A stretch of DNA of 64,000 nt from Actinomycetota bacterium (lineage in GTDB: Bacteria > Actinomycetota > Coriobacteriia > Anaerosomatales > Anaerosomataceae), in assembly GCA_004348925.1 (NCBI GenBank), contig RCMX01000001.1, positions 73,138 to 137,137 of the forward strand. The letters are read 5' to 3'. Of the stretch, positions 1 to 64,000 are shown one piece after another; positions within the stretch are counted from its first letter, which is position 1; each line of letters starts with the position of its first letter. Both the position numbers and the translations under genes were made by a program. The notes under the pieces are model-generated. The model was not told where the DNA came from and did no database searches. It saw nothing but the letters and a program-made list of their open reading frames with translations.

Positions 1-157
1 CGGTGGCGTCTTTGCCGATGCCCATGGACATGACGCCTTTGATGCGCAGCAGACGGCCGGCATGCTTCGTCAGTACCTGCTCGGCGCTCTGCCGTTCGGA
101 ATCGCGGGGCGTGTCCCCGGCGAGGAGCTTCCTGAACCATTTCTGGAGGGCTGACAC
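1..157 (-). CDS. Small protein of unknown function, C-terminus cut by window edge
   Basis: Reading from a GTG at 157 leftwards gives an open frame of 52 codons that runs off the window. The GTG has a good ribosome binding site (GAGAGGAAG, about 6 nt upstream). The visible protein is basic at the N-terminus (starts MSALQKWFRKLL) and then reads LLRIKGVMSMGIGKDAT. That pattern recalls the short IPGVVGVGVG-type strands in some small secreted or trypsin-associated domains, but this is too little to name a family. It lies 85 nt downstream of the cytochrome gene on the same strand and may share its transcript. No membrane segment is visible in the part present. Confidence 0.5.
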   Translation of the reverse strand, partial: MSALQKWFRKLLAGDTPRDSERQSAEQVLTKHAGRLLRIKGVMSMGIGKDAT

Positions 158-242
158 GCGGGGCTTCCTCTCGAACGTCGCGGCGGCGGGAACGCTCTTG
201 CGACCGTAACGTAACCCGAAAGAATCGTCTACGGAACGAGCG

Positions 243-1055
243 TTAGTCCTCTTTCGGGGCGCCACCCTTGTGGCACTTCTCGCATGACGCTTCGGCGAAG
301 CCGTTTGGATGACAGTCTCCGCAGGGGAAGCTTCGGTAGCTGTGCTCCTCCATTCGAGGATGGCTGAAGACGGCGTCTTCAAACGGCGCCGATGGCTTGT
401 GGCACGACCTGCAGTCCGCGCCGAAGTGCTTTGCCGGCGGCCTATGGCACATAGCGCAGGACGCCTGTGCCATGTCGTGGCAGTTGGAGCACGAGACGGC
501 CGTGTGCCCGCCAAGGGCGGTATGGGCACCTGTCGCCGACAGCGACTCGCCGACCACGAGCGCGCCACCTTGCTGAGAGCCGGCCCGGAGGATTCCTGCC
601 TTGTCGAGAGCCGCGAATGTGATCGTGTGGCCTGCGCTCGCGTGACACTGCTGGCAGGCGAGTTTCTTCGCGTGCTCCGCATGCGTCAGACCGTTGCCGA
701 TGTCGACCTCCACTGTCTTATGACACGTGGTGCACCTGGCATCCGGGACTTCGACGGACAGCGAGGGGAACGTCGGCCTGGTCGTGAAGTGGTTCCATAC
801 TTCCTTGAGCGCAACGAACTTGTGCAGGAACTGGGCGGTCAGCCCGGGATCGACATGGCAGTCAACGCATGATACCTCGGTGTGGGTGCCGACAGCCCAT
901 GCATCGTAGTACGGCTGCATCTCGTGACAGACCTTGCAGAATGATGGCCGCTCGGTGTACACGAAGGTGCCCGCGACAAGCCCGATCGCGACGAGTCCCA
1001 CAACGAGCCAGATCAGTAGTCGTGCGGCAAGGGTGCGGCGCGGCTTCTCGGACAT
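243..1055 (-). CDS. NapC/NirT-type membrane-anchored nine-heme cytochrome c
   Basis: Electron-transfer cytochrome, probably anchored outside the membrane and passing electrons from menaquinol to a periplasmic or extracellular acceptor. The 270-residue protein has an uncleaved N-terminal signal anchor (about residues 11-33). It then has nine CXXCH heme motifs: CKVCH at 40-44, CVDCH, CTTCH, CQQCH, CSNCH, CAMCH, CRSCH, CGDCH and CEKCH. The region after the anchor (ERPSFCKVCHEMQPYYDAW) is typical of the NapC/NrfH family. Those proteins usually carry four or five hemes in about 200 residues, so the C-terminal half looks like an added multiheme array. The start ATG at 1055 has a G-rich ribosome binding site. 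No partner reductase is nearby, so the acceptor cannot be told. Confidence 0.88.
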   Translation of the reverse strand: MSEKPRRTLAARLLIWLVVGLVAIGLVAGTFVYTERPSFCKVCHEMQPYYDAWAVGTHTEVSCVDCHVDPGLTAQFLHKFVALKEVWNHFTTRPTFPSLSVEVPDARCTTCHKTVEVDIGNGLTHAEHAKKLACQQCHASAGHTITFAALDKAGILRAGSQQGGALVVGESLSATGAHTALGGHTAVSCSNCHDMAQASCAMCHRPPAKHFGADCRSCHKPSAPFEDAVFSHPRMEEHSYRSFPCGDCHPNGFAEASCEKCHKGGAPKED

Positions 1056-1119
1056 CGTGCCCCCCGGTCGACGGATACGCTTTCCAGTTCATACCACTTC
1101 AGAACGGGAAATCACGCGC

Positions 1120-1362
1120 CTACTGGACGGTTCCCAGGCTCCGGCCCCAGCCGTGTGCCGTGATGGCCGAGTTGAGCTGATCGCAGAGGCGATCACGTGA
1201 GTACGTCCCGGGCGGCAGGAGCGCGACGACAGCAAGGACGTCGCTCGCGATATCGGCCAGCTCGGCGCGTACGATGAACTCGAGTCTCGGCACCCGGCGC
1301 CGCTCGGCGAAGAGCGTGTCGATGAGTCTCTGCAGCGCTGCGTGGTCCTCGATTGAATGCAT
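1120..1362 (-). CDS. Hypothetical 80-residue protein downstream of thrC
   Basis: An open frame of 80 codons starting MHSIEDHAALQRL. The same frame stays open far upstream antisense-style through thrC, so openness alone is weak evidence. The short segment does read like a soluble alpha-helical protein with balanced charged and hydrophobic residues. It ends before the cytochrome start and begins 45 nt after the thrC stop on the same strand, so it could be the last gene of a thrC transcript. The ribosome binding site is poor (CCCAGG about 20 nt upstream). I do not recognise a family. Confidence 0.5.
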   Translation of the reverse strand: MHSIEDHAALQRLIDTLFAERRRVPRLEFIVRAELADIASDVLAVVALLPPGTYSRDRLCDQLNSAITAHGWGRSLGTVQ

Positions 1363-1406
1363 GGACGCATGATAGCCGACCTGGGAGGCGGCGCGTAGGG
1401 ATTCGG

Positions 1407-2942
1407 CTAGCCGAGCCACCCTCGGACCGCGTTCTCGACGCCGTCCTTGCCCGCGTCGACGACGGCGGTGAAGCGCTGCTCCGCAGCATCGAGCTCTGCG
1501 AGTGCACGGGGTACGCATGCGTTCCCGGCAAGCTCCTGCACGCGGCCGAGCAACTCCACGCCCGAGAGCTTGGCGGCATCTTCCGGGAGCGGGTCGTCGT
1601 ACAGCAGCCCGGTGAGCGCCTTGAAGACGTCGCCGCCGAACTTCGCCCAGTGCGCGGTGGAGACCACGAGCACCGGGTTCGCGTCGCGCAGCCTCTCGGC
1701 CACCTCCCATGCGACCGCGGTGTGCGGGTCCATGAGGTAGCCGGTCTCGTCGTAGACGCGCGCGATCACGCCGAGCGACTCGTCGTTGCTGACCCAGTCG
1801 CCGATGAAGTGCTCGCGCATGAGGCGGAACGTCTCGCGGTCCACCTGGAAGCGGCCCTCGGCGGAAAGCGACGCCATCCACTCGCGAACGCGCTCGGCGC
1901 CAGCGAGTTCGAAGAGCAGGCGCTCGAGATTGGAGCTGATGAGGATGTCCATGCTCGGGCTTGGCGTGGTGACGAACCGCCGCGCCGAGATATCGTACGT
2001 GCCGGTCGCGATGAAGTCGGCGAGCACGTTGTTCTCGTTGCTCGCGCACAGCAGCTTGCCGAGCGGCACGCCCATGCGCTTCGCGTAGTACGCCCCGAGG
2101 ATGTTGCCGAAGTTGCCGGTGGGGACGCAGACGTCGATCTCGTCTCCGGCCGTCACGCCGCCGCTTGCGACCATGTCGGCATACGCGCTCACGTAGTAGG
2201 CGATCTGTGGCAGCAGGCGACCCCAGTTGATCGAGTTCGCCGAGGAGAGCCTGAGGCCGTGCTTCTCGTGGAGTTCGGTGTTGAACGCCTCGTCGTTGAA
2301 GGCGGCCTTCACGGCGTTCTGGCAGTCGTCGAAGTTGCCGCGCACGCCGAAGACGCTCACGTTCTCGCCGCGCTGCGTCACCATCTGCTTGCGCTGGATG
2401 TCCGAGACGCCCTCGGCGGGGTAGAAGACGACGATGCGCGTGTGGTCGCGGTCGGCGAAGCCCTCAAGGGCGGCTTTGCCGGTGTCGCCGGAGGTCGCCA
2501 CCAGCACCAGGTAGTCGTCGGTGAGCTCGCCTCGGCTCTGCTTGAGCGCGATGCCCTCCGAGAAGAACACGGGCATGCACTGCAGCGCCATGTCCTTGAA
2601 CGCCGAGGTGGGGCCGTGCCAGAGCTCGAGCACATGCATCCCGGCAATGACTTCCTCGATCGGTGCGATGCGAGGGTCGTCGAAGTTCTCGCCGTACGAT
2701 AGTCGCATCAGCTCGCCGATCCGCTCGGCGGGAAGGTCGACGCCGAAACGCTCGAAGATGACCGCGGCACGCTTCCAGTACGGCATGTCGGCGAGCGCGA
2801 GCACTTCGGCGAGCGTGAAGGTCGGCAGGTCCTCGGGCACGTAGAGCCCGCCGCCGAGCGCGATCCCCTTCACGACGGCGTCGGTGAACGCGGGCCGCGT
2901 GGTGTCGAGCCTTCTGGTGTCCCGGTAGCGTCTGGTTTCCAT
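1407..2942 (-). CDS. thrC: Threonine synthase
   Basis: PLP enzyme converting O-phosphohomoserine to threonine in the cytoplasm. It competes for the homoserine branch that also feeds MetX further along the window. The 511-residue length and the N-terminal pattern (METRRYRDTRR, then ALGGGLYVPEDLP) match the long bacterial/yeast-type enzyme. The PLP lysine is K116 in GPTSAFKDMALQ, followed by the phosphate-binding VATSGDTGKAA. VPTGNFGNILGAYYAKRMG is also characteristic. Transcribed leftwards; the next gene, on the plus strand, starts 65 bp away, so the two diverge from a very short shared region. Confidence 0.96.
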   Translation of the reverse strand: METRRYRDTRRLDTTRPAFTDAVVKGIALGGGLYVPEDLPTFTLAEVLALADMPYWKRAAVIFERFGVDLPAERIGELMRLSYGENFDDPRIAPIEEVIAGMHVLELWHGPTSAFKDMALQCMPVFFSEGIALKQSRGELTDDYLVLVATSGDTGKAALEGFADRDHTRIVVFYPAEGVSDIQRKQMVTQRGENVSVFGVRGNFDDCQNAVKAAFNDEAFNTELHEKHGLRLSSANSINWGRLLPQIAYYVSAYADMVASGGVTAGDEIDVCVPTGNFGNILGAYYAKRMGVPLGKLLCASNENNVLADFIATGTYDISARRFVTTPSPSMDILISSNLERLLFELAGAERVREWMASLSAEGRFQVDRETFRLMREHFIGDWVSNDESLGVIARVYDETGYLMDPHTAVAWEVAERLRDANPVLVVSTAHWAKFGGDVFKALTGLLYDDPLPEDAAKLSGVELLGRVQELAGNACVPRALAELDAAEQRFTAVVDAGKDGVENAVRGWLG

Positions 2943-3007
2943 GCGTGCATGGTAGCAGAGGAGCGTCGATGTGGGAGAATCCGAGACACCCGAAAGGAGA
3001 GGACCCG

Positions 3008-3781
3008 ATGCAGCAGTTCGCGACGTTCATCCCTGGCGAAGGCCCGCTTGTGGCAGTCGCGCTGCACGCCGGGCACGACCTTCGCCCGGAGCTTGTGGGA
3101 CTGTCGTTGCTCACGGATCTCGAGCGCTTGCGCGAGGAAGACCCACACACCGCCGAGTGGAGCGCATGCGCGCCTACGCGCGTGATCGTGAACCGTTCGC
3201 GCTTCGAGGTGGACTGCAACCGTCCGCGCGAGCGTGCGGTGTACCGCATTCCCGAGGACGCCTGGGGGCTCCCGCTGTGGCGCGAGCCGCTGACTGAAGC
3301 CGCGATCGAGGAGTCGCTCCGCGAATATGACGCGCTCTACGAGCGCATGCACCGGCTCCTCTCGGGCATCATCGCCCGGCACGGCGCGGCGCTCGTGCTG
3401 GATCTGCATGCGTACAACCATCGCCGCGACGGTGCGGATGCGTTGCCGGCCCCGCAGGCCGAGAACCCGGATGTCAACCTCGGCACCGGGCACCTCGATC
3501 ACGTTCGGTGGAGGCGCGTGGCAGATACGTTCCGGAGCGGATTCGCCGGGGCGATGCCGGACGCCGATGTCCGTGAGAACGTGAAATTCCGTGGTGGTCA
3601 TCTCGCGCACTGGTGCTCACAAACGTTCGGAAGCGCTGTCTGTCTGCTCGCGATCGAGTTCAAGAAGACGTACATGGACGAGTGGTCCGGGGAGCTCGAC
3701 ACCGCGGCCTGTGCGCGCATCAGCACCGCGCTCGAAGGTGTGGTTCCCCGTGTCGAAGAGGCGTTTCTCGCTCACGTGTGA
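3008..3781 (+). CDS. N-formylglutamate amidohydrolase family protein
   Basis: Member of the zinc-dependent FGase fold (HutG-like, distantly related to zinc carboxypeptidases). The protein is 257 residues when started at the ATG at 3008, which has a strong AAAGGAGAGG site; an upstream in-frame ATG at 2945 has none. Visible family features are VALHAGHDLRPEL near the N-terminus, NRSRFEVDCNRPRE, and VLDLHAYNHRRDG. Together these supply His/Glu/Asp ligands. It is followed 114 nt later by an ATP-grasp ligase. FGase-like and glutathione-synthetase-like genes are often adjacent in bacteria without histidine-degradation genes, so the true substrate is probably not N-formylglutamate. The pathway is unknown. 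Confidence 0.82.
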   Translation: MQQFATFIPGEGPLVAVALHAGHDLRPELVGLSLLTDLERLREEDPHTAEWSACAPTRVIVNRSRFEVDCNRPRERAVYRIPEDAWGLPLWREPLTEAAIEESLREYDALYERMHRLLSGIIARHGAALVLDLHAYNHRRDGADALPAPQAENPDVNLGTGHLDHVRWRRVADTFRSGFAGAMPDADVRENVKFRGGHLAHWCSQTFGSAVCLLAIEFKKTYMDEWSGELDTAACARISTALEGVVPRVEEAFLAHV

Positions 3782-3895
3782 GCCGCAGTTCACAGCGGCG
3801 TTCGATTCTTTGTGTCCTTGCGGTGAAATGCCTTGTCAGCGCCGGTTTCGGTGGCTAGTCTTGAGCGGCTGCAAATCCACCGTAGAAACGCGAGG

Positions 3896-4948
3896 ATGCC
3901 CGTGCGCATCGGCTTCATGGTCAACGACATCGCGACAGAAGAGGCGGGGTACACCACCACGCGCCTGGCGGTCGCCGCTATCAACCGCGGTCATGAGGCG
4001 TGGGTCATGTCCGCCGGTGACTTCGCTTACGACCCTGATGAGAAGATCAAGGCGCGCGCCCGTCACGCGCCCGGTCGGAAGTACGCCTCCGGCTCGGCGT
4101 ACCTTGCCGGCCTACGCGGTCCGAAGGCTCGCGTGGAACGCATCACCGTCGACGACCTCGATGTGCTCATGCTGCGCAGCAATCCCGCCGAGGAGGTCGG
4201 CGCGCGTCCGTGGGCGCAGAGCGCCGGAATCGAATTCGGCCGCATCGCGATGCGCAACGGGGTCATCGTGTTGAACGATCCGAACGGCCTGGCAAAGGCG
4301 ATGAACAAGATGTACTTCCAGCTCTTCCCCGAGGAGGTCCGTCCGCGCACGCTCATCACACGCGATCGCGACGAGATCAAGTCGTTCGTAAAGGAGCAGG
4401 ACGGCAGGGCGGTGCTCAAGCCGCTCCAGGGCTCCGGCGGCAGCGGTGTCTTCATGGTTGACCACGCATCCAACAAGAACCTCAACCAGATGGTGGAGGC
4501 GCTGACGCGTGACGGCTACGTCATCTGCCAGGAGTACCTTGAAGCCGCCGAGGAAGGCGACACGCGGCTGTTCATGATGAACGGGCAGCCGCTGCGCTAC
4601 AAAGGCAAGTACGCGGCGTTCCGGCGGGTGCGCCAGGGCGACGATATCCGCAGCAACGTGCACGCTGGAGGCACCATCGCGCAGGCGTGTATCTCGGAGG
4701 CGCATCTTCGTATCGCCGAGATCGTCAGGCCGAAGATCGTGGCAGACGGCATGTTCCTCGTCGGACTCGACATCGTCGGAAACAAGCTGATGGAGATCAA
4801 CGTCTTCTCACCTGGCGGCCTTGGCAGCGCCCAGAAGTTCGAGAAAGTGAACTTCGCCAACGGCGTGCTTGACGCGCTCGAACGCAAGGTGGAATACGCG
4901 GTGCACTACCGCCGCAACTTCAGCAACATTCAGATGGCGACGCTGTAG
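3896..4948 (+). CDS. Glutathione-synthetase/RimK-like ATP-grasp ligase
   Basis: ATP-dependent carboxylate-amine ligase, 350 residues from the ATG at 3896. A GTG at 3902 fits the GAGG ribosome site better and may be the true start. The N-terminal pre-ATP-grasp domain (RIGFMVNDI, then DVLMLRSNPAEE) resembles glutathione synthetase. The ATP-grasp body shows AVLKPLQGSGGSGVFMV (glycine-rich loop), ICQEYLEAAEEGDTRL, LRRVRQ-type basic residues, and GLDIVGNKLMEINVFSPGG with metal-binding E and N. The last motif is close to GshB. No gamma-glutamylcysteine ligase is in the window and the upstream neighbour is an FGase-like hydrolase. A peptide-like or glutamate-tailed product is as likely as glutathione. 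Confidence 0.85.
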   Translation: MPVRIGFMVNDIATEEAGYTTTRLAVAAINRGHEAWVMSAGDFAYDPDEKIKARARHAPGRKYASGSAYLAGLRGPKARVERITVDDLDVLMLRSNPAEEVGARPWAQSAGIEFGRIAMRNGVIVLNDPNGLAKAMNKMYFQLFPEEVRPRTLITRDRDEIKSFVKEQDGRAVLKPLQGSGGSGVFMVDHASNKNLNQMVEALTRDGYVICQEYLEAAEEGDTRLFMMNGQPLRYKGKYAAFRRVRQGDDIRSNVHAGGTIAQACISEAHLRIAEIVRPKIVADGMFLVGLDIVGNKLMEINVFSPGGLGSAQKFEKVNFANGVLDALERKVEYAVHYRRNFSNIQMATL

Positions 4949-5031
4949 CGCTGCACCGGCTCTCCGCGTTGCGGTATCCTGGCTACCTGCAATGACCTGC
5001 ACGACCATGCCGCTGCGCGAGGGAGTCGCCC

Positions 5032-6432
5032 GTGACCGCGACAATCAGAGAAGCCGCCCGCAGACTGCGAGGATTCCATGCGAGGGTGCGTGAGGGCTCT
5101 GCCGAGTTCCTTCACCTCGAGGTTTCCGGCTCGGTCGTACTGCTCATCGCGACCATCGCGGCCCTCGTACTGGCGAACTCGATCTGGCACGAAGCGTTCA
5201 CGGAATTCTGGCATACGGAGATCGGCATCACGTTCGGCCACTTCGAGTTCCAGCAGTCTGCACTCCACTGGATCGATGACGGCCTCATGGCCCTCTTCTT
5301 CTTCGTCGTCGGTCTTGAGATCAAGCGAGAGATACTCGTGGGTGAGCTTTCGACGCTTCGCAAAGCGACGCTACCCATCGTTGCAGCGATCGGCGGCATG
5401 CTTGGCCCGGCGGTCATCTACGCGCTGATCAACCGTGGCGGTGCCGGCGCCGGCGGATGGGGCATCCCGATGGCGACGGACATTGCCTTCGCGCTCGGCG
5501 TGCTGGCGTTGCTCGGCAGCAGGATCCCAACCAGCCTGAAGGTGTTCCTTTCGGCGCTAGCCATCGCGGACGACGTCGGCGCGATCCTCGTGATCGCGGT
5601 CTTCTACACGTCGCAGATCTTCTGGGGTTGGCTGCTGGTCGGACTCGCGTTGCTGCTCGTGCTGGTGTTGCTGAACGTCATGCGGGTGGAGTCACCGCTG
5701 CCGTACGCCGTCGTCGGTGGCGTCGTGTGGTTCTGCTTCCTGAACTCGGGCATCCATGCGACGATCGCCGGTGTGCTCGTGGCGCTCACGATCCCGGCAA
5801 GCTCTCGTATGCAGCCGATGGTGTTCGTGGAGTGGGCGCGCCGCAAGATCGATGAGATTGCTGCGATGGATGTGCCCGGCGATCACGTGCTGCAGACTCC
5901 CGACCAGCAGCATTGTGCACAGGAGATCCAGGCGCAGGCGCGGTGGATCCAGGCACCGCTGCAGCGCATGGAACACTCGCTGCTGCCGCTGTCGACATTC
6001 GTGATCCTGCCGCTGTTCGCGCTGGCGAATGCCGGCGTGGTGCTCGTCGGCCTCGACATTCCCGGGCTGATCCTCGAGCCGGTGTCGCTCGGTGTCTTCT
6101 TCGGCCTCGTGCTCGGGAAGCAGCTTGGTATCACCGGCGCGGCGTGGCTGGCCATCCGGCTGAAGCTGGCCGAGCTACCGAAGGGCGTGACGTGGAGGCA
6201 CATCTACGGGGTCGGTTGGCTCGGCGGCATCGGCTTCACGATGTCACTCTTCATCAGCGGGCTCGCGTTTCGGAGCGGCATCCTGCAGTCGGAAGCGAAG
6301 CTTGCGATCCTGGTCACGTCGGTGGTCGCGGGCCTTGGCGGCTACATGATCCTGCGAGGAGCACCGCGGGTCGATGCATCACTGCTGGACGATGATCTCA
6401 CCGGTGAGATCGATCCATCGGAAGCCGCGTAG
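5032..6432 (+). CDS. nhaA: Na+/H+ antiporter NhaA
   Basis: Inner-membrane antiporter exporting sodium in exchange for protons. The 466-residue product starts at a GTG. Diagnostic segments are DDGLMALFFFVVGLEIKRE, the MATDIAFALGVLALLGSRIP helix, and ALAIADDVGAILVIAVFY with the paired aspartates that bind the ion. GVGWLGGIGFTMSLFI lies near the end. It is about 75 residues longer than the E. coli protein. The extra length is a loop around residues 250-310 rich in charged residues, plus an acidic C-terminal tail. It stands alone; the next gene is convergent and ends 9 nt after its stop. Confidence 0.96.
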   Translation: MTATIREAARRLRGFHARVREGSAEFLHLEVSGSVVLLIATIAALVLANSIWHEAFTEFWHTEIGITFGHFEFQQSALHWIDDGLMALFFFVVGLEIKREILVGELSTLRKATLPIVAAIGGMLGPAVIYALINRGGAGAGGWGIPMATDIAFALGVLALLGSRIPTSLKVFLSALAIADDVGAILVIAVFYTSQIFWGWLLVGLALLLVLVLLNVMRVESPLPYAVVGGVVWFCFLNSGIHATIAGVLVALTIPASSRMQPMVFVEWARRKIDEIAAMDVPGDHVLQTPDQQHCAQEIQAQARWIQAPLQRMEHSLLPLSTFVILPLFALANAGVVLVGLDIPGLILEPVSLGVFFGLVLGKQLGITGAAWLAIRLKLAELPKGVTWRHIYGVGWLGGIGFTMSLFISGLAFRSGILQSEAKLAILVTSVVAGLGGYMILRGAPRVDASLLDDDLTGEIDPSEAA

Positions 6433-6441
6433 ACTGACGGG

Positions 6442-8439
6442 TCACCCCGCGCCCTGATTGCCCTTCACCGGCAGCCGCAGCTCCACGGCGGCACCGCTTT
6501 CGGTCGTCACCGTCGCGAACGTTCCTCCGTGTCGTTCTGCGCGATTGCGCATGCTACGCAGGCCCATGTGCTCCTCGGGCAGCGCGTCCACGTCCTTCAC
6601 GGCCATACCGGAACCGTCATCTGCGACGCGCACGACGAGCGTGTCGTCCTCGACTCCGACGGTCGCCACGACGCGGGTTGCCCCGCCGTGCTCGACCGAG
6701 TTGTTGATCGCTTCCTCGAGCACGCACTGCAGGTCCCAGCCGGTCTGTGCGGAAAGCACAGGAATCGCATCCGCTACCTGCAGGTCTACTACCACGCCGA
6801 GGCGCGCGGCTTGCTCGCGTGCGACGGACTCCAGTTGGGACCGTAGCGGATCGGTGCCGGCGAGCGATGCCGTCCGTTGCCGTGCATCGCCGAGGATGTC
6901 CTGCAGGTCGGTCACCGTGTCGCGAATATCGTCGGCGACTTGCTCGAGCGATCTGCCGACCTCCGAAGAGAGTGCCTCGCCGGTGATCTCTACGCGCTTT
7001 GAGAGTGCCGAGAGGCGGTTGTACACCTTGTCGTGCGCGTCTTGCTGTACGCGCTCCATCTCTTCGAGCACCAGAAGCTGCGTGATGCGTCGGCGTTCCA
7101 TCAAGAACGCTGCGGGCGATGCCACGAGTGCCATCGCAAGCAGCACCGCTGCGCCGCCGAGGAACTGCGCCTGCCGCAGCGCAAGGAAGACCTGAACCTG
7201 CTGCCAGAACCGGCCCGAGGGTGTAAGGTCTTGCGAGCTGTATGCGGTAGGGGAGTCGTGCATCGTGGCCAGGACCACGAGGGTTTGCGGCGGGGTCACG
7301 GGGGAGGTGGTGAAGTCGACCACGCCCATCGCCGCTTGCGCGGTGTTGCCGTTCGCGAGCGACGTCATCATCCAGGTCGCGCCGTCTTCGTATTGCGATG
7401 CCTCGGCCGGCAGCTTCTCGGGCGAACCATAGTACGAGCTCCCGCGACTGGCCGGGGGCGGCCAGACCGTGTTGCCGAGGCCGGCCGTCTTCTCGGCGGT
7501 GGAGCCGGCCGGGATGCGCAGGGTTATCAGGCGCATCGAAAGGGGGCCTGCGACGAAGACGTTGCAGTTGTACTTCCGCGCGACCTCGTCCAGGCGCTCC
7601 CGGTACGTGGGCGCCTGGGGATCGATGGTGAAGAACGTGCGGTCAGCGCTGATGTCGGTACCGGGCATCGGCTGGGTGTCGGCCATGATGTCGGGCGTCG
7701 TGACCCAGACGTAGAAGTACGGTACCCGTCCAGGCGAGCGGACGCCCTCGAAGATCGCGCGCGCCTCGCCACCCGTTCCTGTCGTCTGATCGAAGTTGCC
7801 CGGGAATGGTGCATGCGCGGTGTAGGACTGGCGATTCTGCATCCAAGGTATCAGCCACGGGTCAGCGACGAGGGTCTCGATGTCGTACTGCGGACCACCC
7901 CCAAGTGGCGGGTATTGCGAGCGAATCTCGCTCGGTGTGGGGAGCAAATCGGGTCGGGGCACGCTGCTGGCGACGAGCGACGGCGCAGGCGGGTCGGGCA
8001 GGAAGTAGACGTATACCCGTGCGTCGAATCGTTTTTCGAATTCTCGCGCCGAGGCGAAGACAGGGTTGTCTGCAGGCCACCCTGGATCTACCGGCTCGCC
8101 GCTTGCCGAGAAGAGCTCGGACGCCTTGGAGCCCGTTGCATCGAGGACGTCTTGCGTCATCGTCTGGAAACTGTCACTCAGGGATGCTTCGGTCCGGCCA
8201 TACTTCGCGTACGCGCGGTCGGCCGCGAGCCACTGCTCGGCCGCTGTCTTCTCGTCATACCCTTCGATGGGCGCCTCGCCTGATGCCTGCGCTATCGCCT
8301 GGTACTCGCGTACCGTGTCGATCTGGGCGCGGAGCCCGGTCGGCACCGCCAGCCAGACGAACGTCAGCAGCATGCCGGCGACGAGCGGAGAGAATTGCAG
8401 CACGCGGATGTACCAGCGTGTCTTGATCGCGACCTTCAT
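6442..8439 (-). CDS. Sensor histidine kinase, NarL/HisKA_3 class, large extracytoplasmic domain
   Basis: Two-component sensor of 665 residues. A membrane helix (about 13-32) is followed by an extracytoplasmic region of roughly 360 residues with no family I recognise. A second helix (about QFLGGAAVLLAMALVASPAAFL) leads into the cytoplasmic kinase. The dimerization/phosphoacceptor motif is DAHDKVYNRLSAL (His followed by Asp, as in HisKA_3). The ATPase domain shows CVLEEAINNSVEHGG (N box), VADDGSGM (G1) and HMGLRSMRNRAERHGG. The start overlaps the stop of its response regulator by 4 nt (ATGA), so the two are translationally coupled. The unusually large sensor region suggests a small-molecule or envelope signal. 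Confidence 0.9.
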   Translation of the reverse strand: MKVAIKTRWYIRVLQFSPLVAGMLLTFVWLAVPTGLRAQIDTVREYQAIAQASGEAPIEGYDEKTAAEQWLAADRAYAKYGRTEASLSDSFQTMTQDVLDATGSKASELFSASGEPVDPGWPADNPVFASAREFEKRFDARVYVYFLPDPPAPSLVASSVPRPDLLPTPSEIRSQYPPLGGGPQYDIETLVADPWLIPWMQNRQSYTAHAPFPGNFDQTTGTGGEARAIFEGVRSPGRVPYFYVWVTTPDIMADTQPMPGTDISADRTFFTIDPQAPTYRERLDEVARKYNCNVFVAGPLSMRLITLRIPAGSTAEKTAGLGNTVWPPPASRGSSYYGSPEKLPAEASQYEDGATWMMTSLANGNTAQAAMGVVDFTTSPVTPPQTLVVLATMHDSPTAYSSQDLTPSGRFWQQVQVFLALRQAQFLGGAAVLLAMALVASPAAFLMERRRITQLLVLEEMERVQQDAHDKVYNRLSALSKRVEITGEALSSEVGRSLEQVADDIRDTVTDLQDILGDARQRTASLAGTDPLRSQLESVAREQAARLGVVVDLQVADAIPVLSAQTGWDLQCVLEEAINNSVEHGGATRVVATVGVEDDTLVVRVADDGSGMAVKDVDALPEEHMGLRSMRNRAERHGGTFATVTTESGAAVELRLPVKGNQGAG

Positions 8440-9137
8440 CGTGCGCTCCTGCTTCGGGCCACGAGACGCTTGTACGCTTCTTGCCGTGTGCCGGCGCCCA
8501 GCACCTGGTACGCGGTCTTGATGCGCGAGTTCACCGTGTTGACGCTGAGCATCAGCTCATCGGCTATCTCCTTGGCCGACATCCCGCAGAAGCAGTAGAG
8601 GTAGAGCGTCTTCCGGATCGATTCGGTGAGGTCTCGGAACTCGGGCTCTGCCGGAAGCACCTCGGTCACGTAGTCGCCCAGGTCTGTCAGCGTGCCGAGC
8701 AGTTCGTCGGCGATCGAGCGGGTGAGCACGAAGCGGCCTTCGGCGGCACGCGCGATCGCATCGGCGATGCCGGCGGTGGATTCGTTCTTCCATACGTAGC
8801 CATCTGCGCCGGCCTTCACGGCGGCGACAACGGTTGCCGGCTCGTCTGACACGGAAGTCATCAGGATGCGGCACGCGGGGCACGCGAGCTTGAGGTCGGG
8901 GATGGCCTCGATGCCGCCCGTCGCATCCTTTCCGAGGCGTACGTCGAGCAAGATCACCTCGGGATTCGGCTCATGGTGCTTCGCGGCTGCGTCGAGGAAC
9001 GCGCTTGCTTCCGCGGCACTGCCGACTGCTTCAAGCACCCGGGTACGCGCATCGCGGGCGACGAGCGCGCGAAGCGCTTCTCGGGCATAGTAGTCGTCGT
9101 CGACGATCAGCACGCGTACCGGAGCGTTGCTCGGCAT
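8436..9137 (-). CDS. NarL/LuxR-family response regulator
   Basis: DNA-binding response regulator, 233 residues from the ATG at 9137, which has a GAGGGGGAG ribosome site. The receiver domain (about 1-130) has VLIVDDDYYAREAL with the acidic pair, the phosphoacceptor Asp in VILLDVRLG, the Thr/Ser switch in ILMTSVSDEP and the Lys in VWKNES. The C-terminal LuxR helix-turn-helix (about 165-230) reads MSAKEIADELMLSVNTVNSRIK. A linker of about 30 residues separates them. It is the first gene of the pair with the kinase. The DNA target is unknown; the closest divergent gene is the phosphoglycerate mutase at 9286. Confidence 0.92.
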   Translation of the reverse strand: MPSNAPVRVLIVDDDYYAREALRALVARDARTRVLEAVGSAAEASAFLDAAAKHHEPNPEVILLDVRLGKDATGGIEAIPDLKLACPACRILMTSVSDEPATVVAAVKAGADGYVWKNESTAGIADAIARAAEGRFVLTRSIADELLGTLTDLGDYVTEVLPAEPEFRDLTESIRKTLYLYCFCGMSAKEIADELMLSVNTVNSRIKTAYQVLGAGTRQEAYKRLVARSRSAR

Positions 9138-9285
9138 TGGCTCCCCCTCAAGGAACGTACGACCTGAGCGAATCTTTGCACGTTGAGCCGGCAAGCGCAT
9201 CACCAGAAGTTGGTGGGTGACACCGCGGGGGTACTCGCGTCTGCTACCCTTCGTGCTACGGACGCGCGGGTCAGGGAGGTTTCGG

Positions 9286-10467
9286 ATGAAGCACGTGGTC
9301 GTGATATTGGATGGCGCCGCCGGCTGGCCGCTTCCCGAACTCGGCGGGCGCACGACGCTTGCCGCCGCGAACACTCCCAATCTCGACGCGCTTGCGTACG
9401 GGGGTCGCATCGGGCTTGCGCAGACGGTGCCGGACGGTGCGGAGCCGTCCTCATCGGCGGCGTGTACTGCGATTCTCGGCTACGATCCGGTCGCCAACTA
9501 CGTAGGCCGGGGCGCCATTGAGGCGGCAAGCATGGGCATCTCGCTCGCGCCCGATGAGGTCGCCCTGCGGATGAACCTGGTGAACATCGCCGACGGTTGC
9601 ATGGCCTCGTACGCGTGCGGGCACATCACGACACCCGAATCTCGCGCGATCGTCACCGAGCTTGGCGAGGCGCTCGGCGACGGGACGTTTCGCTTCTACC
9701 CCGGTGTGGCGTATCGGCACATCCTGGTCGTCAAGGGCCATAACGAACTCGTGGACCTGGGCTTCACGCCGCCGCACGATATCTCGGACAAGCGCGTGGA
9801 TGGTCAGCTGCCGAGAGGCGCGGGCAGCGAGCTGCTGCTCGATCTCATGGCGCGTGCCCGCGAGGTGCTGGCGACGTCACCGGCGAACCTCGCGCGCGCC
9901 GCTGCCGGCGGGCTGCCAGCAACGGACATCTGGCCGTTCTGGCCGGGCGTCGCGCCAGCCGGTCTGCGCTCGTTCTCGGAGGTGTACGGCGTCAGCGCGG
10001 CGATGACGTCCGGTGTCGATCTGCTCAACGGGCTCTCGGTGTTGCTCGGCATCGACCGGTTGGACATTCCGGGCGTCTCCGACGGCGCCGACAACGACTA
10101 CGTCGCGCAGGCAGAAGGCGGGCTCGCCGCGCTTGAGGATCACGACCTCGTGGTCATCCACGTCGAATCGCCTGACGAAGAGGGGCATGCTGGCAGCATC
10201 GACGGGAAGATCGCGGCGATCGAGGACATCGACCGCATGGTCATCTCCCGCGTGCGAGACTACCCCGGTCAGATACGCATCCTGTGCATGCCGGACCACC
10301 CCACACCGATCGCCATCAAGACGCACGTGGGCGAGCCCGTCCCGTTCGTCCTCACGGGTCCGGGTATCGAGCGATCGGGTGCCACCGGATTCGACGAGAA
10401 CGCGGCCGCAGCCACCGGGCTACGCGTCGACCCGGGCTTCGGCGTGATGCGGCTGCTCCTCGGCTGA
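9286..10467 (+). CDS. apgM: Cofactor-independent phosphoglycerate mutase, archaeal (ApgM) type
   Basis: Interconverts 3- and 2-phosphoglycerate in glycolysis/gluconeogenesis. The 393-residue protein starts at the ATG at 9286 behind CAGGGAGG. Alkaline-phosphatase-superfamily features are VVVILDGAAGWP at the N-terminus (metal-binding Asp), the Ser-containing PSSSAACTAILGYDP segment, VIHVESPDEEGHAG with Asp/Glu/His ligands, and CMPDHPTPIAIKTHVGEPVPF. The last segment (DHPTP...TH..PVPF) is typical of the ApgM family rather than GpmI. The gene stands alone and diverges from the response regulator gene. Confidence 0.93.
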   Translation: MKHVVVILDGAAGWPLPELGGRTTLAAANTPNLDALAYGGRIGLAQTVPDGAEPSSSAACTAILGYDPVANYVGRGAIEAASMGISLAPDEVALRMNLVNIADGCMASYACGHITTPESRAIVTELGEALGDGTFRFYPGVAYRHILVVKGHNELVDLGFTPPHDISDKRVDGQLPRGAGSELLLDLMARAREVLATSPANLARAAAGGLPATDIWPFWPGVAPAGLRSFSEVYGVSAAMTSGVDLLNGLSVLLGIDRLDIPGVSDGADNDYVAQAEGGLAALEDHDLVVIHVESPDEEGHAGSIDGKIAAIEDIDRMVISRVRDYPGQIRILCMPDHPTPIAIKTHVGEPVPFVLTGPGIERSGATGFDENAAAATGLRVDPGFGVMRLLLG

Positions 10468-10533
10468 GGCGCTTGCCTGCGCCCCGCCTCGGGTATCTCT
10501 TCTTGCGTACGGCAGTCGACGCAAGGAGCACTC

Positions 10534-11343
10534 ATGCCCCGCAGCATCTGGAAGGGCGACATCAGCTTCGGGCTGGTGACGATACCCGTCTCCCTTCATC
10601 CTGCCGAGGAACGCAATGAACTCGCATTCCATCTGCTCGACGGACGCGACATGGCGCCTGTCAAGCAGCAGCGCGTGAACAGCGTCACCGGCGAGGAGGT
10701 GCCGTGGGAGGACATCGTGAAGGGGTACGAGCACGAGCCGGGTCGCTACGTCGTCGTGACCGATGAGGACTTCCGCGCTGCGGACGTCGAGGCTACGCGC
10801 ACCGTCGACGTGCTCGCCATGGTCCGTGCCGAGGAGATATCCGCACTCTTCTACGATCATCCCTACTACCTTGCGCCGGCGAGTCAGGCAGCACGCAAGC
10901 CGTACGCGATTCTGCGCGACACGCTCACGCAGACGGGGTACGTGGGCGTGGCGAGCATCGTGATCCGAACACGCCAGCACCTCGCGGCGCTCATGCCGCT
11001 CGGCGACGCGCTCGTCCTCGATGTCCTGCGCTACCCGTACGAGATCCGCTCGGCGGATGATCTGGATCTTCCGGGGGATCCTGCCGGGCTCGGTGTGACC
11101 GCTGCCGAGATGAGCCTGGCGTCGCAGCTCGTGGACGCGATGACCGGGCCGTGGAACCCCTCGGCCTATCGCGATACCTACAGAGAGGCGCTGCTTGCGC
11201 TCATCAAGCGCAAAGTCGAGACCGGTGAGGTGCTCGAGCCACCGCCCGTTGCCGAGGAGCGGCCAGCCGCTGGCGAGGTCGTTGACATCATGTCGCTGCT
11301 CAGGCGGAGCCTGGACGAACGGCGTGCCGCCGGGGGAGCGTAG
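10534..11343 (+). CDS. ku: Ku homodimer protein for non-homologous end joining
   Basis: Bacterial Ku, 269 residues, binds DNA double-strand ends and recruits LigD. It begins MPRSIWKGDISFGLVTIPVSL, the family's hallmark N-terminus. It continues with LLDGRDMAPVKQQRVN, KGYEHEPGRYVVVTDEDF and YDHPYYLAPASQAARKPYAILRDTL, all in canonical order. The last residues after about 250 form a short basic-acidic tail, shorter than the extended tails of some actinobacteria. The ribosome site AAGGAG lies 7 nt before the ATG. It is separated from ligD by only 3 nt, so ku-ligD is an operon. Confidence 0.97.
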   Translation: MPRSIWKGDISFGLVTIPVSLHPAEERNELAFHLLDGRDMAPVKQQRVNSVTGEEVPWEDIVKGYEHEPGRYVVVTDEDFRAADVEATRTVDVLAMVRAEEISALFYDHPYYLAPASQAARKPYAILRDTLTQTGYVGVASIVIRTRQHLAALMPLGDALVLDVLRYPYEIRSADDLDLPGDPAGLGVTAAEMSLASQLVDAMTGPWNPSAYRDTYREALLALIKRKVETGEVLEPPPVAEERPAAGEVVDIMSLLRRSLDERRAAGGA

Positions 11344-11346
11344 CCG

Positions 11347-13812
11347 ATGCCTCTTGAGGAATACCGGGCGAAGCGGCACTTCGACCGCACACCGGAGCCG
11401 GCGGGAGGCGCCGAGCCGGATGCGCCGCTGCGACGCTTCGTCGTGCAGAAGCACGCAGCCTCGCGTCTTCACTACGACTTCCGACTCGAGATAGACGGCG
11501 TGCTTCGCTCCTGGGCGATTCCGAAAGGACCGAGCCTCGATACCTCGCAGAAGCGGCTGGCCGTGCACGTCGAGGACCATCCGCTCGAATATGGCGACTT
11601 CGAAGGCACAATCCCGGCGGGCGAGTACGGCGGCGGCACCGTGATGGTGTGGGACCGCGGTACATGGGAGCCCATCAACGACCCTGTCGAAGGGTACGCG
11701 CGCGGCGACTTCAAAGTGCGGCTCTCCGGCGAAAAGCTCACCGGTGGCTTCGTGCTGGTTCGCCTGAAGCCGCGTGCAGGGGAGAAGCAGACGAACTGGT
11801 TGCTCATCAAGGAGCGGGACAGGTATGCGCGCCCGCTCTCGGAAGGCGATGTCCTCGACCTCGATCGGTCGGTCGCGACGGGTCGCACGATGAACGAGAT
11901 CACAGCCGGTGCTCGCACGACAGGCGCGCCGGACGGCGGTGACGACCCGTCAGCGTTACCGGGGGCGGTCGCCGCCCCCTCACCCGAGCGCATAGAGCCG
12001 ATGCTCGCTACTGCAGTGGAGACACCACCGGATGGTGCGGGTTGGCTGCACGAGATCAAGCTGGACGGCTACCGCGCGCTCTGTCGCGTTCGTGGCGATG
12101 ATGTGCGCTTCTTCACCCGTAGTGGCGCGGACTGGACGTCGCGCTTCTCGGCAGTGATCCCGGCGGTGCGCGCGCTTGGCCTCGGCGACGCGTGGCTTGA
12201 CGGTGAAGTGGTGGCGCTGCTGCCCGATGGTCGCTCGGGGTTCGGAGCGCTGCAGGCCGAGCTCAAGCGCGGTGACGCGGCGGACATCACCTACTTCGCG
12301 TTCGATCTGCCGTATCTGCGCGGATGGGATCTCCGGGCCGCGGCGCTTGAGCACCGGAAGGCGCTCCTCGGCATGCTCCTCGGCGCGGCTACCGGACGTG
12401 TGAGGTACCTCGAGCACGTTCAAGGAGAGGGAGCGGAGTTCCACCGGCAGACGTGCGCGCTCGCGCTTGAGGGCGCGGTGAGCAAGCGCGCCTCGGCACC
12501 GTACCGGGCGGGGCGTGGACGCGACTGGCGAAAGCACAAGTGCAGGCTGCGACAGGAGTTCGTCGTGGTGGGCTACACATCGCCCGCGTCAGGGAGCGTC
12601 GGCGTCGGTGCTCTCGTCCTGGCGGCCCGGGGACCCGGCGGTGAACTCGCGTATTCGGGGAAGGCGGGAACGGGGTTCTCGGCGAAGGAGTCGGCGATGC
12701 TTCGGCGCCTCCTCGATCGGATCGCCACAGAGGAGCAGCCCGTGCTCGACGTCCCCGCGAGGGAGGCCGGGGGCGTGCGGTGGACCCGCCCCGAGGTGGT
12801 GGTGGAAGTCGAATTCGCCGAGTGGACCGAGGGTGGCCTGCTCCGGCAGGCGTCGTTCGTGGGGGTGCGCGAGGACAAGCCGGCGGCCGACGTGCGCCGG
12901 GAGCTGTCGACGGACGCGACGCTCACGCCGGAGGGCGTGACGCTCACGCATCCCGACAAAGTGCTCTTCGATGGCATCGGGGTCACGAAACGCGAGCTCG
13001 CCACCTACTACGAGCGTGTGGCGGCGCACCTGCTTCCCGAGTTGAGGAATCGGCCGCTGGTCCTTGTCCGCTGTCCGCACGGCACGGGGCAGTCATGCTT
13101 CTACCAGAAGGAGGCGACCGTCGGCTTCCCGGCAGGGATGCGGACGGTTCCGGTGCGGCATGAGGACGGCGTCGTCAACTACGCGCTCGTCGACGACATC
13201 GAGGATGTGCTCGGCCTCGTGCAGCTGGGTGTGCTCGAGATCCACACGTGGGGTTCGCTTGCCGACGACGTCGAGCGACCCGATCGCATCGTGATCGACC
13301 TCGATCCGGGCCCCGGGGTTCCGTGGAAGGCCGTCTGTGACGCGGCGCTTCTTATCCGGGATGGACTTGAGGGCATCGGGCTTGGCGCGTTCGCTAAGAC
13401 GACGGGAAGCAAGGGCCTGCATGTGGTCGCGCCGATCGTTCGTGACGGTGACTGGGGCGTGGTGAAGGAGGTTGCCCGCACGTTCTGCGAGGCGGTGGCG
13501 CGCGCCGATCCGGCCCGGTTCACCACGAACCCGCGCAAGGCGCGGCGCAACGATCGCGTCTTCATCGACTACGTCCGGAACTCGCGCGGTGCCACCGCGG
13601 TCGCCGCGTACTCGTCCCGGGCCCGACCCGGGGCGACCGTGTCGGTGCCCGTCCGGTGGGACGAGATCGAGGCCGGCGTACGATCTGACGCGTATACCAT
13701 CAGGAGCGTGCCGAGACGGCTGGCCGCGCTACGCGAGAGTCCGTGGGCGCAGTACGAGGCAGCGCGCCGCGCGCTCGACGAACGCGTGCGAAACGCGCTC
13801 GGGCTCCTCTGA
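11347..13812 (+). CDS. ligD: Multifunctional end-joining ligase LigD (phosphoesterase-ligase-polymerase)
   Basis: End-joining enzyme of 821 residues with three catalytic modules in the order PE-ligase-polymerase, as in Pseudomonas rather than the POL-PE-LIG order of mycobacteria. The 3'-phosphoesterase module is about 1-175 (RRFVVQKHAASRLHYDFRLE, IPAGEYGGGTV). The ATP-dependent ligase module is about 210-520, with adenylated K238 in HEIKLDGYRALC. The polymerase/primase module is about 535-821 (THPDKVLFDGIGVTK, metal-binding D651 and D653 in VIDLDPGPG, and KTTGSKGLHVVAP). All catalytic residues I looked for are present. Together with ku this predicts a working two-component NHEJ pathway. Confidence 0.97.
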   Translation: MPLEEYRAKRHFDRTPEPAGGAEPDAPLRRFVVQKHAASRLHYDFRLEIDGVLRSWAIPKGPSLDTSQKRLAVHVEDHPLEYGDFEGTIPAGEYGGGTVMVWDRGTWEPINDPVEGYARGDFKVRLSGEKLTGGFVLVRLKPRAGEKQTNWLLIKERDRYARPLSEGDVLDLDRSVATGRTMNEITAGARTTGAPDGGDDPSALPGAVAAPSPERIEPMLATAVETPPDGAGWLHEIKLDGYRALCRVRGDDVRFFTRSGADWTSRFSAVIPAVRALGLGDAWLDGEVVALLPDGRSGFGALQAELKRGDAADITYFAFDLPYLRGWDLRAAALEHRKALLGMLLGAATGRVRYLEHVQGEGAEFHRQTCALALEGAVSKRASAPYRAGRGRDWRKHKCRLRQEFVVVGYTSPASGSVGVGALVLAARGPGGELAYSGKAGTGFSAKESAMLRRLLDRIATEEQPVLDVPAREAGGVRWTRPEVVVEVEFAEWTEGGLLRQASFVGVREDKPAADVRRELSTDATLTPEGVTLTHPDKVLFDGIGVTKRELATYYERVAAHLLPELRNRPLVLVRCPHGTGQSCFYQKEATVGFPAGMRTVPVRHEDGVVNYALVDDIEDVLGLVQLGVLEIHTWGSLADDVERPDRIVIDLDPGPGVPWKAVCDAALLIRDGLEGIGLGAFAKTTGSKGLHVVAPIVRDGDWGVVKEVARTFCEAVARADPARFTTNPRKARRNDRVFIDYVRNSRGATAVAAYSSRARPGATVSVPVRWDEIEAGVRSDAYTIRSVPRRLAALRESPWAQYEAARRALDERVRNALGLL

Positions 13813-13814
13813 TT

Positions 13815-14078
13815 TCACGACACGTTGCGGTTTCTGGTGAACACGAAGTACACGAACGCGCATCCGGCGACGGTTGCCACCACCGCGAGCGCCAGATCAT
13901 CGGCGATCGTCCCATCCGGCTGCTCGGTCGTGGCGAATGGCGAGGTGGTCCGGGCGGTAACCGGCTGCGCGCTGGTTTGCGCCGCGTTGTCTTGCGCGAA
14001 GGAGATTGCGGGCAGCGCGACCACGAGCGTCAGCGTGACGATCGTGGCAAGCGCGATGCGTATGAGCATTCCTGGCAT
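13815..14078 (-). CDS. Small secreted single-pass membrane protein, unknown
   Basis: An 87-residue protein with an N-terminal signal peptide (MLIRIALATIVTLTLVVALPAISFA, probable cleavage after SFA). A Ser/Thr/Gln-rich stretch of about 28 residues follows, then a C-terminal membrane helix (DLALAVVATVAGCAFVYFVF) and a basic RNRN tail. The topology is therefore a short extracytoplasmic segment tethered at the C-terminus. The start has GGAG 8 nt upstream. It sits 63 nt downstream of the ABC exporter pair on the same strand, so it may be an accessory of that operon. It ends 2 nt after the convergent ligD stop. I do not recognise a family. Confidence 0.65.
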   Translation of the reverse strand: MPGMLIRIALATIVTLTLVVALPAISFAQDNAAQTSAQPVTARTTSPFATTEQPDGTIADDLALAVVATVAGCAFVYFVFTRNRNVS

Positions 14079-14141
14079 GTCGTGGTCTCCGCGCTCGTGA
14101 GTCTCCGGTGTTCGCGTTTGAGCGAATCCCGTACCGGATGC

Positions 14142-15938
14142 TCACTCCGCGGAAAACTGGGCCGCGTGCAGCCGCGCGAACAGGCCGTTTCTCTGGAGGA
14201 GTTCCGGGTAGGTGCCTTCCTCGACGATGGTCCCGTGATCGACCACGACGATGCGGTCGGCATCACGGATGGTCGAGAGCCGATGCGCGATCACGAAGGC
14301 GGTCCGTCCGCGAAGGATATCGGTGAGCGCTTCCTGGATCAGCAGCTCGGTCCGGGTGTCCACGGACGATGTCGCCTCGTCGAGCACAAGGATGGACGGG
14401 TCCGAGAGCACCGCGCGGGCGAATGCGATCAGCTGCCGTTGGCCGGTCGAGAGCAGGACGCCCCGCTCGCCCACCGGCGTGTCGTAGCCGTCGGCGAGGC
14501 GATCGATGAAGGTGCTTGCCCGAGATGCCCGTGCAGCAGCTCGGACGTCTTCATCCGAGGCATCCAGACGACCGTACCGGATGTTCTCGGCGATCGTGCC
14601 CGAGAAGAGGAACGGGTCTTGCAGCACCACGCCCAGGTTCGACCGCAGGGAGGACAGGGTGATGGCGCGCAGGTCGGTGCCGTCGACGAGCACGCGGCCA
14701 CCGGTGGGATCGTAGAAGCGGGCGAGCAGGTTGATCATCGTGCTCTTGCCGGCGCCGGTCGGGCCGACGATCGCGAGCGTCGTCCCCGCCGCCACATGAA
14801 GGTCGACGTCGTCGAGCACGACGCCGCCGGTACCGTACGAGAATTGCACGTGCTCGAACGTGACGCTGCCGTCAGGGCGGCCCAGGTCGATCGCGTCGGG
14901 GGCATCGGTGACCTCGGGCGGGGTGTCGAGCAGATCGAAGACGCGTTCGCCGCCCGCGAGCGCGGATTGCGTCTCGGCCCAGAGGCTCGAGAGCTGGCTG
15001 ACGGCGTTGAAGAAGGAGCGCGAGTAGCCGAAGAACGCCACGACGACGCCCACGGTGACCATGCCGCCCGCAGCCAGGAACCCGCCGTATGCGGCAACGA
15101 GCGCCGTCGATGCGGCAGAGATGACCGCCAGCACCGGTGGGAACGCTGCCGAGACGGCGGACGCCGCGATGTTCGCGTCGCGGTTCGTGGCGTTGCGCTC
15201 GGCGAACTCGCCGCGGTTGCGCTCGGTGCGCACGAACGCCTGCGCCACGCGGATGCCTGCGAGGTCCTCGGCAAGGCTCGCCGAGACATCGCCGATCGTC
15301 TCCTGGCGGCGTCGGAAAACCCGACGGGCGAGCGAGCCGAAGAGCCAGCTCGCGACGTACATCACCGGCACGACGAGCAGCGTCACCAGTGCAAGCCGCC
15401 AGCTGACAAGCGTCATGCCGACGAGCGTGGCGGTGAAGCCGAGAAACGCGCCAAGCACGCGACGGAATCCCTGGGCGAGGAAGGAGTTCACCTGCTCGAT
15501 GTCGTTGATGAGCCTGCTCATGATGTCGCCCGACTCGGCGGTCTCGAAAAACGCTACCGAGAGATCCTGCACCTTGTCGAAGACCTCACCGCGGAGTTCG
15601 AAGAGCGCTTCCTGACCGACAGTGCCCAGCACGAGGATCTGCATGCGCTGGGAGTACCAGCCAACGAACGTCGAGACGAAGAGCGCGACGATGGGGAGCG
15701 TGAGCGCGGCGGTTCGGCCGCCGGCTTTCGCACCGGCGATGGCGGTATCCACGATCCAGCCGGTGATGGCCGGGGATGCCGCTGTGTTGAGCGACGAGAG
15801 CACAAGCCAGAAGAACGCCACGATCACGCGACGCCGGTGCGGCCTGAGGTAGCCGAGGAGCCGGAGTCCGGACGCCCGGATGTCGCGGGCGCGGTCGCGC
15901 TTCGCGAGCGACGTGAGCGATCCTGTCCCGCGTGCCAC
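14142..15938 (-). CDS. ABC exporter half-transporter (canonical NBD subunit)
   Basis: Multidrug/lipid-type ABC exporter half, 598 residues: six membrane helices (about 30-310), then a nucleotide-binding domain. Walker A is VGPTGAGKST, the Q loop VLQDPFLFSG, Walker B ILVLDEATSSVD with the catalytic Glu, and the switch IAHRLST with His. The signature is LSTGQRQ instead of LSGGQ. It starts at a GTG 2 nt after the stop of the upstream half-transporter, so the two are co-translated and very probably form a heterodimer. The altered signature pairs with the altered Walker B of the partner. The substrate cannot be inferred from sequence. Confidence 0.93.
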   Translation of the reverse strand: MARGTGSLTSLAKRDRARDIRASGLRLLGYLRPHRRRVIVAFFWLVLSSLNTAASPAITGWIVDTAIAGAKAGGRTAALTLPIVALFVSTFVGWYSQRMQILVLGTVGQEALFELRGEVFDKVQDLSVAFFETAESGDIMSRLINDIEQVNSFLAQGFRRVLGAFLGFTATLVGMTLVSWRLALVTLLVVPVMYVASWLFGSLARRVFRRRQETIGDVSASLAEDLAGIRVAQAFVRTERNRGEFAERNATNRDANIAASAVSAAFPPVLAVISAASTALVAAYGGFLAAGGMVTVGVVVAFFGYSRSFFNAVSQLSSLWAETQSALAGGERVFDLLDTPPEVTDAPDAIDLGRPDGSVTFEHVQFSYGTGGVVLDDVDLHVAAGTTLAIVGPTGAGKSTMINLLARFYDPTGGRVLVDGTDLRAITLSSLRSNLGVVLQDPFLFSGTIAENIRYGRLDASDEDVRAAARASRASTFIDRLADGYDTPVGERGVLLSTGQRQLIAFARAVLSDPSILVLDEATSSVDTRTELLIQEALTDILRGRTAFVIAHRLSTIRDADRIVVVDHGTIVEEGTYPELLQRNGLFARLHAAQFSAE

Positions 15939-15940
15939 GG

Positions 15941-17713
15941 CTACTCATCCTCCAGCGTGCATGAATCGGGGCGGTCGAGCTCTTCGCCGCCGACGAGCTG
16001 GCTCGCGGCGATCTCGGCATACACGCAGCTCTCGGCCAGGAGCTCCTCGTGCGTGCCGCGAGCGACCACGATGCCGTCTTCGATGACGAGGATCGCATCC
16101 GCACGCTTCACGGTTGAGAGCCGCTGGGCGACGATGAACGTCGTCCGACCGCCGATGAGGACCTCCAGGCTTGCGCGCAGCGCCGATTCGGTCTCGGCGT
16201 CCACGGAAGAGGTCGAGTCGTCCATGATCAGCACGCGTGGGTCGATCAGCAGCGCCCGGGCGATCGCGATGCGCTGCCGCTGACCTCCCGAGAGCTTGAT
16301 GCCGCGCTCGCCGACCCGGGTGTCGTAGCCCTCGGGCAGCTGAGCGATGAACGCCTCAGCCTGCGCCGCTTGTGCCGCCGCTGCGATCGCCCCGGCGGTT
16401 GCATCCGGCTTGCCGTACGCGATGTTCTCGGCGATCGTGCCCGAGAACAGAACGCTGTCTTGCATGACGACGCCGATGCGACCCCTGAGCGATGCGAGCG
16501 TGAGGTCGCGAACGTCATGGCCGTCGAGGAGGACGGCGCCGCTGGTGACGTCGTAGAAGCGGGGCACCAGGTTGACGACCGACGTCTTGCCCGAGCCGGT
16601 GGATCCAACGAGCGCGACCGTGGTTCCGGGCTCCACCGCGAACGATACGCCGGCGAGCGTCTCGGCATCAGAACCCGGGTAGCGCAGATGCACGTCGCGG
16701 AACTCCACGCGCCCCTGTGCATCCGCAAGCTCGATGGCGTCCGGTCGCTCCGGGACGTCCGTCTCGGCATCGAGCACCTCGAAGAGGCGGCTGGCCGAGG
16801 CGCCGGCCCGCGCGATGGTCTGCGCGCCGAAGCCGAGAATGAAGAGCGGCTGGAGAAGCAGCATGAGGTAGCTGGTGAACGCGACGAGTTCGCCGATGGT
16901 GAGCCGTCCGTGCGCGACCTGCACCGCCCCTGCCCACACGACAAGCGCCACGCCGAGGTTGCCGACGCTGAAGAGCAACGGGAACGCGTTTGCCACCGTT
17001 CGACGAACGGTGAGTCCTTGCTGCAGCAGTGATTCGTTCGCCGCGCGATAGCGCGCAGCCTCGAACGGCTCGCGGGCGAACGCTTTCACCACGCGGATGC
17101 CGGCCACGTTCTCCTGCAGTACCGAGTTGAGCGCCGAGAGCCGTTGCTGGAAGCCGCGGAAGAGGGGTCCCAGTCGCGAGACGAATCGCACCAGCACCAG
17201 GATCGTGAGCGGGATGGCGACGAGCGCGACGAGGGCGAGCTGCCAGTTCATCACGAGCAGCAGGACGACAGCGCCTACGAGCATGATCGTCGCAGCGATC
17301 GCCTGGACGAGCCCGCCTCCGACGAAGTCGCGCACGAGGTCGACGTCGGAGGTAAGGCGCGTGATGAGCTGCCCTGTCTGGACGCGATCGTGGTACGAGA
17401 ACGACAGCGTCTGCAGACGCTCGAAGATCGCTTCGCGCATGTCGTACGCGGCTCCGTGACTTGCCCGTGCCGAGAGGAACCCCTGCAGGAACTGCGCGAT
17501 TCCACCTGCTGTGGCAACGCCGATCAGCATGACCGCGCCGCTCATGATGACCTCGGTGCGGCCCGCGGTGATCCCCTGGTCGATGACGCGTCTCAGGATC
17601 TGCGGTGCGATGAGATCCGCGACCGACGATCCGAGCACGGCCAGCACCGCAGCGGCCGCTACCAGGCGGTAGCGGCGCATGAAACGGAGCGATCGCAGGA
17701 GGTCGGTGTTCAC
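15941..17713 (-). CDS. ABC exporter half-transporter (degenerate NBD subunit)
   Basis: First gene of a heterodimeric exporter, 590 residues from a GTG at 17713 that has GAGGAG 4 nt upstream. An ATG 5 codons further up, at 17728, lacks a site. Six membrane helices precede the nucleotide-binding domain. Walker A is VGSTGSGKTS and the signature LSGGQRQRIAIARAL is canonical. Walker B is VLIMDDSTSSVD, with Asp where the catalytic Glu should be, and the switch reads IVAQRLST with Gln for His. These two changes are the usual mark of the degenerate-site subunit in TM287/288- or BmrCD-like exporters. The C-terminal tail is acidic. Confidence 0.93.
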   Translation of the reverse strand: MNTDLLRSLRFMRRYRLVAAAAVLAVLGSSVADLIAPQILRRVIDQGITAGRTEVIMSGAVMLIGVATAGGIAQFLQGFLSARASHGAAYDMREAIFERLQTLSFSYHDRVQTGQLITRLTSDVDLVRDFVGGGLVQAIAATIMLVGAVVLLLVMNWQLALVALVAIPLTILVLVRFVSRLGPLFRGFQQRLSALNSVLQENVAGIRVVKAFAREPFEAARYRAANESLLQQGLTVRRTVANAFPLLFSVGNLGVALVVWAGAVQVAHGRLTIGELVAFTSYLMLLLQPLFILGFGAQTIARAGASASRLFEVLDAETDVPERPDAIELADAQGRVEFRDVHLRYPGSDAETLAGVSFAVEPGTTVALVGSTGSGKTSVVNLVPRFYDVTSGAVLLDGHDVRDLTLASLRGRIGVVMQDSVLFSGTIAENIAYGKPDATAGAIAAAAQAAQAEAFIAQLPEGYDTRVGERGIKLSGGQRQRIAIARALLIDPRVLIMDDSTSSVDAETESALRASLEVLIGGRTTFIVAQRLSTVKRADAILVIEDGIVVARGTHEELLAESCVYAEIAASQLVGGEELDRPDSCTLEDE

Positions 17714-17772
17714 GGGGCTCCTCGGCATGTGGCTACCGTCAGGATAGCGCACGCATCTGACCCGTGACGCAC

Positions 17773-17802
17773 GACAACCCGGGGACGGTGCCCCGGGTTG
17801 TC
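17773..17802. terminator. 12-bp perfect GC-rich hairpin between SHOCT gene and ABC operon
   Basis: GACAACCCGGGG at 17773-17784 pairs perfectly with CCCCGGGTTGTC at 17791-17802 around a 6-nt loop. It lies downstream of the SHOCT gene and upstream of the ABC operon, both leftward. It may end the SHOCT transcript, although no T run follows on the minus strand. A pause or roadblock is the alternative. Confidence 0.55.
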
Positions 17803-17803
17803 G

Positions 17804-17872
17804 CGAGGGAGGGGGTGGGAGGAGGCCCGAGGGGGTGGCCGCCTCCCCGAACAAGGGAGGGAAGGGAGGGGG
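17804..17872 (+). repeat. G-tract cluster with canonical G-quadruplex motif
   Basis: The plus strand here is almost free of T and rich in G runs. GGG-A-GGG-AA-GGG-A-GGGGG at 17855-17872 fits the G3+N1-7 quadruplex rule, and a second cluster lies around 17807-17823. The G-rich strand is opposite the SHOCT transcript, so a quadruplex would form in DNA or in antisense RNA. Confidence 0.6.
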
Positions 17873-17884
17873 AGTGTGTAGTGG

Positions 17885-18181
17885 CTAGCCTCTCAGTGCA
17901 GACACTATGACGTTGTACTGGTCCGTATCGATCTCGCCTTTGGCAAGCCGCTCGCGTGCGATCGCGAGCGCGTTGTCCTGGGCGCCACCCGCGGGGTACG
18001 TCGCCTGCGGCTGGTTGCACATCGCCATGTGATGCATGCCGTGCTTGCGTCCGGCGACGAGCCAGATGACCAACACCGCGACAAGCGCGAGAAGGAAGAA
18101 GCTGAAGATCAGACCTCCGAAGCCAAGACCGCCGCCGACCATGTGGCCGACTCCATAGCCGATTCGTCCGTAACCCATCAT
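17885..18181 (-). CDS. Small membrane protein with C-terminal SHOCT domain
   Basis: A 98-residue protein. A Gly/Tyr-rich N-terminus (MMGYGRIGYGVGHMVGGG) is followed by one membrane helix (LIFSFFLLALVAVLVIWLVAG), a His/Met/Cys cluster (KHGMHHMAMCNQ), and a C-terminal SHOCT motif (ALAIARERLAKGEIDTDQYNVIVSAL). SHOCT domains are short oligomerization modules often found in small membrane proteins. The His/Met/Cys cluster could bind a soft metal such as copper, which is inference. The ribosome site AAGGAG lies 9 nt before the ATG. It seems to be transcribed alone. Confidence 0.82.
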   Translation of the reverse strand: MMGYGRIGYGVGHMVGGGLGFGGLIFSFFLLALVAVLVIWLVAGRKHGMHHMAMCNQPQATYPAGGAQDNALAIARERLAKGEIDTDQYNVIVSALRG

Positions 18182-18306
18182 GTCGAGGACTCCTTCTCAA
18201 GACGTGTGTCTTTGTGTGCTGAAAGGAGTATCTCCTGCACGTGTGCAGCAACGATGAGCGTGATGTGAAGAACAGATGCGCTTGCCGAGGGCGCGACCGA
18301 GGCGGT

Positions 18307-19275
18307 CTATGCCTCGATCGGGATGCTCTCGGGATCGGGCTCCGCGTAGGGCGGTCGGGGTGGACGCGTCGGCGCGGTCGTGGTGAGGGCAACACCGGCC
18401 ACGATCACGGTCATGCCCGCGAGAACCCAGCCGTCGACCGGCTCGCGGAGCACGAGCCACCCCAGGAACACCGCGATCACCGGATTCACGTACGCGTACG
18501 TCATCACTTTCGAGGCCGGTGCATTGCGCAGCAGCCACACGAATGCCGTGAACGCCACGCAGGAGCCCATCACGCTCAGATAGACGATCGCGCCGATGCC
18601 GCCGGGCGTGAGCACGAAGCGCGACCATTCGCCGAAGACGGTTCCGATGCCGAGCAGCACTACGCCCGCAACACCCATCTCGTAGCCCGTCGCCACGAGC
18701 GCATCGGTCTTGACGGGATGTCGCTTCGAGTACATCGATCCCGCCGTCCACAGCCAGGTGCCGAGGATCTGGATGCCGATACCGATGAACTCCTCGCGGG
18801 TGCCGTGAAGCCCTACCAGTCGCGGCGCCATGAGGATGCCGAGTCCCGAGAATCCCACAACAAGCCCGAGGATGCCGCGCCACGAAGGGCGCTCCATGCC
18901 GGGCACGAGATACTCGGCAAGGGCGGTCCACAGCGGCAGCAGGGCGACGATCAGCGCGGCGAGGCCGGAGGGGATGCTTCGCTCGGAGAGGAATGTGAAG
19001 TACATGCCCCCCACGAGCAGGAAGAGCCCGACGACGCTCACGACGCGGAACTCGTCCCACGGGATTCGGATGCTCGAGCCGCGCCAGCGGGCGAAGGCCA
19101 GCAAGATGACGGCCGCCGAGGCGAGCCGTGTGCCGGCGAACAGCGCCGGAGGCAGCGCCGCCTGAAGACCGATACGGATGCCGAGGTATGTCGAGCCCCA
19201 CACCACGTAGAGCACGGCGAAGGCGACGATGAGCTTGACTTTGTGCGACCAGCGCAACGGATTGAGTCCCAACAT
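18307..19275 (-). CDS. EamA/DMT-family transporter
   Basis: Ten-helix drug/metabolite transporter of 322 residues from the ATG at 19275. Two EamA repeats of five helices are visible: the first from about KLIVAFAVLYVVWGSTYLGIRIG to the ILMAPRLVG region, the second from about IQILGTWLWTAGSMYSK to MTVIVAGVALTT. WGSTYLGI is the common DMT start and PVIAVFLGWLVLREP the typical ninth-helix motif. GAGGAGGG directly abuts the ATG, so a TTG one codon later may be the real start. The substrate is unknown; amino acids or related metabolites are usual for the family. Confidence 0.9.
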   Translation of the reverse strand: MLGLNPLRWSHKVKLIVAFAVLYVVWGSTYLGIRIGLQAALPPALFAGTRLASAAVILLAFARWRGSSIRIPWDEFRVVSVVGLFLLVGGMYFTFLSERSIPSGLAALIVALLPLWTALAEYLVPGMERPSWRGILGLVVGFSGLGILMAPRLVGLHGTREEFIGIGIQILGTWLWTAGSMYSKRHPVKTDALVATGYEMGVAGVVLLGIGTVFGEWSRFVLTPGGIGAIVYLSVMGSCVAFTAFVWLLRNAPASKVMTYAYVNPVIAVFLGWLVLREPVDGWVLAGMTVIVAGVALTTTAPTRPPRPPYAEPDPESIPIEA

Positions 19276-19344
19276 CCCTCCTCGACATGCGGGTGTCGGA
19301 ACAGGATACACCCGCGTTAGGTGGGCGAACACGGTCAACTCAGG

Positions 19345-19350
19345 TAGATT
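19345..19350 (+). promoter_or_regulatory. Probable -10 box of a leaderless promoter for the NUDIX gene
   Basis: TAGATT (TANNNT pattern) ends 6 nt before the ATG at 19357, the spacing expected if transcription starts at the start codon itself. There is no ribosome binding site in between. The same arrangement occurs at 34809 and 46954. Confidence 0.5.
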
Positions 19351-19356
19351 GAGCGC

Positions 19357-19788
19357 ATGGGTGATTCAGGGTATCCAAAACCGGCGATGAGCGGCGACAC
19401 CGTGGTGGTCCGGGGCACCGGCCCGGACAGGGAGGTGCTGCTCATCCGTCGCGGTCGGCAACCGTTCGAGGGTGCCTGGGCGCTGCCCGGAGGCTTCATC
19501 GAGCCGTTCGAGCGTCCCGAGGACGCGGCGCGTCGGGAACTGGCCGAGGAGACCGGGCTCGCGCTCACGCAGCCGTTCATGCTCGTCGGTGTGTACGGTG
19601 AGCGTGGACGTGACCCGCGAGGATGGACCGTCTCGGCGGCATATACGGTGCGGTTGACTGGCGATGCATCGGCTGTGTGCGCCGGAGATGACGCCGCAGA
19701 AGCACGTTGGTTCCGGGTCGATGCGTTGCCGGACTTGGCGTTCGATCACGACGCCATCGTGGCGGACGCGCTTGTGTCGCTCGGCTGA
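19357..19788 (+). CDS. NUDIX hydrolase
   Basis: Nucleoside-diphosphate-linked-moiety hydrolase of 143 residues. The NUDIX box is complete: G46-x5-E52-x7-R60-E61-L-x-E64-E65-x-G67-L. The upstream ALPGGF and downstream GVYGERGRDPRGWTVSAAY resemble the bacterial ADP-ribose pyrophosphatase/NrtR-like NUDIX domains, where the GRDPRGW motif is common. No DNA-binding domain is fused. It ends 13 nt before the start of the surface protein. Substrate is not determinable; ADP-ribose or a related NAD breakdown product is plausible. Confidence 0.9.
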   Translation: MGDSGYPKPAMSGDTVVVRGTGPDREVLLIRRGRQPFEGAWALPGGFIEPFERPEDAARRELAEETGLALTQPFMLVGVYGERGRDPRGWTVSAAYTVRLTGDASAVCAGDDAAEARWFRVDALPDLAFDHDAIVADALVSLG

Positions 19789-19801
19789 GAAAGGGGCACG
19801 G

Positions 19802-21949
19802 ATGAACCGCGGATCTCGGGGCATCACGTCTGTAGCCGTCGTGGCGGCGCTCTGTGCGGTGATGGTCAGCGCGCCGGTCTCTACGAGAGCTGCAGGCGGG
19901 ACGAGCAAGCCGGGCAGTCCTCTCGGGCAAGTCCGTCCGCTCTCTATCATCTCCCCAACGGCGGTGGACGATGACGTCCCCGGTGTCGCGCTCGACACCT
20001 ATCCCATCGCGTCACGTACGGTGACCGGCACGCTTGATGCGGACCCGATATCGCTGCCGCCTGAAGACAAGTGCGATGTCTACTCCGTGTATCTTGCTCC
20101 CGGGGAGCAGATCACGCTCGATCTGACCGGACCAGCGGGCAACTTCGACGTGCTGCTTCTGGCGCCGGACACCATATCCGTCAACGCGCCGCGCTACGTG
20201 CAGATCTCTGATGCGCCCGGCTCGACGGAGCACATCTGCTATACGGCTGCCGGGTTGTTCGGTGCGGGCACGTACTTCGTGGTCGTGACGACCGACAACG
20301 CCGAAGGAGCGTACGAGCTCTCCTGGCAGATCTCGGGTCGCTCGGACGGCAACGTGCCGGGCACGCGCCTTGCGTCGCAGATGGTGACGGGCACTGTCGA
20401 CCCCGTCGACGACCCCGACGACGTCTATCGGATCCCCCTTGAAGTCGGACAGACGCTCACCGTGACGGTCACCGTCGATCCGTGGGGCGAGTCCATCGGC
20501 CTGGGGGTACTGCCGCCTCGATGGAACAACGCGGGCACCTGGGAGCAGACAGAGGATATCTGGTTCTGTGCCGACGGCACGTTCGGGCACGGCAGCCGGG
20601 TCACGCACTACATCCACGTAGTCGAGGGTGAGGATGTCTCGGGAGACTACTACCTCGACGTGTACGCACCGGATGTGGCGGTCGGCTACACGCTGGAGTG
20701 GGAGGTTCTTCCGCAGCTCGCACCGGGCGCCCCGCTGCCGCCGAGTCCGGTGGTGAGCGAAGTCGCGACGAAGACCGTCTACGAGATGCGTCTGCGTGCG
20801 GGCGACACATTCCGCGGCAGCATCGATGCGTCGCCGGGTGCCGAGATCGGCGGGCGGCTCTACGCGCCCGACGGCTCGGTGGCATGGGAGAACGAAGGGC
20901 TGGCCGATCCGAAGACGTTCTCGTATGTCACGCCTGTTGCCAGAGAGGGCTACTACCATCTTGAACTGACCCCGTGGGTCGGCGGCGGATGTCGCCTCGA
21001 TTGGGCGATAGCCCGCGCCAGCACGCGTCTGCAGGGTGCCGACCGGTACGACACCGCGGTCCAGGCGTCGCGGTCGACATTCCCGGAAGGCGCCGATGTC
21101 GTCGTGCTCGCCAGTGGCGCCGACTTCCCCGACGCGCTTTCTGCCGCTGGCCTTGCCGGAGCGTACGACGCGCCGCTGCTGTTGGTGCAGCCGAATGCAC
21201 TACCCGCAGCCGTGTGGGGGGAGATCGCACGCCTCGGCGCTACGCGGTGCTTCATCGTCGGTGGTGAGGCGGCCGTCTCGGCGCGAGTCGCCGACGCGGT
21301 CGTCGCGGCGACAGGTATCGCGCCGGTTCGCGTCGCCGGCGCCGACCGCTACGCGACTGCCGCCGAGGTCGCCCGCCGCGTCGTCGACCGTCTGGGCCCC
21401 GACTACGACGGCGGTGCGTTCGTCGCGCGGGGCGACCTGTTCCCCGACGCGCTCGCGGCGGCGCCGTTCGCGTGGCGCAGCAGACGCCCCGTTCTCCTTG
21501 CGCGCCCGGCAGCATTGCCGCCGGTGACGGCATCGGCACTTGCCGATATCGCGGCGACCGACGCGGTCGTGCTGGGAAGCCAGCTCGCCGTGAGCGAGCC
21601 GGTGCGCCTTCAGGTGGCGGCGATCGTCGGAGCTGCGACGCGGGTCTGGGGCGGTGATCGATACGCAACGGCAGTCGAGGTCGCGAAATGGGGTGTGAAG
21701 ACCGGCTTCGCGAGCTACCGGTACGTCGGTATCGCCACGGGCACCAACTTCCCCGACGCGCTTGGCGGCGGTGTCGCCGCAGGCGCCGAGGGCGGGGTGC
21801 TGCTGCTCACGCGTCCGGATGCGCTATCGACACCCACGGCGGGACTGATGACCTCCGTGAAGCCATCGTTGCGATGGGTGCGGCTGTTCGGGAGCAGCAA
21901 GGCGATCTTCCCTGCGGTGAGCACCGGGCTGAATACGCTGCTCAAGTGA
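19802..21949 (+). CDS. Secreted protein with PPC-like domains and three cell-wall-binding repeats (CWB2)
   Basis: Exported surface protein of 715 residues from the ATG at 19802 (AAAGGGG site). A signal peptide (about 1-31) is followed by three beta-rich segments resembling bacterial pre-peptidase C-terminal domains (about 73-178, 193-296 and 320-400; for example VYSVYLAPGEQITLDLTGPAGNFDVLLL). Three CWB2 repeats follow at about 408-506, 510-609 and 612-715. Each opens with GADRY/GGDRYxTAxE and contains a DFPDAL/LFPDAL/NFPDAL motif. CWB2 repeats hold proteins to secondary polymers of Gram-positive walls. No enzymatic domain is visible, so an adhesive or structural role is likely. Confidence 0.9.
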   Translation: MNRGSRGITSVAVVAALCAVMVSAPVSTRAAGGTSKPGSPLGQVRPLSIISPTAVDDDVPGVALDTYPIASRTVTGTLDADPISLPPEDKCDVYSVYLAPGEQITLDLTGPAGNFDVLLLAPDTISVNAPRYVQISDAPGSTEHICYTAAGLFGAGTYFVVVTTDNAEGAYELSWQISGRSDGNVPGTRLASQMVTGTVDPVDDPDDVYRIPLEVGQTLTVTVTVDPWGESIGLGVLPPRWNNAGTWEQTEDIWFCADGTFGHGSRVTHYIHVVEGEDVSGDYYLDVYAPDVAVGYTLEWEVLPQLAPGAPLPPSPVVSEVATKTVYEMRLRAGDTFRGSIDASPGAEIGGRLYAPDGSVAWENEGLADPKTFSYVTPVAREGYYHLELTPWVGGGCRLDWAIARASTRLQGADRYDTAVQASRSTFPEGADVVVLASGADFPDALSAAGLAGAYDAPLLLVQPNALPAAVWGEIARLGATRCFIVGGEAAVSARVADAVVAATGIAPVRVAGADRYATAAEVARRVVDRLGPDYDGGAFVARGDLFPDALAAAPFAWRSRRPVLLARPAALPPVTASALADIAATDAVVLGSQLAVSEPVRLQVAAIVGAATRVWGGDRYATAVEVAKWGVKTGFASYRYVGIATGTNFPDALGGGVAAGAEGGVLLLTRPDALSTPTAGLMTSVKPSLRWVRLFGSSKAIFPAVSTGLNTLLK

Positions 21950-21951
21950 GA

Positions 21952-21980
21952 TTGACACTGTTCGCCTCGCTCCGTAGACT
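21952..21980 (+). promoter_or_regulatory. Strong sigma-70-type promoter of the T-box methionine operon
   Basis: TTGACA at 21952-21957 and TAGACT at 21975-21980 are separated by exactly 17 nt. This is the best -35/-10 pair in the window. Predicted transcription start is near 21987, giving a leader of about 360 nt. It begins 2 nt after the stop codon of the surface protein gene. Confidence 0.8.
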
Positions 21981-22010
21981 GCGACGAAACCTATAGCACA
22001 GCCTTTGATG

Positions 22011-22325
22011 GGGATGAGTACGCGGAGGACAGGTCTTCCAGAGAGCCGGGAAACAGCTGAGAACCGGCGGCCGACAAACCGCAGAACATGGCCCCTGAGG
22101 CATCCGGAGGAAACGCGAAAGCGGAGTAATGCCGGACGGAAGCCCCCGTTATCAGAGGCTGATTGAGCATCGGACCCCCTCGGCGAATCACTCCCGCCCG
22201 CCGAGCGGAAACCACCACCGGTCCCGTGCTCGAGAAGAGGTCGCGAAAGCGGCGAAGTCGGGTGGTACCGCGAAGGCAGATGACGCCTCTCGCCCTGACA
22301 TGACAGTCCGGGGCGGGGGCGTTTT
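22011..22325 (+). promoter_or_regulatory. T-box riboswitch with AUG (methionine) specifier
   Basis: tRNA-sensing leader controlling the downstream methionine operon. Stem I closes with GGATG (22012-22016) against CATCC (22101-22105) and GCGG (22022-22025) against CCGC (22079-22082). The AGTA of the S-turn (22017-22020) faces GAA (22084-22086), which in T-boxes comes one base before the specifier. Here it reads GAAC-ATG-G, so the codon at 22088-22090 is AUG. An AGAGAGC element near 22030-22036 matches the distal stem I motif. The antiterminator carries the T-box sequence GGGTGGTACCGCG at 22260-22272. Its TGGT can pair with an ACCA tRNA end, as in tRNA-Met. A terminator follows. Uncharged tRNA-Met is expected to permit readthrough. 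Confidence 0.9.
22284..22325 (+). terminator. Regulated terminator of the T-box leader
   Basis: CGCCTCTCGCCCTGAC can fold on GTCCGGGGCGGGGGCG, followed by TTTTGTTCTT. The left arm lies right behind the antiterminator sequence at 22258-22272, as expected for mutually exclusive T-box folds. The hairpin ends 22 nt before the start codon of the first structural gene. Confidence 0.8.
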
Positions 22326-22347
22326 GTTCTTGCTGGAGGTGGTTTGT

Positions 22348-23520
22348 GTGGCGAAGACATGGGACGAGATCAACGCGCGCATTGCAGCGGGTGAAGCGGT
22401 CGTGATGACGGCCGAGGAGTTCGGTGCGCTCGCTGCCGAGGAGGGCGTCCCGGCGGCGGCGAAGAAGGTCGATGTGGTGACCACGGGGACCTTCGGGCCG
22501 ATGTGCTCATCCGGCGTGGTGCTCAACTTCGGACACGCCGACCCGCCGATCAGGATGGGCGAGATCACTTTGAACGACGTCGAGGCGTACGGCGGCCTCG
22601 CGGCGGTCGACACGTACCTGGGCGTGACGCAACCCAGCCGCACCAAAGGCATCGAGTACGGTGGCGCACACGTCATTGAGGATCTCATCCGTGGCAAGGC
22701 CGTGCGGCTACGCGCGCAGAGCGCCGGCACGGACTGCTACCCGCGTACAGAGATCGACACGTGGGTCACGCTCGACGACCTCAACCAGGCGTACTTCTTC
22801 AACCCGCGCAACGCGTACCAGAACTACGCCGTCGCGGTGAACACGTCGGATCGCGCGATCCACACGTACCTCGGCACGCTCCTGCCGCATCTCGGCAATG
22901 CGACGTACTGCTCGGCGGGGGCGCTTTCGCCGCTGCTGAACGACCCGACGTACCGCACGATCGGCGTGGGCAGCCGCATCTTCGTGGCGGGCGCAGCGGG
23001 GTACGTGGCCTGGGAGGGGACGCAGCACAACCCGAATCAGACGCGCGACGACAGCGGCGTGCCGGTCGCTCCTGCGGGCACACTCGCGGTCATCGCCGAC
23101 CTCAAGGCCGCAAGTCCCGAGTTCTACTCGGCAGCCACGTTCACCGGCTACGGCGCCTCGGCGTTCGTGGGGATCGGCGTTCCGATACCGGTGCTGGACG
23201 AGGAAATCGCCGCCACGCTCGCGCTCACGGACGCCGATATCACCGCGACCGTCATCGACTACGGCGTCGCGCGTCGCAGCCGTCCGTCGCTCGGTCGAGT
23301 CACGTACGCCCAGCTCCGCAGCGGCGAGATCGAGATCGATGGCAAGAAGGTTCAGACCGGCCCGATCTCATCGATCGCGAAGGCCCGACGCATCGCGGAG
23401 GAGCTCAAGTCCTGGATCACCGAGCAGCGATTCGAACTGGTGAAGCCGCTGCAGCTCCTGCCGCAGCCCGGTTCGCAGGGCGTGAAACCGCTCGAGATCC
23501 GCTCCGAGGAGGCGAACTAG
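22348..23520 (+). CDS. Homocysteine biosynthesis protein (COG1900/DUF39 family)
   Basis: Expected to convert aspartate semialdehyde plus sulfide to homocysteine, together with the NIL-ferredoxin encoded next, as shown for methanogen homologues (MA1821/MA1822, MJ0100). The protein has 390 residues from a GTG at 22348 with GGAGG 8 nt upstream. The family's two conserved cysteines appear at C53 (FGPMCSSGVVLNFG) and C130 (QSAGTDCYPRTE). YFFNPRNAYQNYAVAVN and VGIGVPIPVLDEE are further family blocks. CBS domains found in some archaeal homologues are absent. It is first in a T-box-controlled operon with methionine synthase and methylenetetrahydrofolate reductase, which supports the role. Confidence 0.9.
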   Translation: MAKTWDEINARIAAGEAVVMTAEEFGALAAEEGVPAAAKKVDVVTTGTFGPMCSSGVVLNFGHADPPIRMGEITLNDVEAYGGLAAVDTYLGVTQPSRTKGIEYGGAHVIEDLIRGKAVRLRAQSAGTDCYPRTEIDTWVTLDDLNQAYFFNPRNAYQNYAVAVNTSDRAIHTYLGTLLPHLGNATYCSAGALSPLLNDPTYRTIGVGSRIFVAGAAGYVAWEGTQHNPNQTRDDSGVPVAPAGTLAVIADLKAASPEFYSAATFTGYGASAFVGIGVPIPVLDEEIAATLALTDADITATVIDYGVARRSRPSLGRVTYAQLRSGEIEIDGKKVQTGPISSIAKARRIAEELKSWITEQRFELVKPLQLLPQPGSQGVKPLEIRSEEAN

Positions 23521-23521
23521 C

Positions 23522-23929
23522 ATGCCGCGCAAGCGATTCGACCTGACATTCCCGCCGAACCAGGCGACGAAGCCGATCACGTACCACCTGGTGAAGGACT
23601 ACGACCTCACGCCGAACATCCTGCGGGCGCAGATCCAGCCAGGCCAGGAAGGGCGCATGCTGCTCGAGATCACGGGTCCCAGGGAGTCCTTCGACGCAGG
23701 TGTCGCCTTCCTCGAGCAAGAGGGCATCACGGTGCAGCCTGCAGCGACCGACATCCGCCTCGACGAGGACGCGTGCGTGCTCTGCGGCCTGTGCACCGCC
23801 GTGTGTCGCCCGGGAGCTCTCACCATGAGCGCCGAGACAGGTGCGCTGCTCTTCGACAAGGACAAGTGCGTGTACTGCGAAGCATGCGTGGTAGCCTGTC
23901 CGAGGAGGGCTATCACGCTCTCGTTCTAG
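23522..23929 (+). CDS. NIL-domain ferredoxin partner of the homocysteine biosynthesis protein
   Basis: A 135-residue protein. The N-terminal NIL domain (about 5-78: KPITYHLVKDYDLTPNILRAQI, then GVAFLEQEGITVQP) also occurs as the methionine-sensing domain of MetN. The C-terminal part (about 83-135) has two [4Fe-4S] motifs, CVLCGLCTAVCRPGAL and CVYCEACVVACPRRAI. It matches the MA1822-type partner of COG1900 proteins and probably supplies electrons or handles sulfur during homocysteine formation. It begins 1 nt after the stop of its partner gene, so the two are tightly coupled. The NIL domain might also give methionine feedback, which is inference. Confidence 0.92.
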   Translation: MPRKRFDLTFPPNQATKPITYHLVKDYDLTPNILRAQIQPGQEGRMLLEITGPRESFDAGVAFLEQEGITVQPAATDIRLDEDACVLCGLCTAVCRPGALTMSAETGALLFDKDKCVYCEACVVACPRRAITLSF

Positions 23930-23963
23930 CTGCATGCCGTTCGTGTGTTCCAAGGAGGAAGTC

Positions 23964-24305
23964 GTGCCTCAGCTCGCATTCTTGCAGGCGCTCGTCATCG
24001 CTGCGCTCGTGTCGTTCCTTCTCGTCGTGGCCGCATTTCCGGTCGGCGCGAAGGTGAGCTGGCGCGCCGGGCGGGCGCTGGTGCGCCTGTCGCTCGGCGT
24101 GCTTGTCGTCGGGCTTGCGGGCACTATCGCGTGGGGCTCCTCGAACGGTGAGCTCGTCACGTTCCAGAGCACGCTCGGGCCGGATGCGGCGCTCCAAATG
24201 GGGATGTTCTTCCTCATTGTCTACGGTACGGGTTTCATGTTCGTGAGCCGCCTCATCGCTTCGATGGCCGCAGAGCCGGCAGGGAAGGAAGACACCGATG
24301 CCTGA
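23964..24305 (+). CDS. Small integral membrane protein in the methionine operon, unknown
   Basis: A 113-residue protein from a GTG at 23964, preceded by a very good AAGGAGG site. Three membrane helices are visible: about LAFLQALVIAALVSFLLVVAAF (4-25), LSLGVLVVGLAGTIAWG (42-58) and MGMFFLIVYGTGFMFVSRLIA (75-95). The C-terminus is short and charged. I recognise no family. It lies inside the operon between the NIL-ferredoxin and methionine synthase and overlaps the latter by 8 nt, so its placement is not accidental. A role in sulfide or methionine transport, or in anchoring the redox proteins, is possible but not shown. Confidence 0.8.
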   Translation: MPQLAFLQALVIAALVSFLLVVAAFPVGAKVSWRAGRALVRLSLGVLVVGLAGTIAWGSSNGELVTFQSTLGPDAALQMGMFFLIVYGTGFMFVSRLIASMAAEPAGKEDTDA

Positions 24306-26712
24306 TATCGCCCGCCGTCTCGGCGTCGATGTTCTCGTGGTCGATGGCGCGATGGGTACGATGCTGCAGCGTGCGGGAATCCCGCCCGAGCAGTGCAACG
24401 AGCAACTCAACCTCACGGCCGCTGATGTCGTCGAGCAGATCCATCGCGACTACGTGCTGGCCGGAGCGGACTGCGTGACCACCAACAGCTTCGGGGGCAC
24501 GCGCCCGAAGCTTGCCGAGTACGGGCTCGCCGACCAGGTCGCCGAACTCAACCGGGCCGCCGTGCGCACCGCCCGGCAATCGGGCGCGCAGCACGTCCTG
24601 GCCGATGTCGGTCCGACCGGTCTGGTCATGGAGCCGCTCGGCACGGCGACGTTCGACGAGGTGTACGCGCACTTCGCGGAGCAGGTGCGCGCGCTTGCAT
24701 CCGAGAACCCCGATGCGATCCTCATCGAGACGATGACCGATATCGCCGAGGCCCGGTGCGCCGTGCTCGCCGCGCGCGAGACATGCGACTTGCCGGTGCT
24801 GGTGACGGTCTCGTTCGGACTCTCGGGCCGCATGGAGCTCTCGGGCACCGACCCCGCGACGGCCGCGGTCATCCTTGAAGCCGCTGGTGCCTCGGCTGTC
24901 GGCATGAACTGCGGGCTTGGCCCCGAGCAGATGCTGCCGCTCGTCGAGCAGATGGCGGCCGCGACCGCGCTGCCGATCATCGTGCAGCCGAACGCCGGCC
25001 TCCCGAAGCTCGTCGACGGGAAGACGGTCTTCCCCGGCACGCCCGACGAGCTCGGCGAGTATGCGGCGCGGTTCGTGGACGCAGGCGCGTCCATCGTGGG
25101 CTCCTGTTGCGGCTCGACGCCGTCGTTCACGGGCGCGATCGGCGATTTTGCGAAGGAGCGTCCCGTTAGAAGCGACCGCTATGGGCTTCCGGGCGTGGTG
25201 GTTGCGGGGCCGCGGGGTATCGCACGGCTCGGGGCAGGGCTGCCGCTTGCGGTGATCGGCGAGCGCATCAACCCCACCGGCAAGAAGGCGCTCGCGGCAT
25301 CGCTGCGCGACGGCTCGATGGCGATTGTGCGCGAGTACGCTGTGGAGCAGCAGCACGCGGGCGCACATCTGCTCGACGTGAACGTCGGGGCCGCGGGTGT
25401 GGACGCGGCGAGCGTGTTCCCTGCGGCGGTTAGTGCGCTTGCGGGACTCACGGACCTGCCGCTCGTGCTCGACAACACCGATCCTGCCGCGCTGGAGCCC
25501 GCGCTGCGGTCGTACCCCGGCCGCGCGCTCGTCAACTCCGTCAACGGCGGCGAGGAGTCGCTGACGGCAATCCTGCCGCTTGCCGCTCGCTACGGCGCGG
25601 CGGTGGTGGTGCTGGCCCTCGACGACGACGGAATCCCCGCTACCGCCGAAGGGCGCCTTGCGATCGTCGACAGGATTCGTTCGCGTGCGCACGCCGCCGG
25701 ACTCACCGACAGCGATCTGGTCGTGGACTGTCTGGTGCTCACGGCGGCTTCCGATCCTCACGCCGCACGGGCAACGCTCGAGGCGGTCAGAGAGGTCTCG
25801 AAGGCGCGAGGGCTGGCCACGGTTCTCGGCGTGAGCAACGTGAGCCACGGTTTGCCGGGCCGGCCGGCGCTCAACGCCGCCTACCTCGCTATGGCGGTGG
25901 GTGCCGGTCTGGACGCCGCGATCATCAACCCGTCAGACATCGAGGCGATGCGGGCCGTGGCGGCCACCGATGCGTTGCTCGGCTCGGATCCGCAGGCGGA
26001 GCGCTGGATCGCGCATGCCGCGGCGTGGACCCCAGCAGTCCCTGACGTCTCCGCTGCGCACGCGCAGCCGCGGCAGACGTCGACCGCCGCGGTCGGCATC
26101 GCCGAGCGTCTTGCTGCCGCCGTGTCGCGTGGCGACGCCGACGGCGCTCCCGACCTTGTCGACGAGCTCATCGGCGGCGGCAAGGCCCCCGGAGAGGTCA
26201 TCGCTGACGTGCTCACGCCGGCCATCCAGCGGCTTGGCGACGGCTACGGCCGAGGCGAGGTCTTTCTGCCGCAGCTCATCGCAGCCGCCGAGGCGATGAA
26301 GTCCGCCGTGGCACGGGCGAAATCGCATCTGCCCGAGGGCGCGGGCGAGAAGATGGCGCGCGTCGCGTTCGGAACCGTGAAGGGCGACATCCACAGCATC
26401 GGCAAGGACATCTGCATCTCGATGCTTGAGAGCCAGGGCTTCGAAGTCGACGATCTTGGCGTCGACGTTCCCGCCGAGCGGTTCGCCGAGGCGGCCGCAA
26501 CGGCCGACGCCGTGTGCCTCTCGGCATTGATGACGACGACGCTGCCGGCCATGGAGGCGTCCGTGAAGGCCATTGCCGAGAAGACGACTGTGCCCGTGTT
26601 CGTTGGCGGTGCCGTGGTGACCGCCGAATACGCGGCTTCGATCGGGGCCGGTTACTCGGCAGATGCGCCCGGGTGCGTGAATGCGGTACGTACCGCAGTG
26701 AAGAACGCCTAG
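24298..26712 (+). CDS. metH: Cobalamin-dependent methionine synthase lacking the reactivation domain
   Basis: Transfers the methyl group of methyltetrahydrofolate to homocysteine through cobalamin. The 804 residues hold, in order, four units. The homocysteine-binding barrel (1-285) has zinc ligands C205, C270 and C271. The pterin-binding domain (about 310-570) includes AVIGERINPTGKKAL. The helical cobalamin cap is about 605-690. The B12-binding domain (about 690-804) has D697-I-H699-S-I-G702, where H699 is the lower axial ligand. The C-terminal S-adenosylmethionine reactivation domain of E. coli MetH (1227 residues) is absent. Oxidized cofactor must therefore be rescued by another protein or remain rare under anaerobic conditions. 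Confidence 0.93.
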   Translation: MPDIARRLGVDVLVVDGAMGTMLQRAGIPPEQCNEQLNLTAADVVEQIHRDYVLAGADCVTTNSFGGTRPKLAEYGLADQVAELNRAAVRTARQSGAQHVLADVGPTGLVMEPLGTATFDEVYAHFAEQVRALASENPDAILIETMTDIAEARCAVLAARETCDLPVLVTVSFGLSGRMELSGTDPATAAVILEAAGASAVGMNCGLGPEQMLPLVEQMAAATALPIIVQPNAGLPKLVDGKTVFPGTPDELGEYAARFVDAGASIVGSCCGSTPSFTGAIGDFAKERPVRSDRYGLPGVVVAGPRGIARLGAGLPLAVIGERINPTGKKALAASLRDGSMAIVREYAVEQQHAGAHLLDVNVGAAGVDAASVFPAAVSALAGLTDLPLVLDNTDPAALEPALRSYPGRALVNSVNGGEESLTAILPLAARYGAAVVVLALDDDGIPATAEGRLAIVDRIRSRAHAAGLTDSDLVVDCLVLTAASDPHAARATLEAVREVSKARGLATVLGVSNVSHGLPGRPALNAAYLAMAVGAGLDAAIINPSDIEAMRAVAATDALLGSDPQAERWIAHAAAWTPAVPDVSAAHAQPRQTSTAAVGIAERLAAAVSRGDADGAPDLVDELIGGGKAPGEVIADVLTPAIQRLGDGYGRGEVFLPQLIAAAEAMKSAVARAKSHLPEGAGEKMARVAFGTVKGDIHSIGKDICISMLESQGFEVDDLGVDVPAERFAEAAATADAVCLSALMTTTLPAMEASVKAIAEKTTVPVFVGGAVVTAEYAASIGAGYSADAPGCVNAVRTAVKNA

Positions 26713-26734
26713 CGACTGTTCGGAGGAACGCGCG

Positions 26735-27400
26735 ATGATCATCACACGCCCCCGCGACTGGGGACGCATAGAGGCGAATCTTGCCGAGGTGGGCGCGAAG
26801 AGCGTCTTCATCATGGGCTGCGGCCAGTGCGCCACCGTTGCCAGCACCGGTGGCGAGAAAGAGGTGCTGCAGGCCAAGACCGCGCTCGAGCAGGCCGGCT
26901 ATGCCGTGAGCGGCTGGGCCGTTGGCGAAGTGACGTGCCACTCGGGCGGCACCAGGCTTGAGACGCGCAAGCATTTCGGCGACCTGGAGGCTGCGGACGC
27001 GGTGCTCGTGCTGTCGTGCGGGGCGGGTGTCCAGACCGTCGCCGACGCGGTGAAGAAGCCGGTCTTTCCCGGACTCGAGTCGGTGTTTCTCGGCAACGTG
27101 GTGCGTCACGGTGTGTTCGAGGAGCGCTGCCAGATGTGCGGCGATTGCGTGCTCGACCAGACCGCCGGCATCTGCCCGGTCACGACCTGCCCCAAAGGCC
27201 TCCTCAATGGCCCGTGTGGCGGCATGTGGGACGGCAAGTGCGAGGTGCTTCGCGACCGTGACTGCACGCACGTGCGCATCCAGCGTCGCCTCATCGAACA
27301 GGGCCGAGGCGGGACGAAGCTGCTCCCCGCCAAGGACTTCTCCAAGAAGCTCAAGCCGGGCTCGGTCAATCTTCGCGAGAAGAAGGGTGGTGCCAGGTGA
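26735..27400 (+). CDS. metV: MetV: zinc/iron-sulfur partner of methylenetetrahydrofolate reductase
   Basis: A 221-residue protein of the MTHFR C-terminal (MetV) family, found beside short MetF proteins in acetogens and related anaerobes. The C-terminal half has a dense Cys block: CQMCGDCVLDQTAGICPVTTCPKG, then NGPCGGMWDGKCEV and DCTHVRIQRRL. The N-terminal half contains GCGQCATVASTGGEKE and VLSCGAGVQ. MetV is thought to be needed for MetF activity with electron donors other than NAD(P)H. A GGAGG site lies 9 nt before the ATG at 26735. It overlaps metF by 4 nt, confirming the pair. Confidence 0.92.
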   Translation: MIITRPRDWGRIEANLAEVGAKSVFIMGCGQCATVASTGGEKEVLQAKTALEQAGYAVSGWAVGEVTCHSGGTRLETRKHFGDLEAADAVLVLSCGAGVQTVADAVKKPVFPGLESVFLGNVVRHGVFEERCQMCGDCVLDQTAGICPVTTCPKGLLNGPCGGMWDGKCEVLRDRDCTHVRIQRRLIEQGRGGTKLLPAKDFSKKLKPGSVNLREKKGGAR

Positions 27401-28269
27401 GCCGGCTTCGCGACGCGCTCGAACGCGGCGAGTTCGTCGTCACCGGCGAGATCGCGCCGCCACTGGGCACCGACCTGACCGCGATGCGCCGCTCGATCGA
27501 GACGATCGGGCCGCACTGCCACGCCATCAACATCACCGACAACCAGGGAGCCTCGCTTCATCTTTCGAGCCTGGCGGCATCGCGCGCCGCGCTTGAGATG
27601 GGCTTCGAACCGATCTTCCAGCAGACATGTCGGGATCGCAATCGACTCGCGCTGCAGTCCGACCTCCTGGCGGCATGGACGCTCGGCCTTGAGAACGTGC
27701 TCATCGTGACCGGCGATGATCCGCGCTCGGGTGATCATCCCGAAGCGAAGGGCGTGTTCGACCTCGATTCCACGCAGCTCCTCGAAGTCGCCGCGCAGAT
27801 GAACGCGGGAACCGACATGATCGGCCGACCGCTGAAGGGTGGGACCGACTTCTACCTGGGTGCGGCCATGTTCCCGGAAGCCGAGCCGTGGGACATCCAG
27901 CTCCTGCGCGCGGCACGCAAGGTGGAGGCGGGCGCACGGTTCTTCCAGACGCAGGCGATCTTCGACATCACCAAGCTCGAGCGTGCGGTCGAGGAGCTTC
28001 GCCCGCTCGGCGCGAAGGTCATCGCCGGCGTGCTCGTGTTGCGCAGCGCCAGGGCGGTCGACTTCATCAACAAGCGCCTCGCGGGCCTCATGGTGCCCGA
28101 GGCGATCGGCGCGCGCATCAAGTCGGCAGACAACGCCGCAGCCGAGGCGATCAAGCTCGCCACCGAGCAGGTCCGCGCCGCTCGTGAGGTGGCGGACGGG
28201 GTGCATATCATGACGCTCGGTCTCGATGACGCCGTCCCCGAGATCCTCGAAGGCGCCGGCCTGGGCTAG
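27397..28269 (+). CDS. metF: Methylenetetrahydrofolate reductase (short MetF)
   Basis: FAD-dependent TIM-barrel enzyme that makes 5-methyltetrahydrofolate, the methyl donor for the MetH encoded upstream. It is 290 residues, starting at a GTG that overlaps the metV stop (GTGA). Motifs include EFVVTGEIAPPLGTD with the catalytic Glu, INITDNQGA, FQQTCRDRNR, LIVTGDDP, and ARFFQTQAIFD near the folate/FAD sites. It lacks the C-terminal regulatory domain of eukaryotic enzymes, as expected for a bacterial MetF that works with MetV. It is the last clear gene of the T-box operon. Confidence 0.94.
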   Translation: MSRLRDALERGEFVVTGEIAPPLGTDLTAMRRSIETIGPHCHAINITDNQGASLHLSSLAASRAALEMGFEPIFQQTCRDRNRLALQSDLLAAWTLGLENVLIVTGDDPRSGDHPEAKGVFDLDSTQLLEVAAQMNAGTDMIGRPLKGGTDFYLGAAMFPEAEPWDIQLLRAARKVEAGARFFQTQAIFDITKLERAVEELRPLGAKVIAGVLVLRSARAVDFINKRLAGLMVPEAIGARIKSADNAAAEAIKLATEQVRAAREVADGVHIMTLGLDDAVPEILEGAGLG

Positions 28270-28345
28270 CGATGGCAGGTGCCGTGGTCCGAGACGCCTG
28301 TGGGCAGCATGCCCGGGGCGGTGCCCGTAGGAAGGAGAGGCTCCG

Positions 28346-29125
28346 TTGACGCTTCGTCGGATCGCTGTGTACTCGGACATCCATGGCAACGTCGGCGCGC
28401 TGGAGGCCGTGTACCGCGACATGGACGACGCCGGGCTTTTGGAGCGGTACTGCCTCGGCGATCTTGTCGGTTACGGTGCGGATCCTGCGGGCGTGGTCGC
28501 ACGCGTGCGTGAGAGCGGCGACCCGGTCGTGCAGGGCAACTACGACCGGGGCATCGGCAACAGGCTCGGGGATTGTGGCTGCTACTACGCGACCGAGCAG
28601 GCACGACTCGACGGGCAGGCATCGTACGACTTCACAACGGCGGCGATCGCCGATGACGATGCCGCGTGGCTCGCCGGTCTTCCGGATCAACTGCGACTGG
28701 AGCACGAAGGCGCGCGCCTGCTCTTCTGTCACGGTAGCCCCCGAAAGGTCAACGAGTATCTGCTTCCGGACCGCTCCGATCGGCAACTCGAGCGGCTCGC
28801 CCGTGAAGCAGCAGCCGATGTCGTGTGCGTGGGGCACGTGCACATCTCCTACCATCGGTCGCCGGCTCCGGGCGTTCACTACGTGAGCAGCGGCTCGGTC
28901 GGTAAGCCGAAGGACGGAGATTCCCGGGCGTGTTGGGTGGAACTGGTGCTCGGCGATCCCGGGCACGTTGCGCGCCTCGGCGATCCGGCCGCCGCTGCGG
29001 CGGGGGCGACAGACACATGGCTCGCCGTGGTGACCCATCGGGTCATCTATGCGATCGAGACCGAGGTTGCCGCGATGCGTGCGGCGGGCCTGCCGGAGTC
29101 GCTTGCCCGCGCGATTCAGGGCTGA
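28346..29125 (+). CDS. Calcineurin-like metallophosphoesterase (YfcE/MJ0936-like)
   Basis: Two-metal phosphoesterase of 259 residues, starting at a TTG with GAAGGAGAGG upstream. Metal-site motifs are in order: YSDIHGN (Asp, His), YCLGDLVGYGADP, GNYDRG, FCHGSPRKVNEYL and CVGHVHISYH, followed by the YVSSGSVGKPKDGD loop. This matches the family of predicted phosphodiesterases of about 240 residues. The last 45 residues form an extra helical tail. It lies 76 nt after metF on the same strand and might be read through from that operon. Natural substrate unknown. Confidence 0.88.
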   Translation: MTLRRIAVYSDIHGNVGALEAVYRDMDDAGLLERYCLGDLVGYGADPAGVVARVRESGDPVVQGNYDRGIGNRLGDCGCYYATEQARLDGQASYDFTTAAIADDDAAWLAGLPDQLRLEHEGARLLFCHGSPRKVNEYLLPDRSDRQLERLAREAAADVVCVGHVHISYHRSPAPGVHYVSSGSVGKPKDGDSRACWVELVLGDPGHVARLGDPAAAAAGATDTWLAVVTHRVIYAIETEVAAMRAAGLPESLARAIQG

Positions 29126-29148
29126 CGCGAGCGACGGCGGCTCCGGAG

Positions 29149-29154
29149 TATACT
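29149..29154 (+). promoter_or_regulatory. Probable -10 box before the MoaE-like gene
   Basis: TATACT at 29149-29154 lies 33 nt before the ATG at 29188, with a GGGAGG ribosome site in between. No good -35 match is visible at 17 nt spacing. Confidence 0.4.
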
Positions 29155-29187
29155 TTCGCCAACTGTTCGTGACGCGGGAGGTGCCGC

Positions 29188-29565
29188 ATGGAGCCCAAGC
29201 ATGAGAAGCCATCGCTCGACGCATGGCTTGCCGAGTTCAAGTCGGGTCGAGACGCCGCCGGCACGGGCATGTATCTTGCGCACAACGGCGTCGTACGCGG
29301 ATCATCCCGGGACGGACGGCCGGTCACCGGAATGGTGCTGAGCGTCGATCACGAACGACTTCAGGAGATACTGGCCAGTGCGCGTCTGATGGAAGGCGTG
29401 ACGCATGTGCACGCCTGGGTGAACGAGGGCGAGCTGGCGGTCGGCGATGACATCATGTACGTGATCGTCGGCGGCGACATCCGCGACCACGTCTTCGAGG
29501 CGCTCGGGGCACTCGTACGGATGATCAAGACCGAGGTCGTGACCGAGGAGGAACTCCGCCCCTAG
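29188..29565 (+). CDS. MoaE-like molybdopterin synthase large-subunit homologue, divergent
   Basis: A 125-residue protein resembling MoaE: AGTGMYLAHNGVVRGSSRDGRPVTGM matches the GA...FVGTVR..N.GR strand, HVHAWVNEGELAVGDDIMYVIVGGDIRDHVFEAL matches the H..G.L.VGE..v.v...hR..aF.a block, and ALVRMIKTEVVTEEEL fits the last helix. True MoaE proteins have a WKKE motif there, whose lysine is catalytic; here no tryptophan or paired lysines are seen. It could be a specialised or inactive homologue. No other molybdenum cofactor gene is in the window. It ends convergently, overlapping the next stop by 4 nt. Confidence 0.7.
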   Translation: MEPKHEKPSLDAWLAEFKSGRDAAGTGMYLAHNGVVRGSSRDGRPVTGMVLSVDHERLQEILASARLMEGVTHVHAWVNEGELAVGDDIMYVIVGGDIRDHVFEALGALVRMIKTEVVTEEELRP

Positions 29566-31208
29566 GGCAGCAGCACGCCCGAGTCGGCGAAGCGGAACGG
29601 CGTCCCCTCGTTCTTCGACGCGTACATCGCCATGTCCGCCGCGCACATGAGCTCGCTGAACGAGCGACCGTCTGTAGGGTAGAAGGCGATGCCGATACTG
29701 AGATCGATCGGCACGGCACCCTTCTCGGTGAGTACCGGATCCTCGATAGCCTGCGTCATCTTCCGTGCGACGAGCGCAGCAGTCTTCCGGGAGTTCACTT
29801 TCGGGAGCAGCACGGTGAACTCGTCGCCGCCGAGGCGAGCCACGGTGTCACTGCGGCGCACCACGGACTGCAGCCGCTGCGCGACCTCCGAGAGGAGCTT
29901 GTCCCCGATGGCGTGTCCGAGGGTGTCATTGACGATCTTGAAGTCGTTCATATCCATGAACATCACGGCGAAGCTGCTGTCGTCGCGTTCCGCGTGACCG
30001 ATAGCGACCGCGAGGCGATCGTCAAAGAGCGCGCGGTTGGGGAGTCCGGTGAGCATGTCGTAGTACGCCATCTTCCGGATCGTGTCTTCGGCGCGCTTGC
30101 GCTCGGTGATGTCGTGCGCAACCGCCTGGACTGCGGGGTGTCCGTGATACATGAGCGGCGTGGACGCCATCTGCAGGTCGATGCGCGAGCCGTCCTTCCG
30201 GATGAAGCGCACCTCGGTCGGCTCCGATGGTCGGCGGTCTCGGGTCGTCGTGCGCAGACGCTCGGTGGCGATCTCGATGCTGTCGGCGTCCACGAGCTGG
30301 AGCACATGCACCCCGCAGACTTCGTCCGGGTCGCCGTACCCGAGAAGCCGGGCACCCGCCGGATTCATGAACGCGATGACACCTTCGATGTGCACGAGGA
30401 TCAGGTCCGGGGAGAGTTCCACGAGGCTGCGGAAGCGTTCCTCGGATTCCCGAAGCGCCTTCTCGGCCCTGCGGCGCTCGACGATCTCCTCCTGCAGGTC
30501 CGCATTGGATCGCTCGAGTTCCGAGGTGCGCTCGCTGACGCTCTGTTCAAGGCGTTCGTTGTACTCCTGCAACGCGAACTCGGCCTTCTTGATGTCGCTT
30601 ATGTCCTTCGAGATCTCGACGACCGACTCGACGCTGCCGTCTCCGTTGAAGACCGGATACCACATCGTCTCGAGCCAGTGCTCACGCCCGGAAGCGTTCA
30701 CCTCATGCTTCACGGCCACGGCAGGTTCACCGCTGCGCAGCACGGCGTCGAAGCGACAGGCCTCGCAGATGGTCTCGGAGCCGAGGATCGCCTCATGGCA
30801 TCTGCGTCCGACGATGTCCTTCACCTCGATACCGGTGAGCTCCTCGGCCTTTCGATTCGCGTACTGCACCGTGAGGTCGCTGCCGAGGATGAGAATGGCG
30901 TCGGGATTGTTGTCGTAGACGAGCTCGAGCTTATAGCGTTCGTGGTCGAGGGCGCGGGTGGTGTGGATGTTCGCGTCAAGCTTGCGCTGTATATACCAAG
31001 CGCCGCCGAGAACCAGGATCGAGACGGTGATCCGCGTGAGCAGCGCAACCACACTTGAACTCATCGTGATCCCAAGCAGTGTCACGGTCCCGTTTGAGAC
31101 CGCGGTATGCGCCAGTTCGGAGCCGATCATGAAGATGAGGACTGCGGCGCACGCGGCGAGGAAGAGCCGCGGCCGATGGTGCATGTCTGTGCGCTCAGCG
31201 CGATTCAT
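29562..31208 (-). CDS. Membrane PAS-PAS-GGDEF diguanylate cyclase
   Basis: Synthesises cyclic di-GMP. It is 548 residues from the ATG at 31208 (GAAGAAGGCG site); upstream in-frame ATGs lack sites. There are two membrane helices (about 15-35 and 45-70), a first PAS domain (about 95-215), a coiled coil rich in Glu/Arg (about 220-260), a second PAS domain (about 262-375) and the GGDEF domain (about 385-545). The active site RLGGDEFTVLL is intact, with an upstream RRSD inhibitory-site motif. The first PAS carries GRRCHEAILGSETICEACRFD, a Cys cluster seen in some PAS domains and possibly redox- or metal-active. No EAL domain is present. Confidence 0.93.
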   Translation of the reverse strand: MNRAERTDMHHRPRLFLAACAAVLIFMIGSELAHTAVSNGTVTLLGITMSSSVVALLTRITVSILVLGGAWYIQRKLDANIHTTRALDHERYKLELVYDNNPDAILILGSDLTVQYANRKAEELTGIEVKDIVGRRCHEAILGSETICEACRFDAVLRSGEPAVAVKHEVNASGREHWLETMWYPVFNGDGSVESVVEISKDISDIKKAEFALQEYNERLEQSVSERTSELERSNADLQEEIVERRRAEKALRESEERFRSLVELSPDLILVHIEGVIAFMNPAGARLLGYGDPDEVCGVHVLQLVDADSIEIATERLRTTTRDRRPSEPTEVRFIRKDGSRIDLQMASTPLMYHGHPAVQAVAHDITERKRAEDTIRKMAYYDMLTGLPNRALFDDRLAVAIGHAERDDSSFAVMFMDMNDFKIVNDTLGHAIGDKLLSEVAQRLQSVVRRSDTVARLGGDEFTVLLPKVNSRKTAALVARKMTQAIEDPVLTEKGAVPIDLSIGIAFYPTDGRSFSELMCAADMAMYASKNEGTPFRFADSGVLLP

Positions 31209-31450
31209 CGATGCGCCTTCTTCGCTGACGTCCGCCCCCATGGTTTGGCCGTCCTGTAGACGGTATCGGCACGCCAGCGACCCCCCTTTACGCATTGTGA
31301 ACGTTCTCACGAAATCGTTCCCAGTGGCGGGTGACGCGATTCGACAGGCGGAACCATGGGACGATGAAAGGTAGCGACCCACGTGCCCGGACGTGCATCG
31401 CGACGATGGTACAATCGTCCGACACATGAACGGTACGAGGGAGGTCTGAC

Positions 31451-32836
31451 ATGCGGATCGTGGTGCTTGGCGGTGGCCCCGGCGGCTACTCGGCGGCATT
31501 CGAGGCGGCACGGCTGGGCGCCGAGGTGGTCCTGGTCGAGCGTGAGCGTCTCGGCGGCACCTGTCTCAACTGGGGCTGCATCCCCACGAAGACCATCCTT
31601 CGCTCGGCGCACATCGTTGCCGACACGCGTGCGGCCGCGACCTTCGGGTTGAGCGCGACGGTCGCGAGCGTCGACATCGCCGGATTGCGCGCCCGCAAAG
31701 AAGGCGTGGTCGACGAACTCGTGTCGCAGATCGAGGGCAGCGCGAAGCGCCTCAAAGTGCGTGTCGTGCCCGGCGAGGGCCGGCTTGTGGCTCCCAGGAC
31801 CGTCGAAGCCGCGCTGGCTGACGGCGGCACCGAGCTCATCGAAGGCGACGCCGTCATCCTCGCGACCGGCTCGATCGTCTTCAAGCTCCCGAATATCGAT
31901 CACGAGATGGAGGGTGTGTGGACGAGCGACGACGCCGTCTCGCTCGCTGACATCCCCAAGGACATCCTCATCATCGGCGGCGGGGTCATCGGCCTGGAGT
32001 TCGCGTGCGCGTACGCGGCCTTCGGCAGCAAGGTGACCGTCGTCGAGCTCATGGAGCAGGTACTTCCCGGCAATGACAAGCGCGTCGTGAAGGCGACGCA
32101 GGCCGCGCTCGAGGAGATGGGCGTCGAGTTCCTGCTCGGCGATGCTGTCGAGAGCGTGGAGCGCGTGGGCGACCGTATGCACTCGACGCTTCGCAGCGGC
32201 GCGGTCGTGGAGAGCGGCATCGTGATGTCGGCGGTGGGACGCGTCCCCAACGGCCTCGGCTTCGGTTTCGAGGAGGCCGGTATCGAGATGGACCGTCGTG
32301 CCGTGAAGGTGGACGAGCACCTGCGCACCAACCTGCCCGGCGTCTACGCCATCGGCGATCTCATCGGCGGCATGATGCTTGCGCACGTGGCGGATGAAGA
32401 GGGCATCGTCGCTGCGCGCAATGCGGTCGCCGAGCTCACCGGCGAAGGCCATGCCGAGACGCTCCGCTACGACTGCATCCCCGCCTGCGTCTACACGTTC
32501 CCCAACGTCGCGGTCGTCGGAAGCAGCCGCGACGGCGCGAAGGAGCGCGGCATCGACGCCGTGCAGGCGGTCGCCAAGTTCGCCGCCAACGGCAAAGCGC
32601 TCGGCGAGGGCGAGGCCGACGGCTTCGTGCAGATCGTTGCCGAGAAGGGCACCGGCCGCATCGTTGGCTGCCAGATCGTCGGCCCGCACGCCGTCGAGAC
32701 CATCCACGAGGTCGCGCTCGCCATGAAGCACGACATCACCGTGCGTCAGGTCGCGGAGATGGTGCACGCGCACCCGACCGTCTCGGAAGTCATCAAGATG
32801 GCGTGCGCCGACGCCGCCGGAAAGTGCGGCTGCTAG
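31451..32836 (+). CDS. lpdA: Dihydrolipoyl dehydrogenase
   Basis: FAD-dependent disulfide reductase, 461 residues, reoxidising dihydrolipoyl groups of the glycine cleavage system or 2-oxoacid dehydrogenases. It shows the FAD-binding GGGPGGYSAAFEAARLG, the redox-active disulfide in GGTCLNWGCIPTK, the NAD-binding IIGGGVIGLEFACAYAAFG, the second FAD motif GVYAIGDLIGGMMLAHVADEEG, and the C-terminal HAHPTVSE with the catalytic His-Glu pair. A GGGAGG site precedes the ATG at 31451. It is followed 3 nt later by lipA, so lipoate synthesis and use are co-expressed. Confidence 0.95.
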   Translation: MRIVVLGGGPGGYSAAFEAARLGAEVVLVERERLGGTCLNWGCIPTKTILRSAHIVADTRAAATFGLSATVASVDIAGLRARKEGVVDELVSQIEGSAKRLKVRVVPGEGRLVAPRTVEAALADGGTELIEGDAVILATGSIVFKLPNIDHEMEGVWTSDDAVSLADIPKDILIIGGGVIGLEFACAYAAFGSKVTVVELMEQVLPGNDKRVVKATQAALEEMGVEFLLGDAVESVERVGDRMHSTLRSGAVVESGIVMSAVGRVPNGLGFGFEEAGIEMDRRAVKVDEHLRTNLPGVYAIGDLIGGMMLAHVADEEGIVAARNAVAELTGEGHAETLRYDCIPACVYTFPNVAVVGSSRDGAKERGIDAVQAVAKFAANGKALGEGEADGFVQIVAEKGTGRIVGCQIVGPHAVETIHEVALAMKHDITVRQVAEMVHAHPTVSEVIKMACADAAGKCGC

Positions 32837-32839
32837 CTC

Positions 32840-33715
32840 ATGGCGTACGAGCACGGAGCGTCGGCCAAGCGCATGCCCGAGTGGATGAAACGGCCCATCG
32901 CGCGCGAGGGCAGCTACGACTCGGTCAAAGAGCTCATGGAGCGACTGGAGCTCCACACGGTCTGCCAGTCGGCGAAATGCCCGAACCAGGGGGAGTGCTT
33001 CGCCTCGGGCACCGCGACGTTCCTCATCATGGGAGACGCGTGCACTCGCGGATGTCGCTTCTGCGCGGTCGACACGCGTCAGCCGGCGCCACTCGACCCC
33101 GAGGAGCCGTCGCGCCTTGCCGAGGCGGTCCTTGCGCTGCGCATCAAGCACGCGGTCATCACAACCGTGACGCGCGACGACCTGCCCGACGGCGGTGCGG
33201 CACACTTCGTGGCGGTCATCGAAGCCGTCCGCGGGGTGTCGCCCGGTACGCGCATCGAAGTGCTCACGAGCGATTTCGGCGGCCGCTTCGAGAGCGTGGA
33301 CACCGTTGCCGACGCGCTCCCTGACGTCTTCAATCACAACCTCGAGACCGTGCCGCGGCTCTACGCAGAGGTGCGCCCCGGTGCCGTGTACGAGCGCAGC
33401 CTCGCGGTGCTCGAGCGCGTGAAGTCGCGACACCCGGAGATGCCGACGAAGTCCGGGCTCATGCTCGGCCTCGGTGAGACGCATGATGAAGTGGTCGCCG
33501 TCATGCGCGACCTGCGCGCTTCGGGGTGCGACATGATCACTCTCGGCCAGTACCTGCGCCCGAGCGCGAAGCACCTGCCGGTCGCCGAGTTCGTGACGCC
33601 CGGGGAGTTCGAGGCACTTGCCGCCGAGGCCGAGACGCTCGGCTTCTGTGCGGTTGCGAGCGCGCCGTTCGTGCGCAGCAGCTATCACGCCGGCGAGATG
33701 GCGGAACGCGGATAG
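32840..33715 (+). CDS. lipA: Lipoyl synthase
   Basis: Radical SAM enzyme that inserts two sulfurs into octanoyl groups on lipoyl domains. It is 291 residues. The auxiliary cluster ligands are C42, C47 and C53 (CX4CX5C), the radical SAM ligands C68, C72 and C75 (CTRGCRFC), and the C-terminal RSSY ligand motif is present in VRSSYHAGEM. It begins 3 nt after the lpdA stop. No LipB or lipoate ligase is in the window. It ends 3 nt before the convergent stop of the next gene. Confidence 0.96.
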   Translation: MAYEHGASAKRMPEWMKRPIAREGSYDSVKELMERLELHTVCQSAKCPNQGECFASGTATFLIMGDACTRGCRFCAVDTRQPAPLDPEEPSRLAEAVLALRIKHAVITTVTRDDLPDGGAAHFVAVIEAVRGVSPGTRIEVLTSDFGGRFESVDTVADALPDVFNHNLETVPRLYAEVRPGAVYERSLAVLERVKSRHPEMPTKSGLMLGLGETHDEVVAVMRDLRASGCDMITLGQYLRPSAKHLPVAEFVTPGEFEALAAEAETLGFCAVASAPFVRSSYHAGEMAERG

Positions 33716-33718
33716 CGG

Positions 33719-34762
33719 CTACGGGGCGCCGAGGACGATCGGCGTTCCCGCGCGGTCACGTCCCGCCTGCTTGGCAGCGTAGAGCGATTGATCGGCTGCC
33801 GCGAGCAGTCGGTCGAGGCTTCTCGGCACGGATGCCGGCGGATCGACGGCGACCGCGCCGCCGGCACTGATGCTGAGCGGCACGCGACGTCCCTCGGCGT
33901 CCTTCAGGTCGATCATCCGTACCGTCTCGACCATCCGTCGCAGGAGTGCTGCGAACTCCTCGGGTTCGGCCTCGGGCGCGATGATCGCGAATTCGTCACC
34001 GCCGTAGCGCACCAGCAGATCCGAGGACCGCACCGCGGACTTCAGCGCGTCGGCCACAGCGCACAGCGCTTTGTCGCCGAACGTGTGACCCCGTGCATCA
34101 TTGAGGTTCTTGAACAGGTCGATGTCCACGAGCGCGACGCCAAGCGGGCGGCCGTACCGTGCCGACCATGCCGACCATTGCCGCAGGTGCGTGTCGAGCG
34201 CGCGGCGGTTATGGATACCTGTGAGCGGATCGCGTGTGGCGTAGATGGCAAGCGCAAGGTTGTCGCGCCAGGTGCGGTTGAGGATTCCAGCCAGGAATGC
34301 GGCCAGCGACTCCTCTTCGTAGTGGTGCTCGATCGCCTCGATCAGCCGCTGCAGATGCGCCGAGTATGCCTCGTGGCGACGGTCGGCGCGCGCCGGTTCG
34401 GTGAGGTCGATGAGCTCGCCGAAGATCGGGTCGATCATAAAGAACTCGATGCGCGCTGCGACCGCGAGCATCTCGTGGTCCGTCAGTTCCGCCAGAGCGT
34501 TCGGCAGCGACCCTTCAAGCTCGGCACGCAGGCTCTTGAGCCGTTCGATGAGTGCACCGGTGTCGTTCACCAGATCGGGGAGCAGGCCGCGCTCCCACGC
34601 GCCGAGCAGGTCGTTCCACCACGCGACGTGCGTGCCTTCCTCGACGGCCATCTTCTTGAACGTCTTCGCGAGCTCCTTGTTGTCGCAGTGCGTCGCCATA
34701 ACGCTGTACGCTCGTTGCGCCAACAGGTCCATCTCTATGCAGAGCTCCAGTATCTGGCGCAT
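33719..34762 (-). CDS. Diguanylate cyclase with N-terminal ferritin-like domain
   Basis: A 347-residue protein from the ATG at 34762 (AAAGGACG site). Residues 1-150 form a four-helix pattern typical of the ferritin/rubrerythrin fold. Candidate di-iron ligands are E10 on helix 1, E42-x-x-H45 on helix 2 (KKMAVEEGTHVAWW), E106 on helix 3 (ARIEFFMI) and E142/E145/H146 on helix 4 (LIEAIEHHYEEE). Residues 175-345 are a GGDEF domain with intact RYGGDEF (G254-F258) and an RSSD inhibitory site at 245-248. There is no signal or membrane segment, so the enzyme is cytoplasmic. The arrangement suggests c-di-GMP synthesis controlled by oxygen, peroxide or iron state, which is inference. Confidence 0.88.
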   Translation of the reverse strand: MRQILELCIEMDLLAQRAYSVMATHCDNKELAKTFKKMAVEEGTHVAWWNDLLGAWERGLLPDLVNDTGALIERLKSLRAELEGSLPNALAELTDHEMLAVAARIEFFMIDPIFGELIDLTEPARADRRHEAYSAHLQRLIEAIEHHYEEESLAAFLAGILNRTWRDNLALAIYATRDPLTGIHNRRALDTHLRQWSAWSARYGRPLGVALVDIDLFKNLNDARGHTFGDKALCAVADALKSAVRSSDLLVRYGGDEFAIIAPEAEPEEFAALLRRMVETVRMIDLKDAEGRRVPLSISAGGAVAVDPPASVPRSLDRLLAAADQSLYAAKQAGRDRAGTPIVLGAP

Positions 34763-34808
34763 AGACGTCCTTTCGGTCGCTTCATACAGCATATCCCACA
34801 GATGCTGG

Positions 34809-34814
34809 TACGAT
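34809..34814 (+). promoter_or_regulatory. Probable -10 box of a leaderless promoter for the UPF0280 gene
   Basis: TACGAT (TANNNT) ends exactly 6 nt before the ATG at 34821. No ribosome binding site is present between them, so transcription probably starts at the start codon. Confidence 0.5.
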
Positions 34815-34820
34815 TACCGC

Positions 34821-38857
<4,037 letters not shown>

Positions 38858-38861
<4 letters not shown>

Positions 38862-39868
38862 CGTCACGGGCGCGGCTCGTCCTGAACCCCAGGGCATGTG
38901 ACCGTTGCGGGCGATGCCTGCCCGCGTGCGACCACAACGCGATCCGGGTCGGCCGTGCATACATCATGGTCGACTGGAGCCGCTGCGACGGCTGCATGGA
39001 GTGCGTTCGCGCATGTGATAGGGGCGCGATCGGCAGCGCCGCTACGGACGCGGCGTCTCGAGCCCGCACTGCGACGCGGCCGAAATCATCCGCACCCGCC
39101 CGGCAGGTCGTCGCAGCGACGCCTCGCGCGCTCTCCGCGCACTCGGTCAGGGTCGGTGGGTTCACCTGGACCATACTCGAGGCCGCGGCGATGCTTTCGG
39201 TCACGTTTGCGGCCTTCATGGTCAAGGAACTCTTCCTTGCGAGCCGGGTCGTTCAGGACCTTCCGTCCGAGGTAGTGGTGGGCGCGCGCGCGTTCGCGCT
39301 TGCGATCTACTACGCCGTGCAGGTGGTTTCGCTCCGCTATCTCGTGCGCAGACGGGACGGGTCGTTCGGCGACGCGCTCGGACTCACGCGTCAGCACGAG
39401 TCCGCTGCAGACATCGCCACGTCGGTCGGGCTGGTCATCGGCGGCCTCGCGGCGACACGTGTGATCGCGACGATCTACAGCATGATCACGCGTTCGCTCG
39501 ATCTCATGCCGAGCGCGGGCGCCGACACCATCACGCACGTGTTCGGCACATCGGTCGGCGGCCTCGTGCTTGCCTCGGTCATGCTGGTGCTCGTCGGGCC
39601 GTTCGTTGAAGAGTGCGTGTTTCGGGGAGCGCTCATGCGCGGGCTCGAGGCCCGCATCGGCGTGTGGCCCGCGATCATCGCGCAGGCCGTGCTGTTCGCT
39701 GCGTTCCACCGCTCGTGGTGGCTGCTCTTTCCGATGACGGTGCTGGGCGTCGCGCTTGGCTGGCTTGCGCATGAACGCAAGAGTCTGTGGCCCGCCATCG
39801 CGCTCCATGCGGCCTACAACTCGCTGACGGTCGGCGCGGTCGTTTGGCTGTCGCGCGCGATAGGCTGA
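38858..39868 (+). CDS. Ferredoxin-CPBP intramembrane protease fusion
   Basis: A 336-residue fusion. The first 57 residues are a 2[4Fe-4S] ferredoxin module: C14-C17-C20-C24 (CDRCGRCLPAC) and C43-C46-C49-C53 (CDGCMECVRAC). After an Ala/Arg-rich linker (58-100), six to seven membrane helices carry the CPBP motifs E251-E252-x-x-x-R256 (VEECVFRG), FxxxH (FAAFHR) and HxxxN (LHAAYNS). The frame is continuous from an ATG at 38858 that overlaps the upstream CPBP stop (ATGA), so the join is not a sequencing accident at an intergenic site. The usual Pro after the last cluster Cys is replaced by Asp in both motifs. Confidence 0.88.
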
Positions 39869-39918
39869 GAATCGCGCGGCGTAGCCCGGGTGCGGGCGCG
39901 CTCGTTCGCCTCTTGCCG

Positions 39919-39924
39919 TAGAAT
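39919..39924 (+). promoter_or_regulatory. Probable -10 box of the gatCA promoter
   Basis: TAGAAT lies 36 nt before the gatC ATG, leaving room for a short leader with the AAAGGACG ribosome site. No strong -35 is visible. Confidence 0.4.
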
Positions 39925-39960
39925 ACTGAGGTCAGTCGCACGTCGAAAGGACGACCCCGC

Positions 39961-40263
39961 ATGTCCATCTCGGAAGCTGATGTCCGCCACGTGGCGATGC
40001 TTGCCCGTCTCGCGCTCTCAGACGAGCAGATCACCCGGCTTCAGGGCGAGCTGAACTCCATCCTCGGCAACATCGAGAAGATGCAGGAGCTCGACCTCGA
40101 GGGCGTTGAACCAACGTCACACTCGATCCCGTTGCGCAATGCGACCCGGCCCGACGTCGTCAGGCCCGGGCTCTCGCGCGACCTCGCTCTGCTCAACGCT
40201 CCCCAGGCCGAGAACGGCGCGTTCGTCATCCCGCGCATCGTCGGCGCGGAAGAGGGGGCGTGA
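39961..40263 (+). CDS. gatC: Asp-tRNA(Asn)/Glu-tRNA(Gln) amidotransferase subunit C
   Basis: Small stabilising subunit of GatCAB, 100 residues. It starts MSISEADVRHVAMLARLALSDEQI and contains LNSILGNIEKMQELDLEGVEPTSHSIPLRNATRPD, the standard family blocks that wrap around GatA and GatB. AAAGGACG precedes the ATG. It is followed 4 nt later by gatA. Confidence 0.96.
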   Translation: MSISEADVRHVAMLARLALSDEQITRLQGELNSILGNIEKMQELDLEGVEPTSHSIPLRNATRPDVVRPGLSRDLALLNAPQAENGAFVIPRIVGAEEGA

Positions 40264-40267
40264 CGCG

Positions 40268-41746
40268 GTGAGCCAGAAGACCGATCTCGCAGGACTCTCG
40301 GCACGCGCGATCCGCGAAGGCATCGCCGGGAAGCGCTTCTCGGCGGGGGATGTCGTCGAGGCGACGTACGCGCACATCGACGTGCATGAGCCCGGCATCC
40401 ACGCGTTCAACGAACTGACGCCGGACCTGGCCCGGGCGGCCGCTGCCCACATCGACGCGAAAGTCGCAGCGGGCGAGGAGCTGCCGCCGCTTGCTGGCGT
40501 GCCTGCCGCGCTCAAGGACAACATGAACCTCGTGGGGACGCACACGACGTGCTCGTCGAGGATCCTCAGTGATTTCAAGAGCCCGTACGACTGCACGGCC
40601 GTTCGCCGGCTGCTCGACGCGGGTGCGCTGCCGATCGGCAAGTGCAACATGGACGAGTTCGCGTTCGGGTCATCCACCGAGAACTCCGCGTTCGGCGTGA
40701 CGCACAACCCGTGGGACCTCTCGCGTGTGCCCGGGGGTTCTTCCGGCGGCAGCGCCGCGGCGGTTGCCGCGCGCATGGTGACCGTCTCGCTCGGCAGCGA
40801 CACCGGCGGCTCGATCCGCCAGCCCGGCGCGCTGACCGGCACCGTCGCGATGAAGCCGACGTACGGCCGCGTCTCCCGCTACGGCATCGTGGCGTTCGCC
40901 TCGTCGCTCGATCAGATCGGGCCGTTCTCCCGTTCGGTGGAAGACGCGGCCCTCGTGCTCAACGCCATCTCGGGCCATGATGACACGGACGCCACCTCCG
41001 TTCGCGAGCCCGTACCCGACTTCACGGCGACGCTTGGCGACGGCGTGAAGGGACTGCGCGTCGGCCTCGTCCGCGACATGCTCGACCTCGAGGGTTGCGC
41101 CGCCGAAGTCCGCGAGGCGACGGAGATGTCGGTCCGCACCCTTGAATCGCTCGGCGCACAGGTCGGTGAGATCGACCTGCCGATGTCGCAGCATGGGCTG
41201 GCAGCCTACTACATCATCGGCCCCGCCGAGGCGAGCTCCAACCTCGCGCGCTTCGACGGCATCCGCTACGGCCACCGCGTGTCCGACCCGAGCGACGTCG
41301 TCGACCTGTACATGCGGTCGCGCGCCGAGGGCTTCGGTCCCGAGACGATCCGACGCATCATGCTCGGCACGTACGCGCTCTCCGCCGGCTACTACGACGC
41401 CTATTACGGCACCGCCCAGAAGACCCGGACGCTTATCACCCGCGAGTTCGACGCTGCATTCGAGCAGTTCGACGTGCTTGTTACGCCCACTTCGCCGACG
41501 GTCGCCTTCAAGATCGGGGAGAAGGCGGAAGATCCGCTCTCGATGTACCTCTCGGACGTGTTCACGATCCCGCTCAACCTCGCCGGTCTGCCCGGTGTGA
41601 GCATCCCGTGCGCCAAGAGCGAATCGACCGGCCTGCCGATCGGCGTGCAGATCATCGGCAAGCACTTCGACGAGGCGACGATGCTGCGGGTGGCCGCGGC
41701 GCTGGAAGGTGCGCTCGACCTGGACATGAGGCCGCCTGCCGCATAG
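40268..41746 (+). CDS. gatA: Asp-tRNA(Asn)/Glu-tRNA(Gln) amidotransferase subunit A
   Basis: Glutaminase subunit, 492 residues, starting at a GTG. The amidase-signature triad is complete: K83 (AALKDNM), S158 (PGGSSGGSAAAV) and S182 (SDTGGSIRQP), at the spacing known for GatA. It releases ammonia that is channelled to GatB for conversion of misacylated Glu-tRNA(Gln) or Asp-tRNA(Asn). gatB lies 146 nt further on rather than adjoining. Confidence 0.96.
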   Translation: MSQKTDLAGLSARAIREGIAGKRFSAGDVVEATYAHIDVHEPGIHAFNELTPDLARAAAAHIDAKVAAGEELPPLAGVPAALKDNMNLVGTHTTCSSRILSDFKSPYDCTAVRRLLDAGALPIGKCNMDEFAFGSSTENSAFGVTHNPWDLSRVPGGSSGGSAAAVAARMVTVSLGSDTGGSIRQPGALTGTVAMKPTYGRVSRYGIVAFASSLDQIGPFSRSVEDAALVLNAISGHDDTDATSVREPVPDFTATLGDGVKGLRVGLVRDMLDLEGCAAEVREATEMSVRTLESLGAQVGEIDLPMSQHGLAAYYIIGPAEASSNLARFDGIRYGHRVSDPSDVVDLYMRSRAEGFGPETIRRIMLGTYALSAGYYDAYYGTAQKTRTLITREFDAAFEQFDVLVTPTSPTVAFKIGEKAEDPLSMYLSDVFTIPLNLAGLPGVSIPCAKSESTGLPIGVQIIGKHFDEATMLRVAAALEGALDLDMRPPAA

Positions 41747-41820
41747 TGCGTCTCGCACCGCACCGGCTGAAACGCGGCGATGGCACTGCTGCATTAGCGC
41801 GGCGCGCCGCCCTAGTGCGG

Positions 41821-41858
41821 TAGAATCAGCGGAGCGCGGGCGACGCCGTCCGCGCTCC
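41821..41858 (+). promoter_or_regulatory. Promoter-like box and 9-bp leader hairpin before gatB
   Basis: TAGAAT at 41821-41826 resembles a -10 box. Next comes a perfect 9-bp hairpin: GGAGCGCGG (41831-41839) with CCGCGCTCC (41850-41858). No T run follows, so it is not a simple terminator. It may be a leader structure in the gatB mRNA, whose GTG start is 35 nt downstream. Confidence 0.4.
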
Positions 41859-41892
41859 GTGACGTTTCGCCTTCTTCGAAGGAGCTCCAGAC

Positions 41893-43419
41893 GTGGCCAA
41901 AGACCGTCTTGCCGGTGTGCTTGAGCGCTACGAGGCCGTGATCGGCCTCGAGATCCACACCGAGCTCACCTCGCTCAACTCCAAGATGTTCTGCGGCTGC
42001 CCGGTGGCGTTCGGCGGCGAGCCGAACACCCGGGTGTGCCCGGTCTGTCTCGGTATGCCCGGCGCGTTGCCGGTGCCTAACGAGGCCGCCGTTGAGGCGA
42101 CCGTTCTCGCGGGTCTCGCGCTCGACTGCGAGATTGCGCCGTTCTCGCAGTTCCATCGCAAGCAGTACTTCTATCCGGACATGCCGAAGGACTACCAGAT
42201 CTCGCAGTACGACCTGCCGTTCTGCGGTCTCGGTCACCTGGACATCGAGGTGGACGGAGAGGGTGCGAAGCAGCGCGTGGACCTCGACGGAGGACCGTAC
42301 GCCACCCGCATCGGCGTGACGCGCATCCACCTGGAAGAGGACACCGGCAAGATGGTGCATGTCGGCGGTTCCGAGGGACGCATCGCGGGGGCTGACCACT
42401 CGCTCGTCGACTTCAACCGCGCCGGTACACCGCTCATGGAACTCGTCAGCGAACCCGACATACGCACGCCGGAAGAGGCGCGCCGCTTCGCGCAGAAGCT
42501 GCGCCTCATCATGCTCAACCTCGGCGTGAGCGACTGCAGCATGGAGGAGGGCTCCATGCGGGTCGATGGGAACGTGTCGATTCGACTGCGCGGCGAGACG
42601 GAGCTCGGCACCAAGACCGAGATCAAGAACATGAACTCGTTCAAGGCGCTCCACGATGCTCTCGCCTTCGAGATCGTCAGGCAAGCAGATGTGCTCGACG
42701 AGGGGGGTCGCATCGTGCAGGAGACCCGCCACTGGGACGTGACCGCCAAGCGGACGAGCGCGCTGCGCTCGAAGGAAGAGGCGCACGACTACCGCTACTT
42801 CCCGGAGCCCGACATGGTGCCTTTCGAGTTCAGCGCCGGGTGGATCGACGCGATCCGCGCCCGTCTGCCCGAGCTGCCCGATGCCCGTCGCGAGCGCTTC
42901 ATGCGCGACTTCGGGTTGTCTTCGGCCGATGCACGCACGCTTTCAGAGGATGTCGAGTTCGCCGCCTTCTTCGAGGAGGCGGTAGCTCTCGCCGGAACGC
43001 CTCTCGCGAAACCGATCGCGAACTGGATGCTCGGTGATTTCTCGGCGTACCTCAACGCCGGGACCGTGGCGCTCTCGGATGCGAAGGTCACGCCAGCGAT
43101 GCTCGCCGAACTCGTTCAGGTCATCGATGCGGGCACCATCTCGGGCAAGCAGGCCAAGCAGGTGTTCACGGAGATGGCCGAGACCGGCGACGCGCCGGGC
43201 GCCATCATCGAGATTCGGGGAATGAAGCAGGTGAGTGACACCGGTGCTATCGAAGCGGCGGTGGAGCGCGTCATCATCGCCAATCCCGATGAGGTCGCGA
43301 GCTACCGCGCAGGCAAGACGACGCTCATCGGCTGGTTCGTCGGCCAGGTCATGCGCGAGATGCGCGGACAGGGCAACCCGTCACTGGTAAACGAGATCCT
43401 CGTCAAGAAACTAGGCTGA
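41893..43419 (+). CDS. gatB: Asp-tRNA(Asn)/Glu-tRNA(Gln) amidotransferase subunit B
   Basis: Kinase/transamidase subunit, 508 residues from a GTG behind GAAGGAG. It shows the cradle-domain start YEAVIGLEIHTELTSLNSKMFCGC, the family motif VCPVCLGMPGALPVPN, FYPDMPKDYQISQYDLPFC, EEDTGKM, and the tail domain ending GQVMREMRGQGNPSLVNEILVKKL. Zinc-site Cys residues are present in CGCPVAF and CPVC. GatCAB implies that the organism makes Gln-tRNA and/or Asn-tRNA by the indirect route. A DegV gene follows after 4 nt. Confidence 0.97.
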   Translation: MAKDRLAGVLERYEAVIGLEIHTELTSLNSKMFCGCPVAFGGEPNTRVCPVCLGMPGALPVPNEAAVEATVLAGLALDCEIAPFSQFHRKQYFYPDMPKDYQISQYDLPFCGLGHLDIEVDGEGAKQRVDLDGGPYATRIGVTRIHLEEDTGKMVHVGGSEGRIAGADHSLVDFNRAGTPLMELVSEPDIRTPEEARRFAQKLRLIMLNLGVSDCSMEEGSMRVDGNVSIRLRGETELGTKTEIKNMNSFKALHDALAFEIVRQADVLDEGGRIVQETRHWDVTAKRTSALRSKEEAHDYRYFPEPDMVPFEFSAGWIDAIRARLPELPDARRERFMRDFGLSSADARTLSEDVEFAAFFEEAVALAGTPLAKPIANWMLGDFSAYLNAGTVALSDAKVTPAMLAELVQVIDAGTISGKQAKQVFTEMAETGDAPGAIIEIRGMKQVSDTGAIEAAVERVIIANPDEVASYRAGKTTLIGWFVGQVMREMRGQGNPSLVNEILVKKLG

Positions 43420-43423
43420 TCAC

Positions 43424-44281
43424 ATGGGCGACACGGAGCGATCATTCGCTATCATCACCGACAGCACCGCAGACCTGCCGGGGGCGCTTGCAGCCGAAAA
43501 CGGGATCGCTGTCGTCCCGCTGTTGGTCAGCTTTGGGGACGATTCCTTCCCGGATGGCACGCTCACGCAGCAGCAGTTCTTTGCGCGAATGGCCGCAGCG
43601 ACGAAGCTTCCTACGACCTCGCAGCCTTCCGTCGGGGCCTTCACCGAGGCATACGAGCACGCACTGGAGACTGCGGACGAGGTCCTATCCATTCACATCT
43701 CTTCGGGGCTCTCGGGCACTGTCGCGGCCGCGCGTCAGGCCGCCGAGTCGTTCGCAGGACAGGTGCACGTCTTCGACTCGCGGAACCTGTCGGGAGGGCT
43801 CGCTCTGCAGGTGCTCGATGCCGCGCACGCCCGTTCCGCCGGAATGAACGTCTCGGACACCATTGCGCGGCTCGGGAAGACGCGTGATCGCGCGAAGATG
43901 ATCGTCGGCCTCGATTCGCTTGAGAATCTCGCCCGCGGCGGTCGGATCGGCAAGGTCTCAGCGTTCGTCGGGTCGCTGCTCGACCTGAAGGTCACGCTCA
44001 CGCTCGACGAGGACGGCAAGTTCACACCGGTGAAGCGCACCCGCGGCGAGAAGGCGGCTCTCGCGCACACGCTGGACTGGATCGAGGCGGCGATGGGCGG
44101 CGCGCAGACCGGGGTCTTTGCGGTGGGGCATGCGATGTCCGCCGAGCGCGCACGCATAATCCGTGACCAGATCGAAGCGCGTTTCGACGCAACCGACATC
44201 ATCATGTACGAGGCGGGATCGGTGGTTTCGACTCACACGGGCACCGTGTGGGGCGTCGCCGTCCTTCCTGCCTCGGTGTAG
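43424..44281 (+). CDS. DegV family fatty-acid-binding protein
   Basis: A 285-residue DegV (FakB-like) protein. These bind a fatty acid and present it to the FakA kinase. Landmarks are ITDSTADLPGALAAENGIAVVPL, TLTQQQFF, TSQPSVGAF, HISSGLSGT (Ser residues near the carboxylate), VFDSRNLSGG, LDSLENLARGGRIGK, and the C-terminal GSVVSTHTGTVWGVAV. This is the first of three paralogues in the window (also 61133 and 62017). It follows gatB by 4 nt and is followed by a small unknown gene, apparently in one transcript. Confidence 0.92.
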   Translation: MGDTERSFAIITDSTADLPGALAAENGIAVVPLLVSFGDDSFPDGTLTQQQFFARMAAATKLPTTSQPSVGAFTEAYEHALETADEVLSIHISSGLSGTVAAARQAAESFAGQVHVFDSRNLSGGLALQVLDAAHARSAGMNVSDTIARLGKTRDRAKMIVGLDSLENLARGGRIGKVSAFVGSLLDLKVTLTLDEDGKFTPVKRTRGEKAALAHTLDWIEAAMGGAQTGVFAVGHAMSAERARIIRDQIEARFDATDIIMYEAGSVVSTHTGTVWGVAVLPASV

Positions 44282-44294
44282 GCGAGGAGCCACT

Positions 44295-44669
44295 ATGGCC
44301 GGCAGGCAGCGCAAACCGATGAAGCCAGGGGAAGGGCAACAGCCCAATCGCGGAACGGGCCCCTGGAAGGGCCAGGGCGCAGCGTCGTCCGGCGCCCGGT
44401 ACCTTGAGTCGTGCCGTCGGCGTGCGATCGCCGTGAAGAGCAAGCGAGAATTCGGTCAGCTGAACGTAGAAACGCTCGTCTATGTGGCGTGCGAGCACCG
44501 CCTCGTGACGATGCGGTTGGGAGCGATCAAGAGTCTGGAGGCGGGGGATACGAAACGGCACCTCTCCGCGCTTCGCAGCATCGAGCGCTGCGAAACCGCG
44601 GGTCCGTCGGTGCGTACCGCGGCCTACCAGGCAGCGAATGTGGTGCAGGCCCGGATGGAAGCCAAGTAG
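44295..44669 (+). CDS. Hypothetical 124-residue basic protein
   Basis: Starts at the ATG at 44295 with CGAGGAG 6 nt upstream, 13 nt after the DegV stop. The N-terminal third is a low-complexity basic region (RQRKPMKPGEGQQPNRGTGPWKGQG). The rest is predicted helical, with VETLVYVACEHRLVTMRLGAIKSLEAGDTKRHLSALRSIERCE. No family recognised. Basic character suggests nucleic-acid contact, which is inference only. Confidence 0.65.
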   Translation: MAGRQRKPMKPGEGQQPNRGTGPWKGQGAASSGARYLESCRRRAIAVKSKREFGQLNVETLVYVACEHRLVTMRLGAIKSLEAGDTKRHLSALRSIERCETAGPSVRTAAYQAANVVQARMEAK

Positions 44670-45023
44670 CCACTTCGTGTCAGTGAGCTGTGCCGGACCA
44701 TTCAACCTCGTGGTGTGCCATTGAGCGATGCAAGGGAACCGAAGGGCATTGATTTGATACCGCTCAGCGACAAACCGTGCATTTCTTGAAATAGCCCTTG
44801 CGTGGTCGAACTCAGTGCCGTATCGTCGTTCTTGTCCCGAGAGGTCGGATCGGGCGAACCGCGAAAGGTAGCGTACCAGTAGCTGCCGGCGGGGTACCTG
44901 AAGGAGAGGCTCAGCGCAAGCAGTGCCCGCCCGGATGGTGGCTCCAAAGGTGTGAAACGGGAAGCTGCGGATTAGTGGAACTCGCCGGACGAGGTTTCTC
45001 GGGACACCTCTTTGTCTGGTGCA
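44670..45023. other. 354-nt gap of lower GC with no convincing gene; candidate non-coding RNA
   Basis: Unlike the surrounding genes, the first 180 nt of this stretch are only about 50-60% G+C by hand count. A minus-strand frame of 81 codons (44702-44947, TTG start) exists but shows no family resemblance and no ribosome site. On the plus strand the region ends in an intrinsic-terminator-like hairpin at 45024. It could be the untranslated tail of the DegV transcript, a small RNA, or decayed foreign DNA. Confidence 0.35.
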
Positions 45024-45058
45024 GGGCTGGGTCCTCGGATCCGGCCCTTGCTGCTTTT
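45024..45058 (+). terminator. Intrinsic terminator, plus strand
   Basis: GGGCTGGGTCC (45024-45034) pairs with GGATCCGGCCC (45037-45047) with two G-U wobbles, and is followed by TTGCTGCTTTT. It ends transcripts coming from the gatB-DegV side, or a small RNA from the gap, just before the convergent kinase gene. Confidence 0.6.
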
Positions 45059-45070
45059 CGGGGCGAGCCA

Positions 45071-46846
45071 CTACGTCGCTGGCTTGAACTCCCTGGGCAG
45101 CTCGAGCGTGAAGGTCGATCCCACGCCTGGTGTGCTTGTCACAAGGATCCGTCCGCCGAGGAGCCCGGCCAGGCTCCTCGCGATCGACAGTCCAAGTCCG
45201 GTTCCCGCCTCGAGTGCCGCCTGCTGAGGCGGGCTTCCCTTGGTGAACGGCTCGAATATCCGCCCGATGTCCTCAGGCGCGATTCCGCGGCCGGTGTCGC
45301 GCACGTCGACAGCGAGCGTTTCGCCCTCGACGTGCGTACGTACCTCGATGCTGCCGAGGTCGGTGAACTTGATCGCGTTGCCCACTATGTTGAGCATGAT
45401 CTGGCGGACGGCAAGCCTGTCGGTAGTGCAGAGGATCTCGCCCTCGCAGGCGAACGCCAGCGTCAGCCCGCGCTCCGCCGCAAGGGGGCGCAGCAGGGAG
45501 CACACTTCATCGAGCAGCAGGCACAGGTCGAACTGCTCGGGCAGGACCTGCTCATTCCCTGACTCGATGCGCTCGATATCGAGGATGTCGTTCACGAGCG
45601 AAAGCAGGTGCTCGCCGGAGTACTTGACCATCGACAGTTGCCGGGTCTGTTCTTCTGTAAGGCTTCCAGCATGACCGGCAAGCATGATCGCGGTGAATCC
45701 GATGATCGAGTTGAGCGGCGTTCTGAGTTCGTGGCTCATCTTCGCGAGGAAATCGCTCTTCGCTCTGTTGGCCGCATCGAGGTCTTCATACGCCGACATG
45801 AGGTCTGCGGTCCGCTCGGCGACAAGCTGCTCGAGCTGCGTCCGGTATCGAACGAGCTCGACCTCAAGCGCTTTGCGTTCGTTCGCGTCCTGAATCACTG
45901 CGATTAGGTAGTCGAGGTCGCCGTCAGGGGTTCTCACGGCCGAGACCGTCACGGAGCCCCAGTACGCCGAGCCGTCCTTCCGGAGGTATCGCTTTTCGAT
46001 GGTGCTGTCGTGCACCCGGCCCGAGATGATGTCGGCGATGAAGTCCGCGGAGTCCGCTCGGTCGTCCGGATGTGTGAGTTCGGCCACCGTCAGACCGCCG
46101 AGCAGTTCCTCGCGTGAGTATCCTACCTGGTCGCAGAAGCGCTGATTCACCCGCACGAAATGCCGGTCAGGGTCCACGTGTGCGATGCCGACCGCGGCCT
46201 GCTCGAACGTGGCACGGAAGCGCTCGGTCGACTCCACGAGGGCCCTCTCGGCCAGCTCGCCCTCCAGCCTCAAGAAGTACAGCAGCACGATGAGCGACAG
46301 CCCCGCGGTTGCAACCACCGCCAGCGGGTGCGTGGCACCGGGGTAGATGAAGACGAATCCGAGCGCGTGAGCGGCTCCCGCGAGGGACACCGCGATGAGC
46401 CAGTTGTAACTGACCGGCGCCTTCTTCTTGAGCGTCGCACGGCCGGTGAGCAGGGCAGCGATGACGAACAGCGAGACGAAGGCTTGAACGCCGGTGCCGG
46501 CGATGCCGCCAAGGGCAGGGCTCACGAGCGAAGCCAGGATGGTCCCCGTGCCTGCAGCCGCGGACGCACCGAACGCGAAACGCAACGGAATCGGCCGGAA
46601 GTAGCTCAGCGCACCGGCGACGACGAGGGTGAGGCCGGCCGCCACCGCGCTGGGGTACAGCGGCGTGTTGAGCGAGATCCAGAGTGCGGCAAGAGGTCCC
46701 GCTGCCAGGAGAAGCCAACCACCGACAAGCATCACATGTCCGGCGGTCCGGCTTCTGGCGAGCATCTCCGCAAAGACGAAGAGGGCTGCCACGCGCACGA
46801 TCGCGAGTGCGAGCAATGCTATCGCAAGCGGGTCGCTGGCGGTCAC
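45071..46846 (-). CDS. Membrane PAS-domain sensor histidine kinase
   Basis: A 591-residue kinase from a GTG at 46846 (GAGGGGAT site). The first 205 residues form about seven membrane helices with little outside the membrane. A PAS domain (about 225-345; FEQAAVGIAHVDPDRHFVRVNQRFCDQVGYSREELLGG) and a short coiled coil (about 350-375) follow. HisKA has the phosphoacceptor His in FLAKMSHELRTPLNSIIGF, and the HATPase domain has NIVGNAIKFTD (N box), DTGRGIAPED (G1) and GTGLGLSIARSL (G2). No receiver domain is fused and no response regulator gene is adjacent, so this is an orphan kinase. It diverges from the small gene at 46966. Confidence 0.92.
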   Translation of the reverse strand: MTASDPLAIALLALAIVRVAALFVFAEMLARSRTAGHVMLVGGWLLLAAGPLAALWISLNTPLYPSAVAAGLTLVVAGALSYFRPIPLRFAFGASAAAGTGTILASLVSPALGGIAGTGVQAFVSLFVIAALLTGRATLKKKAPVSYNWLIAVSLAGAAHALGFVFIYPGATHPLAVVATAGLSLIVLLYFLRLEGELAERALVESTERFRATFEQAAVGIAHVDPDRHFVRVNQRFCDQVGYSREELLGGLTVAELTHPDDRADSADFIADIISGRVHDSTIEKRYLRKDGSAYWGSVTVSAVRTPDGDLDYLIAVIQDANERKALEVELVRYRTQLEQLVAERTADLMSAYEDLDAANRAKSDFLAKMSHELRTPLNSIIGFTAIMLAGHAGSLTEEQTRQLSMVKYSGEHLLSLVNDILDIERIESGNEQVLPEQFDLCLLLDEVCSLLRPLAAERGLTLAFACEGEILCTTDRLAVRQIMLNIVGNAIKFTDLGSIEVRTHVEGETLAVDVRDTGRGIAPEDIGRIFEPFTKGSPPQQAALEAGTGLGLSIARSLAGLLGGRILVTSTPGVGSTFTLELPREFKPAT

Positions 46847-46953
46847 TCGGATCCCCTCGGTCCGTGTCTCGAAGTGCGTCGAGCGTCCGGATCGCACTCC
46901 TTGGTGTCCGTGGTCAGTATAGCCGTCGTCCGACAGCGACGCTTCGTTTCGGC

Positions 46954-46959
46954 TAGAAT
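46954..46959 (+). promoter_or_regulatory. Probable -10 box of a leaderless promoter
   Basis: TAGAAT ends exactly 6 nt before the ATG at 46966, with no ribosome binding site between. Transcription probably starts at the start codon. Confidence 0.55.
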
Positions 46960-46965
46960 GGGCCC

Positions 46966-47193
46966 ATGGCGCAGACACGTGAGACAGACACACGATCGAA
47001 GCAACCGACGCAGATAGACCACGCGTGCGGTCATCGCTTCACGCACATGATGCCACCGCACGGCGAGGGGCTTCTCGAACTCCTCGAGGTCTTCGCGTCG
47101 CATCCCTGTCCGGTGTGTATGTCCGGTCTCGTTGACTGGAGCATGGTCGGTCACGGCGACGATCACGGAGATACGAGCACGGGGGTCTGTTGA
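46966..47193 (+). CDS. Small Cys/His-rich protein, possible zinc ribbon
   Basis: A 75-residue protein with HACGHRFTH near residue 20 and HPCPVCMSG near residue 47. These supply paired Cys and His residues spaced like a small zinc-binding fold. The C-terminus is acidic and His-rich (VGHGDDHGD) and ends in Cys. No family recognised. The stop overlaps the start of the following dehydrogenase (TGATG), so the two are co-translated. A leaderless promoter precedes it. Confidence 0.65.
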   Translation: MAQTRETDTRSKQPTQIDHACGHRFTHMMPPHGEGLLELLEVFASHPCPVCMSGLVDWSMVGHGDDHGDTSTGVC

Positions 47194-48071
47194 TGTCGGC
47201 CGCACGATCGCTTCCCACCATCGCGTTCGTAGGGACTGGCGTGATGGGCCACTCGATGGCCGGTCATCTCCTCGACGCCGGGTATCCGGTCGTGGTGTTC
47301 AACCGAACGCGCGAGAAGGCCGCCGGCCTGATCGCCCGCGGTGCCCTCTGGGCTTCGAGCGCGGGTGAAGCCGCGTCACTGGCAGACGTGACCATCACCA
47401 TCGTCGGCTATCCCGCCGACGTTGAAGCCGTGTACCTGGAGCCCGGCGGTGTCATAGACCGCGCCCGTGCGGGCAGCGTCGTCATCGACATGACGACATC
47501 CACGCCGACGCATGCGGTTCGAATCGCTGCCGCTGCCGCCGCCCGGGGAGTGCTTGCACTCGACGCTCCGGTGTCCGGAGGCGACGTTGGCGCGCGTGAG
47601 GCGCGTCTCACGATCATGGTGGGCGGGGACGACGAGGCGTTCGACCGCGTGCTCCCGATCTTCCAGGTGCTGGGCAAGACGGTGACGCACATGGGCGGTC
47701 CGGGTCTCGGCCAGCACACGAAGATGGCCAACCAGATCGCCATCGCTGGCACGATGCTGAGCGTGGTGGAAGCACTTGCATACGCGAAGGCGACCGGGCT
47801 GGATGCAGAGCGTGTTCTCAGCGCGATCTCTGCCGGGTCGGCCGGGTCGTGGTCGATGTCGAACTACGGTCCCCGGATTCTTGCGGGTGACATGGCTGCA
47901 GGTTTCTATGTGAAGCACTTCCTCAAGGACTTGCGCATCGCCTTGTCGGAAGCCGAGGCAGTCGGTCTCGAGCTGCCGGGTCTCGATCTCGCCAGGCGGC
48001 TGTACGAGCGGCTCGCAGACGAGGGCGGCCAGGATCTCGGCACCCAGGCGCTTTGGGGTCTCTACTCGTAG
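47193..48071 (+). CDS. 3-hydroxyisobutyrate dehydrogenase family oxidoreductase
   Basis: NAD(P)-dependent beta-hydroxyacid dehydrogenase of 292 residues from the ATG at 47193. It shows the Rossmann motif IAFVGTGVMGHSMAGHLLDAG, the NADP-favouring FNRTREKA, the substrate motif DAPVSGGDVGAREARLTIMVGG (canonical DAPVSGG), and the catalytic Lys in GLGQHTKMANQI. FYVKHFLKDLRIALSEAE matches the family's C-terminal helix. It could act on tartronate semialdehyde, 3-hydroxyisobutyrate or a related acid; context does not decide. Confidence 0.9.
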   Translation: MSAARSLPTIAFVGTGVMGHSMAGHLLDAGYPVVVFNRTREKAAGLIARGALWASSAGEAASLADVTITIVGYPADVEAVYLEPGGVIDRARAGSVVIDMTTSTPTHAVRIAAAAAARGVLALDAPVSGGDVGAREARLTIMVGGDDEAFDRVLPIFQVLGKTVTHMGGPGLGQHTKMANQIAIAGTMLSVVEALAYAKATGLDAERVLSAISAGSAGSWSMSNYGPRILAGDMAAGFYVKHFLKDLRIALSEAEAVGLELPGLDLARRLYERLADEGGQDLGTQALWGLYS

Positions 48072-48154
48072 TCCGCCTTTCATGTCAGACCCTCCGCGTA
48101 CGCTGTTTCCAGGGGCACGGAAGCGGCGCTCCGAGGAGTCCAGGAGGCGAGACA

Positions 48155-48553
48155 ATGAGCACATCGACCAGCGCGGCTCTGCAGCGCATTCTCGGGCTCT
48201 TGCACCGACTCTGTGACGCATCGTTCGCCGATGTCGGCATCACGCTGCTCGCCGTTATCGAGGACGGCTGCACACGGGTGATCCTCTCGGCATCGGGCAC
48301 GTCGTCGGAGATGCCTGCGGGTTCGGGAGCCTCGTTCCGTTTCACGCACGCGCGCCTCGACACCCTGCTCGGGCTCGGCGTGACAGAACATGATCTCGCG
48401 ACCGCGGCCTACCGAGAACTGCTCGACCAGCTGGCCGCCTCAGCGCCCGACAAGACCGCGTTCATGCGCGGCGTGTTCGAGCGGTTGGGGGCCGAGTGTG
48501 ATCACGATGGGCCGGTGTCAGATGAAGTACATCGGAGCGCGATCGGCGTCTAG
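48155..48553 (+). CDS. Hypothetical 132-residue protein
   Basis: Starts at the ATG at 48155 behind a clear AGGAGG site. It has a mixed alpha/beta look with HRLCDASFADVGITLLAVIEDGCTRVILSASG near the start and a helical C-terminus. No motif or membrane helix is visible and I do not recognise a family. Its last 36 nt overlap the 3' end of the convergent Rrf2 gene. Confidence 0.6.
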   Translation: MSTSTSAALQRILGLLHRLCDASFADVGITLLAVIEDGCTRVILSASGTSSEMPAGSGASFRFTHARLDTLLGLGVTEHDLATAAYRELLDQLAASAPDKTAFMRGVFERLGAECDHDGPVSDEVHRSAIGV

Positions 48554-48934
48554 CGCGTCCTGGCGGGCGGCCAGCGCCGCGAGTGTGATCGACGCGAAGT
48601 GCGCCTCAAGGGTAGCGCCCGCGGACTGCCATGCCTCGGCCGACGCAAGCCCGGACCCCATGGGCGCATCGAATACGGTCCCCTCGACTGCCCTCACGAT
48701 GTCAGCGAGCGATGTCTCCTCGGCGGGTCGAGCAAGCGCGCAGCCGCCTCCGGTTCCGCGGCGGCAGAGGAGCAGTCCGCGCTTGGCGAGCGCGGTAGCC
48801 TGCAGCTCCAGGAAGCGGCGGGGCAAACCGAGGCGCTGGGCGAGTTCTCCTGCGCCGATCACCGTATCGGGAGGTTGCTGCGCGAGCGCGATGAGAAGGC
48901 GCAGGGAGAAGTCGAGTCGCTGGGATATGCGCAT
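48518..48934 (-). CDS. Rrf2-family transcriptional regulator, CymR-like
   Basis: A 138-residue winged-helix regulator beginning MRISQRLDFSLRLLIALAQ, the standard Rrf2 start. The ATG at 48934 follows the cysK stop directly (TGAGATG), giving coupled translation. The wing has LCRRGTGGGCALARP. The three Cys that bind the Fe-S cluster in IscR/NsrR, normally just after this wing, are absent. That points to a cluster-free type such as CymR, which in Bacillus works as a complex with CysK to control cysteine metabolism. The cysK linkage here supports that reading. Confidence 0.85.
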   Translation of the reverse strand: MRISQRLDFSLRLLIALAQQPPDTVIGAGELAQRLGLPRRFLELQATALAKRGLLLCRRGTGGGCALARPAEETSLADIVRAVEGTVFDAPMGSGLASAEAWQSAGATLEAHFASITLAALAARQDALDADRAPMYFI

Positions 48935-48935
48935 C

Positions 48936-49889
48936 TCAGGCGATGCCATCCCAGAGCGGCGTCGACAGGTATCGCTCACCGGTGGAGGGAGCGACCGTCA
49001 CGACGGTAGTCCCGGCCATCTCGGGTCGAGCAGCTACCCTGAGCGCCGCGGCGACGTTGGCGCCTGAGGAGATACCGACGAACACGCCCTCCTCGGCGGC
49101 GAGTCTCCGAGCCATCGAGATGGCGTCCTCGCCAGACACGGTGAGCACCTCGTCGAGCAGGTCGATGTCGAGCGTTTTCGGAATGAAGTTCGCGCCGATG
49201 CCCTGGATCATGTGGGGACCCGGCGTGAGTTCTTCGCCCCGCAGGCACTGCCCGATGATCGCGGACTCCGCCGGTTCGACCGCGATGATCCGCGCGTCCC
49301 CGAAGCGCTCCTTCAGGTAGCGCCCTGCACCGGAGATGGTGCCGCCGGTGCCTACGCCTGCAATGAATGCACCGAGCGGTGCGTCCGCAAGAATCGCCTC
49401 GATCTCCGGGCCGGTCGTTCGGTAGTGAGCGGCCGGATTCGCCGGGTTGTCGAACTGCCCGGGGACGAATGCATCGGGGGTAGTGGACGCGATCTCGTTG
49501 GCGGCATCGACGGCGCCCTTCATGCCTGTGGCCCGCGGCGTCAGCACAAGTTCCGCGCCATACGCTGCGAGCAGCTTCCGACGCTCGACCGACATCGATT
49601 CGGGCATCGTCAGTATCACGCGGTAGCCGCGGGATGCGCCGATCATCGCCAACGCGATACCGGTATTGCCCGATGTGGGCTCCACGATCACCGAGGTGCC
49701 CGGCGTGATCAGTCCGCGCTCCTCGGCGTCTTGAATCATGCCCCAGCCGATGCGGTCCTTGACCGATCCCCCGGGATTCCGCGATTCGAGCTTGATGAGC
49801 ACGCTGGCTCCGAGGCCCCCGGCGAGGTGGTTCAACCGTACGACAGGGGTGTTGCCGATGGTCTCGATGATGCCTTGTACTGCGTCCAT
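48936..49889 (-). CDS. cysK: Cysteine synthase (O-acetylserine sulfhydrylase)
   Basis: PLP enzyme making cysteine from O-acetylserine and sulfide. It is 317 residues from the ATG at 49889 (GGGAGACACC site). PLP lysine is K44 in NPGGSVKDRIG. The phosphate and substrate loops are EPTSGNTGIALAM and the GTGGT in GVGTGGTISGAG. HMIQGIGANFIPKTLD and GISSGAN follow, as usual for CysK/CysM. It overlaps functionally with the Rrf2 regulator encoded immediately downstream. The intergenic space to mnmA upstream is 125 nt, enough for its own promoter. Confidence 0.95.
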   Translation of the reverse strand: MDAVQGIIETIGNTPVVRLNHLAGGLGASVLIKLESRNPGGSVKDRIGWGMIQDAEERGLITPGTSVIVEPTSGNTGIALAMIGASRGYRVILTMPESMSVERRKLLAAYGAELVLTPRATGMKGAVDAANEIASTTPDAFVPGQFDNPANPAAHYRTTGPEIEAILADAPLGAFIAGVGTGGTISGAGRYLKERFGDARIIAVEPAESAIIGQCLRGEELTPGPHMIQGIGANFIPKTLDIDLLDEVLTVSGEDAISMARRLAAEEGVFVGISSGANVAAALRVAARPEMAGTTVVTVAPSTGERYLSTPLWDGIA

Positions 49890-50014
49890 GGTGTCTCCCA
49901 ACGTGGACGGATGGCTTCGTGGCTTCACCGTACGCGCTGCGGGAGCGGGCTGCAAGGGGGGTAAGCGCACTAACAACATGTGAATACGCGCTTAGTTGTC
50001 TTGCGCTCCTCGCA

Positions 50015-51061
50015 TCAGCGGCCGCGAACCACGATGCCTCCGCCCACGACGGCATCGTCCCGGTACAGCACGACGGACTGCCCCGGTGCGACCGGAGCCG
50101 AATCGCGGTCGAACTCCACCGTGATCTCGCCACGGCCGTACACGGCTCTCGAGGGGATCGTCGCGGTGCGGTACCGCGTTTGCGCCTGAACGACGGCGCC
50201 TGCCTCGCTCAGGTGCCAGACAGGATCGCCGAGGCGCACGCTGCGTATGACGGTGGCCGTGCTCGGCTCGATGACCACGGTGTTCGTCCCGGGTTCAAGT
50301 GCGACGACCCGGTGCGGCGCGATGCCGCCGATCCCAAGGCCGCGTCGCTGTCCGACCGTGTAGTACGCGAGTCCCCTGTGCATGCCCAGTACGGCGCCGT
50401 CTGCGGTGGTGATCGGACCGGGCATGAACAGCTGCGGGTGAGACGAGCGCAGGATGGCCTCGCGCTCGGCCGAGAAACAGAGGTCCTGGCTGTCCTGACG
50501 GGAGGCGACCGCCAGTCCAAGCGACTGAGCGATTCCACGCACCTCGTGCTTCTCGAGGTTGCCGAGCGGGAAGACCGCACGCCGGAGCATTTCCTGTCGC
50601 ACCCGATACAGGAAGTACGACTGGTCCTTCTCGGCATCGCGGCCCCGCGACAACAACGGGCCGGTCTCACCGTCCGCAATACGCACGTAGTGGCCCGTCG
50701 CGAGCAGCTCGATGCCGAGTCTGCGCACGCCGTCGACGAGCGCACCGAACTTCACGTGTTCGTTGCACCACACGCACGGGTTCGGAGTCGTCCCGGCCGC
50801 GAGTGCGGTGCCGTACGGCTCAAGCACGGCCGAGGCGAACTCCTCGGACATATCGAGGACGACATGGCGGATGTCGAGCGCGTCGCAGACACGGCGAGCA
50901 TCGAGCGCGTCCTGCTCGCCACAGCATGCCCGCCCGGCTGCCTCGGCCAGCCCCAGGCGCATCGTCACGCCAACCACGTCGTAGCCGTCCTCAAGAAGCA
51001 GGGCCGCTGCCACCGAGGAGTCGACGCCGCCGCTCATGCCGACCGCGATCATCGTACTCAT
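50015..51061 (-). CDS. mnmA: tRNA-specific 2-thiouridylase
   Basis: Makes 2-thiouridine at position 34 of tRNA-Lys, tRNA-Glu and tRNA-Gln, using a persulfide donor. It is 348 residues. The PP-loop is S10-G-G-V-D-S-S16 (ATP adenylation). Catalytic Cys are C96 in NPCVWCN and C195 in DSQDLCF. GHYVRI, KDQSYFLY and TVGQRRGLGIGG are also typical. The start overlaps the metW stop by 4 nt (ATGA), placing this tRNA sulfuration gene at the end of the met operon. Confidence 0.96.
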   Translation of the reverse strand: MSTMIAVGMSGGVDSSVAAALLLEDGYDVVGVTMRLGLAEAAGRACCGEQDALDARRVCDALDIRHVVLDMSEEFASAVLEPYGTALAAGTTPNPCVWCNEHVKFGALVDGVRRLGIELLATGHYVRIADGETGPLLSRGRDAEKDQSYFLYRVRQEMLRRAVFPLGNLEKHEVRGIAQSLGLAVASRQDSQDLCFSAEREAILRSSHPQLFMPGPITTADGAVLGMHRGLAYYTVGQRRGLGIGGIAPHRVVALEPGTNTVVIEPSTATVIRSVRLGDPVWHLSEAGAVVQAQTRYRTATIPSRAVYGRGEITVEFDRDSAPVAPGQSVVLYRDDAVVGGGIVVRGR

Positions 51062-51708
51062 GCGTCCGTGTCGCCGCCGTCTGTGGTGCCGGTGGCCGAG
51101 GTGACGATGGCGACGGCGAGCTCGGCGCGCAGGTTGGCGCCGACGTGCACGGCGTGCACGCCATCGGTCCGGGTGTTCGAAGCGAGGGCAATCTCCTTGA
51201 GCACGACTCCGCCGTTTGCGGTGACGAACTCACGGAAGTCCTTCAGTGTCGTGTGGTGGATGTTCGGCGTGTCGAACCAGCTGTACGGGATGGTCCTCGA
51301 GACCGGCATGCGACCGCGCAGTGCGAGATACCCCCGCACTCGCCAATGCCCGAAATTCGGGAACGACAGCACGGCACGCTCGCCGACCCGAAGCATCTCC
51401 CTCAGCACGAGCGCGGGGTTGCGGACTACCTGGAGGGTCTGCGACAGAATCACAAGGTCGAAGGATCGGCTCGGGAATCCCGCCAGGCCGCAATCCAGGT
51501 CGTCCTGCACGACGGAGAGTCCGCGGGAGATCGACTGGGCGATGCCCGCGGCCGTGAGTTCCACGCCTCGAACACGGCACCCGCGTTCGTCGCGCAGATA
51601 CGCGAGCAGGTCACCGCCTCCGCAGCCGAGGTCAAGGACCCGGCTCCCTTCGGGGACCAGCTCGCCCACGAAACGCAGATCGGACCGCAGGAGGTGGGCA
51701 GCCGTCAT
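51058..51708 (-). CDS. metW: MetW methyltransferase-fold protein
   Basis: A 216-residue class I methyltransferase-fold protein almost always found beside metX. It reads RVLDLGCGGGDLLAYLRDERGCRVRGVELTAAGI, DDLDCGLAGFPSRSFDLVILSQTLQ and VRNPALVLREMLRVGERAVLSFPNFGHWRVR, then YSWFDTPNIHHTTLKDF. In some proteobacteria MetW is needed for full homoserine acyltransferase activity. It overlaps both neighbours by 4 nt (ATGA), consistent with a tight metX-metW-mnmA unit. Confidence 0.93.
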   Translation of the reverse strand: MTAAHLLRSDLRFVGELVPEGSRVLDLGCGGGDLLAYLRDERGCRVRGVELTAAGIAQSISRGLSVVQDDLDCGLAGFPSRSFDLVILSQTLQVVRNPALVLREMLRVGERAVLSFPNFGHWRVRGYLALRGRMPVSRTIPYSWFDTPNIHHTTLKDFREFVTANGGVVLKEIALASNTRTDGVHAVHVGANLRAELAVAIVTSATGTTDGGDTDA

Positions 51709-52838
51709 GATGCAACGCCCTCGGCCGCGTAGACACTGCTCAGGAACGGTTCGATGAACCGCGCCTGTTCCACCGGCTCGAGCAGGAATGCATCATGCCC
51801 GTACGGGCTCTCTATCTCGGCGAACGAGACTTCGGCACCCACCGCCTTGAGCGCGTCTACGAGCTCGCGCGACTGATACGTGGGGAAGAGCCAGTCACTC
51901 GAGAATGAGAGCACCAGGAACCGCGCGTCGATTCCGTCGACTGCGCCGGCCAGGCTCGGGAAGCCCGTGCTCAGATCGAAGTAGTCCATCGCTTTGGTCA
52001 TGTAGAGGTACGTGTTCGCATCGAAGCGCTCGACGAACTTGCGCCCCTGATACGCCAGGTAGCTCTCGACCTCGAACTCCGTCACGAACTCGAACGCGTG
52101 CTCTTCGCGCTCGCGGAGCCTTCGTCCGAATTTCGCGCGCATCGAATCGTCCGACAGGTACGTGATGTGTCCGATCATCCGGGCGATCGCGAGCCCGTGA
52201 CGGGGCTGTCCTTCGTCGTAGTAGTCACCGCCGCGGAACGAGGGGTCGCCGAGAATCGCGGTCCGTCCCACCTCGTTGAATGCGATAGCCTGTGCTCCGA
52301 GACGCCATGTGGTCGCGATCGCGAGCACGCTTGCGCATCGCCCGGGATACCGCCGCGCGAATGCGAGTGCCTGCATGCCTCCCATCGAGCCGCCGACCAC
52401 TGCAAGCAGCCGGTCTATTCCCAGCGAATCAAGAAGGGCCGCATGGACATCGGCCATATCCTCGATCGTCACGAGCGGGAACCGCAGTCCGTACGGTCTG
52501 CCGGTCGCAGGATCCTCGGAGCCGGGGCCGGTCGTGCCGGAGCAGCCGCCGAGCACGTTTGCACACACCACGAAATACCTGTCGGTGTCGACCGCTCGAC
52601 CCGGGCCGACCAGGTCGCTCCACCAGCCATCCCTCGGCTGGCCGGTCGCGTCGGGCCCGTCGGCGACATGCGAGTCGCCGGAAAGCGCGTGGCATACCAG
52701 AATCGCATTGGCCTTCTCGGCATCGAGCGCACCGAACGTCTCGTACGCGACCTCGATGGTCGTGAGTGTCTGACCTGATGTGAGGGTGTGGCCCCCGGGG
52801 AGCAGCAAACTCCCCGGGGTCGCCACTGTCTGCTTCAT
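51705..52838 (-). CDS. metX: Homoserine O-acetyltransferase
   Basis: Acetylates homoserine using acetyl-CoA, the first committed step of the trans-sulfuration-free methionine route. It has 377 residues and an alpha/beta-hydrolase fold. The nucleophile is S151 in VVGGSMGGMQAL, the acid lies in SSDWLFPTYQSRELVDAL and the His in PYGHDAFLLE. HALSGDSHVADG and the VCANVLGGCSGTTGP oxyanion region are family blocks. Some family members use succinyl-CoA, so the acyl donor is inferred. It begins 2 nt after the metY stop. Confidence 0.95.
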   Translation of the reverse strand: MKQTVATPGSLLLPGGHTLTSGQTLTTIEVAYETFGALDAEKANAILVCHALSGDSHVADGPDATGQPRDGWWSDLVGPGRAVDTDRYFVVCANVLGGCSGTTGPGSEDPATGRPYGLRFPLVTIEDMADVHAALLDSLGIDRLLAVVGGSMGGMQALAFARRYPGRCASVLAIATTWRLGAQAIAFNEVGRTAILGDPSFRGGDYYDEGQPRHGLAIARMIGHITYLSDDSMRAKFGRRLREREEHAFEFVTEFEVESYLAYQGRKFVERFDANTYLYMTKAMDYFDLSTGFPSLAGAVDGIDARFLVLSFSSDWLFPTYQSRELVDALKAVGAEVSFAEIESPYGHDAFLLEPVEQARFIEPFLSSVYAAEGVAS

Positions 52839-52840
52839 AG

Positions 52841-54142
52841 CTACGCCTGTCCGAGCGCCTGCTCAAGGTCCTCGATGATATCCTCGATCGCCTCGATGCC
52901 GACAGAGAGTCGTACGAAGTCCGGACCGATGCCCGCGCGGTCCAGCTCCTCGTCGTTGAGCTGCGAGTGCGTTGTCGACGCCGGGTGGATGATGAGGGAC
53001 TTCGCGTCACCCACGTTAGCCAGATGCGAGAAGAGCTTGACGTTCTCGATCAGGGTGCGACCCGCGTCCTGCCCGCCCTTCACTCCGAAGACCACGACAC
53101 CGCCGTACAACCCGTGGGACAGGAAGGTGTCGGCGTTCGCTTTCGTAGGATGATCATCCAGACCCGGATACGTGACCCAGGCGACCTTCGGATGAGCCTG
53201 AAGGTACTTCGCAACGGCCAGGGCGTTCGTGCTGTGACGCTCGACTCGCAGAGACAGCGTCTCTATGCCGAGGAGGATCTGCTGGGCGTTGAACGGCGAG
53301 ATCGAAGCGCCAAGATCCCGGAGCAGCTGGACCCGCAGCCGAATGGCGAAGGCGACATTGCCCAGGCCCGGGAAGTCACCGAACACCTCCCAGAACTTGA
53401 GCCCGTGGTACGACGCGTCGGGATCGGTGAACTGGGGGAAGCGGCCTCCGCTCCAGTCGAAGTTGCCGCCGTCGATGATCGCGCCGCCAAGGGACGTTCC
53501 GTGGCCTCCGATCCACTTCGTCAGCGATTCGACCACGATCGCTGCGCCATGCTGGATCGGTCGGCACAGAAACGGCGTCGCGAACGTGTTATCCACCACG
53601 AGCGGCACGCCGAGCGACCGACCGGCGTCAGAGAGCGCCTGGATGTTCGGGACGTCCAGACGCGGATTTCCGATGGTCTCTACGAACCATGCTTTCGTCG
53701 TGTCATCAGTGGCTGCCACGAACCCCTGTACGTCCGTCGGCTCGACGAACCGCACCGAGATGCCCAGGCGCTTGAAGGTGTGCAGGAAGATGTTCCACGT
53801 ACCGCCGTAGAGCGAGGTCGAAGCGATGATCGAGTCTCCAGAACCCGCGAGGTTGAGGAGCGCGAGGTTCTCGGCAGCATGACCGGATGCCACCGCGACT
53901 GCGGCCGTGCCGCCATGGAGTGCCGCCAGGCGCTGCTCGAGCACATCGGTGGTGGGGTTCATGATGCGCGAGTAGATGTTCCCGAATGCGCGCAGACCGA
54001 AGAGATCCGCGGCGTGGTCGGTGTCCTTGAAGTTGTACGCGACCGTCTGGTAGATCGGGACAGCGCGCGAGCCCGTGGTGGGATCCGGGGATGCGCCGCC
54101 GTGTACGGCGACGGTGTCGAAACGGGGTGCCGATGCGCTCAT
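52841..54142 (-). CDS. metY: O-acetylhomoserine sulfhydrylase
   Basis: PLP enzyme converting O-acetylhomoserine and sulfide to homocysteine. It is 433 residues, the usual length for MetY-type Cys/Met-metabolism enzymes. The PLP lysine is K209 in VVESLTKWIGGHG. YSRIMNPTTDVLEQRLAALHGG and VDNTFATPFLCRP are canonical. The N-terminus (RFDTVAVHGGASPDPTTGSRAVPIYQTVAYNFKD) and LNDEELDRAGIGPDFVRLSVGIE also fit. GAAGGGAAC lies 7 nt before the ATG. It is the first structural gene after a methionine-rich leader peptide. Confidence 0.95.
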   Translation of the reverse strand: MSASAPRFDTVAVHGGASPDPTTGSRAVPIYQTVAYNFKDTDHAADLFGLRAFGNIYSRIMNPTTDVLEQRLAALHGGTAAVAVASGHAAENLALLNLAGSGDSIIASTSLYGGTWNIFLHTFKRLGISVRFVEPTDVQGFVAATDDTTKAWFVETIGNPRLDVPNIQALSDAGRSLGVPLVVDNTFATPFLCRPIQHGAAIVVESLTKWIGGHGTSLGGAIIDGGNFDWSGGRFPQFTDPDASYHGLKFWEVFGDFPGLGNVAFAIRLRVQLLRDLGASISPFNAQQILLGIETLSLRVERHSTNALAVAKYLQAHPKVAWVTYPGLDDHPTKANADTFLSHGLYGGVVVFGVKGGQDAGRTLIENVKLFSHLANVGDAKSLIIHPASTTHSQLNDEELDRAGIGPDFVRLSVGIEAIEDIIEDLEQALGQA

Positions 54143-54179
54143 GGTAGGTTCCCTTCGTGTTCGTGTGTGATGGATGATA

Positions 54180-54257
54180 CCCGCGACGACCTAACGGTGC
54201 GCGGGAAGCGGAAGCCGCCCGGAGTCAGCGCATGCGCGCAAAGACCCGGGCCGGGTC
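54180..54257 (-). promoter_or_regulatory. Candidate attenuator hairpins between leader peptide Met codons and metY
   Basis: Two inverted repeats lie in the predicted leader RNA. GACCC...GGGTC (54243-54257) directly follows the second Met triplet. CCCGCG...CGCGGG (54180-54205) has an inner ACC/GGT pairing and holds the leader stop codon near its loop. A competing pairing between the CCCGG near 54250 and the CCGGG near 54220 is also possible. There is no T run, so control may be translational or Rho-dependent rather than by a classical terminator. Confidence 0.45.
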
Positions 54258-54298
54258 ATCATCATGTCCATCATCATCACAAACACGTACGGTACCAT
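54191..54298 (-). CDS. Methionine-rich leader peptide of the metYXW-mnmA operon
   Basis: A 35-residue open frame starting MVPYVFVMMMDMMMTRPG. Seven of its first 14 codons are ATG, in two runs of three split by one Asp. It is preceded by a perfect AGGAGGTGA ribosome site, although the spacing to the ATG is long (an in-frame GTG starts 5 codons earlier). It ends 48 nt before metY. The codons match the end product of the operon, as in ribosome-mediated attenuation. Ribosomes short of Met-tRNA would stall there and change the folding of the downstream hairpins. No other use for such a peptide is apparent. Confidence 0.75.
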   Translation of the reverse strand: MVPYVFVMMMDMMMTRPGSLRACADSGRLPLPAHR

Positions 54299-54343
54299 GG
54301 TGCTTCGGTTCACCTCCTCGGGGCATCCGGAATGGTTCGAACG

Positions 54344-54372
54344 AAGGTACAGCGCGCGGCGTGCGTCGTCCA
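54344..54372 (-). promoter_or_regulatory. Possible promoter of the met leader
   Basis: Read on the minus strand, TGGACG (54372-54367) and TACCTT (54349-54344) are 17 nt apart, a moderate match to -35/-10 boxes. A start near 54337 would give a leader of about 195 nt that includes the whole Met-rich peptide. The upstream MFS gene ends 33 nt before. Confidence 0.4.
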
Positions 54373-54404
54373 GCCACGAAAGCGCACCAACCTGCGCGAT
54401 TTCT

Positions 54405-55664
54405 CTATCGATTCGGCGAAATCGGCTCGTCCGAGACAATGAGCGTCGCGACCTCGACATCCGGCAGCGGATGCGACCCGGCCGCACGGTCGATAGCCCC
54501 CGCCTCGCGAAGCGCGAGCAGTGCCACGATCGCCACCGTGATGCCACCGGCGATGAGTGTGAGCTGCACCCCGAAGACGGCTGCGAGCCAGGGAGCGAAC
54601 GCGAGCGGCAGCAGCTCTCCCGCTTGCCTGTGGACCTGTGCGGTCCCGGTGATGCGACCGACCATGCCCGCCGGGGAATCGCGGTGCAGGAGCGTTCTGA
54701 GCAACGGCTCAAGCACGCCGATGACGATGCCCCACATCACCGCCCCGACGGCCACCACACGGATGCTCGATGTCCCCACATACGCGATGCTGCCGAGCCC
54801 TGTGAGAACCACGGCGATGCACAGCCCGCGTGCCGAGACGACCTTCTTCGGCAGCCGCTGGAGCAGGAGCGCTCCAGCCAGGATGCCCGCCCCGAAGAGC
54901 GAATTCATGTAGCCGATCGCCTCGACGCCCGTCTTGAGGACGTCTCGGAAGAACAGCGGCTCGAGCGCACTGAAGGCGCCGAACCCGAGCCAGACGACCG
55001 TACCGGCGAGCACGTAGAAGCGCAGCGATCGCGCACGGTATGCGGTCGCTATGCCGTCGCGGAACTCCCGGAGCGGAGTGCCGTGCTCGTGCTCTCGCCG
55101 GGGATGCACGAGAATGGTGCGCGCCACCAGGACCGCTGCCACGAGCGACGTGGCGGCGTCGATGTAGAAGACCCAGTCGACGTTGGCGTAGTGGACGATC
55201 AGAGAGCCCAGGGCTGGCCCGGTGATGAACGCCGCAGAGCCTGCCGACTCAAGCCACGAGTTCATCTTCCGCAGCTCGTTCTCGTCGTCGCCCACGAGGA
55301 ACGGCGCGAACGACGCGCCCGATGTCATCACCGGTGCGCCGACGAGACCCCAGAACGCGACCAGCGCAGTGAGGGAGCCGATATCGCGCGCGAAGGCGAC
55401 GGCGAGCGTTGCGGGCACGAAGAGCACTTCGGCGCCGATGAGCACCCGTCGTGGACCGTACCGGTCCACGAGCACGCCGCCGATGACGCTTCCAAGAATG
55501 GACACGACGCTGAGCACGAACATCAGGCCGGCGATCTGCGATGAGGTCGCGTTGAAGTCGAAGGCCGCCTTGCCCCAGACGCCGACGAAGAAGGCCGCTT
55601 CGCTTCCTGCACGAGACAGGTACCGGGCGGCGATCACGCGCACCACGTCACGCTTGCGTGCCAT
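54405..55664 (-). CDS. Major facilitator superfamily transporter
   Basis: A twelve-helix transporter of 419 residues from the ATG at 55664 (GGAGG site). The loop 2-3 motif is GGVLVDRYGPRRVLIG, typical of MFS-3/MFS_1 efflux proteins of the MefA type. Helices run from about VVRVIAARYLSRAGSEAAFFVGV to ITVAIVALLALREAG. It lies upstream of the met leader on the same strand, but has its own ribosome site and no shared leader. The substrate is unknown; drug or metabolite efflux is the usual role. Promoter is likely in the 211-nt divergent gap to pncB. Confidence 0.88.
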   Translation of the reverse strand: MARKRDVVRVIAARYLSRAGSEAAFFVGVWGKAAFDFNATSSQIAGLMFVLSVVSILGSVIGGVLVDRYGPRRVLIGAEVLFVPATLAVAFARDIGSLTALVAFWGLVGAPVMTSGASFAPFLVGDDENELRKMNSWLESAGSAAFITGPALGSLIVHYANVDWVFYIDAATSLVAAVLVARTILVHPRREHEHGTPLREFRDGIATAYRARSLRFYVLAGTVVWLGFGAFSALEPLFFRDVLKTGVEAIGYMNSLFGAGILAGALLLQRLPKKVVSARGLCIAVVLTGLGSIAYVGTSSIRVVAVGAVMWGIVIGVLEPLLRTLLHRDSPAGMVGRITGTAQVHRQAGELLPLAFAPWLAAVFGVQLTLIAGGITVAIVALLALREAGAIDRAAGSHPLPDVEVATLIVSDEPISPNR

Positions 55665-55875
55665 GCATCCTCCACATCGACATCGGCACCCCATGCAAGC
55701 GGAACGTCGCAGTATACGCAAGACCCTGCGGCGGAGTCGCTCGATCGCGGGTGTCGACCATGCAGCGTCGGTCCGATGTCCGACATGCGGTCTAGTCGGG
55801 GGTCTTTCGTATGATGTGCGCGCAGCGCCGGTTCGGGGTACCGTGGAAACAGGCGCCGAGAGGGAGCGAGCGATC

Positions 55876-57357
55876 ATGACATCCGAGGCTCGAGCATGCG
55901 TACCGGTGATGCTGACCGACCTCTACCAGATCACGATGGCGTACGCGTACTGGCGAGCCGGCATCGCGGAGACGGAGGCGTGCTTTCACGTCTCGTTCCG
56001 CCGCACCCCGTTCGGCGGCGGCTACGCCGTCGCCTGCGGACTTGAGCAGGTGGTGGATTACCTCGCGGGGATTCGCTTCTCGGAGGAGGACGTTGCATAT
56101 CTCGGCACACTGACCGGCAACGACGGCAAGCCGCTCTTCGCCGCAGAGTTCCTACAGTGGTTGCTCGGCTTTCGATTCACGTGCGATGTGGACGCCGTGC
56201 TCGAGGGCACGGTCGTCTTTCCGAGAGAACCTCTCGTGCGCGTGATCGGCCCCATCGTCCAGTGCCAGATCGTCGAGACGGCGCTGCTCAACATCGTGAA
56301 CTTTCAGACGTTGGTCGCGACCAAGGCGGCACGGGTCTGCTCGGCAGCGCAGGGCGATCCGGTGCTTGAGTTCGGGCTTCGTCGTGCGCAGGGACCGGAC
56401 GGTGGCCTCTCGGCAAGTCGCGCCGCATACATCGGCGGCTGCTCGGGCACGAGCAACGTGCTCGCCGGACAGCGCTTCGGCATTCCGGTCGGCGGGACCC
56501 ATGCGCATAGCTGGGTCATGGCGTTTGATACCGAACTCGAGGCGTTCCTTGCGTATGCGGAAGCGATGCCGAACAACGCCACGTTCCTCGTGGACACCTA
56601 CGACACGCTCGACGGCGTGCGACATGCCATCGCGGCGGGCCGTCGTCTCGCCGAGCGCGGATACTCGATGATCGGCATTCGAATCGACTCGGGGGACCTC
56701 GCATGGCTCTCGCGCAGGGCGCGGGAGATCCTCGACGAGGCGGGGTTCGCTCACGTGAAGATCTACGCGAGCAACGAGCTCGACGAGTATCTCATCGAGA
56801 GCCTGAAAGACCAGCGCGCTGCGATCGACGTGTGGGGCGTGGGCACGCGACTCGTCACCGCTGAGGGGCAGGCGTCGCTCGGTGGTGTCTACAAGCTGTC
56901 GGCGGTTCGTAAGCCCGGCGGCGCCTGGGAACCGCGCATCAAGGTGTCCGAGCAGACAGCCAAGGTCACGATGCCCGGCGTGCTTCAGGTGCGAAGGTAT
57001 ACGCGCGACGGTCGGTTCGATGGTGACATGATCGTCAACGAAGCGGCGCCGCCAGGTGAAAGCTCCACGATGGTTGATCCCGAGGACGCGACACGGCGCA
57101 AAGCATTCGGAGGCGGGCTCTTCGAGAACCTGCTGACGCCGGTATTGCGTGACGGCATTCCGGCGACGGCGTTGCCACCGATCGGGGCTTCTCGAGACCG
57201 CGCCGCCGCCCAGCTGGCAATGCTGGACCCGAGCGTGAAGCGGTTCCTGAATCCGCATGAGTATCCTGTTGGCGTGGAGCTTGGTCTGCACGAGCTTCGT
57301 ACACGTCTTATCCTGAAGGCGCGAGGGCTTGAGAGCATGGAGGGCGGTGTGCTGTGA
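55876..57357 (+). CDS. pncB: Nicotinate phosphoribosyltransferase
   Basis: Salvages nicotinate to nicotinate mononucleotide, using PRPP and ATP. It is 493 residues from the ATG at 55876. Landmarks are LTDLYQITMAYAYWRAG, the active-site FGLRRAQGPDGGLSASRAAYIGGCSGTSNVLAG, GTHAHSWVMAFDTELEAF, IGIRIDSGDLAWLS, IYASNELDEYLI and WGVGTRLVTA, all typical of PncB2-like long forms. It overlaps pncA by 4 nt, so the two successive steps of NAD salvage are coupled. Confidence 0.96.
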   Translation: MTSEARACVPVMLTDLYQITMAYAYWRAGIAETEACFHVSFRRTPFGGGYAVACGLEQVVDYLAGIRFSEEDVAYLGTLTGNDGKPLFAAEFLQWLLGFRFTCDVDAVLEGTVVFPREPLVRVIGPIVQCQIVETALLNIVNFQTLVATKAARVCSAAQGDPVLEFGLRRAQGPDGGLSASRAAYIGGCSGTSNVLAGQRFGIPVGGTHAHSWVMAFDTELEAFLAYAEAMPNNATFLVDTYDTLDGVRHAIAAGRRLAERGYSMIGIRIDSGDLAWLSRRAREILDEAGFAHVKIYASNELDEYLIESLKDQRAAIDVWGVGTRLVTAEGQASLGGVYKLSAVRKPGGAWEPRIKVSEQTAKVTMPGVLQVRRYTRDGRFDGDMIVNEAAPPGESSTMVDPEDATRRKAFGGGLFENLLTPVLRDGIPATALPPIGASRDRAAAQLAMLDPSVKRFLNPHEYPVGVELGLHELRTRLILKARGLESMEGGVL

Positions 57358-57965
57358 GAGCGTTGATCCTGGTGGACATCCAGAACGACTTCATGCCGTT
57401 TGGCGCTCTACCTGTTGCCGACGGCGACGCGATCGTGCCGGTCGCGAACGCGTTGATGCCGCGCTTCAGCCTGGTCGTCGCGACCCAGGACTGGCATCCG
57501 GCAGGGCATGGCTCCTTCGCTTCCCGCCACCCAGGTGCATCGCCGGGGGATGTCGTGCAGCTCGGGGGAGTCGAGCAGGTCCTGTGGCCGGATCATTGCG
57601 TACAGGGCGCGCCTGGCGCCAGCTTCCATTCCGCACTGGATGTCGCTCGCATCGACCGGGTCATCCGCAAGGGAGCCGATCCCGGTATCGACTCGTACAG
57701 CGGCTTCTTCGACAACGACCATCGGTCGGCCACCGGGCTCGATGCGCTGCTTTCACAGCAGGCGGTCGACGAGGTGGTGATCCTTGGACTCGCCACGGAC
57801 TACTGCGTTCGGGCGACCGTGATGGATGCGATCGGCCTCGGCTTCGGCGTGACCGTTGTCACCGACGGATGCCGCGCGGTGGACATAGCGCCAGGAGACG
57901 GCGATCGGGCCCTTGCGGCGATGCGCTCGGAAGGCGCACGTCTAGTGACAAGTGACGAGATCTAG
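57354..57965 (+). CDS. pncA: Nicotinamidase
   Basis: Deamidates nicotinamide to nicotinate, which PncB then uses. It is 203 residues from a GTG overlapping the pncB stop. The Asp-Lys-Cys triad is D8 (LVDIQNDF), K106 (VIRKGADP) and C151 (ATDYCVRATV). Metal ligands are in TQDWHPAGHGSF (D46, H48) and WPDHC (H81). A cis-peptide bond region precedes the Cys. Together pncB-pncA form a compact salvage operon. Confidence 0.96.
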   Translation: MRALILVDIQNDFMPFGALPVADGDAIVPVANALMPRFSLVVATQDWHPAGHGSFASRHPGASPGDVVQLGGVEQVLWPDHCVQGAPGASFHSALDVARIDRVIRKGADPGIDSYSGFFDNDHRSATGLDALLSQQAVDEVVILGLATDYCVRATVMDAIGLGFGVTVVTDGCRAVDIAPGDGDRALAAMRSEGARLVTSDEI

Positions 57966-57983
57966 CGATCAGAGGAGCGGCTC

Positions 57984-58565
57984 ATGAAGGTTGTGGCATT
58001 CAACGGAAGTGCTCGCAAGGGCGGCAACACGGCGATCCTTCTGGAGCGCGTGCTCGAGCAGCTGCGATGCGAGGGCATCGAGACTGAGCTCATCCAGATG
58101 GCCGGGAAGAAGGTTCACGGGTGCACCGCGTGCCTGAAGTGTCGCGAGACCAGGGATCATCGCTGCTCGGGCCTGAAGGACTTCGGCAGCGAATGCATCG
58201 AAGCGGCGGACGCGGCGGATGGCATCATCATCGGATCGCCGGTCTACTTTGCAGACGTGACCGCCGAGACCAAAGCGTTCATCGATCGCCTCGGCTACGT
58301 GGGTCGGGCCAATCCGGAGATGCTCCGCCGCAAGGTGGGCGCCGGTGTCATCGCGGTGCGGCGTGCGGGCGCGGTGCATGCGCTCGACACGATCAATCAC
58401 CTCTTCTTCATATCCGAGATGATCGTGCCGGGGTCTTCGTACTGGAATCTCGGCATCGGGGGCCCGGCGGGTTCGGTCGTCGACGATGCCGAGGGACTCG
58501 GGACGATGGACACCCTCGGCCGCAACATGGCGTGGCTGATGAAGCGCGTGTGCGGCGACGCCTAG
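57984..58565 (+). CDS. Iron-sulfur flavoprotein (NADPH-dependent FMN reductase fold)
   Basis: A 193-residue flavodoxin-fold protein starting MKVVAFNGSARKGGNTAILL (FMN phosphate loop). A compact Cys motif C47-x2-C50-x2-C53-x7-C61 (CTACLKCRETRDHRC) matches the [4Fe-4S] site of Isf-type flavoproteins from methanogens and other anaerobes. GIIIGSPVYFADVTAETKAFIDR is the second FMN-binding block. Isf proteins reduce oxygen or peroxide or carry electrons from ferredoxin. It follows pncA by 18 nt on the same strand. Confidence 0.9.
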   Translation: MKVVAFNGSARKGGNTAILLERVLEQLRCEGIETELIQMAGKKVHGCTACLKCRETRDHRCSGLKDFGSECIEAADAADGIIIGSPVYFADVTAETKAFIDRLGYVGRANPEMLRRKVGAGVIAVRRAGAVHALDTINHLFFISEMIVPGSSYWNLGIGGPAGSVVDDAEGLGTMDTLGRNMAWLMKRVCGDA

Positions 58566-59137
58566 AAGATAGCCCGGAAGTCCTCGAAACTCTCTTGTAG
58601 ATGGTCGAGGTTCCAGTCATCCACGGACATGTAGAACCGCGGGTTGAAGACCAGGCCCATGTCCTCCGTGAGCGCGATCACTGCCGGCAGGAGCGCCGGT
58701 CGGTCGAGGCATGCGTCGAGGAGCTCCGGATGTACGAAGTCCTCCTCGGCGGAGGGTGGGGTCCAGAAGATCGAACGGCCGTCGATGCCGACGGCGAGGT
58801 CGAAACAGAAGTTGCCGGCCGTGGACACGCTGAGCGTGATGTCCGGATCGTCATCCAGCGGCTTGGTCCATGCCGAGCGGTCCTTCGTGAGTCCGGCGAC
58901 TCTTGAGAGCGTGGTCTCGTCGATCGCCATCGAGCACGGATAGCCCGGAAGGGAATCCAGGACTTCGCGCAGATTGAGCGCGGCAACCAGCACGCGCTCG
59001 CTCACCGATTCCCGCAGCATCCCGAGGGCCAGATTGGCCTCGACACGAGAACGAGCGTTCACGACGATTCGGACGAGGTCTTCCTCGGCATCGATGTGTT
59101 GTTTCAGAAGCGGGATGGTGGCAAGTGCACTGACCAT
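58562..59137 (-). CDS. Hypothetical 191-residue protein
   Basis: Starts at the ATG at 59137 with AGGAG 8 nt upstream. The N-terminal half is helical (LLKQHIDAEEDLVRIVVNARSRVEANLALGMLRESVSERVLVAALNLREVL). The C-terminal half has strand-like segments (LSVSTAGNFCFDLAVGIDGRSIFWTPP) and ends in an acidic-aromatic helix. No signal, membrane helix or known motif. It converges on the iron-sulfur flavoprotein gene with a 4-nt overlap of the ends. Confidence 0.6.
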   Translation of the reverse strand: MVSALATIPLLKQHIDAEEDLVRIVVNARSRVEANLALGMLRESVSERVLVAALNLREVLDSLPGYPCSMAIDETTLSRVAGLTKDRSAWTKPLDDDPDITLSVSTAGNFCFDLAVGIDGRSIFWTPPSAEEDFVHPELLDACLDRPALLPAVIALTEDMGLVFNPRFYMSVDDWNLDHLQESFEDFRAIF

Positions 59138-59240
59138 GGCGAGACTCCTGTGCGTGGCTACACAGGATGCATCGGCGCCGTAGGGCGCGACTTGAGTGAA
59201 CCGCGTCACCGTTCCGGTTGCGACGCGACGAACGGTCGCC

Positions 59241-60986
59241 CTACGGCTTCGCCATCCTCGGGTGGAATCGTCCGACGAGATAGGTGAAAAGCGGACCCAG
59301 GATCGCCACACCGGCAAGCGCGGTCATCTGGATGAGGTCAAGGTCGTACTTGAAGCCCCACCGGAGGTCGGGAAGGCGCCACACGGTCTTCGCGCCCCAT
59401 TGCCAGAGGAACCAGGCGACCTGAAGGCCGAGAATCGACTGGATAGCCAGCGCGGTCGCCACTCCCAGGGAGAGCCAGCCGGGCGTGAAGCCATGGCGCG
59501 TGCCCTTCGCGGCGGGGCGGAAGAGCAGGTAGATCTCGCCGGCGACCAGGCAGCCGATGAGTCCGGCGATGACCGCTTCGATCATCCGCCCGTTGAAGAA
59601 CGCCTGTACCTGCGACTCTTCGTTGAATGCCGAAAGCGACCACGCGAAGCGGTGAACCAGGAAGAACAGAGCGTTGTAGACGACAAGATACGCGGCCGAT
59701 CCCGCGAGCGCGGCGACGAGCGCCCGCCACGAGGCGACGCCGATGACGCCAAGGATCGCGAGCGCGGCCAACGACAGCCCAAGAGCCATCGGGAGTCGGT
59801 CGGCGCGATCAGCCTTCAGGCGCGCCGCCTCCGCATCGGCGGTCACCTGCGCGAGATCGCTCGCCGAGCCAAGCGACGAGATGTCTTTGATGGCGGCCTG
59901 CCCGTTCAGTGTTCGCGCATACGCGAGGTCGAATCCGATTGCGCGCACGAAGTCGGCGTCTTTGGCGCGGCCGTTCGGGTCGGCGAGTAGGGCGTCGACT
60001 GCAAGCCCTGCGGCGTACTGCGGTGCCTGCATGCCGGCGAGTACCGCGATGGTAGGTGCGATGTCTTGCAGGAGCGCCGTCGAGCTCCCGCCTTTCACGC
60101 CGGGGCCCGCGAACGTGGCCGAGGTGTGGATCACCGGGTCTTCCCAGCCACCGTGTCCGCCGGTGGCTACGTGCCCGTGGTCGGGAAGCACGACGAAGAC
60201 GGTCTCGCCGTCATCGACTCCTTCGATGAGCCGTTCGAGGTCCGCATCGACCTTCGCGACGACATCGGCGTACTCCTTCGACCCGGCGCCGTACCCGTGC
60301 CCCGCTTCATCAACATCGGGGAAGAGCGCGAAGATGAAGTCCGCGGCGTTCTCGTCGGCGAGCCTTATGGCGTCATCGACGATCGTGTTGGTGATGTAGC
60401 CGCCCTCCGGCCAGTCGGTGAGTGCAGTGGCGGTAGCGATCGTCGAGACACCGAAGAGCGTGTCGAGGTCCGTCGGCCCTGCGACGACGAGCGAACGCCC
60501 GGAGCCGGCGGCGACATCGAAGAGCGACTCGACTGCCACACGCTGCTCGTACCAGTTGGTCGTCACGCCGCTCACGTTTGGTGGAGCACCGGTGAGGATC
60601 GTCGTCCACGCGGGATAGGAGAGGCTCGGTTGCGGCACGGTGAGCGCGACATCGTTGCCGCGCTTGCGAAGCGCGTTGATGCTGGGCATGGTGCGTGATG
60701 CCGCGTCGGTGAGACCATCGATAAGCACCAGCACGACGCGGCGAGGAGTCGCATCCGGTACGGCTATGGACAGCGGGGGCCGCTTGCCCGTGAACGTGTC
60801 GGTCGGCATCGACGTGAACGGGCTCTTGTAGTCCACCACCTGACTCCAGGAGTAGCCGGCCAGCGTGTACGCCGCGTACGAGATGCCGAGCGAGACGAGC
60901 ACGCCGAGCACGAGAAGCGCCCACGGCTTCAGGCCGAGACGTGCAGGGTGCTTCTTCGGAGTCATCTCGTTTGCAGGGGAGTCCAT
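59241..60986 (-). CDS. Membrane-bound type I phosphodiesterase/nucleotide pyrophosphatase-like protein
   Basis: A 581-residue protein of the alkaline-phosphatase superfamily with membrane segments at both ends. The ATG at 60986 has an AAGGAGG site. An N-terminal anchor (about 16-42) precedes an external catalytic domain (about 75-350). This has VVLVLIDGLTDAASRTMPSI, the nucleophile region in QPSLSYPAWTTILTGAPP, ALFPDVDEAGHGYG and FVVLPDHGHVATGGHGGWEDPVI, which supply Asp/His metal ligands. After a linker come about five membrane helices to the C-terminus. The substrate could be a lipid-linked or nucleotide phosphodiester. Confidence 0.85.
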   Translation of the reverse strand: MDSPANEMTPKKHPARLGLKPWALLVLGVLVSLGISYAAYTLAGYSWSQVVDYKSPFTSMPTDTFTGKRPPLSIAVPDATPRRVVLVLIDGLTDAASRTMPSINALRKRGNDVALTVPQPSLSYPAWTTILTGAPPNVSGVTTNWYEQRVAVESLFDVAAGSGRSLVVAGPTDLDTLFGVSTIATATALTDWPEGGYITNTIVDDAIRLADENAADFIFALFPDVDEAGHGYGAGSKEYADVVAKVDADLERLIEGVDDGETVFVVLPDHGHVATGGHGGWEDPVIHTSATFAGPGVKGGSSTALLQDIAPTIAVLAGMQAPQYAAGLAVDALLADPNGRAKDADFVRAIGFDLAYARTLNGQAAIKDISSLGSASDLAQVTADAEAARLKADRADRLPMALGLSLAALAILGVIGVASWRALVAALAGSAAYLVVYNALFFLVHRFAWSLSAFNEESQVQAFFNGRMIEAVIAGLIGCLVAGEIYLLFRPAAKGTRHGFTPGWLSLGVATALAIQSILGLQVAWFLWQWGAKTVWRLPDLRWGFKYDLDLIQMTALAGVAILGPLFTYLVGRFHPRMAKP

Positions 60987-61132
60987 GGTGCCTCCTTGTA
61001 TGGCTGTTGATGCGAGTGTGACCATCCGGACCCCTCAAGGGCAAGTGCTGTCTTCGCTGGCTGCTGCAGCCTGGACGTGTGGACCGGGAACCGCCACCAT
61101 AGGAGGGTCGCTCGGACGCTAAAGGAGGAGCC

Positions 61133-62020
61133 ATGGCGGTCAGCATCGTCACCGACAGCACGTCGTACCTGCCGCTCGCGGAGCGCGCCCGCTACGGCAT
61201 CGGCGTCGTGCCGCTCTCGGTTCACCTCGACGGTGTCGAGTATGTGGAAGACACGCCGATCGTGGAGAGTTTCTACGCTGCGCTTGCGGCATCGAAGGCG
61301 TTCCCGACGTCGTCGCAGCCATCAGTCAACGTGCTCGTCGAGGCGCTGGAGGCGCCGGTCGCCCGGGGCGATGATGTGGTCGCGGTCTTCCTGTCTTCCG
61401 AGATGAGCGGCACGTACTCGACCGCACTGCTTGCTCGCGACATGGTGCAGGAGAAGCACCCCGAAGCGAACATCGAAGTGATCGACTCGCGGTCGAACTG
61501 CATGGAGCTGGGCTTCGCCGTTCTTTCGGCGGCACGTGCCGCGGCAGGCGGCGGCACGCTCGATCAGGTGGCCGAGGCGGCGCGCCGCACCATCGCGCGG
61601 ACACGGTTCCTGTTCGTGCCGGACACGCTCGAGTACCTTCGGCGTGGCGGGCGGATGGGCGGCGCACAGGCGCTGCTCGGCACCTTGCTGCAGATACGGC
61701 CGATCCTTACCGTCGTTGACGGGCGGACCGAGGTGTTCGCCAAGGTGCGGACGAAGAGCAAAGCACTCGCTGAGATCGTTGCGGCGTTCAAGCGCGACAT
61801 CGACGCGAAGGGATTCTGCGACGCCATCGTGCACCACATCGACGACGAGCCGGAAGGCGCGCAGCTCGCGAAGATGGTAGAGGCGGTGACCGGGGTAGCG
61901 CCGCAGGTCATCGGCATCGGCCCCGCTATCGGGACGCACGTCGGTCCGTCAACCGCAGGCCTCGTCTACAGCACTAACGAGGAAATGCACAAGTCCGTCT
62001 CCGGAAAGGAGCAGCCGTGA
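61133..62020 (+). CDS. DegV family fatty-acid-binding protein
   Basis: A 295-residue DegV/FakB-like protein (SIVTDSTSYLPLAERARYGIGVVPLSVHLDG, TSQPSVNVLVEALE, FLSSEMSGTYST, VIDSRSNCMELGFAV, PDTLEYLRRGGRMGGAQALLG, and C-terminal GIGPAIGTHVGPSTAGLVY). The ATG has AGGAGGAG just upstream. It diverges from the membrane phosphodiesterase and overlaps a second DegV gene by 4 nt. No fatty acid kinase (FakA) gene is in the window. Confidence 0.92.
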   Translation: MAVSIVTDSTSYLPLAERARYGIGVVPLSVHLDGVEYVEDTPIVESFYAALAASKAFPTSSQPSVNVLVEALEAPVARGDDVVAVFLSSEMSGTYSTALLARDMVQEKHPEANIEVIDSRSNCMELGFAVLSAARAAAGGGTLDQVAEAARRTIARTRFLFVPDTLEYLRRGGRMGGAQALLGTLLQIRPILTVVDGRTEVFAKVRTKSKALAEIVAAFKRDIDAKGFCDAIVHHIDDEPEGAQLAKMVEAVTGVAPQVIGIGPAIGTHVGPSTAGLVYSTNEEMHKSVSGKEQP

Positions 62021-62886
62021 CCGGCCGCCCCATGCTCATTGTCGACTCGTGCTCGGACTTGACGGCGGAGATCGTTGATTCGCTGGACATCCACGAGATT
62101 CACTTCCCGTTCACCATCGCCGGCGTGGACCGCGAAGACGACTTTGGTCGCACGTTCCCGCATGCCTCCTTCTACCAGGCCATGCGCGACGGGAGCGAGC
62201 CGACCACCGCGCAGATTCCCCGGACGACGTTCGCCGAGGCGTTCCGTCTCGCTGCGACCGAAGGCCGCACCGCGATCTACCTCGGCTTCTCTTCGGGATT
62301 ATCCGGAACATTCGACAGCGCGTTCCTCACGCGGCAGTCGGTGCTTGAGGAATTCCCGGACGCTGACATCCGCATTCTCGACACGTTATCGGCATCGATC
62401 GCCGAGGGCCTCATCGTGTACGAAGCCGCCCGCATGCTCGCCGCTGGCGCGTCTGCCGATGAGCTCGTCGCGTGGGCAGAGGCGAATCGCATGCGGGTGA
62501 ACGGCTTCTTCACGCTCGACAACCTCGAATCGCTCAAGCGCGGAGGGCGCATCTCGGATGCCGCCGCAGCTGCCGGTGCGATGCTCGACATCAAGCCGAT
62601 CCTGCTCCTCGATCGCGAGGGCAAGCTCACGCTCAAGCGCAGCGTCCGCGGCCGGAAGAAGTCGCTCTCGGCGCTCATCGATATCATGGCCGAGCGTGCC
62701 GAGCAGCCGGTTGGCACCATGATCGTCGGTCACGCCGATGCGCCCGAAGATGCCGAGAAGGTGCGCGCGATGGTCGAGGAGCGATTCTCGCCCGCTGAGA
62801 TACTGATGCTTGAGATCGGCCCCGTCATCGGTGCGCACGTCGGCCCCGGAATGGTCGCCGTGAGCTTCTGGGGCGCCGAGCGTTAG
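62017..62886 (+). CDS. DegV family fatty-acid-binding protein
   Basis: A 289-residue paralogue of the preceding gene, starting at a GTG that overlaps its stop. It shows IVDSCSDLTAEIVDSLDIHEIHFPFTIAG, TAQIPRTTFAEAF where most members have TSQPS, GFSSGLSGTFDSA, ILDTLSASIAEGL, LDNLESLKRGGRISDAAAAAG and C-terminal GPVIGAHVGPGMVAVSFWG. The altered lid-region motif suggests a different fatty-acid preference from its neighbour. A strong hairpin follows the stop. Confidence 0.92.
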   Translation: MTGRPMLIVDSCSDLTAEIVDSLDIHEIHFPFTIAGVDREDDFGRTFPHASFYQAMRDGSEPTTAQIPRTTFAEAFRLAATEGRTAIYLGFSSGLSGTFDSAFLTRQSVLEEFPDADIRILDTLSASIAEGLIVYEAARMLAAGASADELVAWAEANRMRVNGFFTLDNLESLKRGGRISDAAAAAGAMLDIKPILLLDREGKLTLKRSVRGRKKSLSALIDIMAERAEQPVGTMIVGHADAPEDAEKVRAMVEERFSPAEILMLEIGPVIGAHVGPGMVAVSFWGAER

Positions 62887-62904
62887 CCCTTTCTGAGTGC
62901 AGCA

Positions 62905-62946
62905 CGGCCGCCGCCCGGGAGGGAACCCCTCGCCGGGCGGCGGCCG
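62905..62946. terminator. 13-bp GC hairpin between convergent genes
   Basis: CGGCCGCCGCCCG (62905-62917) pairs perfectly with CGGGCGGCGGCCG (62934-62946). It lies between the convergent DegV and GTPase genes and probably ends both transcripts, although T runs are poor on either side. Confidence 0.7.
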
Positions 62947-62958
62947 CTTCTGTGGCTT

Positions 62959-64000
62959 CTAGCGCAGGCCGTGCTTGTCGCAGAAGGCCGCGACGATGTC
63001 GTCGATCGTCGGCTCCGATGCATCCGTGACCGCGTAGGTGGCCCGGACGGTCGGTTGCGGGATCGTGATCAGTCGCGACAGATCGATCGGCGTTGCTACG
63101 ATCACCACGTCGCAATCGGTCCCGGCTATCGTGAGCTCCAGGTCGCGCAGCTGTTCTGCCGAGTACCCCATCGCTGGCAGCACCTCGGTCAGATGCGGAT
63201 AGGCCTCGAGGGTTCCCGCTATCGAGCCGACTGCCGCTGGCCGCGGATCCACCAGCTCTGCGGCGCCAGCATCGCGCGCTGCGATCGCGCCCGCGCCGTA
63301 CGGCATGCCGCCGTGCGTGACGGTGGGGCCGTCCTCGATCACGAGCACACGCTTGCCACGCACGCTCTCCGGATCGTTGAGGGTGATGGTGGATGCGGTC
63401 TCAATGAGGACCGCATCGTGATTGAGCGATGCCGAGACCGCGCGCAGTCCGGCGACAGCCGCGGGGTCGGCCGTGTTCACCTTGTTGATGACGAGCACAT
63501 CGGCGCGCAGGAAGTTGGACTCTCCCGGATAGTAGAGGCGCTCGTGCCCGGGTCGGTGCGGGTCGAGTGCCACGATCTCCAGATCCGACTTGTAGAACGG
63601 CAGATCGTTGTTGCCGCCGTCCCAGATGATGACGTCAGCTTCCTTCTCGGCCTCGCGCAGGATCGCCTTGTAGTCGACACCGGCGTACACGACGATGCCT
63701 TCGATGACGAGGTGCTCGTACTCCTCGCGCTCTTCGATCGTCACGCCGTAGTTGTCGAGGTCCTCGATGGTCGCGTACCGCTCGACGCGCATCTTCAGCA
63801 GGTCGCGGTAGGGCATGGGGTGTCGGATATCCACGGCACGCAGCCCGCGCGCCTTAAGTGCCGAGACGACGCGCTTCGAGATACCGCTCTTGCCAACACC
63901 CGTGCGTACGGCGCACACGGAGATGACCGGCTTGCTCGACGGAATCATCGTCGGATCGGCGCCGAGCAGCATGAAGTCGGCTCCCTCGGCCAGCACGAGC
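62959..64000 (-). CDS. COG2403 GTPase, cyclic 2,3-diphosphoglycerate synthetase-like, N-terminus cut by window edge
   Basis: The visible 346 residues are the C-terminal part of a protein that runs past the right edge. A P-loop sits in VISVCAVRTGVGKSGISKRVV, followed by IIWDGGNNDLPFYKSDLEIVALDPHRPGHE and DVLVINKVNTAD (NKxD-like base-specificity segment). GKRVLVIEDGPTVTHGGMPYGAGAIAA is highly typical of the COG2403/cPGS family. The family normally carries about 100 more N-terminal residues. Archaeal relatives make cyclic 2,3-diphosphoglycerate; in bacteria the role is uncertain. A link to the ApgM mutase at 9 kb is tempting but unsupported. Confidence 0.88.
   Translation of the reverse strand, partial: LVLAEGADFMLLGADPTMIPSSKPVISVCAVRTGVGKSGISKRVVSALKARGLRAVDIRHPMPYRDLLKMRVERYATIEDLDNYGVTIEEREEYEHLVIEGIVVYAGVDYKAILREAEKEADVIIWDGGNNDLPFYKSDLEIVALDPHRPGHERLYYPGESNFLRADVLVINKVNTADPAAVAGLRAVSASLNHDAVLIETASTITLNDPESVRGKRVLVIEDGPTVTHGGMPYGAGAIAARDAGAAELVDPRPAAVGSIAGTLEAYPHLTEVLPAMGYSAEQLRDLELTIAGTDCDVVIVATPIDLSRLITIPQPTVRATYAVTDASEPTIDDIVAAFCDKHGLR

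Follow-up and report, generated by a model that had tools for sequence, protein, structure and literature searches.

The regulators best known from methionine operons are SAM riboswitches, T-boxes and repressors, and the sensing of Met codons by the ribosome has, to our knowledge, barely been described. SAM riboswitches and T-boxes serve the same pathway and purpose as the element considered here, but they sense SAM or uncharged tRNA directly and do so without a leader gene. The attenuators of trp, his and leu operons use a short leader rich in codons for the product of the pathway, which is followed by hairpins. In Actinobacteria, the LEU element located before leuA carries a run of Leu codons that pairs with the leuA Shine-Dalgarno (SD) sequence, and no conserved RNA element was found before methionine operons in the 2005 survey of Actinobacteria by Seliverstov et al. 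(PMC1262725). In erm-type translational attenuators, described in general terms in PMC11264731, ribosome stalling within the leader gene changes the hairpins and frees the downstream start. A Met-dependent leader, metL, has been predicted before metNIQ in Streptomyces lividans and lacks an intrinsic terminator (PMC8079986). Within the literature covered, mostly outside subscription journals, this weak prediction was the only Met leader peptide encountered.

The locus described here lies in a 64,000-nucleotide stretch of a Coriobacteriia genome (the window); records from the same order and family are labelled Anaerosomatales. All features of the window given below are on the minus strand. The first gene of the downstream operon, metY (52841..54142), encodes a PLP enzyme of Cys/Met metabolism (Pfam PF01053, E=5e-125) and is followed by a metX-like acyltransferase gene of the alpha/beta hydrolase type (51705..52838, PF00561), by metW (51058..51708, PF07021, E=6e-69) and by mnmA, coding for a tRNA 2-thiouridylase (50015..51061, PF03054). 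In relatives, metX adjoins metY and metW adjoins metX; the flanks examined showed no mnmA behind metW, and the operon there consists of metY-metX-metW. Thus mnmA is possibly co-transcribed with these three genes only here. At two related loci, L037 and L038, a PALP-family gene takes the place of mnmA after metW, and a PALP gene also follows mnmA in the window.

Upstream of metY, a leader gene of 35 codons (54191..54298, ATG at 54298 and TAG at 54193-54191) encodes MVPYVFVMMMDMMMTRPGSLRACADSGRLPLPAHR. Seven of its first 14 codons are ATG, and two Met triplets (54277-54269 and 54265-54257), separated by GAC, make up the run ATGATGATGGACATGATGATG (54257..54277). The Met-run pattern ATGATGATGNNNATGATGATG, with up to two mismatches allowed, has a single match in the window, where shuffled sequences lead one to expect 0.01. 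As read from the sequence, the leader has its own, strong SD, GAGGAGGTG (54311..54319), 14 nt before the ATG. This gap is longer than usual and measures 13–16 nt in relatives, 36 of 37 of which have the core GGAGGTG. A conserved CGAG is present between the leader SD and ATG (window 54319-54298) and pairs with the first codons of metY in the long helix described below. A promoter-like sequence, TGGACG (54372-54367) and TACCTT (54349-54344) with 17 nt between them, spans 54344..54372; it was not reported by a consensus scan, and in many relatives TGGAC or TTGACC followed after about 17 nt by TANNNT can be recognized by eye at the same place. The initial annotation had described a Met-rich leader with its own SD ahead of metY-metX-metW-mnmA, which the seven ATG codons, the GGAGGTG sequence and the Pfam gene calls bear out. 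The position given there for the leader also holds, but the element as a whole extends further than had been assumed, from about 54372 to 54130, and takes in the metY start.

The leader is found in frame before metY at every intact Anaerosomatales metY locus examined, comprising 37 distinct loci from 12 families. A close metY is present in 35 of 69 genomes examined from the order, and in one of these (G036) the gene lacks its 5' end. A near version of the Met run was found at 34 sites in these 69 genomes, just upstream of metY matches, while a reversed control pattern gave no match in the same 69 genomes and the order genomes without a close metY contained no site of the Met-run pattern. The initial annotation had named a lack of the Met codons in related genomes as a ground for refutation, and the outcome favors the leader: all 37 loci carry four to six of them in frame, and the other codons drift, including those for residues 2-7. 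The distance from the leader ATG to the run is 18, 21, 24 or 30 nt, a multiple of three in 37/37 relatives, and the frame is kept at all 37 loci even though the SD spacing shows single-base shifts and the metY-side tail differs in length between relatives. Judged from this frame conservation, the leader is probably translated. The third and the last Met of the run are invariant, lost Met residues are replaced by A, T, V, L, Q or other residues, and the Asp within the run varies to E, A, G or R. More divergent runs are MSHAALVMMRGMMTQPGSIGARAGSGRL in G041, MMMELM in G054 and VMAMAMDMVMT in a second copy in G044. One genome, G026, possesses two metY-metX-metW copies (L037 3866-4001 and L021 3865-4001), each with a leader and the long helix, whose MetY proteins are 93% and 78% identical to that of the window.

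Outside the order, a search of 329 other Coriobacteriia did not recover the Met-run pattern before metY and gave six weak matches only, and a generic form of the pattern gave scattered matches in 149 Actinomycetota genomes; these class- and phylum-level pattern searches are blind to leaders with a different run. No convincing Met leader was seen at metY loci of other phyla. A more distant Coriobacteriia metY-metX-metW locus, L039, also has no Met leader. At L039, repeats of CGACATCTACCAT with CATC motifs lie before metY (3880-3925), possibly an unrelated or an ancestral element.

The main structure of the element, absent from the initial annotation, is a long closing helix between the leader and metY, here termed P0. 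Its 5' strand (54254..54308) comprises the region before the leader start, the ATG, codons 2-7 and the Met run, and its 3' strand (54130..54179) consists of an anti-Met tail, TATCATCCATCAC, followed by the metY SD region, the ATG and the first codons. In the window, 54308-54254 is an imperfect inverted repeat of 54179-54130 with about 40 pairs, and 35-45 pairs are formed in all relatives. The leader ATG stands opposite the metY ATG in 35/37, a start-to-start pairing aided by the palindromic CATG. In the free RNA, the partner of the Met run is the tail, for the most part 21-47 nt ahead of the metY ATG, and the SD and ATG of metY lie opposite other portions of the leader. Tails before metY contain 43 copies of CATC, the complement of GATG, against 6.9 expected, and eight of ATCATC against 0.4.

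Support for P0 comes from swap tests, in which the duplex energy of cognate strands or arms is compared with that of strands exchanged between species, with permutations. Cognate P0 strands pair at -45.7 kcal/mol, compared with -34.8 kcal/mol when swapped between species, and P0 is better than all 150 dinucleotide shuffles for 34 of the 37 sequences. The region around the leader start and that around the metY start co-vary by themselves (-20.5 versus -15.8, 0/5000 permutations as good), as do codons 2-8 with the tail (0/5000) and, weakly, the Met run with the tail (1/5000), whereas control strand combinations showed no co-variation in the same test. These permutations ignore the tree, and the safeguard lies in the negative controls and in family-level draws: with one sequence per family, ten random draws from the 12 families gave a median p of 0.0000. 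In addition, the 211-nt leader of the window folds at -101.4 kcal/mol, against -75.6 kcal/mol for shuffled sequences (z -5.8, 0/200 as good). RNAalifold on the full MAFFT alignment was of little help, given the variable lengths of hairpin 2 and the tail, though its outer pairs hinted at P0. The structure of P0 is thus well supported, and from it we infer that regulation is exerted through this helix.

P0 encloses two hairpins. Hairpin 1, formed by arms 1 and 2 (1:2; 54217..54251, GCCCGGGTC...GACTCCGGGC), begins a fixed 5 nt past the last Met codon; hairpin 2, formed by arms 3 and 4 (3:4; 54180..54205, CCCGCG/CGCGGG), holds the leader stop codon in its loop. Both hairpins can be recognized in nearly all relatives. 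In swap tests, cognate arms were favored for the inner part of hairpin 1 (-9.7 versus -6.9 kcal/mol, 0/5000 permutations) and for hairpin 2 (-16.6 versus -13.5 kcal/mol, 0/5000). Column-wise pair shuffle statistics showed no excess covariation for hairpin 1, because its outer stem hardly varies and its inner helix shifts register, and column-wise counting of pairs was replaced by the swap tests. In one relative, at locus L106 (1215-1378), the leader frame already ends within hairpin 1 (MKAFADVMMQMGMMMTRPGS), and the stretch preceding metY is extended and carries additional repeats (GTGCCAA). The codons ACC-CNG-CCC-GGG-TCT that follow the Met run (window 54256-54242) are near-invariant at their wobble positions, exceeding what hairpin pairing needs. 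Together with the outer stem of hairpin 1, the codons ACC-CNG-CCC-GGG are conserved beyond the needs of pairing or coding, and this excess conservation is not fully accounted for by an attenuator model.

The arrangement of a Met-rich leader followed by hairpins had been taken initially for the layout of trp- and leu-type attenuation. Under such a mechanism, arm 1 would be covered by a ribosome stalling on the Met codons, which would leave arm 2 to pair with arm 3 and keep the 3:4 terminator from forming. The Met codons do lie directly ahead of arm 1, arm 2 is able to pair with arm 3 in many relatives, and masking the run together with arm 1 lowers the mean probability of 3:4 from 0.77 to 0.52 across relatives, a partial effect seen in some of them. 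However, of the alternative hairpins proposed at first, only 1:2 and 3:4 stand up. The 2:3 pairing shows no co-variation (3331/5000 permutations as good), and 3:4 persists at a probability of 0.97 when arm 1 is masked in the window's own sequence. Moreover, the leader stop lies inside 3:4 and not before arm 2, so that a ribosome finishing the leader would break the supposed terminator, and classical attenuation leaves P0 unexplained. Nor does a U-run follow hairpin 54205-54180, as the initial annotation had already noticed; TATCATCCATC comes next, and a consensus terminator scan found none after hairpin 2 on this strand. Classical transcription attenuation therefore appears unlikely. Three scanned stretches that cover most of the window likewise showed no enrichment of U-run terminators, which is in keeping with the second kind of output that had been suggested, by way of Rho. 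In that case, translation of the leader, or stalling on it, would determine Rho loading, either onto the C-rich and G-poor sequence preceding metY or onto metY itself, left untranslated after closure of P0. Rho is encoded in the genome, the tail before metY averages 35% C and 16% G in relatives, and Mycobacterium Cys leaders before cys operons have been proposed, weakly, to act in this way (PMC1262725). Yet the C-rich stretch spans no more than about 28 nt, pairing with the Met codons accounts for its composition as well, and loss of the message to Rho could follow from translational control instead of being a mechanism of its own. We consider Rho-dependent control improbable; a translational output, also suggested at first, fits the structure of P0.

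Two further explanations place the sensor elsewhere. The leader peptide, MMMDMMMTxPGS, might arrest the ribosome as a nascent chain in response to SAM or Met, as happens in plant cystathionine gamma-synthase, and MMMDMMMT-x-PG is indeed well conserved as a peptide. Against this, x varies between Q, R, W and P with its wobble G fixed, S varies to F, A or P, and synonymous change is rare in the Pro and Gly codons, which points to a constraint at the level of the RNA and not of the peptide. The variation of the Asp within the run also argues against a role for the peptide as such, and nascent-peptide arrest seems very unlikely. Conservation at the RNA level could alternatively reflect direct binding of SAM, Met or a precursor by a riboswitch-like RNA at the junction of P0, hairpin 1 and hairpin 2, with the reading frame being secondary. 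Sequence conservation around this junction is very strong (GATGACCCNGCCCGGG and CCGGGC). No Rfam family, SAM riboswitches and T-boxes included, matched here at the gathering threshold, however, and a lax Rfam search (E up to 10) gave only weak chance matches of snoRNA and sRNA type. The coding signature of the leader side, found in 37/37 with the Met codons retained in frame, likewise speaks against direct ligand binding, which we regard as less probable still.

We consider it probable that the element is a methionine-sensing translational attenuator of metY-metX-metW. How leader translation could act on metY was addressed by calculating the cost of opening the metY ribosome-binding site and ATG with ribosomes placed on the leader. 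This cost is 14.5 kcal/mol in free RNA and remains at 14.2 kcal/mol with a ribosome at the leader stop and at 13.9 kcal/mol with one ribosome late in the Met run (P-site codon 13). It is 10.4 kcal/mol with a ribosome stalled at the first Met of the run (P-site codon 7), 5.9 kcal/mol with a stalled and a queued ribosome, and 5.0 kcal/mol with a ribosome on the leader start, and in silico the probability that the metY AUG is unpaired rises from 0.08 in free RNA to 0.54 once a ribosome occupies the start of the leader. By these calculated costs, metY is therefore freed when a ribosome covers the start of the leader. Opening of metY through blockage of the Met run alone was rejected by the same calculation, as a single ribosome stalled in the run barely opens metY in the model, and the mechanism consequently needs a queued ribosome or co-transcriptional kinetics. 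Stalling at the Met codons would keep ribosomes queued over the leader start, since the second Met triplet and the leader ATG are roughly a ribosome length apart.

The proposed translational attenuator would work as follows. The leader would be transcribed and translated before the metY start is made, and timing would matter. When charged Met-tRNA is plentiful, the ribosome would clear the Met codons, hairpins 1 and 2 would re-form and P0 would close, concealing the start of the leader as well as that of metY, and Rho may then remove the message left untranslated. Under a shortage of charged Met-tRNA, a ribosome would come to a halt on the Met codons, up against hairpin 1, which may serve as a brake at this position, and the next ribosome would queue over the leader start. 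With the leader strand occupied, P0 would be unable to close, the metY start would stay free and the operon would be translated. More tentatively, we hypothesize that the leader gene may be both the sensor and the antisense strand of metY, forming a start-to-start, self-locking methionine attenuator in which the time that ribosomes queue at the Met codons decides, during RNA synthesis, whether both starts are locked or open.

Compared with the described systems, the element is a variant of ribosome-mediated translational attenuation and belongs neither to the LEU element nor to the classical attenuators. As in the LEU element, a codon run joins a base stem that reaches the region of the downstream translation start, and no terminator is needed. 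However, the codons are Met and not Leu codons, the run pairs with the tail before metY and not with the SD box, and a much longer helix extends as far as the pairing of start codon with start codon. With the trp, his and leu attenuators it shares the short leader rich in product codons and the hairpins behind it, in contrast to which there is here no U-run terminator, no supported switch between 2:3 and 3:4, and a stop codon placed inside hairpin 2. Among the features that define translational attenuators, the leader is located upstream of the controlled gene and, in silico, a leader-dependent structure conceals the downstream start. The logic proposed for stalling in the leader is that of the erm type, but the predicted signal is a shortage of an amino acid and not an antibiotic, and here the strand concealing the downstream start is provided by the leader gene itself. 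The S. lividans metL peptide, MSTTSDRTPATEATTTPGARCMCRRMCAF, differs in having two scattered internal Met residues and no run and in preceding a different gene, and no related sequence was seen.

The locus thus presents a Met-codon element that is conserved across the whole order Anaerosomatales and has an unusual start-to-start lock. Met starts every protein, which raises the question of how a sensor made of Met codons works when initiation itself needs Met. P0 shows how the gene of a leader peptide can serve as an antisense strand as well, and searches for alternative hairpins alone would miss such a helix. In the Anaerosomatales, which are little-studied bacteria of soil and the subsurface, ribosomes awaiting methionine probably switch the methionine pathway on.
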